Virus record (IMG/VR): IMGVR_UViG_3300025099_000076
Location: 1-34,630 of that record
DNA: 34,630 nucleotides
Source: a virus
Direction: 5' to 3' (one strand)
Shown: piece by piece, positions 1 through 34,630 of the stretch
How positions within the stretch are numbered: position 1 is the stretch's first letter
Layout of the letters: every line of letters begins with the position of its first letter
Notes under the pieces: generated by a model
Database searches by the model: none
Told to the model about the DNA's origin: nothing
What the model saw: only the letters and a program-made list of their open reading frames with translations
Position numbers and translations under genes: made by a program

Positions 1-451
1 CTTGAAATATAGTTAAGTTAGTATCTTCAGCAAAGGTTTTCTGAATAGATCCATTTGCGGGATCTAAACTTTTTGTAATTTCTTGCCCAACAGAAAATAC
101 ATTGGTTTGGTTAAAATCTCTATTAGGATTGTATGGTCCAGAATAAATTAATGAAGCGGATCTATTTCTTTGAATAGGGTTAACTAAATTTAAGTATGCT
201 CTATTTCCTAAACTCATAGCATCTTCATTAAATCCTCCTTTAATTCTTGTTTCTTCTATAAACCAATTATTTAAATCTGCAAAGTCAGCTTGTCCAGGAA
301 ATTGAGGATACCCACTCGGTGCTATATCATCTGGTAACCCAGGCCACACAGGTTTATCATCTCTAACAGGAGGTGATCCAATATTTAAATCTGCTTCGAT
401 TTTTTTTAACCAAAAAGAATTGTAGTATTTAACGGGAATAATAAAACTCAT
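1..451 (-). CDS. large phage tail/virion protein, 5' part only
   Basis: The ATG at 451 opens a frame that stays open to the left edge of the window, so only the first 150 residues are visible. The protein starts MSFIIPVKYYNSFWLKK and contains WFIEETRIKGGFNEDAM near residue 75 and FAEDTNLTIFQ at the end of the visible part. I recall this WF(I/V)EE.RI.GG and FAEDTNL pattern from large tail-associated proteins of marine and Bacteroidetes podoviruses, sitting beside the nozzle gene as here. It follows the 1423-aa gene by 9 bases on the same strand, so the two are probably co-transcribed and co-assembled. The exact role (tail barrel, stopper or adhesin base) cannot be told from the fragment. Confidence 0.8.
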   Translation of the reverse strand, partial: MSFIIPVKYYNSFWLKKIEADLNIGSPPVRDDKPVWPGLPDDIAPSGYPQFPGQADFADLNNWFIEETRIKGGFNEDAMSLGNRAYLNLVNPIQRNRSASLIYSGPYNPNRDFNQTNVFSVGQEITKSLDPANGSIQKTFAEDTNLTIFQ

Positions 452-460
452 AACTTTAAA

Positions 461-3400
461 TTAACATGAATATTGATTGTTCCAAGGTCGGAAAATAGTT
501 GATTGAATAGTAGATTTAGCTCCTTCACCATCTTCAGCTTCAAAAGTTAATTCAATTTCAACATCATTACATCTTTTATATGTAGTACCATAGTAGTTTA
601 ATCCAGTATTAGCAGCACCAAACGAGGTTCCATTATCGTTATTAGTTGGTAAACCACCCCAATATAAATATTGATCTGGTATTTGACCACTATAAAACGC
701 GTCAAAACTAGTAGTTGGTTGAATTGAAGCATTTTCATAAGGACCTCCAAATCTATCTAAAGAGTTAATGTTAAAAGATTGCGCTGGACTAACAGGTAAC
801 CACCAAAACCAAGCTTTTACATCCATACCTATGTATAATCCAGCAGTGGATTGGTCTCCATTGTAATCAGTTGTAGCATTTAAATTTTCACAAAGCTGAT
901 ACAAATTATTTGCACATGGAATATCATTAAAACCAACAACAGTAGCAGAAAGTAATGATAATGTTAAATCTCTTTTCTTATCATTATTAATTGCTCCGTT
1001 GTCAATAAGATTTCCATTAAATACTCTACTACTCGATGGAAAAGTACCACCTGATGTACTACTAGGTAAAGCCACTCCCGCAAGAGGAACGCCGTATCCA
1101 TTATTCCAATCCGGTGCGTATCCAGTTTGTATAGCTGGTGGAGAGTAATTAGTGTTAGGTTTTGAATTAGATAACACAGCGGTAAAGTTAAAATTTAAAG
1201 CTGTATTGTTATATACAAATTTTAAATAAAAAGTATAAGTAAACAATTGTGGATCAAACCCGCAAAATCTATCTTTAGTGTTTCTAATCTTAAATCTACC
1301 AGCGAAGTCAGGAACAATCGCCCATCCTGAAGACGGAGTACCATTACCATCTACTACACTTTCTAAAGTACATATAGTATTAGGATCTAAAATAGGGATA
1401 TTGGCCGCATCTAATGGAAAAAATAAATTAGTAACATCAACTGGTGAAGTATTATTAGCGTTCACTTCGTTTAAGTCAAATTTTATATCGCTAACAGCAG
1501 TTGCTATGGGAAATATATCCCCATTGATTACGTCAAAGTTTAATTCGCTAACGTTACCTGTTGTTGTTGTCTCCCAAAAAATATTTAAATTAGAAAATGT
1601 AGGTTTAGTTTCAAAAACTGTTAAAGAAGGAACCATTCCTTCATCTCTTGTTAAACCTATTTTACCATTAGTTGCAAGTATACCAAGTAATGGATTTTCT
1701 TCAGACTTATAAATAGTTCCAGGAGGATTAAACGTAAAAGTGCCACTATTAACCCACGCAGCAGTATTTATGGACTGATTCAATGTCACTTTAGAATCGC
1801 CAGCAGAAGTAGAATCTTCATAATAACTTAAAACATAAACTTCATCTGTTTCATCTATTAAAGTATTTCCATTTAAATTATCTACTGCTGTAACTAAAGA
1901 GCCTACATCTACATTATCTAGAAACCCAGACAATTGTTGAGTTGCAGAACTTGTTCCAGCACCTCTTAATGGTGCAGATGGTCTTTCGTTAGTTACTCCA
2001 AAATCATTTAAAGTTCCTAATGTTACTACTTTTTCTAAATTAGTTCCAGGATAATATTGTCTATTACTTACACTTCCACCATCAAACACATTTTCTACTC
2101 TATAGGAAAGAAAAACTGAAGAAGAAAACCCTCTTTGAGTTGGAGCGATATCATTTAAATCTTTAGGCACTTTGTTTATATTATCACCAAAAACACTTAC
2201 TGTTGCTGTTACATTAGACGTTTCAGCTGTAGATAATATACCATTGTTAAGTACTCCAGGTAAATATACATTGTAATAATCTTGTTCTTGCTGTTTTATT
2301 ACTACCGCATAAGAATAAAATCCTAATAAATTTGGTTCTACACTTGGTTGAAAAACAAACGTTGCATCTCCACTCCCAGGAGTTGATGGATTTTCTATTG
2401 TAATAATATCCCCATCTTCATATCCTATTCCATAGTTTACTACTATTGGTAAATCTTTAGTATACACAAAATAACCATCCGCATCGACAATCCCTTGAAT
2501 TTGTAATCCTGTTCCCGAACCACCTAAACAATCATATATATTTGGAACTACTGTAGGAGGATAATTTCCTGGAGTAGCTCCCGCATAAAGATTTGTAATA
2601 GCATTGTATGATCGTTGATAACCTTTAAAAACTCCTGGATATCCACTAGGACCTTGCTCGGGGATAGGTTGATTTATTAAAACACTTATTTCATCACCAG
2701 GCCATGTATTTGTAGCTGTGATAAGATCTATGGTACTTTCAGAAAATGGATGAAAAAATGTTGATCCTTTATATGTTACTCCAGTTCCAGGATTTGTAGC
2801 AAGTTCGTCTAAAGATGATAAAATAACATCACTCGCTCTTCCGTATCTGTCTCTAAGCAAAAAACCTGCTTGATATGTTCTATTTTGTTTAACCGTATGG
2901 TTATAATATTCTTTTATTTGTTCAATAGAAGATTTTGTTCCAACACCAACTTGATAATTTAAAGATTCAATACTTGAGTGCTTATCAATATAATTTCCAT
3001 AAACAACTCTATTACCTGTTACAGATTGAGTTTGAGCTTTTATAGGTACTTTATCACTAGTTCTGGTTAATTCACTTTCTGGAAGAACTCTGTAAGGAGC
3101 TCTAGATTGATAAGTATATTTTATTTTGTCTGTAGTATTATTTGAAAACTCAGCACTAGTTATAGTATCTAATACTTTTAAAGTTGTTTCATTGTCATCT
3201 TTATATATTATTTCTATAGCTTTTATACCCATACTTCTTGAAGCATTGTCCCAAGATTTATTTATTGCGTTGTCAATAAAATCTGGACATGGTATGATTA
3301 AATCAATTTCTGTTATACGATTTTGAACAAAATCCACGTCAGTAGCATCATATGCTCTTTGTTGATCTGGGTATAAAAAATAGCCATATTGATCAGGTTG

Positions 3401-4732
3401 AAAACAAGCTTGAGTAAAAGGAGATATAATAGAATACTCCTTATCTTTAAATAAAAATCTATAAGCAAATCTTACAAACTTATCTTTTAAGTACTCACAA
3501 TCACCAGGCCATTCATCATTATAATAAGGATTAACCAAAGAAAAATAATAAGTATCATTAGCACTCCAACCCTCATCGGCTTGCAACTCAGTAGCGTTAT
3601 ATGCTGGCCATCCGCCATCAGCTAATGATGGTGTAAAAAAACTATTACCTCCTGATTCATTTATTTCATATACGGCTTGCCAACCAGAACCTGGTTCATC
3701 AGCATTGTAAACCCAAAGTTCTCCTTGGTCACAAACATGCGGAAATACTCCTCCACTTATTTCATTAAATAAAGGAATAGGGGAATGTTCTAGTTTAAAA
3801 GTATTAACTGTAAGAAAATTAGGAGATTCTCCAACACTTACTCCAGAAGGAGGAAGTTGTCTACTGCAAGTATCTTTCATGGTGGAAAGTTCCGCAACAG
3901 TTAACTCTAGAACCGCAGTTCCTTCTTTACTTTGTATTTCTACTCTATCATTATCATTGTAACCAACCCCTGCGTTAACAATATTAACACTAGTTAAATT
4001 GCCGGTAATAGGATTAGTTGAATTAACCTCCACGACAAGACCAAAACCGGTGGTAGATCCTTGATTCACGGTGCTGTAAGCTATATCAGTAGGCCAGAAT
4101 ATAGGACTAGGAGCTGTTCCACCACCACCAGATATTACAGCAATACTAACTACTTCGTCAGAAAGTAAAGATATTGGATTCCATGGATAGTATTTAGCAA
4201 CTGATATTAAATCTTCATTGTTGTAGTAAAACTCATCATCTCTAGCGGTGTTAATATTTATTTTTCTAGGTTGGTTTCTATTGTCTGTCCAAAACAGTAA
4301 ATCTTCTATTAAGTCAGCATTTTCTATAGGAGCAGATAATGAAAAATTAAGAAAACTTCCTGAGCATAGAACTGAATAACTATTATTGGTAGTATCTAGT
4401 TCTATTATACTTGAAGTTATACCAGGTGTTGACATTTCTCCAGAAAAATTCTGTATATTAACAGAAGAAGAACAATCAAGAAAATTAGTTACAAAAAGAT
4501 AAACTCTTTGTCTTACGTCATCTATGCATTTACCTATAACCTCTACATTACATTCAGGTAATTCTATTAATTTAGCATTACCTAATGCTACGTGTAAAGC
4601 ACCTACATCATCTCCTTCTGTTTGACTAATAGAAACATTTAGGGCATCTCTATACTCTCCTTTAGGTACTAATCTATCGTCTAAGTCTTTATTCATCTTA
4701 GACTTTATAAACGTAGTTTTTATTTCCGCCAT
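461..4732 (-). CDS. 1423-aa tail nozzle/stabilisation-like virion protein
   Basis: This is the largest gene in the window. Its N-terminus, residues about 9-52, carries MNKDLDDRLVPKGEYRDALN followed by GALHVALGN. That signature (a few or no N-terminal residues, then NKD.D.RL.P.GEYR.A.N and a GAL...GN turn) starts the beta-rich tail nozzle or tube-end proteins of podoviruses, including crAss-like and marine phages. The rest is Asn/Thr/Gly-rich with many beta-type stretches and no signal peptide. It lies immediately downstream of the 388-aa ring-like protein (4 bases), as expected for portal-ring-nozzle order. A role as the distal tail/nozzle protein is inferred from position, size and the N-terminal motif. 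No enzymatic domain is evident. Confidence 0.75.
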   Translation of the reverse strand: MAEIKTTFIKSKMNKDLDDRLVPKGEYRDALNVSISQTEGDDVGALHVALGNAKLIELPECNVEVIGKCIDDVRQRVYLFVTNFLDCSSSVNIQNFSGEMSTPGITSSIIELDTTNNSYSVLCSGSFLNFSLSAPIENADLIEDLLFWTDNRNQPRKININTARDDEFYYNNEDLISVAKYYPWNPISLLSDEVVSIAVISGGGGTAPSPIFWPTDIAYSTVNQGSTTGFGLVVEVNSTNPITGNLTSVNIVNAGVGYNDNDRVEIQSKEGTAVLELTVAELSTMKDTCSRQLPPSGVSVGESPNFLTVNTFKLEHSPIPLFNEISGGVFPHVCDQGELWVYNADEPGSGWQAVYEINESGGNSFFTPSLADGGWPAYNATELQADEGWSANDTYYFSLVNPYYNDEWPGDCEYLKDKFVRFAYRFLFKDKEYSIISPFTQACFQPDQYGYFLYPDQQRAYDATDVDFVQNRITEIDLIIPCPDFIDNAINKSWDNASRSMGIKAIEIIYKDDNETTLKVLDTITSAEFSNNTTDKIKYTYQSRAPYRVLPESELTRTSDKVPIKAQTQSVTGNRVVYGNYIDKHSSIESLNYQVGVGTKSSIEQIKEYYNHTVKQNRTYQAGFLLRDRYGRASDVILSSLDELATNPGTGVTYKGSTFFHPFSESTIDLITATNTWPGDEISVLINQPIPEQGPSGYPGVFKGYQRSYNAITNLYAGATPGNYPPTVVPNIYDCLGGSGTGLQIQGIVDADGYFVYTKDLPIVVNYGIGYEDGDIITIENPSTPGSGDATFVFQPSVEPNLLGFYSYAVVIKQQEQDYYNVYLPGVLNNGILSTAETSNVTATVSVFGDNINKVPKDLNDIAPTQRGFSSSVFLSYRVENVFDGGSVSNRQYYPGTNLEKVVTLGTLNDFGVTNERPSAPLRGAGTSSATQQLSGFLDNVDVGSLVTAVDNLNGNTLIDETDEVYVLSYYEDSTSAGDSKVTLNQSINTAAWVNSGTFTFNPPGTIYKSEENPLLGILATNGKIGLTRDEGMVPSLTVFETKPTFSNLNIFWETTTTGNVSELNFDVINGDIFPIATAVSDIKFDLNEVNANNTSPVDVTNLFFPLDAANIPILDPNTICTLESVVDGNGTPSSGWAIVPDFAGRFKIRNTKDRFCGFDPQLFTYTFYLKFVYNNTALNFNFTAVLSNSKPNTNYSPPAIQTGYAPDWNNGYGVPLAGVALPSSTSGGTFPSSSRVFNGNLIDNGAINNDKKRDLTLSLLSATVVGFNDIPCANNLYQLCENLNATTDYNGDQSTAGLYIGMDVKAWFWWLPVSPAQSFNINSLDRFGGPYENASIQPTTSFDAFYSGQIPDQYLYWGGLPTNNDNGTSFGAANTGLNYYGTTYKRCNDVEIELTFEAEDGEGAKSTIQSTIFRPWNNQYSC

Positions 4733-4736
4733 TTAA

Positions 4737-5903
4737 TTAATGTTTAATCCATTTAGATTTTCCTCTCATTACTTGAGTAAATTCTCCTAGCTTAATGTTT
4801 TGTAATCTTATTTTAGCATTTCGTAGAGTTGCTCTTCTATCTTTTTTAAATCTTTGTACGATGTGTTCTGGTATGTTTCTTCGTGTAGATAAAATGCTAT
4901 AAGCAATATGCATGTACATAGCTTCTTCGGCCATCTTAGGAACCTTAGTATCTTTGTCTAATGCTAGACCATCTGATATATACGAAAAGGTTATTAATGC
5001 TCCTTGTAAACTACTAGAAAAAGACATTGTCCCTGTTCTTTCGTTAATTGTAAACCAGCCGTTCATTTGAGCTGTTTGAGGAGTTAAGCCATACATTCTT
5101 CCATACCAATTTAAAGATGGATAATATCCCCAATAATCTCCCCATGGATAGTTTTGCCAATTTTGAGCCCAATCCCATTGTTGGTTTTTCCAACGTTCTT
5201 CTACTAATGATTGAGCGGCTTCATTGTTATTACTAAATGAGTTTTGTGTTGGTATGCCTTGATCATCTTGTAAAGGTAGTTCAGTAGGGTTAGAAGTTAA
5301 AACTGTAGGATATATTATTCTTTCTACTCCACCACCATCTACCCAAGATAATTTCACATAATTAACATAATCTTGTGGAAGAGGCAATGAGCAGCTAGGA
5401 GGTATAGTTAATTCTTGAGAGTTAACACTTTTTAAAGTATCATAACTAAATTCTTGTAATCCTCTTTTAGCATGAAACAATACATCAGTTCTTCTTACTC
5501 TAGGTATTATATTATCAGGGCCAACATATGCTACTAAAAAGTTATCTATAACATCATTTAGTTTTATATATTCATACCCACCATAATTGTCTTCTACCGT
5601 AGGTACTGTTAACTGAATAACCACATTAGAACTTACAACACCTATTCCATTTGGCCAAGTTATTTGACTACCATTAGGTGCAGAAATATAAGATTCGTTT
5701 TGTGGTATTAACGTAGAATTACCAGCTAAGTCTATAACATAAATATTATAATTTGAAGCTTCTGCAATTTGATTACCAGAAAAATCAAAAGCACTAATCA
5801 AAGGCGTGTTAAAGCCTACGTTGTAAATGTCTTGTCCAGCAGAAACCCAAAAAGGTTGTTGACCAGAGTAGTATTGTGCATTAGTTTCAGTTAGTAAACC
5901 CAT
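4737..5903 (-). CDS. head-tail connector/ring-like structural protein, 388 aa
   Basis: The N-terminal third is beta-rich and Asn/Ser-rich. From about residue 110 it contains DVIDNFLVAYVGPDNIIPRV and RTDVLFHAKRGLQEFSYDTL, followed by a LPQDYVNYVKLSWVD segment and a basic helical C-terminus. I associate this middle pattern with ring or adaptor proteins that stack between portal and tail nozzle in podoviruses (tail-tube A-like). It lies between another ring candidate (268 aa) and the nozzle-like gene with only 3-4 bases between genes, which supports a head-tail interface role. A Trp/Tyr-rich stretch around residues 235-265 is unusual and may contact neighbours. Confidence 0.65.
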   Translation of the reverse strand: MGLLTETNAQYYSGQQPFWVSAGQDIYNVGFNTPLISAFDFSGNQIAEASNYNIYVIDLAGNSTLIPQNESYISAPNGSQITWPNGIGVVSSNVVIQLTVPTVEDNYGGYEYIKLNDVIDNFLVAYVGPDNIIPRVRRTDVLFHAKRGLQEFSYDTLKSVNSQELTIPPSCSLPLPQDYVNYVKLSWVDGGGVERIIYPTVLTSNPTELPLQDDQGIPTQNSFSNNNEAAQSLVEERWKNQQWDWAQNWQNYPWGDYWGYYPSLNWYGRMYGLTPQTAQMNGWFTINERTGTMSFSSSLQGALITFSYISDGLALDKDTKVPKMAEEAMYMHIAYSILSTRRNIPEHIVQRFKKDRRATLRNAKIRLQNIKLGEFTQVMRGKSKWIKH

Positions 5904-5906
5904 ATC

Positions 5907-6713
5907 TTATTGTTTTTCTAAAGTTTCTTCTTGTTGAATTTTTTGAGTGGCTACTTGCACTATTTGTGGATCTCGTATAACTACACCAGCATAAAACAAA
6001 ATATTAATAACTACCTCTGTTTGCTCTGAGTTATGTAATTCAAAATTTACAGAGCCACTTAAAGGATTTACAACTCCAGAAGTTCCCGGTGGTGCGTATA
6101 TATATTGTCCTAATGTACCAACTGTGTACGCCCAAACAACATCTTCAGGTTTTTTAATGTAATCAATTAAAATAGATCCTTCAGTTATCGGTGGTATGGT
6201 TGTAAGATTTTTACCTAAATTAATAGAAGTAGGTTTAGCAAATATTTTATTTCTTTCATAAAGATATATAGGCCAAGACTTAGATGGTGCTGTTAATTTA
6301 GACCTAGACACTAAATTAAATTCATGCCTATCAACGGGTTGTAGCTCAACATATTCATCACTAAAGTTGTAAGTATTGGCAACGCCAGGTACTTGTAAAA
6401 AGTCTCTAAACGTAACTCCTCCTAATCTATACAAGTCTTCAGGCACATCAAAACCTCCACCTGTGTAAGTAGGAAATTCTTCAGTTCTAAATACTTCTAG
6501 TTTCTCTTCAGTATTTTTTAACCGATCAGCATATTCTATTTCTGTTTGTGGAGTACGGGAATATAGATTTAAGTCTTCGAAATACCTTTCAAAGATTTCC
6601 CTTTGGACTTGAGTTGCTATCTTATTGAATTCAAAAGGTGTCATGTAACCTCTTTGTTCTTTATTAAGAATCAATAAGACTGTTTGATATACATCGTTTA
6701 CGTTTATAGCCAT
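5907..6713 (-). CDS. connector/ring-like structural protein, 268 aa
   Basis: I take the start as the ATG at 6713 (MAINVNDVYQTVLLILNKEQ). The frame is open upstream to 6743, but those ten extra codons (MRRFFFKILQ) are read out of a rho-independent terminator and are unlikely to be translated. N-terminal residues 1-60 look helical, with NKEQRGYMTPFEFNKIATQV and then a QREIFERYFEDLN segment, a pattern I recall from virion ring proteins of crAss-like and marine podoviruses. The C-terminal half is beta-rich and ends in a helix before QEETLEKQ. Position directly after the terminator suggests that it starts a new transcript for the ring, nozzle and tail genes. Confidence 0.65.
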   Translation of the reverse strand: MAINVNDVYQTVLLILNKEQRGYMTPFEFNKIATQVQREIFERYFEDLNLYSRTPQTEIEYADRLKNTEEKLEVFRTEEFPTYTGGGFDVPEDLYRLGGVTFRDFLQVPGVANTYNFSDEYVELQPVDRHEFNLVSRSKLTAPSKSWPIYLYERNKIFAKPTSINLGKNLTTIPPITEGSILIDYIKKPEDVVWAYTVGTLGQYIYAPPGTSGVVNPLSGSVNFELHNSEQTEVVINILFYAGVVIRDPQIVQVATQKIQQEETLEKQ

Positions 6714-6725
6714 TTGTAATATTTT

Positions 6726-6750
6726 AAAAAAAAAGCGGCGCAAGGGCCGC
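6726..6750 (-). terminator. rho-independent terminator after the 251-aa gene
   Basis: Read on the minus strand there is a GCGGC/GCCGC stem with a 6-base loop (6735-6750) followed by nine Ts (complement of 6726-6734). It lies 18 bases after the 251-aa stop and just before the 268-aa gene. It is a classic intrinsic terminator and also explains why the 268-aa protein should start at 6713, not 6743. Confidence 0.85.
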
Positions 6751-6768
6751 CTTTATTATTATCACACG

Positions 6769-7524
6769 TTAAGAAAGTTTTTTCTGTATAGATTTAAATA
6801 CTTCCAATCCTTCATCAGTCTGAAACCAGGACGCCATTGCGGAATAAGGGTTTTCATCAAAAGGAATTGTCATTAACTTCTTTCCATTACTTGCCCAACT
6901 AAATGTTCGGTTATCTTGAGAAAGTTTAATAATTCTATTTTCAACAGCTTTTATAGCAATGCTTCTAAGCTGTACATTTTCATCATTAACTAAATCTAAG
7001 AAGAGTTTAGGTTTTCTTTTAGCAAATATCAATAAATCTCTTTTAATCTCTCTAGAACTCATCTTATTAACTCTAGAACCTTCTTCAACTCTCATTATAG
7101 CTTCAGCTTGTTCTATGTCTAATGTTTTAGCAATATTTAATGCATCAATTTCTAGTTCAATATCTTCTATATCGTATTGTGCTATTATCTGTGGCCTATG
7201 CTCTATATATTCTCTTGTGCGTTTAGGGTGATAAAGTGATAATAGTTTTTGTAAGTTTTGTTGTTCTTTTGGAACAAACAATCTTCCATCTTGAAATACA
7301 ATATGCCCCATAGTCGCGGTTCCGCTTTGTTCATCTACAAATGGAGAGGACATGTTGGTAGCGTATCGTAATTCTCTTTGTTCGCCAGACACTTCATCAA
7401 AATATAATAATGGAGATCTAGCGCTATGCCTAGAACTTAATCTTAGTGTTAAAGGCTTTTTATTGATTAACGTGTAAAGTCTATCTTTTATTTCCCAATC
7501 TTTGGGAGTTGCTGTTGTTTTCAT
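6769..7524 (-). CDS. conserved virion-region protein, 251 aa
   Basis: I recognise the pattern from marine phage genomes but not a function. Seen features are SRHSARSPLLYFDEVSGEQR near residue 30, SPFVDEQSGTATMGHIVFQDG near residues 60-80, an acidic helical centre (EDIELEIDALNIAKTLDIEQ, AEAIMRVEEGS) and a C-terminal SWASNGKKLMTIPFDENPYS followed by a helix. No signal peptide or catalytic motif is seen. The gene is alone between two strong terminators, directly after the major capsid gene, so its dosage may be set separately from the rest of the virion block. A capsid or head-associated protein is the simplest guess. Confidence 0.7.
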   Translation of the reverse strand: MKTTATPKDWEIKDRLYTLINKKPLTLRLSSRHSARSPLLYFDEVSGEQRELRYATNMSSPFVDEQSGTATMGHIVFQDGRLFVPKEQQNLQKLLSLYHPKRTREYIEHRPQIIAQYDIEDIELEIDALNIAKTLDIEQAEAIMRVEEGSRVNKMSSREIKRDLLIFAKRKPKLFLDLVNDENVQLRSIAIKAVENRIIKLSQDNRTFSWASNGKKLMTIPFDENPYSAMASWFQTDEGLEVFKSIQKKLS

Positions 7525-7536
7525 AATATAATATAA

Positions 7537-7572
7537 TAAAAAAATAAAAACTAGGGTGCCGAAACACCCTAG
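7537..7572 (-). terminator. rho-independent terminator after the major capsid gene
   Basis: A perfect 8-bp stem CTAGGGTG/CACCCTAG with a 6-base loop spans 7551-7572. On the minus strand it is followed by a U-rich tract (TTTTTATTTTTTT) over 7550-7538. It begins 12 bases after the capsid stop codon, a usual place for a terminator or mRNA-stabilising hairpin after a highly expressed gene. Confidence 0.9.
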
Positions 7573-7584
7573 TAAAGGTTATTA

Positions 7585-9129
7585 TCAAGTAGTGAACAAG
7601 ATAAAGTTGTTAGCTGCTTGTGTTACCAAACATCTTTCAGATAGGAAGTGAACTTCCATAGCATCCAAAGAAGATGTGTAAGCTCCACCTACAGAACCTG
7701 TAACCCAAGACTTAAGTCTTCTGTCATCAGTTTCTGAAGCTCTATATCTAACGTGCAAGAATGGACGTCTGATATTTGAACCTAGCATTTGATCGTAAAC
7801 TGTTGAAGTTCCAGCAGGAACCATAACACCTTCGATATCTTTTGCTAAACCTCGAGTAGAAGCATCGTTTAGATATTTCCAGTCAGTTTTGTAGAAGTCA
7901 TAAGAACCTCTTCTAAAACCATCAAACCCAAAGTTCAATGCCATATTAGCATCATTTTCAAATAGACCATAAGAAGCTCCGTTAGCACCGCCAGCTTGAG
8001 CTGATCCATTAACGTTTGCCATCATGTTATCCATTGCTAGAGATAAAGATCTATTACAGAAAATCATGTTTTCTTCAATAGCACCTTCAAAATCTAACTG
8101 AGCTAAAATTTCATCAAAGTCAGCTAAAGCAGCGTTACCACCGCCAGCACCTGCGAAATTTTGATACTCATGTCCTCTGTCTCTTACAGCAGCAAATAAA
8201 CCTTGAGTTCCTTTGTTACCTGTAAAAGCAGCGTTAGATAAAGCAATACCAGCCACAGCAGATGTAGCAGTAGCAAGTTCACCTTCAACCATCGCCATTT
8301 CCATGTAATCTTCAAATCTTAATCTTGTTTCAGATTCAGATTTTAGATACCATAAAAATCCGGATGTTCCATCTTCAGTAGAAACTTCAACCCAACCAAT
8401 TTGAGCAGTGTCAGATCCATTGATCTCAAACTTGTCTCTTATGATTATAGGTGAGTTAGAATACTGTGTGAAATCTGGTTCAATAGAAGCTAACGCATCT
8501 GTATTAGAACCTTTCACCCATTCTGCACCGTAAACGAATACAGCTACAGGAGAATTAACACCACCAGAAGATCCTGATCCAGAGAAAACACCACCAGAAG
8601 CAGCTGTTAAGCCAGCAGCAGTATAAGGAGCAACTGTTACGTCACATTCTCTAGTTACACCAGCACCGCCACCTGTGTAGTTGCTAGGAGCAGCAGTTAC
8701 AATTACTTTCATTGTTTCACCAATTCCAGTACCTGTAGTACCATTTCCATAAACCACTAAGGTTTGGTTGATTTTGATAGCACATTCTTTATTACCTACT
8801 GTACCACCAGCTGCAGAAACATCTGGATCAATAGCAACTCTGATTGTAGTATCATCTATTACTTCACACGTCTCGTAAGCGACATGTAATCTGTTTTGTT
8901 CAGACCATACGACTTGGTCAGATGTCATTGGCATTTCAGCGCCAACCATTCTTAAGAATCCGGCAATAGTTCTATTACCATATCTTTCTACCTCTTGCTC
9001 ATAAAGCTCTGGTAGGTACTGTTGTGCGAAGTCATTATCACCATCTGTAAAAGACAAATAGTTAGTAGTTAATGTCATTCGCTTCTGAGCGGGCTCCAAA
9101 TTTGGACCCAACGCTGGATTTAAACTCAT
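7585..9129 (-). CDS. major capsid protein, 514 aa
   Basis: The N-terminus MSLNPALGPNLEPAQ followed by TLTTNYLSFTDGDNDFAQQY, LPELYEQEVERYGNR and FLRMVGAEMPMTSDQVVWSE matches the conserved start of the capsid proteins I recall from crAss-like and marine podoviruses (HK97-like fold). Size (about 490-515 aa in that group), position after a scaffold-like gene, and a strong terminator behind it agree. Residues about 120-200 form a Gly/Ala/Thr-rich stretch that may be a surface insertion, and the C-terminus has RRPFLHVRYRASETDDRRLK. It forms the icosahedral shell. The start 17 bases after the scaffold stop lacks a Shine-Dalgarno sequence. Confidence 0.9.
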   Translation of the reverse strand: MSLNPALGPNLEPAQKRMTLTTNYLSFTDGDNDFAQQYLPELYEQEVERYGNRTIAGFLRMVGAEMPMTSDQVVWSEQNRLHVAYETCEVIDDTTIRVAIDPDVSAAGGTVGNKECAIKINQTLVVYGNGTTGTGIGETMKVIVTAAPSNYTGGGAGVTRECDVTVAPYTAAGLTAASGGVFSGSGSSGGVNSPVAVFVYGAEWVKGSNTDALASIEPDFTQYSNSPIIIRDKFEINGSDTAQIGWVEVSTEDGTSGFLWYLKSESETRLRFEDYMEMAMVEGELATATSAVAGIALSNAAFTGNKGTQGLFAAVRDRGHEYQNFAGAGGGNAALADFDEILAQLDFEGAIEENMIFCNRSLSLAMDNMMANVNGSAQAGGANGASYGLFENDANMALNFGFDGFRRGSYDFYKTDWKYLNDASTRGLAKDIEGVMVPAGTSTVYDQMLGSNIRRPFLHVRYRASETDDRRLKSWVTGSVGGAYTSSLDAMEVHFLSERCLVTQAANNFILFTT

Positions 9130-9146
9130 AATTTTAAATTTTTAAG

Positions 9147-10328
9147 TTATGTTCTTTTTTTAATTTTCAACTTCGAAGCATCAGCACCAGTAATTGCTTT
9201 AACCTTTAATCCATTAATATACATATCGCCACCTGAGGTTGCCCTTGGTTTGCCATCATTTATATTTTTTGATTTTGCCATTAAATCTTTAGTCGCATCG
9301 GCTTTGCCTTGGTCATAAAAATGTTTAGCAATGGAATCAGAATTACTTGCTGCATATATAGCTTTGTGATAACCGGAATAATCGATTACTTCTCCTTTGT
9401 CATTTAAGAACTTCTTAAAAACGGAGCGCAAATCAGATTGACGATTAGCAGTGTCTTCAGGGTTATTTAGTTTATACCTAAACGATTTCTCCCCGACATC
9501 AAAATTAAAACCGTTAAATTCTCCTTTAAAAAACTCTACTGTTTTACTTTTAAACTGACCATGCATTTTCGCTGCTTCTTCTTGGTTCTGTTTGTACGCG
9601 TCCCAAAATTTCATAGCTTCTTGTTGTTCTGGTGTTACATTAGATTTCAACTTGATCTCTTTATAATAATCACCTTTTGAACTTTCCAAGAATTTACGAG
9701 CATTTGCAACTTCTTCTTTATACGACAGTTTTTTCATTTTAACTGTTCGTTCATCATCCACATCTTCATCCCATGAAAATTTATCATCGAGAAGAAAATC
9801 TATTTCTTCTTTATCTAAATGGGATTTAGTTTTGGAATAATATTCTCTTAACACCTTACTATCATCTACACTAGTATAATCTTTATTTAGATTAACATAG
9901 TCTTCTACAGTTCCGCCAGTTTCTCTCATAAACTCAACTAAACTCTCCAAGTTTTCTGGAACATTAGTTTGTTTAACTTCTGGTGATTGGGTAGAAGCTT
10001 CTGGTGTAGTAGGTGTTTCTATAATTTCTTCAACTATTTTTTCTTCTTCTTTAGTCTCATTGGAAGTGGTTTGTTCTTCGGAGTGTGTCTCTCCCACAGG
10101 TTGCAATTCCACTTGGGCTTCTTGCCTTTCTTCTTTGCTTTCCTCTCCTGTGCTCTGCACGCTACTCTCTGTGATTGGCTCTTGAACGGCATTTTCTTCT
10201 TTTTTATTTAAATCTATTTTTATAGAATCATCTTTCTTATTAGCAAGTTTTCGTGGTCTACCACGTTTCTTTTTCATTTTAAATTCTCCTTCTTGAGGTA
10301 CTTGCGTTCCTACTGTTTCTTCTGACAT
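9147..10328 (-). CDS. scaffold-like head assembly protein with AT-hook-like motif
   Basis: The N-terminal 130 residues are low-complexity and strongly acidic (Glu, Thr, Gln, Ser), preceded by a basic patch KKKRGRPRKLANKK at residues 19-32 whose RGRPRK core is an AT-hook-type DNA-minor-groove motif. The remainder is charged, helical and coiled-coil-like, and the C-terminus is basic (ASKLKIKKRT). Acidic-coiled proteins with basic C-termini between portal and major capsid genes are typically scaffolds or internal head proteins, and that is the inferred role. The AT-hook-like patch is unusual for a scaffold; it could instead mark a DNA-associated protein packaged in the head. Confidence 0.6.
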   Translation of the reverse strand: MSEETVGTQVPQEGEFKMKKKRGRPRKLANKKDDSIKIDLNKKEENAVQEPITESSVQSTGEESKEERQEAQVELQPVGETHSEEQTTSNETKEEEKIVEEIIETPTTPEASTQSPEVKQTNVPENLESLVEFMRETGGTVEDYVNLNKDYTSVDDSKVLREYYSKTKSHLDKEEIDFLLDDKFSWDEDVDDERTVKMKKLSYKEEVANARKFLESSKGDYYKEIKLKSNVTPEQQEAMKFWDAYKQNQEEAAKMHGQFKSKTVEFFKGEFNGFNFDVGEKSFRYKLNNPEDTANRQSDLRSVFKKFLNDKGEVIDYSGYHKAIYAASNSDSIAKHFYDQGKADATKDLMAKSKNINDGKPRATSGGDMYINGLKVKAITGADASKLKIKKRT

Positions 10329-10350
10329 AATATAATATAATAATTAATAA

Positions 10351-12762
10351 TTAAGTTGGAGTAAAATCATCTGGTGAAAATCCCATTTGACCTGCTCCAC
10401 CTCCTGCTTCAAAGTCTATTGGAGCACTATCATTAGTTCTTTGTGCTATCATTTTACTTTGTTGTGTTCCTTGTATTCTTGTTCTTTTGTCTTTTCTTTC
10501 TTCAATCTCTTGTTCTTTTGCTGTATCATTTTCAACATCCATGCTTTTTAATTGCATGTCATATTGAAATCTTTGCTGTGCCATTTGCATATCGTGATTA
10601 AGTTGAATTTGCATTTTTTGTATTTGCAACTCCATTTCCACTTTCTTTAATTGAGCTTGAGTTTCTACTAACGCTTGTTGTTTTTGAACTTCAGCCATAG
10701 CTGCTTTTTCCGCAGCTTCTGCACTTGCTTGAGCTTGAGCTTGTATCATTCGCTCTTGATTAGCTTGATCTTGCTCGGCTTTCTTTCTTCTTCTATATTT
10801 TAAGAATTGATTTGCTAAGGTAAGATTTTTAACTTCTCTAATGTCAATAGCGTCTTCTAAATATATTTGATTTTCTTTTAATGCAATTTGAATGTTTTGT
10901 TCAAGTTGAGCTTTTTCTTCTTCGTCTGGTTCTAAGTTTATAAATATACCAAAATCATGTATATTTAATTCTGCTAATTCGTCTAAGGTTCCAACATTGT
11001 ATTGAGATATACTATTTTCTAATGCTGCTCTTGTCGTAGGATACATTAGTGAATCTGCAACTCTCATTGAAATGTTTTCACACATTCTTAATGTTATATA
11101 TAAACTAGCTTCTAATATGTGTCTAGTAGCTGTATTAGAGTTCGCTGCAGCTAATTTTTGAATACCTACTAATGAATCTTTGTCTGGCATACTACCATCA
11201 CGCGCCTCGTTTAATCCCGTCACATCTCTGATCATTTGAAGATAGTATTGATATGTTTGTATCAGTGATTGTATTTTGGCTTGTCCAGCTGAAGATTGTA
11301 ACTCTTGTATAGGAACTTTACCTCTATTAGCATCTCCGTCCTGCGTCAATGATCTACCTACTACACTACCCGTTTGAAAGTACATATTTAAAGCTTCACG
11401 AGGATTGTAATTTGTTCCATTACCTAGATCTACTTCTGCTAGTCCATCAACATCTAAATACACACCATCAGGAACCATTCTAGATAATACTTGTTGTAAC
11501 TTTAAATGAGTGATTTGAACCATATCAGCAAAACCTGTTACTCTATTTACTAAAGAATTTATTCTTCCCTTGTACATTCTAGGAGCACAAATAGCATAAT
11601 TCATGTTTACCTTTACTGTATCAGCAACTGGACGAGTCATATTTTCAGCCATCTCCCATTTTAACATCTGAGGATGTCCTAATATTTTTGCTCCTGAGTA
11701 AAGTACTTCTATAGCTCTAGATAGTTTGCCATATCCTAATTCATTTTCAGGTGGATTAAATGCATCACTTTTTTCTAATACTTTTTCTAATCCGTAATCG
11801 TTTTCTTTTATTTTAAATACTTGATTAGTATAAGTTTTGTATTCAAAAAATAAAACTTGTATTATATTATCATCTTGCCTACCATTCCAATTACGTAGAT
11901 AATTTTGATTACCAGGATATCTTTCTATTTCTTCTAATTCTGCTGCGGTAAGTTCAGGGAATTGTTTTTTAAGATCTGCTAAACTTATTCCTTTTACTTC
12001 TCCAACATACCAGATATCTTCAAAGTTAGGATCTTCTGTGTAAGACCAAACTAAAGTTGCGGGATCAACATAATCAACAACAACTCCTTCAGATTGATTC
12101 CATGTTGTTTTACAAGCACCAATACCAATTTCTACTAAATCCTTATTAAACCTAGCTCTTGTTAAATCATACTTATTTTTTTCTAAAACTTGACTTATAA
12201 CCTCTTCTTCTGCAACTTCTACAGACTGTTTAAAATCCATTTGTAAGTGTACTGCTAGCTCCTCTTGATCTTGTGGAGCATTATCTCTGTCAGCAGAATT
12301 AAAAGCATTAACTCCTAATGTTTGTTCTACTTGAGTTAAAAAGTCTTTTGCATTTATATCGGTTAATAAACCTGTAGCGTATTCAGTTCTTTGTCTAGAG
12401 CAAACAGGATCTTGTGCAAATGCGTTTATGTCAAAATGTCTATCATTTATTCCATTAACAACAATATCTACAAATTTAGGAATAATAGGTACTGGTTTCC
12501 AATCTAAGTTTAAATAAGATAAATCTCCATCAATAGCTAATTCATCCTTATACTTTTGAACAGATTGTTCTCCTCTCGCATATAATCTAAGGTTATGAAA
12601 ATTTTGGAAATTTTGGTGAAACCTATCTCTTCCTCTACCAGCCCAAAACCATTCTCCTTCAATTGCTCGACCTACTTGTAGCCCATATTCCCATGTAGCT
12701 TTTTCCATGTCTGGTACTACCTGATCTGGAAAAGAACTATTGCTATTTGTAAAAACCTTCAT
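10351..12762 (-). CDS. portal protein, 803 aa
   Basis: The N-terminus has RDRFHQNFQNFHNLRLYARG, SYLNLDWKPVPIIPKFVDIV and VNGINDRHFDINAFA, the signature I recall for portal proteins of crAss-like and related phages; about 800 aa is the usual size there. A long Gln/Ala/Lys-rich coiled coil occupies about residues 665-770, expected at the crown end, and the tail is acidic. It forms the dodecameric DNA-entry ring and docks the terminase. It lies directly after the large terminase (stop and start adjacent) and before the scaffold-like gene, the standard packaging-to-capsid order. The segment GLNEARDGSMPDKDSLVGIQ in the second half is also typical of this group. Confidence 0.9.
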   Translation of the reverse strand: MKVFTNSNSSFPDQVVPDMEKATWEYGLQVGRAIEGEWFWAGRGRDRFHQNFQNFHNLRLYARGEQSVQKYKDELAIDGDLSYLNLDWKPVPIIPKFVDIVVNGINDRHFDINAFAQDPVCSRQRTEYATGLLTDINAKDFLTQVEQTLGVNAFNSADRDNAPQDQEELAVHLQMDFKQSVEVAEEEVISQVLEKNKYDLTRARFNKDLVEIGIGACKTTWNQSEGVVVDYVDPATLVWSYTEDPNFEDIWYVGEVKGISLADLKKQFPELTAAELEEIERYPGNQNYLRNWNGRQDDNIIQVLFFEYKTYTNQVFKIKENDYGLEKVLEKSDAFNPPENELGYGKLSRAIEVLYSGAKILGHPQMLKWEMAENMTRPVADTVKVNMNYAICAPRMYKGRINSLVNRVTGFADMVQITHLKLQQVLSRMVPDGVYLDVDGLAEVDLGNGTNYNPREALNMYFQTGSVVGRSLTQDGDANRGKVPIQELQSSAGQAKIQSLIQTYQYYLQMIRDVTGLNEARDGSMPDKDSLVGIQKLAAANSNTATRHILEASLYITLRMCENISMRVADSLMYPTTRAALENSISQYNVGTLDELAELNIHDFGIFINLEPDEEEKAQLEQNIQIALKENQIYLEDAIDIREVKNLTLANQFLKYRRRKKAEQDQANQERMIQAQAQASAEAAEKAAMAEVQKQQALVETQAQLKKVEMELQIQKMQIQLNHDMQMAQQRFQYDMQLKSMDVENDTAKEQEIEERKDKRTRIQGTQQSKMIAQRTNDSAPIDFEAGGGAGQMGFSPDDFTPT

Positions 12763-14991
12763 TTATTTTATTATTTTTGAAATATATCCACTATTATCAT
12801 ATGTCTTCATACCTAATTGTATTGGAGTAATTTGTTTGTCTCGTACTGGTTTGTATTTATTTTTATTACAAGCCATTATAGCTAATCCTGAACTTATAGA
12901 TGGATCATGTTTAGTTCTGCTGCTGATATTAAATCTTCCCCAATCTTCTAATGTTCTTTGAAAATACATGTTGCCATGACTACCATCTTCCATCAATCCT
13001 ACGTGAGTTTCTATATAAGATTCTATTGCTGCTGCGTGAGCTTGTTTAATGTCTTCACTTGAATTAGGTATACCACCTATTTCTTTTTCTGTTACAGATA
13101 ATTTATTCCAAACTTTATCAGGTCTATTTATACTAAAACCTCTGTATCCTCTTCGTCTTAAATAGTATAAAAATCTTGGTTTATTATTCTCTGCTAGTAT
13201 AGGCATTCCGTAAAAAACCATCGCCATTAAAATGTCTTCAAAGAATATTTCAGCCGTTTGAGGTCTAGAAATATATTCTAAAAAAAACTGATTAGGTGGA
13301 ACATCTGCCATGCAGAATTTAGTTAAACCATGACAGGATCCATTAGATCCTCTTCCATCTACTGTACCAGAAATGTCATAACTATCTAGTCCAAACGCTC
13401 CAGCAAATTCATTAGCCGGAAATTTAATACCATTTTTTACAACCAATCGGTTTTGCATACTAACTGGTGGAATCCAAGATACAAAAAATCTTCCATTTGC
13501 ATTAGGCATAAAATCTACTACTGTGTCTTTTATACCTTCTCTCCACATGAAACTCCCTTGCGTTACGTTTGCTCTGTTATTATATTCTTCATTAAAATCT
13601 ATTTGTTGGTATATCTTAACAAGATTAAATAAAGAGTCTTTTGTTTCGTCCCTAAATGCGTGTTGTTCAGTTCTAGGAAATTGTCTGTAAAACTCATTTA
13701 AAGAATCATGATCACTTTTTAATCCTTCTGCTTCATTCTCCCAATGTTCTATTACACCAACTTCAATATAATTTTCATCTATTCCTAAGACTGGTTCTGA
13801 TGGAGTGTCAAACACTGGATAACCATATCTATCTATAAATCCTTCGTAGTTCCATTCCATTGGTATAAACAATGAATATAAACCTTCTTTAGTTTGACCG
13901 TTTCTATTTCTTTCTAAACAATTAGAACCTGTATATATATCTTTAAAGTTTTGACCACCTTTATCTAAAGCGTTTGAAGTAGATCCCATCATACATTTAC
14001 CTACAATCCTACTACCTAATCTTAAACAAGTTTTAGTTACCTTCCAGTTGTTTTTTATATTATCAGGTCTCTCCCATTTACCACTTTCATCATGTCCTAA
14101 TAGTTTAAGTTTTTCACCATCATAACTATTATCACCTGTATTCTTCCAATCTATAGTGGTATCTAATCCATCTAGTTCTCTAAGTTCTTCGTTTGCCTCA
14201 ATCTTTCTACGTGTAAGTTTTGATGCTGGTACTCTATAGGCAAGTTCGGTTTTAGGACGATCCATACCATCTTGGATGGGTTTGAAGAAAAACGGATAGT
14301 TAATCGAGATTGGTACAACTTTATCCGTGAACATCTTTTTAGCATCTGCACCTGTTTTGGATAATATACCATATCTTGAATCACTGGAGATTGTTGCTTG
14401 ATTAACAAGTTCTGCGGAACACATAAAGGAAAATCCAGATCGCCTATTTTTAAGATAACACATTCCATAGGCCCGAGTATCCGCTTTACAGGCTTCCCAA
14501 AAAATAAAGAACAATCGGTTGGCTTCTCTATAATCTGGAGCTCCAACATCGATTTTTGACCATTGCAAGTACATGTAATGAGTACCAGTGATATAAGTAG
14601 GTTTACCATTATTATAAAACCAAAACCCTTCATCTCTTCTTTTAAATTCTTCATCTATATAATCCCACCATTCTTCTCTAAAGTCCATGGGATATTTTTC
14701 CCAATCAAACCTACTCTTAATCTTTTTTAATTCTTTCGGGTATTCGAACTGTTCCCAGTATTGTCCCTTTTCATCTTCGCTTCGTTTAAACGGTTCATGT
14801 TCTGCTGGTAAAGCAATGCGGAGATTTTGTATATTAATGATCTGTCCAATTTTTCCAGTTTTACTTATTACAATAAAATCATAATCTTTGTTGTACCCAT
14901 ACTTCCATTTTTTTAACCTATTCTGTTTAGATAGTATCTTTGGATTAACCACATCTTTTATTTCCGACCAAAGGGTTTGTTGATATATCAT
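12763..14991 (-). CDS. terminase large subunit, 742 aa
   Basis: This is the DNA-packaging motor: an N-terminal ATPase plus a C-terminal RNase H-fold nuclease. The Walker A region is the deviant form KNRRSGFS at residues 181-188, resembling lambda terminase (KSARVGYS) rather than the classical GxxxxGK[ST]. It is followed by LSKTGADAKKMFTDK and a motif I recall from crAss-like terminases, IQDGMDRPKTELAYRVPASK. In the nuclease half, FGLDSYD supplies a candidate metal-binding Asp, and KHDPSISSGLAI near the C-terminus is the usual late Asp motif. It overlaps the upstream 92-aa gene by 4 bases (ATGA), implying translational coupling, and abuts the portal gene. Confidence 0.93.
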   Translation of the reverse strand: MIYQQTLWSEIKDVVNPKILSKQNRLKKWKYGYNKDYDFIVISKTGKIGQIINIQNLRIALPAEHEPFKRSEDEKGQYWEQFEYPKELKKIKSRFDWEKYPMDFREEWWDYIDEEFKRRDEGFWFYNNGKPTYITGTHYMYLQWSKIDVGAPDYREANRLFFIFWEACKADTRAYGMCYLKNRRSGFSFMCSAELVNQATISSDSRYGILSKTGADAKKMFTDKVVPISINYPFFFKPIQDGMDRPKTELAYRVPASKLTRRKIEANEELRELDGLDTTIDWKNTGDNSYDGEKLKLLGHDESGKWERPDNIKNNWKVTKTCLRLGSRIVGKCMMGSTSNALDKGGQNFKDIYTGSNCLERNRNGQTKEGLYSLFIPMEWNYEGFIDRYGYPVFDTPSEPVLGIDENYIEVGVIEHWENEAEGLKSDHDSLNEFYRQFPRTEQHAFRDETKDSLFNLVKIYQQIDFNEEYNNRANVTQGSFMWREGIKDTVVDFMPNANGRFFVSWIPPVSMQNRLVVKNGIKFPANEFAGAFGLDSYDISGTVDGRGSNGSCHGLTKFCMADVPPNQFFLEYISRPQTAEIFFEDILMAMVFYGMPILAENNKPRFLYYLRRRGYRGFSINRPDKVWNKLSVTEKEIGGIPNSSEDIKQAHAAAIESYIETHVGLMEDGSHGNMYFQRTLEDWGRFNISSRTKHDPSISSGLAIMACNKNKYKPVRDKQITPIQLGMKTYDNSGYISKIIK

Positions 14992-15266
14992 TTGCTTCTC
15001 CCTTCTGCGAAACCTCTAAAATCTCTTTGTGGTTTTTCTTCTTCTTTAGGTTTACCACTAAGTAGCGTTTCTTCTTCTTCTATTCTAGATAGTATTTCAA
15101 AAGCATCAAATATCGCAAGTTTCTTTGTCGCAGCTGCGTTCTTTAGTCGGTCCGCAGTCACATCCTCGCCCGTGTCTACAATCGGCTCCTTCGCTACTTT
15201 TATTAACTCTTGCACTGCTAACTGTCCCGCTGTTATTATGCTTTTCTTCGTTTTCTTTATGTCCAT
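14988..15266 (-). CDS. small protein before TerL, candidate small terminase subunit, 92 aa
   Basis: The protein is helical and charged, with QLAVQELIKVAKEPIV and ADRLKNAAATKKLAIFDAFE, then an acidic-basic tail ending RDFRGFAEGRSK. Position directly upstream of the large terminase with an ATGA overlap is where the small terminase subunit is normally found, and about 90 aa is at the short end for that family. The role is inferred from position only. The first 161 bases of the gene are also read in a different frame as the C-terminus of the 226-aa upstream gene, an unusually long overlap. Codons here are less AT-rich than in neighbours because both frames constrain the sequence. Confidence 0.7.
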   Translation of the reverse strand: MDIKKTKKSIITAGQLAVQELIKVAKEPIVDTGEDVTADRLKNAAATKKLAIFDAFEILSRIEEEETLLSGKPKEEEKPQRDFRGFAEGRSK

Positions 15267-15786
15267 GTTTTATTAAAATATCTTTTGATTTCATACAATA
15301 TAATAATTCACCATCAATGAGAAACTCAAATTGACGCTTTTTCTTGAATGATATTTTATCTCCTACTTTAATTCCTAAGTAGTTTAAACTTTTGTTGTCA
15401 TACTTTAAAATTCCTTCTCTATAGTTTTCAGTAGGAGTTACAAAGCATATATCGTAAATAGTATTCCACTTACCATCTCTTTTATACAAATAGATTTGAT
15501 CAGAAGAAACTAGGTATTCATTGTTTTTAAAAAAAGCTCTACTATTTTTTTCTTTGCCTTTTATATCGTAGTATCTTCTAAAAATGTTATGATGAATTAC
15601 TACTATATCTCCTTTTTTTATAGGAGTAAAATTATTTCTAGGAACTTCTATTACTTTAGCTAACTTATTTACGTATTTAAAACTTTCTATCTTTGTATTT
15701 AATATTAAAGTTTTATCACCTACTTTTGTTTCATTAGCATATCTTCCACCTATTGGTTTTACTATAAAATCATATAAACTATTCAC
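15106..15786 (-). CDS. possible GroES-fold (co-chaperonin-like) protein, 226 aa
   Basis: Two stretches look like GroES-type beta-barrels. The first runs from about residue 6, with VGDKTLILNTKIESF, KVIEVPRNNFTPIKKGDIVV, and then IHHNIFRRYYDI. The second is around residues 115-175, with GILKYDNKSLNYLGIKVGDK and DGELLYCMKSKDILIKHG. The KV..VP....IKKGD.V and final ..DILI patterns match co-chaperonins such as GroES and gp31-like proteins. I recall similar proteins beside terminase genes in marine phages, but the assignment is inference. The last 53 residues overlap the 92-aa gene in another frame and are Cys/His-rich (CRHGRGCDCGPTKERSCDKE). A role in capsid folding with the phage GroEL is possible. 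Confidence 0.6.
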   Translation of the reverse strand: MNSLYDFIVKPIGGRYANETKVGDKTLILNTKIESFKYVNKLAKVIEVPRNNFTPIKKGDIVVIHHNIFRRYYDIKGKEKNSRAFFKNNEYLVSSDQIYLYKRDGKWNTIYDICFVTPTENYREGILKYDNKSLNYLGIKVGDKISFKKKRQFEFLIDGELLYCMKSKDILIKHGHKENEEKHNNSGTVSSARVNKSSEGADCRHGRGCDCGPTKERSCDKETCDI

Positions 15787-16009
15787 TATACTCTAAATCA
15801 AATTCAACAGCTATAGCCATGTTAGAATTAAACTTTTTCCACGGCAACACTTCATCCTGTTTTTTTATATAAATCATATATTCCCCTTGTTCAGGTTCTA
15901 TTATATCAGATATAACATGTCCACCGTATACTTGTTGACCTATAGAATAATGCATTGCTTCGTTTTTATAATCAGAACCAATACTTATCTTTCTTATAAC
16001 ACTAGACAT
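15779..16009 (-). CDS. small conserved phage protein, 76 aa
   Basis: It contains KISIGSDYKNEAMHYSIGQQ, a VYGGHVI turn and LPWKKFNSNMAIAVEFDLEY. The pattern of a short beta-rich protein with a Gly-x-Gln-x-V core and a Trp-Lys-x-Phe segment recurs, as I recall, in marine phage structural regions, but the function is unknown. No signal or membrane segment is seen. It overlaps the next gene by 8 bases and the previous by 1 base (TAATG), so it is translated within the same polycistron as the terminase genes. Confidence 0.65.
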   Translation of the reverse strand: MSSVIRKISIGSDYKNEAMHYSIGQQVYGGHVISDIIEPEQGEYMIYIKKQDEVLPWKKFNSNMAIAVEFDLEYSE

Positions 16010-16257
16010 TATACTTTACTTAACTCTGGTTCTTTTTCTATTTCTGTATATTCACCTGTTTTTAAGTCTATGTTTACAGATCCATATTCTACTTCAAGCT
16101 CTTTTTTAAAATTTTCAACCTCTTCATTTATGCCAGCTAGCTTATGCAATAGTGCGTGTTTACTTGCTTCTAAATAACCTACTTCATTTAATACTTTATC
16201 TATCTGCCCTTGTTGGTTTCTTATTTGATTTAATTGTTCTTCTTTAATTTTTTTCAT
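16009..16257 (-). CDS. coiled-coil protein, 82 aa
   Basis: The first 60 residues form an amphipathic helix or coiled coil (EEQLNQIRNQQGQIDKVLNE, VGYLEASKHALLHKLAGINE), followed by an acidic C-terminal tail with LEVEYGSVNIDLKTGEY. There is no membrane segment. Similar short coiled coils with an EYG.VNI ending occur in marine phages next to terminase genes, from memory. The function is unknown. The stop codon is shared with the start of the next gene (TAATG). Confidence 0.65.
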   Translation of the reverse strand: MKKIKEEQLNQIRNQQGQIDKVLNEVGYLEASKHALLHKLAGINEEVENFKKELEVEYGSVNIDLKTGEYTEIEKEPELSKV

Positions 16258-16271
16258 TTAATTTTATTTAA

Positions 16272-16844
16272 TTATTTTTCTTTTTCTTCTCCAGGTTTTC
16301 CTGGTTTACTTCCTTTTGGTCCTTCTAAAACTGGAACATCTTCGATAGGTATTTCTATCTCTTTTATAGGATCACCTAATATTTCATCAATTTCCTTTTC
16401 TAATTCTCCTTTTGGATTTTCTGACAAGTATTCAACGCTTTGATCTTTAATTAGTTTCACACTTTCATCTTCTGCAGGTATGATACCGTTAGCTTGTAAC
16501 CTGTTTAATGTCTTTATATGCTTATCTAATTTTACTAAGTTTGATTCTAAAGGAATTCTGCTAGTCATTAACCCTGAAGTTATTGCTTTTAAATTTTCAA
16601 TAGCTTGATCTCTTCTTATTTGTTTTTCTTCCGAACTAGTTTCTATAGTTTGAAATCGTTTGTAAGGAGCTAATTCTCTTATTATACTACTTCTCTTAAC
16701 TTTAATCTGTCCTTGACCTTTACGCTTATCTAAATCACGTAATAAATCATCTACTCTAGTAGTGGTAGTTATTGTATCGTATTTAGGATTTTCAACTAAT
16801 TCAATAGCCGCATCAATACTGTAAAATCTTTCTTCTTTTTCCAT
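16272..16844 (-). CDS. charged helical protein of unknown function, 190 aa
   Basis: The start is placed at ATG 16844 (MEKEERFYSIDAAIELVENP), one base after the stop of the upstream fibre gene. The frame is open upstream to 16913, but that extension would overlap the fibre gene by 68 bases. The body is highly charged and helical, and the C-terminal 50 residues are acidic and Pro-rich (EIPIEDVPVLEGPKGSKPGK). No known family is recognised. Its place between the fibre gene and the small terminase-proximal genes suggests a virion or assembly role, but nothing in the sequence proves it. Confidence 0.65.
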   Translation of the reverse strand: MEKEERFYSIDAAIELVENPKYDTITTTTRVDDLLRDLDKRKGQGQIKVKRSSIIRELAPYKRFQTIETSSEEKQIRRDQAIENLKAITSGLMTSRIPLESNLVKLDKHIKTLNRLQANGIIPAEDESVKLIKDQSVEYLSENPKGELEKEIDEILGDPIKEIEIPIEDVPVLEGPKGSKPGKPGEEKEK

Positions 16845-16845
16845 C

Positions 16846-18600
16846 TTAACTAAAATCTTTTTCAAATGTTCCGTAAAAATATGTACCATCGCATACAAGT
16901 GTAAACATATCAATTTCGCCAGCTCCTGTACTTAGAACTGGAGCTACACCACCAGGCCATTTAAATTGAGCTGGATTAAATACAGGTATAAAAGGTCCAC
17001 CAGGTGCTGTTGGAGATTGTTCTAAAATTAAGGTATATACTCCGGCTTTAACACCAGCTTGTGTTCCATCAGGTCCTAACACAACTATTCCTGGTCCTGA
17101 CTCTAAAGTAAGTTTTACCACATTTCCCTCATCAAAAGATAGATCATAGTTAGGGGCTAGTATTCCTCCTTGATCATCGTAGTTAAAAGCTACTAATCCT
17201 TCAAACTGAGTATATTGAGCTGATATGTTAAGTTCTGCCTTTAGATCTAGTTTACTTTCTCCTCCCAGACCACCACCACTAGCTCCTACAAGTACCACAT
17301 CGTTTGTTGCTGGTGCTATATCAGTGCCTCCAAAACCTATTTCAAAAGCGCCAACAGCGATAGTGTTTGTAGTGTTCACTCCTATAATCATTGACCCAAT
17401 AGATCCAGCTGTAGTAGTAGTATTTCCACCAACTGCAATACAATGTGAAGCTTCTCCAGGTCCAGGACCAACTCCAACAATTGAAAAATCACCTAATGTG
17501 CAATTGTTGTTACCATATATAGTATTAAAATAACCAATAGAAGTATTATCATCTCCCAATATATCTACAAAATACCCCATATGAGTATTATAAGATCCTT
17601 CAATAGTAGTTCTATTTCCTACAGAAGTATTATTTGTTGCTGCAAAAGTCGCTGGTGTAGGAGTTCTAATTTCAGAATCATGACCAATTAAAACGTCTTC
17701 ACTGCTAGTATAATCACCACCAAGTGTTATACTAGAGTTTGATCCTATTATTATATTGTTTGGTGCAGCACTTACTGAATCACTACCAATTACTATTGTT
17801 CTTGCTGGAGGAATAGTTACTGGAGGAGCTGGCAATGGGGGAGTCTGTATATATGAAATACTAGCTGAATTATACCCAACTGTTATACTATAATCACCTT
17901 GTGAAGCTGCTTGCCATCCCATAGCGGTAATTCCATCTTCACTAAATAAATCAATTGATTGTGCTGTATTAGAACCTACTTCAAAACCAACTAAAGTATT
18001 TGCAGCACCATCGTAAAGAGTAAATCCAGAGTTGTGACCTAACGCAGTATTGCTATTACCACCATCTACATCTTCTAAAGATCTTCCACCTATGGCTGTA
18101 TTGAAATTACCTAAATCAGTGGGAAAACCACTTGGAGTCCAATCACCTTGATTAGATCCTAAAGCATTGTAACCTATTGCTACGTTCTCATCAGCAGATA
18201 GTATTCCAGGTAATGCACTACCGTTTAAACTTTGAGAATTTTCTCCAATGGCTATTTGCTGTCCTGTAGCAAGTGTTCCAACTTCTGTTATACCACCTAA
18301 AGCACCATTTCCTATCGCAATGGAAGCACCTAATTTTTGTCCTGAGGCTGGATTAAGACTAGCTAACGTTTCAAACCCTATCGCTACATTTCCATTACCA
18401 GCATTAATTATATTAGTTCCTAGTAATGTTTGAGGACCACCTAAAGCTATGCTACCTGTACTAGCTTCATATCTTGCAGGCATTTGCAAAGGTTGTATTT
18501 TATAGTTGACTCCACCTACATCAGTAGTAAAACCAACAACTCCTTCAAAGTTATTTATATCTGCTTCAGCTGTAAAATCTGAAAATTTTATATTTGGCAT
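16846..18600 (-). CDS. tail fibre/adhesin with YadA-like beta-roll repeats, 584 aa
   Basis: The N-terminus (MPNIKFSDFTAEADINNFEG) looks like a short virion-anchor sequence. Residues about 50-430 are built from some 15 or more short repeats with core N-x-A-I-G or variants: NVAIGFETLAS, SIAIGNGALG, NVAIGYNALGSN, NTALGHNSG, NTSVGNRTTI, NTSIGYFNTI, NCTLGDFSIV. This is the left-handed beta-roll repeat of trimeric autotransporter heads (YadA/Hia type), also used in phage fibres. The last 150 residues differ and may form a trimerising or receptor-binding tip. It is predicted to be a surface-exposed trimeric host-recognition fibre. Such repeats diverge fast, so the receptor cannot be inferred. Confidence 0.75.
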   Translation of the reverse strand: MPNIKFSDFTAEADINNFEGVVGFTTDVGGVNYKIQPLQMPARYEASTGSIALGGPQTLLGTNIINAGNGNVAIGFETLASLNPASGQKLGASIAIGNGALGGITEVGTLATGQQIAIGENSQSLNGSALPGILSADENVAIGYNALGSNQGDWTPSGFPTDLGNFNTAIGGRSLEDVDGGNSNTALGHNSGFTLYDGAANTLVGFEVGSNTAQSIDLFSEDGITAMGWQAASQGDYSITVGYNSASISYIQTPPLPAPPVTIPPARTIVIGSDSVSAAPNNIIIGSNSSITLGGDYTSSEDVLIGHDSEIRTPTPATFAATNNTSVGNRTTIEGSYNTHMGYFVDILGDDNTSIGYFNTIYGNNNCTLGDFSIVGVGPGPGEASHCIAVGGNTTTTAGSIGSMIIGVNTTNTIAVGAFEIGFGGTDIAPATNDVVLVGASGGGLGGESKLDLKAELNISAQYTQFEGLVAFNYDDQGGILAPNYDLSFDEGNVVKLTLESGPGIVVLGPDGTQAGVKAGVYTLILEQSPTAPGGPFIPVFNPAQFKWPGGVAPVLSTGAGEIDMFTLVCDGTYFYGTFEKDFS

Positions 18601-18616
18601 CGTTTTATTTTTATTT

Positions 18617-18790
18617 TTATTCTTGTTCTAACACAACTCCGTTTTGGTCTTCTATAAACACTACAGCAGGACCTGTATATGGAGAGTTCTCTGCTATAAT
18701 ACCATCAGTAAATGGAGGAGGAGGAGGAATAACTGTTGTTTTCTTTATTCTTCTATTTATAGGAATTGAATTACCAGTACTAATCCACAT
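18617..18790 (-). CDS. short Pro-rich protein, 57 aa
   Basis: An intact frame from ATG 18790 encodes MWISTGNSIPINRRIKKT followed by a poly-Pro run (VIPPPPPFTDG) and an acidic end (EDQNGVVLEQE). It fills the gap between the spike-base-like gene (3 bases away) and the fibre gene (16 bases away) on the same strand, in the same tight spacing as the rest of the operon. There is no signal peptide. A small virion linker or fibre-associated peptide is plausible; the function is unknown. Confidence 0.6.
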   Translation of the reverse strand: MWISTGNSIPINRRIKKTTVIPPPPPFTDGIIAENSPYTGPAVVFIEDQNGVVLEQE

Positions 18791-18793
18791 AAC

Positions 18794-19138
18794 TTAAAAT
18801 AATGCTACTATTTCACCTTCTAAATCTACTGCACTAGGAGATCCTACAGCTACAGCACTTACAACTTGTGTTACAAGAACTGGACACCAAGATCCACCAG
18901 GTATACCAGCGAAAGTTATTTCTTCTCCGCTTTCCATTATTACTGTTAAAGTCACTAAATCCAAACCAATGTATAAAGCAGCTCCTCTAGCTGGATGTAA
19001 AGTGTTTGGTATATCAACCCCAAAACCTAATCCACCTGGACCAGCAATATCTAAAGCGTCATGTGCTAAAACCCTTGGGTTAGCGGCAAACGTTCCTTCT
19101 ACCGTTCTTCGTGGTGAATATATATTATCATTTACCAT
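18794..19138 (-). CDS. spike-base-like structural protein, 114 aa
   Basis: The C-terminal 65 residues read ARGAALYIGLDLVTLTVIME, then SGEEITFAGIPGGSWCPVLV and end VDLEGEIVALF. This matches the small beta-sandwich pattern I recall as spike base protein of the RCAP_rcc01079 family in gene transfer agents and phages (R.LYVG...V.V....G..V.F.N.P.G...PV.V......T....ALF). It probably forms part of a virion spike or fibre base. It sits next to the beta-roll fibre and a Pro-rich peptide, consistent with a host-attachment cluster. No membrane or signal segment is present. Confidence 0.6.
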   Translation of the reverse strand: MVNDNIYSPRRTVEGTFAANPRVLAHDALDIAGPGGLGFGVDIPNTLHPARGAALYIGLDLVTLTVIMESGEEITFAGIPGGSWCPVLVTQVVSAVAVGSPSAVDLEGEIVALF

Positions 19139-19149
19139 TTTAAATTATT

Positions 19150-19596
19150 TTATGTAATTGTTTTTCCTATTTTTTTTATAATCATTAATACACCGATCAA
19201 TATTAATCCAATGTATAAAAATTCTCTATATTTCTCCCACCAAGATAATTCTCGAAAAACTGCTTTTTCTATTGGAACTAATTTTTCCATATACACAGTA
19301 TCTCCTTTGCATTCTACATAGTGATGAATTTCTTTTGTTAAAGTATCGTGAAAATACTTTAGTATAACTCGCTCGTTGTTTATTACCGTAGTAGTATCAT
19401 GAAACTCTAGTACCGTAGTAGTATCATGAACATATTTTTCTACCATAATAGTGTCTCTAACTATTAGAGTGTCTTGCTCTGTTAAGTTAGGGTATCTAGT
19501 TAAAAGTCTGTTTAGTCTCTTTTGAGGAGAACAACCTACAATTAGACAAATTAATATTATTTTGACAAAAACTTGCCTAATACTTTTTCTAACCAT
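19150..19596 (-). CDS. candidate unimolecular spanin (lipoprotein with C-terminal TM), 148 aa
   Basis: The N-terminus is a lipoprotein signal with basic n-region, hydrophobic stretch and lipobox LIVGC, making Cys22 the acylated residue. A hydrophobic helix of about 16 residues (FLYIGLILIGVLMIIK) lies near the C-terminus, around residues 126-141. Outer-membrane lipid anchor at one end and inner-membrane helix at the other is the architecture of a u-spanin, which fuses the two membranes at the last step of lysis. The middle is rich in Asp-Thr pairs (LIVRDTIMVEKYVHDTTTVL), a pattern I recall from Bacteroidetes phages. It overlaps the two-TM holin candidate by 40 bases. Confidence 0.7.
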   Translation of the reverse strand: MVRKSIRQVFVKIILICLIVGCSPQKRLNRLLTRYPNLTEQDTLIVRDTIMVEKYVHDTTTVLEFHDTTTVINNERVILKYFHDTLTKEIHHYVECKGDTVYMEKLVPIEKAVFRELSWWEKYREFLYIGLILIGVLMIIKKIGKTIT

Positions 19597-19760
19597 GCTT
19601 TTGTTTGAGTTCCTTTAAACAAAAATAATGCTAATGAAACTGCTAGAATTGTTAAAAACGAAGTTAACCCTTCATCTTGCCAAAAATACATATATACATT
19701 TATACCTAATATTATTAATCCAATTATATTAGCTATAATATTCTTTGTAGAATCTTTCAT
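19557..19760 (-). CDS. two-TM holin candidate, 67 aa
   Basis: The protein has two hydrophobic helices, about residues 8-27 (IIANIIGLIILGINVYMYFW) and 32-50 (LTSFLTILAVSLALFLFKG), a short charged turn (QDEG) between them, and a basic C-terminus. This is the plan of a small class II holin, which would open the inner membrane for the endolysin. It overlaps the spanin candidate by 40 bases and the 68-aa gene by 4 bases, and an amidase lies about 1.7 kb upstream, so the lysis genes are spread among small genes rather than contiguous. A different small membrane protein cannot be excluded. Confidence 0.6.
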   Translation of the reverse strand: MKDSTKNIIANIIGLIILGINVYMYFWQDEGLTSFLTILAVSLALFLFKGTQTKAWLEKVLGKFLSK

Positions 19761-19963
19761 TTCATTGGTATCTCTTTAACCCATTTTGCTCCCGGAAAAA
19801 TATAATCATGACCTGGGAACATAACCTTTCTATGTCCCCTGTCATCAATACCTAATACCTTAAAGTCAACATCTTTCATGCAAATCTTGCTTCCAGAAAT
19901 AACATTAAAAGGTTTGTTTACGTCAGGACTATTTCTTTTATATCCTTCTTTAGAGAATTTCAT
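19757..19963 (-). CDS. small conserved phage protein, 68 aa
   Basis: I start it at ATG 19963 (MKFSKEGYKRNSPDVNKPFN), one base from the stop of the upstream gene. The frame is open to 20092, but that would overlap the upstream 128-aa gene by 128 bases. Further features are VISGSKICMKDVDFKVLGID and HDYIFPGAKWVKEIPM. I recall a family with KEGYKRNSPDVN.P.N.I.S..I.M..VDF.V.G and a terminal FPG...V.E.P in marine Bacteroidetes phages, of unknown function. It is probably a minor virion or assembly protein. Confidence 0.65.
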   Translation of the reverse strand: MKFSKEGYKRNSPDVNKPFNVISGSKICMKDVDFKVLGIDDRGHRKVMFPGHDYIFPGAKWVKEIPMK

Positions 19964-19964
19964 T

Positions 19965-20351
19965 TTACTTGGAAGCTTGAAACTCTTGGTATTTTTTAGC
20001 TGCGTTGAAATCTGATTCTTGTGCACTAGAAAAATTACCTTGCTTTTCTGCTTTAAACATCTTTTTGCCAGTTCCTTTAGATTCATATCCATGAACAGTA
20101 ATTCCTTTTTGATTTTTAAAACTTCCTATGCTTTTAAAGTCAGAGTCATGTCCAGTACCTTTTTGCTTAACGGCACCATCAAAGTTTCCACTCTTCATTT
20201 CGTCCATTGCAGTTCCTCTGTATCTTAACCAGTCACTTTCTTGTGTTGGTGCTGAATGAGGAAACATATCCCCCATTTTTCTGTGCACAGGTAATTTACC
20301 CATAGCTCCTCTATCTTGGTATAATCCTGCACCTTTCATTTTTTTTGCCAT
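19965..20351 (-). CDS. hydrophilic protein of unknown function, 128 aa
   Basis: It is a Lys/Gly/His-rich protein beginning MAKKMKGAGLYQDRGAMGKL, with SDWLRYRGTAMDEMKSGNFD and repeated KGTGHDSDF / SKGTGKKMF segments. It has no membrane segment or recognised domain. It is one of several short, basic, disordered-looking proteins in this part of the operon and may be a virion internal or DNA-associated protein. The stop lies one base before the start of the 68-aa gene. Confidence 0.6.
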   Translation of the reverse strand: MAKKMKGAGLYQDRGAMGKLPVHRKMGDMFPHSAPTQESDWLRYRGTAMDEMKSGNFDGAVKQKGTGHDSDFKSIGSFKNQKGITVHGYESKGTGKKMFKAEKQGNFSSAQESDFNAAKKYQEFQASK

Positions 20352-20356
20352 AATTT

Positions 20357-20683
20357 TTATGTTATCGGTTTTTCTTTTTTATATGCCTCGGACTCCCAAG
20401 GTAACTTTTTATTTCCTTCATCTAGTGAAGATCTTAAATATTTTTTTCCTTTCCAGTAAATGTATTTATCATCATAAGCAAGATCACCACGTTTCATTTG
20501 ATCTACGTGAACCATCTCATGACTTAATGTATTAGCTACTTGAGCTGGATCACAAAGGTTTTTATTCAAAACAACATTCCCACTTTGAGTAGTAACTCCA
20601 TTAATTCCTTCTCCGCCATCGTCACCTAGTCTATATACAGATGTCCAATCAACGGGATAAGGGGATTTAAGTTTAAAACTCAT
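20357..20683 (-). CDS. zinc-metallopeptidase-like protein, 108 aa
   Basis: A HEMVH motif at residues 55-59 (NTLSHEMVHVDQMKRG) fits the zinc-binding HExxH of gluzincin-type metallopeptidases, and WESEAY (Glu97 or Glu99) downstream could supply the third ligand. Around it are KYIYWKGKKYLRSS and a short beta-rich N-terminal half, and no signal peptide is present. I recall similar short proteins in marine phages. A structural or prohead-processing peptidase or a virion-borne peptidase is possible; at 108 aa it is a minimal fold. It overlaps the next gene's stop by 4 bases (ATGA). Confidence 0.6.
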   Translation of the reverse strand: MSFKLKSPYPVDWTSVYRLGDDGGEGINGVTTQSGNVVLNKNLCDPAQVANTLSHEMVHVDQMKRGDLAYDDKYIYWKGKKYLRSSLDEGNKKLPWESEAYKKEKPIT

Positions 20684-20850
20684 TTTTTTCCTATTAAGTT
20701 ATCTACTACTCTATTACTAAATTTATTTAATTGTTCTTGTCGTTTTTTACATCCACAATCTTTTCCAGTTTTTCTCATCATAGCTTCTGTCATTTGATGA
20801 ATTCCACTAGCTTTCATTACGTGATGTACTTTGTCTCCCAAGTTTCTCAT
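20680..20850 (-). CDS. short Cys-containing basic protein, 56 aa
   Basis: An intact frame from ATG 20850 begins MRNLGDKVHHVMKASGIHQM and continues with TGKDCGCKKRQEQLNKFSNR. The GKDCGCKKRQ..LN box recurs in small proteins of many Bacteroidetes phages in my memory, probably binding a metal or partner through the C-x-C pair. It overlaps the metallopeptidase-like gene by 4 bases (ATGA) on the same strand, which supports translation. A VHHVMKA motif is shared with the 186-aa protein at 22191-22751. The function is unknown. Confidence 0.6.
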   Translation of the reverse strand: MRNLGDKVHHVMKASGIHQMTEAMMRKTGKDCGCKKRQEQLNKFSNRVVDNLIGKK

Positions 20851-20856
20851 TTTGTT

Positions 20857-21009
20857 TTATTTGAATGCGTCTAAAAATTTACATGCCGCTAATCCAAATC
20901 CCATACCCGCATATAGTGGGTGTGCTTCAACAAATAACACTAAACCTATTGTACCTGCCATAGCAGCATGAAATAATGGTGATTTAACTGCTTCTTTAAT
21001 TTTATCCAT
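20857..21009 (-). CDS. small membrane protein, 50 aa
   Basis: The frame from ATG 21009 encodes MDKIKEAVKSPLFHAAMAGT, then a hydrophobic stretch (IGLVLFVEAHPLYAGMGFGL) and ends ACKFLDAFK. It has one to two short transmembrane segments. It fits exactly between its neighbours (2-6 bases), so it is likely real. It may assist the holin or be an antiholin, but nothing specific identifies it. Confidence 0.55.
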   Translation of the reverse strand: MDKIKEAVKSPLFHAAMAGTIGLVLFVEAHPLYAGMGFGLAACKFLDAFK

Positions 21010-21011
21010 AA

Positions 21012-21206
21012 TTAACTGTTTGCGTGGTAAGCTCCTAAAATGCTTTCACAATGTTCTTTGCTTTTACATTTCTTCCAAATACCACCTTTTTTATTATTAA
21101 GAATTACCCATTCTCCTCCTCTTTTAACTACACATCCTTTACCACCTTCACCTTTTGAGCAACCTTTTCCCTCTTGTTTAAAAGGGTTATCTCTCATATA
21201 AGCCAT
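21012..21206 (-). CDS. small Gly/Cys-rich protein, 64 aa
   Basis: It reads MAYMRDNPFKQEGKGCSKGE, then GKGCVVKRGGEWVILNNKKG and ends CKSKEHCESILGAYHANS. Four Cys in two pairs and a compact beta-hairpin-like centre suggest a small metal- or partner-binding domain. I recall NPFKQ..KGC.VK...W.ILNNKKGG proteins from phage late regions, without known function. It lies 2 bases from the next gene. Confidence 0.6.
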   Translation of the reverse strand: MAYMRDNPFKQEGKGCSKGEGGKGCVVKRGGEWVILNNKKGGIWKKCKSKEHCESILGAYHANS

Positions 21207-21213
21207 AATATAT

Positions 21214-21429
21214 TTATTTCATGTGTTTTAAAATAGGATGTCTTCTGAACCTACTCATGTGATCATCATGTGCGTCTTTTTTGAGAGCGTGCGCATGATC
21301 AAAATCATTTTTAGCAGCAGCCATCTTCCCGTGAGCAGCTTCATATCTACCATCTATTCTCAATTTTCTTTCATGAGAATAATCGTCTTTTGCTGCTTCT
21401 TTATCCTCGTATTTATTCATTTTACCCAT
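21214..21429 (-). CDS. charged His/Asp-rich protein, 71 aa
   Basis: The start is placed at ATG 21429 (MGKMNKYEDKEAAKDDYSHE); the frame is open to 21495, but the upstream part would lie inside the amidase gene. It has an alpha-helical, Ala/Lys/Asp/His-rich composition (NDFDHAHALKKDAHDDHMSR) with no membrane segment. The function is unknown. It follows the amidase by 10 bases and may belong to the same lysis or virion subset. Confidence 0.55.
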   Translation of the reverse strand: MGKMNKYEDKEAAKDDYSHERKLRIDGRYEAAHGKMAAAKNDFDHAHALKKDAHDDHMSRFRRHPILKHMK

Positions 21430-21439
21430 AAACTTGTTT

Positions 21440-21853
21440 TTATAAATCTTTGTATTCTTCTGTCGCATCGAATGATGGACATGCTTTATTAGCAAAATCC
21501 TTATGTGAGTGGATAACCGCTCCAGGATACATTGCTTTTAATGTACGAAGAACGCATAGTAATGCTTCTTCTTGTTCAAATGTTCTTGTGTCTGCCGGTG
21601 TTTTGCCATCTTTTTCTACGCCACCCGCGTAGCATATTCCTATTGAATTTCTATTGTACCCTTTACAATGAGCACCCATTTTAGCAATATCTCTACCTTT
21701 ATGGATTTTACCATAAATATCTATATAAAAATGATAACCTATATCACTCCATCCTCTACCTTCAACGTGCCATTTCCTTATGGTATCAACCGATACATCT
21801 TGGCCTTCTCTAGTAGCAGAACAATGTACAATAAGTTTATTTATCTGTCTCAT
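21440..21853 (-). CDS. N-acetylmuramoyl-L-alanine amidase, T7 lysozyme type (endolysin), 137 aa
   Basis: This is an Amidase_2 domain without signal peptide or cell-wall-binding module. Zinc ligands are His10 (KLIVHCSATREG), His117 and Cys125 (IHSHKDFANKACPSFD), with the 8-residue H-to-C spacing of T7 lysozyme (H122/C130). Lys123 corresponds to T7 K128 and Tyr40 (GWSDIGYHFYI) to Y46. It also has the GAHCKGYNRNSIGIC and GGVEKDGKTPADTRTF segments of the family. It cleaves the amide between N-acetylmuramic acid and L-Ala in the periplasm after holin opening. In T7 the homologue also inhibits its RNA polymerase; whether this one does is unknown. Confidence 0.92.
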   Translation of the reverse strand: MRQINKLIVHCSATREGQDVSVDTIRKWHVEGRGWSDIGYHFYIDIYGKIHKGRDIAKMGAHCKGYNRNSIGICYAGGVEKDGKTPADTRTFEQEEALLCVLRTLKAMYPGAVIHSHKDFANKACPSFDATEEYKDL

Positions 21854-22007
21854 CTTGTCCTTTTCTTAATAGATACCACTTATGCATGGTGTATCCTAAT
21901 GTTGCACCTAACACTATTATTTTTAATGTAGGTTCTAACCAGTCACAGCAGCTTACTGTCAACGCGCTTATGTTTAAACAGTAAAGTTTTAGATCAGGCA
22001 AACTCAT
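21837..22007 (-). CDS. small one-TM protein, 56 aa
   Basis: The frame from ATG 22007 encodes MSLPDLKLYCLNISALTVSC, then a membrane-like segment TLKIIVLGATLGYTMHKWYL and a charged C-terminus. A hydrophobic N-terminal half and a TLGYT.HKWYL box resemble small holin-like proteins I recall from marine phages. It overlaps the amidase start by 17 bases and shares its start with the upstream gene's stop (TAATG), so it is tied to the endolysin in expression; an accessory holin or antiholin is plausible. Confidence 0.6.
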   Translation of the reverse strand: MSLPDLKLYCLNISALTVSCCDWLEPTLKIIVLGATLGYTMHKWYLLRKGQDETDK

Positions 22008-22180
22008 TACCTGTTAGCTCTTAACACAGCATTACCCTTGTAAGTCTGTGGCTTGATTCTAAATGCTGGTTTTACAACTGTAGATTTAGTTGCACCCATT
22101 GTTTTTGTAGAATTGTCTACACCCGGCATAGCTCTTTTAACTCCTGCTGGTCTTTGATTGTTATTGTATCCTGTTGGCAT
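22007..22180 (-). CDS. short basic protein, 57 aa
   Basis: The frame from ATG 22180 encodes MPTGYNNNQRPAGVKRAMPG, then VDNSTKTMGATKSTVVKPAF and ends RANR. It is rich in Asn, Lys, Arg and Pro, without a hydrophobic core, probably disordered or a peptide bound to the virion. It shares one base with the following gene and is 10 bases from the 186-aa gene. The function is unknown. Confidence 0.55.
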   Translation of the reverse strand: MPTGYNNNQRPAGVKRAMPGVDNSTKTMGATKSTVVKPAFRIKPQTYKGNAVLRANR

Positions 22181-22190
22181 AATATTATTT

Positions 22191-22751
22191 TTATTTGTAT
22201 GGATTTATTCCATGTGCTTTAAAAGTAGAATCCACTTTTGCTCTATGAGCATCATCATCAATTCCATATCTATTTGATGTTATATTAGCTGCTTTCATAA
22301 CATGGTGAACCCCATGCCCAGCATCAATTGCTTTTGATGTTGATTTTGGGAACGTAACCGTATTAGGATCTATACCTGATTTCTTGAAACGTACACTAGC
22401 AGAATCTGACTGTGGTTTCCAGTAAGGATTTCTACCGCCACCGTGCATAGTTACAGCTACACTATCTGCCCAATCAGGTTTTTGAGCTAAAGGATGAGTA
22501 TCCATTTGATTGTGATATTTTTGTTTATCAAAACGCACTCCTTGCGCTAAAGGGTAAGTACCCATTTGATTACCCATTCCATACCCTGTCATATCATTTT
22601 GAGCTTCCATACCAGCAACACCCATAGGGTTAGCTATTGGTGGTGGAGTTTGTGGGTAGTATGTACCTGTCTGTAAGTGAGCAGGTACATTAGGTACATT
22701 TCCTTGTGGAATTATACTTGTACCCATTTGTTTTAAACTTTTATCTTTCAT
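22191..22751 (-). CDS. disordered Gln/Pro/Gly-rich protein, 186 aa
   Basis: The N-terminal half is Pro/Gln/Gly/Tyr/Met-rich with an internal repeat NQMGTYPLAQ / NQMDTHPLAQ. The C-terminal part contains AGHGVHHVMKAANITSNRYG and KVDSTFKAHGINPYK, short helices and no membrane segments. No family is recognised. It shares a VHHVMKA motif with the 56-aa protein at 20680-20850. A minor virion or internal protein is a guess from composition and position. Confidence 0.6.
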   Translation of the reverse strand: MKDKSLKQMGTSIIPQGNVPNVPAHLQTGTYYPQTPPPIANPMGVAGMEAQNDMTGYGMGNQMGTYPLAQGVRFDKQKYHNQMDTHPLAQKPDWADSVAVTMHGGGRNPYWKPQSDSASVRFKKSGIDPNTVTFPKSTSKAIDAGHGVHHVMKAANITSNRYGIDDDAHRAKVDSTFKAHGINPYK

Positions 22752-23197
22752 TATCTTGTTTTATCTCTATTAGTATTTAATATAGCATTTGCTAATACTT
22801 TATCAGAATAACTTTTTCGATGAAAGATCTTATTGCTACGTTCTGTAGTAGGTATGTCTTCCTCACCTAATATTATTCTATATATTCTACTTATAAGTTG
22901 CTTGCATTTAAATGATACTTTATAAATATGGTATTTTTGAGTTGTTCTATTTCTCTTCCTCCATACTACAATCCATCCTTCTTTTAGTAATCTGTTCCAT
23001 CTTCTATTATCCCAACTGTAACTTAATATACCAGTTTTAAAATCTTGTTTAGTAAATAAGTCTATAGCATCTAAATAGATTAATAGCTCTAGGTCTGATT
23101 CTTTAAGATCACACGTTTTAGCTGCCCATTTACGTATAATACGATAATGTTTTAATAAATGCAACTCTTTAAGATCATGAGAGGTTAGTTTTCTCAT
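22751..23197 (-). CDS. possible winged-helix DNA-binding protein, 148 aa
   Basis: The layout is helical: RIIRKWAAKTCDLKESDLEL then LIYLDAIDLFTKQDFKTGIL, SWDNRRWNRLLKEGWIVVWR and KRNRTTQKYHIYKVSFKCKQ. The order helix, helix, RW..LL..G.I, beta hairpin of positively charged residues is that of a winged helix (MarR-like); I recall the same pattern in Bacteroidetes phages. It could be a late regulator or a packaging-associated protein. It overlaps groES by 4 bases and the 186-aa gene by 1 base, so it is translated with the chaperonin genes. Confidence 0.6.
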   Translation of the reverse strand: MRKLTSHDLKELHLLKHYRIIRKWAAKTCDLKESDLELLIYLDAIDLFTKQDFKTGILSYSWDNRRWNRLLKEGWIVVWRKRNRTTQKYHIYKVSFKCKQLISRIYRIILGEEDIPTTERSNKIFHRKSYSDKVLANAILNTNRDKTR

Positions 23198-23454
23198 AAA
23201 ACTATAATTACATCTGATTCTTTTATTACTGTATATGTATCGTCTTTTATTTCAATAATATCTCCTGCAAACTTATCGTAGTATATATGGTCTCCAGTTT
23301 CTACTCCATTGACTTCTGTTCCGATACTTTGTATCTCAGCTTCTCTGTATCTTACGTCTTCTCTATCTTTTTCACCAAGTAGTAAGCCGCTAGTTGTTTT
23401 CTTACGGGTTTCTTTCTTGGGAATTATTACTATATATTTACCTACTGCTTTCAT
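23194..23454 (-). CDS. groES: GroES-type co-chaperonin, 86 aa
   Basis: The protein shows the GroES plan: N-terminal strand (KYIVIIPKKETRKKTTSG), mobile loop with the hydrophobic tripeptide (SGLLLGEKDREDVRYREAEI) that binds the GroEL apical domain, then GTEVNGVETGDHIYYDKFAG and the last strand VIKESDVIIVL. At 86 aa it is slightly shorter than the E. coli protein (97 aa). It caps the GroEL ring during folding. It overlaps groEL by 4 bases, directly downstream, so the gene order is groEL then groES, opposite to most bacterial operons. Confidence 0.85.
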   Translation of the reverse strand: MKAVGKYIVIIPKKETRKKTTSGLLLGEKDREDVRYREAEIQSIGTEVNGVETGDHIYYDKFAGDIIEIKDDTYTVIKESDVIIVL

Positions 23455-24998
23455 GCTCTTAAATTATTAATTACACAATCAGTAGATAATATAGTAGTAG
23501 CCACAGAAGCCGCATTATTCAAAGCGCTTTTGGTAACTAGTAAAGGATCAATTATCCCGGACTTTACCATACTTACTTTTTTACCTGTAACCACATCCAA
23601 TCCTTCACCCTCTTCCATTATACTTGGTAGAGTTGTGATACCAGCGTTATTTAATATAGTTTTAAATGGGGCTTTAATTGCTTCTGCTAACACAGCTTCT
23701 CCCTCGTTTTCAAGGTCCAATACTGCAATTGCATTCATTAAAGCTATACCACCGCCAGGAACTATACCTTCTTTAATTGCGGCTTTTGTAGCACATATAG
23801 CATCTTCTACTCTATCTTTCTTTTCTTTCAACTCCACTTCAGAATTTGCACCAACTTTTACAATGGCTATTTTAGATAATAACCGTGCTAGTCGTTTTTC
23901 ATGTTTAATCTTTAAGTTAGGATTTTTAGTTCCTTTTACTTTTGATTTTAATTCTTTAATAAGAGCTTTAACTTCGTTAGATTCTGTTGATACTTGTATA
24001 AGTGTTTCTGACCTTGTACTAACCGCTTTATCACAACTTCCTAAACAGTGTTCGTCTATAAGATCCATGTCGTCACCTAAATCTTCATTGATGAGAGTAG
24101 CTCCTGTAAGTAAACACAAATCATCTAATGTATCTTTTTTGTTTAACCCATATATAGGTGCGTCAATGATGTTTACTTTTAAATTACCTTTTACCTTATT
24201 CATAGCCAGCGCTGTCATTACTTGAGGATCAGCATCGGCAATTATCAACAATGAACTTTCACTAGAAGGTTGCATTACGTGCTTTAACACATGCTCTATT
24301 TTTCTTATACTTTCTAATCTACTTTCAATTATCAACACTTTAGGATTTTCTAATTCTACCGTGTCGTTTATCTTGTTGGTAACAAAATGTGAATTTTGAA
24401 AACCAGCTTCATACTGTACACCTTCAATTGACTCCATTTCTGTCGAAGGTTCATCATGTGTCTCCATCATTACTATTCCCGTTAGGTCCACTGCTTTAAA
24501 AGCGTCACTAATTATTTTACCTAACTCTGAATCATTATTGGCTGATATAGTAGCTACTTGGTTTATTTTATCTTCATCTACTTTGGATGAAATCTTCTCA
24601 AGGTACGACACTACTTTAGTAACAGCCAAATTAATACCATCTTTTATTTCTCGCGAATTTCCCGATTTTATCGCCTCATATGCCTCTTGTAATATGGCGT
24701 GCGCTAAAACCGTAGCAGTCGTTGTTCCGTCACCAGCTTCTTTTACTGTTTGACGAGCTGCTTCTTTTAAAAGCTTTGCACCCATATTTTCCACTGGGTC
24801 TAGTAGTATAACTGAATTCGCTACAGTTACACCATCTTTAGTTATTTGAGGATTTCCTTTGCCATCTTCTAGTATGACACACTTGCCGCTAGCCCCTAAT
24901 GTAGAGCTAACAGCTTTAGTGAGTTTATCTATTCCTTCAAATATTTTATTCTTAGCATCATCCCCAAAGTTGAGGTGCTTTACTATCGTTTCATTCAT
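23451..24998 (-). CDS. groEL: GroEL-type chaperonin, 515 aa
   Basis: ATP-site motifs are intact: ITKDGVTVANSVILL, EAGDGTTTATVLAHAIL and RVEDAICATKAAIKEGIVPG, including the equivalents of the catalytic Asp52 and Asp398 of E. coli. The apical domain has EGVQYEAGFQNSHFVTN and DAPIYGLNKKDTLDDL. The C-terminus stops at CVINNLRA, about 30 residues shorter than E. coli and without the Gly-Gly-Met tail. The equivalent of the GGVAVIKVG segment, whose glycines form a domain hinge, reads LSKIAIVKVG, so the hinge Gly pair is replaced by Ser-Lys. It probably folds phage capsid proteins together with the adjacent GroES. Such genes occur in a minority of phages. Confidence 0.92.
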   Translation of the reverse strand: MNETIVKHLNFGDDAKNKIFEGIDKLTKAVSSTLGASGKCVILEDGKGNPQITKDGVTVANSVILLDPVENMGAKLLKEAARQTVKEAGDGTTTATVLAHAILQEAYEAIKSGNSREIKDGINLAVTKVVSYLEKISSKVDEDKINQVATISANNDSELGKIISDAFKAVDLTGIVMMETHDEPSTEMESIEGVQYEAGFQNSHFVTNKINDTVELENPKVLIIESRLESIRKIEHVLKHVMQPSSESSLLIIADADPQVMTALAMNKVKGNLKVNIIDAPIYGLNKKDTLDDLCLLTGATLINEDLGDDMDLIDEHCLGSCDKAVSTRSETLIQVSTESNEVKALIKELKSKVKGTKNPNLKIKHEKRLARLLSKIAIVKVGANSEVELKEKKDRVEDAICATKAAIKEGIVPGGGIALMNAIAVLDLENEGEAVLAEAIKAPFKTILNNAGITTLPSIMEEGEGLDVVTGKKVSMVKSGIIDPLLVTKSALNNAASVATTILSTDCVINNLRA

Positions 24999-25024
24999 TT
25001 GATTAAATTAAATTAAATTGGTTG

Positions 25025-25321
25025 TTATTTAAATGTTTTAACTACTTTTGGTCCTTTTAAAAATTCTAACTTTTTAGAATAATGTTCTATAGATCCATTG
25101 ATTGCTGCTTCCGCTCCATCCAATGTTTCTCTTCTAGTAACATCCACCCACAAGTCTTCCTCGTCTGGGTGTTTATATTCTGTTTGGTAAAATCCGTTGG
25201 GAAGTTGCACAATCCTCCAATTTTTCTTTTCTGCAACATGGTTCCAAAGGTTAATCATCTCTTGATCAGGGTGAGAAGGCTTATTTGAGGTATGCCATTC
25301 TCGGGTGTATAAAAACGTCAT
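25025..25321 (-). CDS. protein of unknown function, 98 aa
   Basis: The protein is hydrophilic and has no signal or membrane segment. It contains REWHTSNKPSHPDQEMINLW, VAEKKNWRIVQLPNGFYQTE and RRETLDGAEAAINGSIEHYS. A beta-rich N-terminal part with a following helix resembles small proteins I recall from marine phages. The function is unknown. It stands between the tail-fibre gene and groEL, 26 bases before groEL, so it is in the same transcript. Two hairpins precede it at 25351-25387. Confidence 0.6.
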   Translation of the reverse strand: MTFLYTREWHTSNKPSHPDQEMINLWNHVAEKKNWRIVQLPNGFYQTEYKHPDEEDLWVDVTRRETLDGAEAAINGSIEHYSKKLEFLKGPKVVKTFK

Positions 25322-25350
25322 TGTGTTTGGTTTTAGTTAAACGTTGTTGT

Positions 25351-25387
25351 CGATGCTATTAACATCGTGGTTCTACGGTTTGTAGAA
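25351..25387. repeat. two adjacent hairpins between fibre gene and 98-aa gene
   Basis: A perfect CGATG/CATCG stem with a 7-base loop (25351-25367) is followed by a perfect TTCTAC/GTAGAA stem with a 5-base loop (25371-25387). Neither is followed by a U-run on the minus strand, so they are not clear terminators. They may stabilise or process the transcript. Confidence 0.45.
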
Positions 25388-25392
25388 TATTT

Positions 25393-26913
25393 TTAAGCAG
25401 GTGTCTCGTTACTTAGATATATAATAGTTCCAGCTAAAGTATAACTTCCAGCTTCAGAATCTTTATTAACAGTGAAGTTGTAATTAGAAAAAATATGTGA
25501 GGTATTTAATTCTCTTAACTGTACATCAAATAATGTAGGTAACCCAACCGTTCCTTGAGTAGGTCCAGGTCTTGCAGAACTTGAGCCAAGGTTGTCATTT
25601 TGAGTTACTTGACAGCTACCATGTATTCCTGCTAAACTAGCTGAGTTAGCTGCTTCTATTGGTAAGTTCTTAATATACGTATCCCCATTAAATACAATTG
25701 GTAATTCAGCTGTTCCCCACTGTAAATAAAACTCCATCATAACATACTGTCCTATTTGTATGTATTCACACAAAGAAACACTTGGAGCAAATGACGATGC
25801 TCCTACAGCTCCTAATTCTAGACCTGCATATGACACTCTTGTATTCCAATCAGCATTTATAGTTATAGTACCTGTACCACTATTTACAGTTGTAACACCT
25901 GTTCCTCCAGTTATACCTAATGTGCTACTCAGCCCAGAAGCTACAGAGTCAGATCCACTATCAGCTTGTACCGTTTTAAATACATCTGCTGTGTTTGTAA
26001 TTTCAAGTTGTAAAGGAGAACACGATGCTTCTGTTGATATGCCAGCTCCAGAAATAATATCCAATGTATCTCCACAATCAACTAAGCAATCACCAGTGTC
26101 TCCACTGACTGTCCAGGTACAATCTCCGCCTGCTTGAGTGGCTGCGTTTATAGTAACATTGCTACCAGCTACAGATATATCATCAATATTAGTACCAGCT
26201 ACAAATGTTAGTGTTGAGGCACTTCCGTCACTACCTGTTAATGTTACATCAGCATTAGATACGTTAGCGGTTGCCCCTAGTGTGTATGTAGTACCTTCTA
26301 TAGTCACCGTGTATGGATCAAAACCAGCTGTATCAGCAGCAGTTACAGTAATACCACCACTTCCTAAGAACTTAGTAACCTCTCCTGTTTCAACTAAGAA
26401 TGAATTGGCCGCTGCGTCTTCTAATAACCAACCTAAATAACTAGGAGAACCACCTCCACCGCCACCAGCAGCTGTAAATTGAATCTCAGTGTCTGATACC
26501 CTGTTTATAATTAGGTTAGCATTTGTAGAAACTAGTTCTACATCATCATTCCCACTAGGTCCAGTCAGTCTAATCTTAGCTGGAGAGCCAGCAGGAGCTA
26601 ATAAATCATAAACTGGATCGATATGAGTGGAATCTACTACTATTTGGTTATTTAATGAGTCAAAAGAGACAGTGGCATCACCTGTACCCACCATCTTTAC
26701 CGTCTTAATTACTCCAGTTAGGTTGTCTTCTAGGTTCCAAAACCCTTCAGTAGCATTACCTTGAGGGTAAAAGTCATATGTAGTATCTATTAGCGTCTTT
26801 ATTCCCGATAATGAGCTTTGCTTTGTCTTGTTCTGCTCTTGAGAGTCACTAATTACCACTAAATCTCCTAATACTGGGCTATCTTTCTTTGGATAAGTGT
26901 ATATTATTGCCAT
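25393..26913 (-). CDS. tail fibre/host-attachment protein, 506 aa
   Basis: The N-terminus MAIIYTYPKKDSPVLGDLVV continuing ISDSQEQNKTKQSSLSGIKT is a short virion-attachment module that I recall from marine phage fibres. The body is Gly/Thr/Ser/Asn-rich beta material with repeated units (TYTLGATANVSNADVTLTGS, STLTFVAGTNIDDISV) and a GGGGGG linker near residue 155. Five Cys cluster around residues 265-290. The C-terminal 140 residues look like a compact beta-sandwich receptor-binding head. It is predicted to be a trimeric tail fibre. It is the first gene on the minus strand after the divergence point and has its own copy of the ACGA-N7 element, in weaker form, just upstream. Confidence 0.75.
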   Translation of the reverse strand: MAIIYTYPKKDSPVLGDLVVISDSQEQNKTKQSSLSGIKTLIDTTYDFYPQGNATEGFWNLEDNLTGVIKTVKMVGTGDATVSFDSLNNQIVVDSTHIDPVYDLLAPAGSPAKIRLTGPSGNDDVELVSTNANLIINRVSDTEIQFTAAGGGGGGSPSYLGWLLEDAAANSFLVETGEVTKFLGSGGITVTAADTAGFDPYTVTIEGTTYTLGATANVSNADVTLTGSDGSASTLTFVAGTNIDDISVAGSNVTINAATQAGGDCTWTVSGDTGDCLVDCGDTLDIISGAGISTEASCSPLQLEITNTADVFKTVQADSGSDSVASGLSSTLGITGGTGVTTVNSGTGTITINADWNTRVSYAGLELGAVGASSFAPSVSLCEYIQIGQYVMMEFYLQWGTAELPIVFNGDTYIKNLPIEAANSASLAGIHGSCQVTQNDNLGSSSARPGPTQGTVGLPTLFDVQLRELNTSHIFSNYNFTVNKDSEAGSYTLAGTIIYLSNETPA

Positions 26914-26921
26914 TTTTTGTC

Positions 26922-26948
26922 TTATTTTTAAAATCTTTACTTTATCGT
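26922..26948 (-). promoter_or_regulatory. ACGA-N7 element, minus-strand copy
   Basis: On the minus strand: ACGA, 7 bases, AAGAT, then TTTAAAAATAA instead of AATATAAAYAT. The spacing is identical to the eight plus-strand copies. It lies 8 bases before the tail-fibre ATG (26913). Confidence 0.5.
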
Positions 26949-27002
26949 TGTCCGATAACCTAGTTATTCACATGTATTCTTATTATTTTACATTGCTCAA
27001 CT

Positions 27003-27044
27003 GTGACAATAGCCCCTTACTCAGTATATTTAGGCCTTATGTCA
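27003..27044 (+). promoter_or_regulatory. sigma70-like promoter element, copy 1
   Basis: GTGACA (27003-27008), 16 bases, TATATT (27025-27030): five of six matches at both the -35 and -10 consensus. It shares TGACAATAGCC with copy 2 at 28652 and, beyond the -10, a CCTTATGTCA box (CCTTTTGTCA in copy 2). TGACA and TGTCA form inverted arms. It would drive the plus-strand block. Confidence 0.5.
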
Positions 27045-27229
27045 TACTTTTTAAAAAAAATATAAGATATAGGGAAGTACCGTGTATTACTTCAAAATTT
27101 TATTGTGTTTTGTATATAAAAAACGCATTTTTATTGCCCAGTCCCCCCTTTAACCTCAACGTTGGCCCCCATATATCGACCTTTTTGCGGGCCCACTAGT
27201 GTATTGTTTAGTCTTTTTGCATACTCGTT

Positions 27230-27256
27230 ACGATGTCTACAAGATAATATAATCGT
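27230..27256 (+). promoter_or_regulatory. ACGA-N7 element, copy 1
   Basis: ACGA at 27230, 7-base spacer, AAGATAATAT from 27241. It is the first of eight plus-strand copies and lies about 95 bases before the first plus-strand gene. Confidence 0.6.
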
Positions 27257-27303
27257 AAAACAAATGAGATAATAAATAATAAATAACAAACTACAAACTT
27301 AAA

Positions 27304-27330
27304 ACGATTAACAAAAGATAATAATAATAT
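27304..27330 (+). promoter_or_regulatory. ACGA-N7 element, copy 2
   Basis: ACGA at 27304, 7 bases, AAGATAATAATAAT. It is the second element before the first plus-strand gene, 20 bases before the ATG at 27350. The 3' half is slightly degenerate. Confidence 0.55.
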
Positions 27331-27349
27331 AAATAATAAAATAAATAAT

Positions 27350-27562
27350 ATGAAAACTGTAATTAAAAAACGATTTGTGATCGCTAACTCACTACTTGGT
27401 AAAGGTTTAACTATTCAATTCACGAATAATAAAGGTGTAACGTATAAGTACGATCACGACAAAGTGTTTGCAATGAATCAAGAATTGCTACTTAAAATGA
27501 ACTGCTTCATTAAGTATGGTAACTATACGAATAGTAATAAACTACCGAGCTGGGCTAAGTAA
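27350..27562 (+). CDS. small protein of a two-member family, 70 aa
   Basis: This is the first gene of the plus-strand block. It contains KRFVIANSLLGKGLTIQFTN, TYKYDHDKVFAMNQELLLK and CFIKYGNYTNSN. It is clearly paralogous to the 82-aa protein at 29478-29726, which shares KRFVI, SL.G, T.TFTN, Y.YDHD and YG.YTNSN. It is a compact beta-rich protein without signal or membrane segment, superficially KTSC-domain-like, though I would not assign that domain. The leader is A/T-only (AAATAAATAAT-ATG) with no Shine-Dalgarno sequence, as for most genes here. Probably expressed early from the elements just upstream. Confidence 0.7.
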   Translation: MKTVIKKRFVIANSLLGKGLTIQFTNNKGVTYKYDHDKVFAMNQELLLKMNCFIKYGNYTNSNKLPSWAK

Positions 27563-27582
27563 GCTCAGTTCACATACTGAAC

Positions 27583-27609
27583 ACGAACAAGGTAAGATAA
27601 TATAAATAT
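27583..27609 (+). promoter_or_regulatory. ACGA-N7 element, copy 3
   Basis: ACGA at 27583, 7 bases, AAGATAATATAAATAT: a full match to the consensus. It precedes the 35-aa membrane peptide gene by about 20 bases. Confidence 0.65.
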
Positions 27610-27629
27610 AATAATTAATACTTAAATCT

Positions 27630-27737
27630 ATGATGACTTTAATACTTGGAATATTCGTTACAATTTTAGCCGCATGTGTACTAGCTCTTATCAGCTGCAT
27701 ATTAGCTGGTGCAATCCTTCACTGGTTAGGCGTCTAA
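27630..27737 (+). CDS. single-TM peptide, 35 aa
   Basis: The frame MMTLILGIFVTILAACVLAL continues ISCILAGAILHWLGV and then stops. Nearly the whole peptide is one membrane helix with a short C-terminal tail. It is preceded by an ACGA-N7 element, which supports it as an expressed unit. Small phage membrane peptides of this kind can act on host membrane processes or superinfection exclusion; that is conjecture here. The second ATG (27633) is an alternative start. Confidence 0.5.
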   Translation: MMTLILGIFVTILAACVLALISCILAGAILHWLGV

Positions 27738-27771
27738 GCTTTGAGGTAACCAATCCCACATAACAAACCAA

Positions 27772-27795
27772 CCCTGCTAGCTCCGGTTAGCGGGG
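27772..27795 (+). repeat. stable hairpin 10 bases before a start codon
   Basis: An 8-bp stem (CCCTGCTA with TAGCGGGG, one G-U pair) with an 8-base loop lies directly before the 27806 ATG and is followed by A/T, not a U-run. It could be a terminator for the preceding peptide gene, but its place in the leader suggests a translation-control or mRNA-stabilising hairpin. Confidence 0.5.
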
Positions 27796-27805
27796 AATTG
27801 TAGGT

Positions 27806-28000
27806 ATGAAAAATACAAATAACAATAAAACAAGGTTCGGACTAACAGGTTGTATGCTAGTTGTCTTCACAACCTTAAAGCTAACTGGTCTAATCGACTG
27901 GTCATGGGTATGGATAACATCTCCATTCTGGATCTCTGCTAGCATTAACATATGCTTATGGTTAACTCTTAATTTAATAATTAAACTTAAAAGAAAATAA
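27806..28000 (+). CDS. small two-TM protein, 64 aa
   Basis: After a hydrophilic start (MKNTNNNKTRFGLTG) come two hydrophobic segments: CMLVVFTTLKLTGLIDW and WVWITSPFWISASINICLWL, and a basic C-terminus (KLKRK). LTG(L/V)IDWSW..V..P.WI is a pattern I recall in many small phage membrane proteins of unknown role. It abuts the next gene (1 base), so both are likely co-transcribed. Confidence 0.65.
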   Translation: MKNTNNNKTRFGLTGCMLVVFTTLKLTGLIDWSWVWITSPFWISASINICLWLTLNLIIKLKRK

Positions 28001-28001
28001 T

Positions 28002-28238
28002 ATGAATACTTTCAACCTCAACGATCTACGCAACGACGTAGACAACGCTATCAGAGAGATCATGTGTGGAACATTCTACCACTTCGAATCTCAAGACGAC
28101 CTCAACGATTTAATGGATTTCCTTGTCAAAGCTTTGATCGGTTCTGTTGAGTTCCGACTACTACACGATTACCCTTTGTGTCGTGTGCGCTTCGTCTCTC
28201 CAGATCAAGACACATCTCTTATTCTAACTCTATCTTAA
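28002..28238 (+). CDS. small protein, tandem paralogue 1, 78 aa
   Basis: It contains NLNDLRNDVDNAIREIMCGT, then LNDLMDFLVKALIGSVEFRL and a beta-rich end (CRVRFVSPDQDTSLILTLS). It is paralogous to the next gene (28295-28570): both have DLR.D, a helix ending (F/I).(V/I).ALIG.V, then a (F/Y)(R/K)(F/L)L segment. It lacks signal or membrane features. The function is unknown. Codon use here is less A/T-biased than in flanking genes (TTC, CTC, GAC preferred), which is notable. Confidence 0.65.
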   Translation: MNTFNLNDLRNDVDNAIREIMCGTFYHFESQDDLNDLMDFLVKALIGSVEFRLLHDYPLCRVRFVSPDQDTSLILTLS

Positions 28239-28251
28239 ATGCAAACTAAAC

Positions 28252-28278
28252 ACGATTGAGTAAAGATAATATAAACGT
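28252..28278 (+). promoter_or_regulatory. ACGA-N7 element, copy 4
   Basis: ACGA at 28252, 7 bases, AAGATAATATAAACGT. It lies 16 bases before the ATG of the second tandem paralogue (28295). Confidence 0.65.
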
Positions 28279-28294
28279 AACTAAAACAAATAAT

Positions 28295-28570
28295 ATGAAA
28301 ACATTTAGCATTGACAAATTAAGAAGCGACACAGCTTACTACTTTACAACGTATCAATACTGTTCGCACTCACTAACGTCTGAGCAATTCGATGAAGTAA
28401 TCAACTTCATGATCGAAGCATTAATAGGTGATGTAGCTTACAAGTTCTTATCTCAGCGTAAAAGTAGATGGAGTATTCATTTCGAATATGTATTTAGAAG
28501 AGGTAATATTTCTTCTCAACCTTACGAAGTGTTAGTTGATACAGGTAATAATGAAGTAAAACTATTATAA
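28295..28570 (+). CDS. small protein, tandem paralogue 2, 91 aa
   Basis: I start at ATG 28295 (MKTFSIDKLRSDTAYYFTTY), which follows the ACGA-N7 element and an AAATAAT leader; the frame is open to a TTG at 28256, but that codon lies inside the element. It shares the DKLR.D, INFMIEALIGDVAYKFL and following beta segments with the previous protein. The C-terminal 40 residues (SIHFEYVFRRGNISSQPYE) are beta-rich. The function is unknown. Confidence 0.6.
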   Translation: MKTFSIDKLRSDTAYYFTTYQYCSHSLTSEQFDEVINFMIEALIGDVAYKFLSQRKSRWSIHFEYVFRRGNISSQPYEVLVDTGNNEVKLL

Positions 28571-28651
28571 CCTCAACACTTAAAAGCCCAGTTAGTTCTC
28601 ACTGTTCACTGGTTTATCAAATATGAATTTATGTAGCACAAGCTTAAAACT

Positions 28652-28699
28652 ATGACAATAGCCTGTTATTCCCTATACTTATAACCCTTTTGTCACACT
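28652..28699 (+). promoter_or_regulatory. sigma70-like promoter element, copy 2
   Basis: ATGACA (28652-28657), 16 bases, TATACT (28674-28679), sharing TGACAATAGCC and the downstream CCTT(A/T)TGTCA box with the copy at 27003. It lies 99 bases before the 39-aa gene in a 227-base gene-free stretch (28571-28797). The rest of that stretch is AT-rich with no other structure I can support. Confidence 0.5.
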
Positions 28700-28797
28700 A
28701 TTAATACTATAATATATTAATATATCTAGTAAGATATTGAGATATCAAGTGTAGTACTATACGCTGATTTTTAACTATTTAATAAATATACACTCTT

Positions 28798-28917
28798 ATG
28801 AATAAAAATAACTACACAGAATTAACTAAGAAACAAGAACTAATGTTCGCTGGAATTATAGCGATTTTACTATGTACAATAATTATAGTAGACTACATAA
28901 ATGTTTTTACAAACTAA
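28798..28917 (+). CDS. single-TM peptide, 39 aa
   Basis: MNKNNYTELTKKQELM is followed by a membrane helix FAGIIAILLCTIIIVDYINV and FTN. A short hydrophilic N-terminus followed by one helix is typical of small phage membrane effectors, of unknown target. It lies downstream of the second sigma70-like element and upstream of an ACGA-N7 element that overlaps its end by 0 bases (ACGA begins 3 bases after the stop). Confidence 0.5.
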   Translation: MNKNNYTELTKKQELMFAGIIAILLCTIIIVDYINVFTN

Positions 28918-28919
28918 TC

Positions 28920-28946
28920 ACGATAAAGCAAAGATAATATAAATAT
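28920..28946 (+). promoter_or_regulatory. ACGA-N7 element, copy 5
   Basis: ACGA at 28920, 7 bases, AAGATAATATAAATAT: a full consensus match. It lies 17 bases before the ATG of the 50-aa gene. Confidence 0.65.
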
Positions 28947-28963
28947 AAAATAAATAACTAATT

Positions 28964-29116
28964 ATGAAAATAACAAATAAAATAACTAAACGAGATGTTT
29001 CAAAAGAATACTTAGGTCTAATGATGGGTTTAATCACTAATCAAGAATTTGAAGAAGTAACTTGTACTCGACCAACTAAATATTTCCATGGAATTAAAAG
29101 TAAATACACTAAATAA
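28964..29116 (+). CDS. small basic protein, 50 aa
   Basis: MKITNKITKRDVSKEYLGLM continues MGLITNQEFEEVTCTRPTKY and FHGIKSKYTK. It is hydrophilic with two short helices. No family is recognised. It is tied to its own ACGA-N7 element and followed after 5 bases by the next gene. Confidence 0.5.
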   Translation: MKITNKITKRDVSKEYLGLMMGLITNQEFEEVTCTRPTKYFHGIKSKYTK

Positions 29117-29121
29117 ATAAT

Positions 29122-29361
29122 ATGAAAAAAATACTAATAACAATCGGTGCACTCGGTGTAATGTCGTTCACTACGAACCAAATACTACACACTTATCAAC
29201 TTTCAGAAGCAATAAATAATATTCAAGATATGAAAGAATGGATGAAAGAAGATATTCATTGTGGTGTAATTGAAGAAGATTATGGTAAAGCTTATGTAGA
29301 ATGGTTAAATGAAACTGAAGATTTACTAATCGATTTTTACATACTCAATACGAACAAGTAA
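29122..29361 (+). CDS. small secreted or membrane-anchored protein, 79 aa
   Basis: The N-terminus (MKKILITIGALGVMSFTTNQ) looks like a signal peptide or anchor, followed by a helical domain: INNIQDMKEWMKEDIHCGVI and EEDYGKAYVEWLNETEDLLI. The domain resembles the mature part of the lipoprotein at 31003-31257 (NI..M..W(M/I)..D...G), so the two are probable paralogues with different membrane attachment. The protein would sit in the periplasm or the inner membrane; function unknown. Confidence 0.6.
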   Translation: MKKILITIGALGVMSFTTNQILHTYQLSEAINNIQDMKEWMKEDIHCGVIEEDYGKAYVEWLNETEDLLIDFYILNTNK

Positions 29362-29376
29362 AGATAATATAAACAT
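29350..29376 (+). promoter_or_regulatory. ACGA-N7 element, copy 6
   Basis: ACGA at 29350, 7 bases, AAGATAATATAAACAT. It overlaps the last codons and stop of the 79-aa gene and its final AT is part of the next ATG (29375). If it is a promoter, its transcript would be leaderless. Confidence 0.65.
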
Positions 29377-29476
29377 GAAAACAAATTACATACAACGACC
29401 TTCAAATTATATGCCAATTGAAGAATTAAAAAAATGGATTAAAGAAAATAAACTAATAACTAATAAAAATAAATAA
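29375..29476 (+). CDS. small helical peptide, 33 aa
   Basis: MKTNYIQRPSNYMPIEELKK continues WIKENKLITNKNK. Too short to classify. Support comes from the ACGA-N7 element that ends in its start codon, and from fitting exactly between two genes (next ATG 1 base after the stop). Confidence 0.45.
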   Translation: MKTNYIQRPSNYMPIEELKKWIKENKLITNKNK

Positions 29477-29477
29477 T

Positions 29478-29726
29478 ATGAATAACTTAACAACTAAAAG
29501 ATTTGTGATTAGAAAATCACTAATAGGTAACGATGTAACAATTACATTTACTAACAAGAAAAACGAGACGTATACTTACGATCACGATGAGATTTACTCA
29601 ACTCATCAAGAGAAATTTGAGTCAATGGCGTGTTTTCAAGAGTATGGCTCGTACACTAATTCAAATGCAGTACCTAAATTCTGCAGAGAAATGAGTGAGG
29701 TTGAAAAACCAGAGATTACTGAATAA
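29478..29726 (+). CDS. second member of the 27350 family, 82 aa
   Basis: It contains KRFVIRKSLIGNDVTITFTN, TYTYDHDEIYSTHQEKFES and YGSYTNSNAVPKF, then an acidic C-terminal tail absent from its paralogue. It shares KRFVI, SL.G, TFTN, Y.YDHD and YG.YTNSN with the 70-aa protein at 27350, so a duplication 2.1 kb apart is evident. The structured RNA candidate at 29733-29938 follows directly. Confidence 0.65.
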   Translation: MNNLTTKRFVIRKSLIGNDVTITFTNKKNETYTYDHDEIYSTHQEKFESMACFQEYGSYTNSNAVPKFCREMSEVEKPEITE

Positions 29727-29732
29727 GTAATC

Positions 29733-29938
29733 CACTATATATAAAGCTAAGATAGTGAGAAATGAAATTAGTCCTCTACGACGATAGAGTGAAATTAAAT
29801 TCGATCTCGAGTGAGTTGTAATCATTCCTTAGCTCAACAAGCTGAGATAAATATAGAGAAATTGGTATTCGAGGAATAACTCGATGTAAAAGCCTAGGGA
29901 AGTATACTCTCGAGCGGGTTGTAACCGCTCCTCAGCTC
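29733..29938 (+). ncRNA. multi-hairpin structured RNA candidate with duplicated hairpin
   Basis: The 241-base gap 29727-29967 contains six or more stem-loops in series: CACTAT/ATAGTG (29733-29757), CTCTA/TAGAG (29774-29789), GAGTGA/TCATTC (29809-29827), TTAGCT/AGCTGA (29829-29845), TCGAG/CTCGA (about 29869-29884) and GAGCGG/CCGCTC (29912-29930). The third and sixth are two copies of one 30-base unit (29806-29835 and 29909-29938) with identical 7-base loop GTTGTAA. Their six differences are transitions, and two stem pairs changed on both sides (T-A to C-G, A-T to G-C), plus a G-U to G-C. That is covariation within one genome. The region may be a small RNA or a 5' leader of the next gene. Confidence 0.6.
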
Positions 29939-29967
29939 TAAAAATTAACTAAATTAAAACTAAAATT

Positions 29968-30162
29968 ATGCCTTATAAAAAGAATTATTCTCAAATGACT
30001 TGGTCAGAAGCGTTTGACAATCACAGAAAATATGTAAATCAAGCTGAACTTGAACAACAAGTAATAAATCACTTAGACAATTACTCAGGTAATCCAAAGT
30101 GGACTAAACTAACTAAAGCTCAACAAGACGATCACTATGAAATTTTAACTCAAATACTATGA
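29968..30162 (+). CDS. small hydrophilic protein, 64 aa
   Basis: MPYKKNYSQMTWSEAFDNHR continues KYVNQAELEQQVINHLDNYS and TKAQQDDHYEILTQIL. It is helical and charged, with no signal or membrane segment. The structured RNA candidate ends 30 bases before it, so it could be under its control. It overlaps the next gene by 4 bases (ATGA). The function is unknown. Confidence 0.55.
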   Translation: MPYKKNYSQMTWSEAFDNHRKYVNQAELEQQVINHLDNYSGNPKWTKLTKAQQDDHYEILTQIL

Positions 30163-30563
30163 AATTAACTAAAGAAGAATTAAATGTGCTAATGGTAGCA
30201 CTAGATCACATGCAAGAGTATTTAGACGACTTAAGTCTAGAACCAATGAGTGAGATCTTTGACTTAGACAGTAAGTACAAAGCTTATGAATCACTTAGAT
30301 GTAAACTAATTGGAGCATTTTCAGGTAGTGCTCCACAATTAAAAAAAAATAAAATGCGTAAACAAGAACAAGAATTACTAAATCAAATAATGAATAGACA
30401 AAGTAGTCAAAAAGTATTTTTAAACTTTGAGTACGAAGGTGCGTGGATTACTGACAGATTTTTAGACGAGACAGGTAGGTTTGAAGTAGAACCACTAGAG
30501 TACTATGGCGAAACCTATATAAATGCACTGAAATACAAACTTAATACGATACTAGAAAGATAA
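30159..30563 (+). CDS. helical protein of unknown function, 134 aa
   Basis: The N-terminus MKLTKEELNVLMVALDHMQE resembles the start of the small proteins at 33781 and 33975 (L...(D/E)(I/L)..L...L), so a distant relation is possible. The middle carries a basic stretch (LKKNKMRKQEQELLN) and the C-terminus a beta-rich segment (WITDRFLDETGRFEVEPLEY). The next ACGA-N7 element lies inside its last codons. The function is unknown. Confidence 0.6.
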   Translation: MKLTKEELNVLMVALDHMQEYLDDLSLEPMSEIFDLDSKYKAYESLRCKLIGAFSGSAPQLKKNKMRKQEQELLNQIMNRQSSQKVFLNFEYEGAWITDRFLDETGRFEVEPLEYYGETYINALKYKLNTILER

Positions 30564-30572
30564 TATAAACAT
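30546..30572 (+). promoter_or_regulatory. ACGA-N7 element, copy 7
   Basis: ACGA at 30546, 7 bases, AAGATAATATAAACAT, overlapping the stop of the 134-aa gene. The final AT is part of the next ATG (30571). It is another position where the element constrains coding sequence. Confidence 0.65.
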
Positions 30573-30849
30573 GAATGACAAAATAACAACAATATCAACT
30601 AAAAACTTAGACGCTATGATTGCTGATGACTATATTAAATTAGCAATATTTAATAGAAAAGACTCACCTTATGGTTGGACTAAGCGAGATCTAAGACGAT
30701 CACCTTACGGTGTAGACTTTCACGAGTTCGATGAACAGTACGTGAAATATCAGGTAAGCTTTGTATATTCTGTCTTTCCTGAAGAAGAAATTAACGAATT
30801 AATAACTAAAGTAAATAAATACTATGAAAAAAACAGTAAAAACAAGTAA
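30571..30849 (+). CDS. small protein, 92 aa
   Basis: It contains KNLDAMIADDYIKLAIFNRK, YGWTKRDLRRSPYGVDFHEF and VSFVYSVFPEEEINELITKV. It is mixed alpha/beta and hydrophilic. No family is recognised. It begins at the end of an ACGA-N7 element and overlaps the next gene by 26 bases. Confidence 0.55.
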   Translation: MNDKITTISTKNLDAMIADDYIKLAIFNRKDSPYGWTKRDLRRSPYGVDFHEFDEQYVKYQVSFVYSVFPEEEINELITKVNKYYEKNSKNK

Positions 30850-31006
30850 TTATATAAATAAGAAAATAGATTCTATGAAGATATTTTTTGGAATAGAATA
30901 CACTGCGTTTCTAATATTCGCTATGTGCATGACTCTTATATTTTTATCACTATGGATTCCAGTAATGGTACATACAATAATTGAAGCTTTTAAACTAATA
31001 ACATGA
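30824..31006 (+). CDS. single-TM protein, 60 aa
   Basis: A basic N-terminus (MKKTVKTSNYINKKIDSM) is followed by a membrane helix FLIFAMCMTLIFLSLWIPVM and a short tail. An alternative start is the ATG at 30875 (MKIFFGIEYTAFLI), which would shorten the overlap with the upstream gene. It overlaps the lipoprotein gene by 4 bases (ATGA). Confidence 0.5.
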   Translation: MKKTVKTSNYINKKIDSMKIFFGIEYTAFLIFAMCMTLIFLSLWIPVMVHTIIEAFKLIT

Positions 31007-31257
31007 AAAAAACAATATTAATAGCACTAGTTCTATGTAGTTGTGTAAGTAAAAAAGAAATGTATTTTTCTAAAAATATAGAAAAAAATATAAAGAATAT
31101 AGACACAATGAGAAACTGGATAGAACAAGATTATTTAAAAGGTAATTTAACTTTTAGTCAAGCAACTGATTACAACTTCTTATTAGGTAATATGAAATAT
31201 TATATGAGTTTAAAAGCAAGTAAAATAGAAGATCGTGGCAAGAAGAAGAATGATTAA
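31003..31257 (+). CDS. small lipoprotein, 84 aa
   Basis: MKKTILIALVLCSC is a short signal with lipobox (ALVLCS or LCSC), and VSKKEMYFSKNI follows the acylated Cys. The mature part (KNIDTMRNWIEQDYLKGNLT) resembles the anchored protein at 29122-29361, so they form a pair. It is predicted to be attached to the periplasmic face of a membrane, which would suit a role in superinfection exclusion, but that is inference. It overlaps the next gene by 8 bases. Confidence 0.6.
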   Translation: MKKTILIALVLCSCVSKKEMYFSKNIEKNIKNIDTMRNWIEQDYLKGNLTFSQATDYNFLLGNMKYYMSLKASKIEDRGKKKND

Positions 31258-31858
31258 ACTAAATAAAAAATGGAGTGATTATATAGATAAACACCCAAAT
31301 AGTAAATGGTTAGTATGTGGAAGAGGTCCATCTATTAAAGATCTAGACTTAGATAAGTATAAAGATTACAAAATAATAGGAGTAAACGATATTGAAAACA
31401 TACTAAAGCCAGACTATTTAGTAATAGTTGACTCTTTAATGTCTTTTCCACCAGCTAGAAAAGAAGTAATTAGAAATACTAAATGCGATGAGATATTTGT
31501 AAATAATGCTCAGTTTGGCAGACAACTATCAGATCAAGTATTTGACTCTAAAAGACTCATTGAAATCAAACTAGTAAATTGTAGGAAAGATAAAGATCTA
31601 CAATCAGGTAAGATAGTTTTTAGTAATAACTCTACATTTGTAGCTTGTGATATAGCTAGAAGAATGGGTGGAATAGAAATAAATTTAATTGGTGTAGACT
31701 TTACAGGTCATAAATCACTAGACAACGAGAAACAATTAAAAAGAATTAATGAAGATTATGAATTATTAGTAAAAGCTTTTGATAAAAAAGAAATAAAATT
31801 ATATAATTTATCTTCAAAAAGTAAAATAACAACAATACCATGGAAGAATTTGAAGTAG
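31250..31858 (+). CDS. MptE/DUF115-like protein, possible glycosyltransferase, 202 aa
   Basis: I start at ATG 31250; the frame is open to a GTG at 31235. SKWLVCGRGPSIKDLDLDKY is followed by KDYKIIGVNDIENILKPDYL then VIVDSLMSFPPARKE. A G.GPS loop, then I.GVN and PDYLVI.D, is the nucleotide-binding pattern of DUF115/MptE-like and related GT-type proteins (motility accessory factor, 6-hydroxymethylpterin kinase-like, sialyltransferase-like). In the second half are FSNNSTFVACDIARRMGGIE and NLIGVDFTGH. In a phage such a protein might modify surface sugars; the substrate is unknown. It is the only enzyme-like protein in the plus-strand block. Confidence 0.55.
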   Translation: MIKLNKKWSDYIDKHPNSKWLVCGRGPSIKDLDLDKYKDYKIIGVNDIENILKPDYLVIVDSLMSFPPARKEVIRNTKCDEIFVNNAQFGRQLSDQVFDSKRLIEIKLVNCRKDKDLQSGKIVFSNNSTFVACDIARRMGGIEINLIGVDFTGHKSLDNEKQLKRINEDYELLVKAFDKKEIKLYNLSSKSKITTIPWKNLK

Positions 31859-32001
31859 TAGTAGTCGATTTTGCTGCGGTGGGTAGTAAACAAGTAATAA
31901 AAAGTAAATTAACTTATGATGAAGCAACTCACTTAGCAGAAATTTTAAACCAAACTACACCAAGACCCTACAAGTATGTAATAAAAAGAAAAAATGACTG
32001 A
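31840..32001 (+). CDS. small protein, 53 aa
   Basis: The frame from ATG 31840 encodes MEEFEVVVVDFAAVGSKQVI, then KSKLTYDEATHLAEILNQTT and RPYKYVIKRKND. Beta strand, helix, beta strand: a complete small fold. It overlaps the MptE-like gene by 19 bases and the next gene by 8. The function is unknown. Confidence 0.55.
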   Translation: MEEFEVVVVDFAAVGSKQVIKSKLTYDEATHLAEILNQTTPRPYKYVIKRKND

Positions 32002-32197
32002 ACTAGAAAAAATAGAAAAGATAGCACAAGGTATCATGGCAGGATACTACGGTGAGAAGCAGAAATGTGGAACCGAGTATCAGAAATGGACTTATGCAGT
32101 GCTACAAGCAGACAAGATCTATCGAGGTGACTGGATAGTAAATAAAGAAACCAATGAACTAGGTCACGACTATGTTCAAGTAATACTAAAAGCATGA
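31994..32197 (+). CDS. small protein, 67 aa
   Basis: MTELEKIEKIAQGIMAGYYG is followed by CGTEYQKWTYAVLQADKIYR and TNELGHDYVQVILKA. It is helical and hydrophilic without recognised domain. It overlaps both neighbours by 4-8 bases, so translation is probably coupled. Confidence 0.55.
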   Translation: MTELEKIEKIAQGIMAGYYGEKQKCGTEYQKWTYAVLQADKIYRGDWIVNKETNELGHDYVQVILKA

Positions 32198-32373
32198 AAG
32201 ATATTTATTGGAATAAAGAAACTATAGATCATTTTAGGTTTGCAAGTAATTATGGAACAGTGAATGAAATCCATAACATGGTCAAAGAATTTGTAGAAAT
32301 AGACTGCGTACTTGAAGATGGAGAAACAGAAGAAGAATTAGTAATAGATTTAATGGATAAAATATATGAGTGA
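32194..32373 (+). CDS. small acidic protein, 59 aa
   Basis: MKDIYWNKETIDHFRFASNY is followed by GTVNEIHNMVKEFVEIDCVL and an acidic end (EDGETEEELVIDLMDKIYE). An ATGA overlap with the upstream gene and an 8-base overlap with the next support it. Strong negative charge suggests a decoy or inhibitor of a basic or DNA-binding host protein, which is only a guess. Confidence 0.5.
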   Translation: MKDIYWNKETIDHFRFASNYGTVNEIHNMVKEFVEIDCVLEDGETEEELVIDLMDKIYE

Positions 32374-32509
32374 TAATAAAGATAACTACTTTTTAGAAGA
32401 AAAAATTGCAAAACTAAGATGGTTGCAAGTAAAAGAATTAAAAAACAAATACCCAAATGATCAAGATTTTGGTCACGAAGTAGCTAAACTAATAATGAAA
32501 GATGAGTAA
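32366..32509 (+). CDS. small helical protein, 47 aa
   Basis: MSDNKDNYFLEEKIAKLRWL continues QVKELKNKYPNDQDFGHEVA and KLIMKDE. One long amphipathic helix is likely. It overlaps both neighbours by 8 bases. The function is unknown. Confidence 0.5.
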   Translation: MSDNKDNYFLEEKIAKLRWLQVKELKNKYPNDQDFGHEVAKLIMKDE

Positions 32510-32651
32510 AAGTGATGACGCTTACATAAACAAAGCAATGATGAAAGTGAAAGGTGGAGATTTTTATAATTGGTACAAGAATTTACCTGGATACTTACAG
32601 GCAGCTTACAAAAGAGAATTAAATAAATTACAAACTAAATACGAACGCTAA
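32502..32651 (+). CDS. small helical protein, 49 aa
   Basis: MSKSDDAYINKAMMKVKGGD continues FYNWYKNLPGYLQAAYKREL and NKLQTKYER. It is a basic helix-turn-helix-like peptide. Its last codons carry the ACGA of the next element. The function is unknown. Confidence 0.5.
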   Translation: MSKSDDAYINKAMMKVKGGDFYNWYKNLPGYLQAAYKRELNKLQTKYER

Positions 32652-32667
32652 TAGATAATATATATAT
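32641..32667 (+). promoter_or_regulatory. ACGA-N7 element, copy 8
   Basis: ACGA at 32641, 7 bases, TAGATAATATATATAT (first A replaced by T, one further change). It overlaps the previous stop and its end includes the first two bases of the next ATG (32666). Confidence 0.6.
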
Positions 32668-32833
32668 GAAAACGATAAAAACACACAAAGCCAACCGTAA
32701 AAAAGTAACAATAACTAAAACTATTAACGGTCAAATTGAAAAGAGAACTTATAAAGGAGTTACAATTAACAACGTACCTGAAGAGTATAACCACTGGTTT
32801 AACTATAAAGGTCTAAGCTTTATAATCTCATGA
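32666..32833 (+). CDS. small basic protein, 55 aa
   Basis: MKTIKTHKANRKKVTITKTI continues NGQIEKRTYKGVTINNVPEE and YNHWFNYKGLSFIIS. It is rich in Lys and Arg with beta-strand character; it could bind nucleic acid. It begins in an ACGA-N7 element and overlaps the zinc-ribbon-like gene by 4 bases (ATGA). Confidence 0.5.
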   Translation: MKTIKTHKANRKKVTITKTINGQIEKRTYKGVTINNVPEEYNHWFNYKGLSFIIS

Positions 32834-33030
32834 AAAAGAAATTAAAATACATTTGTCCACAGTGTCGATCTAAATTCGAGTCACCACAAGGTGTTACACC
32901 GTTTATTGTAGCATGGGACGATGGTCACTTCTGTACTCCACGATTAATTGGTGAAGAAGAAGTTAAAGACCTAAGCAAAAAAACTAAGTCTTTAAAAGAA
33001 GATGAGATATGGACAACGTATTATAACTAA
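32830..33030 (+). CDS. zinc-ribbon-like protein, 66 aa
   Basis: Near the start is YICPQCRSKF with CxxC at 9 and 12, then DDGHFCTPRL with His33 and Cys35, a plausible four-ligand zinc site (C-x2-C ... H-x-C). The rest is charged and helical (EEEVKDLSKKTKSLKEDEIW). It may be a small nucleic-acid- or protein-binding early protein. Its last 29 bases overlap the 41-aa gene in another frame. Confidence 0.55.
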   Translation: MKKKLKYICPQCRSKFESPQGVTPFIVAWDDGHFCTPRLIGEEEVKDLSKKTKSLKEDEIWTTYYN

Positions 33031-33127
33031 ACCAAGGGAGATTAACACTGAAACTCCACCGGTAAAAACCACGACTGCGATACTTGCAACAGGCGTTGTT
33101 GAAGAAGCAGAAAAACTGTGGGGCTGA
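33002..33127 (+). CDS. short protein overlapping the zinc-ribbon gene, 41 aa
   Basis: ATG at 33002 opens a clean frame: MRYGQRIITKPREINTETPP, then VKTTTAILATGVVEEAEKLW and Gly-stop. A Pro/Thr-rich N-terminal part and a helical end give it protein-like composition, and it fills what would otherwise be a gene-free stretch. It overlaps the zinc-ribbon gene by 29 bases. Its stop lies at the start of the structured region at 33128-33300. The function is unknown. Confidence 0.45.
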   Translation: MRYGQRIITKPREINTETPPVKTTTAILATGVVEEAEKLWG

Positions 33128-33300
33128 GTGACGGCTCAGTTTGGAAAGCGAGGTCAGGTGATGGGCTAACTTCTAGGGAAACTAGGGTTTGAAAATCTTG
33201 AGTGATTACCATCAGACTGTTCTAGACATGAGAGGTTCGAATCCTCTCTCTCGTTCAAAAAGATTTACACGAGGTAGATCTATAAACTATAAAATATATA
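33128..33300 (+). ncRNA. structured RNA candidate ending in a tRNA-type T-arm
   Basis: There is no convincing gene between 33128 and 33305. At 33230-33248 GAGAGG/CCTCTC forms a 6-bp stem with loop TTCGAAT, exactly the consensus T-arm of a tRNA (AGAGG-TTCGAAT-CCTCT). GCGAGG at 33148 could pair with CTCTCG at 33248-33253 as an acceptor-like stem over about 100 bases. Other hairpins are CTGAG/CTCAG (33124-33140, partly inside the previous stop), CTAG/CTAG (33173-33185) and TGAT/ATCA (33202-33213). GCTCAGTTTGGAAAGC (33134-33149) looks like a D-arm. I could not find a consistent anticodon arm, so this is not a normal tRNA; a tRNA-like, degenerate tmRNA-like or other structured RNA are all possible. 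Confidence 0.4.
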
Positions 33301-33305
33301 GTAAT

Positions 33306-33476
33306 ATGCAAAAACTAATCAAAGAATTGCAAAACCTATACTCATGGAATCAGTTCTATCAAAGTAGAACTATGAGGAAGGAAATGAAGACGTGCCAACT
33401 TCAAATCAATGGCAAAAAACAAGAAATTAACGAGTTTAAAATGGCTCAGAAAAAGAGAAGAGGAGGTAAGAAATGA
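33306..33476 (+). CDS. small basic coiled-coil protein, 56 aa
   Basis: I start at ATG 33306 (MQKLIKELQNLYSWNQFYQS); the frame is open to a TTG at 33189, but the extension runs through the T-arm-like RNA structure. The body is helical and very basic (RTMRKEMKTCQLQINGKKQE, ending KMAQKKRRGGKK), suggesting nucleic-acid contact. It overlaps the next gene by 4 bases (ATGA). The function is unknown. Confidence 0.55.
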   Translation: MQKLIKELQNLYSWNQFYQSRTMRKEMKTCQLQINGKKQEINEFKMAQKKRRGGKK

Positions 33477-33784
33477 CTTGGACAGAACTAGCTCAACAGC
33501 CATATATTCAAAAGCGTAACAACTTAAAAGAAATTAAGAAAAACGCTAGAGAATTAATGATACATGTAGTAGCATCTATGTGTGACAACAGGTATATCTT
33601 ATCACTGAGAAAAGACTCTAATGGAGAATTTAAGATGTCAGGTAATGGATATTCTCTTAGTAACTTCGGTTTTAAATCACCTGTCTACCAAATAGAGTGG
33701 GCAGCAGATGAAGGCAACTGGAGTGAGGTAATAGATATTATAAACAGTGGATACCAAAGAATTCACAAAATCAAAAGCAGATGA
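33473..33784 (+). CDS. small protein, 103 aa
   Basis: MTWTELAQQPYIQKRNNLKE is followed by helical and then beta-rich parts (MIHVVASMCDNRYILSLRKD, GFKSPVYQIEWAADEGNWSE). It has no signal or membrane segment, and no family is recognised. It overlaps both neighbours by 4 bases, so it is part of a coupled run. Confidence 0.55.
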   Translation: MTWTELAQQPYIQKRNNLKEIKKNARELMIHVVASMCDNRYILSLRKDSNGEFKMSGNGYSLSNFGFKSPVYQIEWAADEGNWSEVIDIINSGYQRIHKIKSR

Positions 33785-33978
33785 TGAAAATGGATATAGG
33801 AACAGGTAGTGGGAGTAAGATCTTTCAACTAAACGATGAAGATATCGAGCTGATAGTCAGATTGTTACATCAAGAGAGTGATCACCATGTATATGAAAAA
33901 GATTTTGGTGAGACTTGGATTGGTTGGCAAGGTAGATACGACCACATACAAGATTTAATAATAGAATTAACTAAATGA
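33781..33978 (+). CDS. small protein, tandem paralogue A, 65 aa
   Basis: It contains FQLNDEDIELIVRLLHQESD, HHVYEKDFGETWIGWQGRYD and HIQDLIIELTK. It is paralogous to the next gene: both have L...DI(E/D)LIV.LL, an H.Y..D.G turn, and LII(E/K)LT at the end. A second ATG lies 3 bases in. It overlaps the upstream and downstream genes by 4 bases each (ATGA). Confidence 0.55.
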   Translation: MMKMDIGTGSGSKIFQLNDEDIELIVRLLHQESDHHVYEKDFGETWIGWQGRYDHIQDLIIELTK

Positions 33979-34145
33979 AATTAAGTAAAAAAGATATAGA
34001 TTTAATAGTAATCTTGTTAGAATACAAGCTTGATGATATAGTAGATCATTACTATGGAGACGGCTTAGGTTTTTTAGGTTACGACTTCTCAAAATATAAC
34101 GAAGTAGAAAACTTAATAATAAAATTAACTGAACATGAGCGATAA
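33975..34145 (+). CDS. small protein, tandem paralogue B, 56 aa
   Basis: MKLSKKDIDLIVILLEYKLD is followed by HYYGDGLGFLGYDFSKYNEV and ENLIIKLTEHER. The pattern matches paralogue A across the whole length. It is a small acidic helical-beta protein. The function is unknown. It overlaps both neighbours by 4-11 bases. Confidence 0.55.
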   Translation: MKLSKKDIDLIVILLEYKLDDIVDHYYGDGLGFLGYDFSKYNEVENLIIKLTEHER

Positions 34146-34305
34146 AGAAGCATTACAAGAAATAGTATACATGGTAAATGACTATGTAAACAATAGAAAT
34201 ACTTTAATAAATATTGATGAGCAGAATTATGAGTTTATAAATAATTTAATAAGGTTTTTAGAAGAAAATGTAATACATTGCGCTATGGATAATAACTATA
34301 AATAA
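34135..34305 (+). CDS. small acidic protein, 56 aa
   Basis: MSDKEALQEIVYMVNDYVNN is followed by NIDEQNYEFINNLIRFLEEN and VIHCAMDNNYK. It is helical and acidic. It overlaps the previous gene by 11 bases. No family is recognised. Confidence 0.5.
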   Translation: MSDKEALQEIVYMVNDYVNNRNTLINIDEQNYEFINNLIRFLEENVIHCAMDNNYK

Positions 34306-34311
34306 AGAATT

Positions 34312-34533
34312 ATGACAGTAAGAGAACTAATAGAAGAATTAAGGTTAGCAGATCAAGACGCAACGGTAAGATTTGCATCTCAACCAAGTTGGCCTTTTGA
34401 ATACTCTATATATGGAGTAGTACAAACTACGATTAAAGATCGTGAGGATAACAAACAAGAAATGGTCTACCTAGAAGAAGGTAGACAAGTAGGATATTTG
34501 CCTGCAGAGGCTAAAGAAGAATTAGGGTGGTGA
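34312..34533 (+). CDS. conserved small phage protein, 73 aa
   Basis: MTVRELIEELRLADQDATVR is followed by FASQPSWPFEYSIYGVVQTT and YLEEGRQVGYLPAEAKEELG. I recall this VREL...L...D..V..A.QPS.PFEYSI and YL.EG.Q.GYLP family from many unrelated phages; the function is unknown. Its spacing (6 bases after the previous stop) continues the operon. Confidence 0.65.
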   Translation: MTVRELIEELRLADQDATVRFASQPSWPFEYSIYGVVQTTIKDREDNKQEMVYLEEGRQVGYLPAEAKEELGW

Positions 34534-34534
34534 C

Positions 34535-34630
34535 ATGGAGCAGATTAAAGTAACAATGAAGGAGATATACGATGCTATGAAACCTTCAGTAGAAAGAAAT
34601 AAAAAGAAATACACCCGTAAAACCAAACAT
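34535..34630 (+). CDS. partial gene at right edge, first 32 residues
   Basis: ATG at 34535 opens MEQIKVTMKEIYDAMKPSVE and RNKKKYTRKTKH, still open at the window edge. It is basic and helical at the start and the only remaining frame on the plus strand here. The operon continues beyond the window. The function is unknown. Confidence 0.5.
   Translation, partial: MEQIKVTMKEIYDAMKPSVERNKKKYTRKTKH

Follow-up and report, generated by a model that had tools for sequence, protein, structure and literature searches.

The stretch of DNA analysed here (34,630 nt, referred to as the window) represents part of the genome of an uncultured phage whose terminase and portal proteins match PHROG families, its nearest named relatives being MW202828 (a podovirus) and phages of Flavobacterium and Cellulophaga. 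It also encodes a GroEL-type chaperonin on the minus strand (23451–24998; PHROG 5725, E-value 3 × 10−132). Within the early region an 82-codon gene on the plus strand (29478–29726), termed here the marker gene, is separated from a 64-codon gene on the same strand (29968–30162) by 241 bases that contain no plus-strand ORF, in agreement with the original prediction that no gene occupies this region. An RNA present in two copies lies between these two early genes, in a slot opened by the stop codon of the marker gene. Relatives of the 82 aa marker protein are encoded in more than 260 viral loci, and its sole match in Pfam was YonK, at a sub-threshold E-value of 0.044; a 70-codon paralogue of the gene is found upstream in the same early region (27350–27562). 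Homologues of the 64 aa downstream protein follow the slot in relatives that carry a pseudoknot and a tRNA-like element there.

Architecture of the tandem junctions

The slot contains two complete three-way junctions in tandem on the plus strand, copy A at 29745–29834 and copy B at 29840–29937, with a gap of 5 bases between them. Both follow a common plan, in which a 7 bp stem, P1 (AGCUNAG/CUNAGCU), is followed by a joiner starting with AUA, a second stem, P2 (GAGA/UCUC), bears a variable arm, and a 6 bp stem, P3, is closed by the loop GUUGUAA, after which we refer to the RNA as the GUUGUAA element. There are no unpaired bases at the boundary between P2 and P3 or at that between P3 and P1, and ∼12 unpaired bases around this compact junction are invariant across the copies known. 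In copy A the 5′ strand of P1 (AGCTAAG, 29745–29751) pairs with CTTAGCT at 29828–29834 and leads into the joiner ATAGT (29752–29756), the AUA of which is invariant in six of six copies; GAGA at 29757–29760 pairs with TCTC at 29805–29808 to form P2, with the variable arm between, and P3 is the hairpin GAGTGA-GTTGTAA-TCATTC (29809–29827, loop 29815–29821), placed where a tRNA would have its T-arm. In copy B, P1 is formed by AGCTGAG (29840–29846) and CTCAGCT (29931–29937), and P3 by GAGCGG-GTTGTAA-CCGCTC (29912–29930, loop 29918–29924). The GAGA at 29856–29859 could pair with TCTC at 29908–29911, but this 4 bp P2 is absent from the minimum-energy structure, being outcompeted by a local hairpin. 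A CCA-like tail follows each copy, CAA at 29835–29837 and CTA at 29938–29940.

Folding of 29727–29960 with RNAfold gave −53.7 kcal/mol (z-score −2.7), a value equalled or bettered by two of 200 shuffled sequences, and the minimum-energy fold of the whole region contains both domains. For P1 and P3 the mean pairing probability was 0.92–1.0 in all six known copies. The original prediction had described two 30-base units (29806–29835 and 29909–29938) that share CTCGAG, GTTGTAA and AGCTC and differ at six positions, all by transitions, with compensating changes in the stem. This description is exact, and to the compensating changes can be added the sixth difference (CTTAG/CTCAG), which is matched in the upstream strand (AGCTAAG/AGCTGAG), the units being no more than the 3′ portions of two full three-way junctions. 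What is duplicated is therefore not one hairpin among several stems, as had been supposed, but a whole junction of ∼90 nt.

Conservation and covariation

Using pattern and protein searches of IMG/VR, we found the GUUGUAA element in four further contigs of uncultured phages (L048/L053, L036, L045 and L047), so that the known sample comprises five contigs and six partly related copies, the loop being GUUGUAA in every one; in two of the genomes the element is in tandem, and the L047 copy is 55 nt long. With a covariance model, as had been proposed at the outset, the known copies, those of the four further contigs included, are recovered at E-values of 10−14 to 10−16 (copy A, 65.1 bits, 4.5 × 10−14), and copy B, of which the model finds the 3′ part, at 3.8 × 10−6. 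Nothing convincing beyond the known copies was returned from the loci searched with this model, nor was there any match in 35 related records.

Covariation was assessed in an alignment trimmed of the variable P2 arm and, in copy B, where the joiner is longer, of some joiner bases. All 17 pairs are kept in all six copies, each of the 102 pair cells being a standard pair, and seven of the 17 pairs carry changes on both sides; none of 500 shuffles reached these values, and slid controls were 34–47 % paired. Selection on the RNA structure, originally suggested by the two window copies, is hence confirmed by compensating changes in independent relatives. Three pair changes are one-sided, all of them yielding G-U on the plus strand and none A-C, which places the constraint on the RNA transcribed in gene direction. 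A role as a hairpin at the DNA level was disfavoured for the same reason, G-U pairs occurring on one strand only. As the four further contigs and the covariation together exclude chance, the GUUGUAA element is real and under selection as an RNA.

The L036 contig carries a single complete copy and breaks off within a second, in an arrangement nearly identical to that of the window: its positions 84–155 plus flank, compared with window 29733–29880, include ∼40 identical bases across the boundary of copies A and B. The flanking gene, in contrast, shares only 48 % protein identity with its window counterpart, which suggests recombination of the RNA. Judging from this sequence comparison, the RNA was likely exchanged recently between distant phages.

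Searches for known families gave no assignment. No Rfam 15 family, riboswitches and phage RNAs included, matched the GUUGUAA element at the gathering threshold, and the best sub-threshold matches at relaxed thresholds (E-values of 0.3–5) were chance-like, nor did Rfam scans of relatives and of other slot RNAs yield a family for it; ARAGORN called no tRNA in the region, and the hammerhead core (CUGANGA/GAAA) is absent from all copies of the element. A DNA similarity search of 50,697 phage records returned no match, and wider viral scans with the GUUGUAA hairpin, the 5′ half, the 3′ half with any loop and two marker-protein profiles yielded only the same genomes among the matches listed. In a scan of genome contigs there were 60 single matches, none of which passed the structural descriptor as a relative, and a search of a single Flavobacterium genome came back empty, which is uninformative. 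An intrinsic terminator was rejected, there being no G+C-rich hairpin followed by a U-run within 29600–30100. We also discarded a kissing or pseudoknot interaction between GUUG and the tail (CAAC in copy A), as it is inconsistent across copies and the 13 bp stack leaves no linker.

An exchangeable slot and its occupants

In all five genomes the GUUGUAA element lies directly 3′ of the stop codon of a marker-family gene, and in L045 and L047 the last base of that codon is the first base of P1; the genes downstream differ among genomes. We read the slot in 125 distinct relatives, using shuffles as a control. tRNA-like elements were present in 25 slots and hammerheads with a complete core and all three stems in seven (shuffle mean 0 for both), whereas the shuffle mean was 0.75 for an element of the form TGACA..TGTCA (GUGACAAUAGCCUGUUACU..AAUAGGCUAAUGUCACAC), seen in 42 slots, and 2.05 for terminator-like hairpins, seen in 13. 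H-type pseudoknots also occupy slots, often upstream of a tRNA-like element. The absence or disruption in relatives that would have spoken against the original prediction did not occur where the element is present, although in the majority of relatives the slot is taken by another RNA. Where homologues of both window genes bound the slot, it holds the GUUGUAA element in two phages and a pseudoknot plus tRNA-like element in 24; as the same gene pair encloses either type, the RNA is exchanged as a cassette with the genes staying in place. The GUUGUAA element is new to Rfam and is a rare member of this interchangeable set of intergenic phage RNAs.

The hammerhead slots are those of L059, L066, L110, L119, L125, L337 and L343 (locus ∼3225–3300; core CUGANGAG..CGAAA..GUC), and one such region, compared with Rfam at a relaxed threshold, gave RAGATH-1-hammerhead (RF03152) at an E-value of 0.0087, below the gathering threshold. 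The TGACA..TGTCA element, usually followed by a second hairpin, also occurs in the window at 27004–27044 and 28653–28695, the latter copy having no Rfam match at an E-value of 5. An H-type pseudoknot (e.g. CCAGUUAGUUCUACUCGUUUACUGGUAAAUCAAAUAUGAACGAGU) is likewise found at ∼28590–28640 of the window as well as in the slots of L078, L084 and L121, sometimes in tandem; scans of the pseudoknot regions against Rfam returned no match.

The tRNA-like elements of the slot (e.g. in L061, L074, L062, L383 and L370) comprise an acceptor stem, a GG-bearing linker and a T-arm, without an anticodon arm, and these T-loop elements covary too. Their commonest geometry (23 of 39), 7 bp plus 6 bp with a 7-nt loop, is identical to that of P1 plus P3. 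The readable tails, 25 of them distinct, are without exception C[ACT]A (background 5.4 %), located directly 3′ of the 13 bp stack or, if the stack is 11 bp, one base later; in two cases the tail overlaps the ATG of the next gene, and the elements of L356 and L370 abut it. ARAGORN called none in the 12 loci examined with it, and the L074 slot had no match in Rfam at a relaxed threshold. A further tRNA-like element was noted at 33147–33258 of the window (stem AGCGAGG/TCTCGTT, T-arm GAGAGG-TTCGAAT-CCTCTC, tail CAA and a long insert), with a shorter homologue at ∼4765–4830 of L325.

As a control for the tail, we listed every structure in 1.1 Mb of these phages with 7 + 6 bp, a 7-nt loop and at least three G/C in the 5′ strand of each stem. 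C[ACT]A followed all 28 T-loop structures and all six GUUGUAA copies, compared with four of 51 structures with other loops; the difference between six of six and four of 51 has a probability of about 6 × 10−6 if copies are independent, a nominal figure that overstates the evidence as they are not fully so. The tail of the GUUGUAA copies is CAA or CUA (C[A/U]A in six of six) and in none exactly CCA. The element shares with the tRNA-like elements of the same slot a 7 bp stem on a 6 bp stem, a 7-nt loop, the insert point, the C[ACT]A tail and the flanking gene pair, and differs from them in having GUUGUAA for UUCGAUU and the P2 arm for a D-loop-like linker of ∼11 nt (AAUGGUUGGUA), in being duplicated and in lacking a preceding pseudoknot. 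Carrier genomes also contain T-loop elements elsewhere, and one in the genome of L036 (AGCTTG..GAGTGG-TTCGATT-CCACTC-G-CAAGCT-CTAAC) has the P3 stem (GAGTGG/CCACTC), the acceptor end and the tail (CTAAC) in common with GUUGUAA copies.

Candidate functions

The arrangement of an acceptor-like stem of ∼7 bp, a 6 bp P3 with a 7-nt loop and no joiner between P3 and P1 is that of a tRNA acceptor/T-stack. The original prediction had likened the loop to an anticodon loop lacking a T-arm, a hint better reversed, as the GUUGUAA hairpin sits at the T-arm site itself, stacked on P1, which resembles an acceptor stem and runs into a CCA-like C[A/U]A. The loop, however, does not follow the T-loop consensus UUCRANY in any of the six copies, and the insert, conserved as AUANN-GAG(A/G)-AA, holds no conserved GG of the kind found in D-loops. 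As such, RNase P and RNase Z cannot make their standard contacts at the elbow, and we do not class the element as a canonical tRNA-like structure, although it would act in the manner of one. Also counting against tRNA mimicry are the silence of ARAGORN and Rfam as regards a tRNA, a tail that is never CCA and a sample of five contigs with partly related copies. On balance, we give roughly even chances to the GUUGUAA element being a divergent tRNA mimic with a non-T-loop, which would direct cleavage or end formation of phage mRNA.

Four other explanations were considered, each of which we regard as less likely than a tRNA mimic. The stable fold and its position directly 3′ of a stop codon, in a slot that in 13 genomes holds terminator-like hairpins, would suit a passive structure that shields the upstream mRNA at its 3′ end or acts as a translational insulator between neighbouring genes, no enzyme being devoted to it; nevertheless, the invariant 7-nt loop, joiner and tail exceed the needs of a passive hairpin and no U-tract follows, making this role unlikely.

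The hammerheads of the seven slots, together with the ∼12 invariant unpaired bases at a compact junction, raise the question of whether the element is itself a new class of small self-cleaving ribozyme, with the junction and GUUGUAA loop as its active site and a cis role like that of the hammerheads; an enrichment of self-cleaving ribozymes in the vicinity of others of their kind has been reported (PMC10085705). Phage intergenic hammerheads (PMC3088659; RF03152) occupy the same slot and probably do the same job of transcript splitting, but the GUUGUAA element has a different junction without their CUGANGA/GAAA core, its tail and geometry fit tRNA-like elements rather than ribozymes, and no single-stranded cleavage site stands out as conserved. 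We therefore consider a new ribozyme rather improbable.

At least as doubtful is a cis-regulatory aptamer, whether in the manner of a tandem riboswitch, the architecture of which the tandem junctions with conserved cores resemble, or as an autoregulatory site for the product of the upstream gene, the family of which always adjoins the element; against this, genes of that family usually have other, unrelated RNAs behind them, the downstream genes vary and no Rfam riboswitch matched. An anticodon-arm mimic or decoy, which would titrate an anticodon nuclease, a synthetase or an enzyme of tRNA modification, is very improbable: the U33-UGU-A37-A38-like loop on a stem is invariant in six of six copies and tandem in two genomes, and resembles the anticodon loop of tRNA-Thr(UGU), a likeness that may be due to chance, but position 32 would be G, the hairpin stands where a T-arm would, its acceptor-like stem being followed by C[A/U]A, and the element is an mRNA-embedded cis element. 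The thrS operator of Escherichia coli likewise presents two 7-nt loops with UGU-like sequence in mRNA as anticodon-arm mimics; the GUUGUAA element, however, does not lie in a thrS leader and has its loop in the T-arm position.

If the GUUGUAA element is a tRNA mimic, the early phage mRNA would carry two of these in tandem on the plus strand. In each, the acceptor-like P1 would stack directly on the T-arm-like P3, the third arm would be inserted at exactly the site that the D and anticodon arms take up in a tRNA, and the 3′ strand would continue into C[A/U]A. The GUUGUAA loop would replace the T-loop and probably form a substitute elbow by docking on the conserved AUA and GAGAAA of the junction. 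Host tRNA-maturation enzymes would be the most likely readers. RNase P measures its substrates along the stacked acceptor and T stems and also cleaves mimics that are not tRNAs (PMC4919913); small substrates of the E. coli enzyme have been reported to require a terminal CCA (PMC5723415). Here RNase P might cut P1 on its 5′ side, close to A29745/G29746 in copy A and to A29840/G29841 in copy B, and a 3′ tRNase or CCA enzyme possibly acts at the tail. In this way the early transcript, which is polycistronic, would be severed or would receive a protected 3′ terminus just past the stop codon of the upstream gene. Plant-virus tRNA-like structures, tmRNA and the MALAT1 mascRNA offer tRNA enzymes an acceptor/T stack without being tRNAs (PMC4919913, PMC5723415); the GUUGUAA element differs from them in having no T-loop, in its intercistronic position in a DNA phage and in its CAA or CUA tail.

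For hammerheads that flank prophage genes, cutting of long phage transcripts into gene-length mRNAs has been proposed (PMC3088659), and a parsimonious explanation is that all occupants of the slot sever or terminate the transcript 3′ of the upstream gene, whether they cleave themselves, are read by tRNA enzymes or act as terminators; the GUUGUAA junction would do so as a tRNA mimic with a rebuilt elbow. A somewhat bolder reading, which we hold to be possible but short of even odds, is that an interchangeable RNA cassette follows a given gene, comprising tRNA mimics, hammerheads, pseudoknots and the GUUGUAA junction, the last being either a previously unknown substitute for the tRNA elbow or a new self-cleaving ribozyme, and cutting phage mRNA.

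We regard the exchangeable slot as the most interesting part of these findings, with the element itself best read as a form of tRNA mimicry. The swapping of self-cleaving ribozymes, tRNA mimics and the GUUGUAA junction at one intergenic position amounts to a natural experiment, suggesting a shared function and making the purpose of ribozymes between phage genes directly testable. The GUUGUAA RNA may mark where phage mRNA is cut or ended, and, if RNase P does cut it, it would be a tRNA mimic with an elbow that is not built from D- and T-loops.
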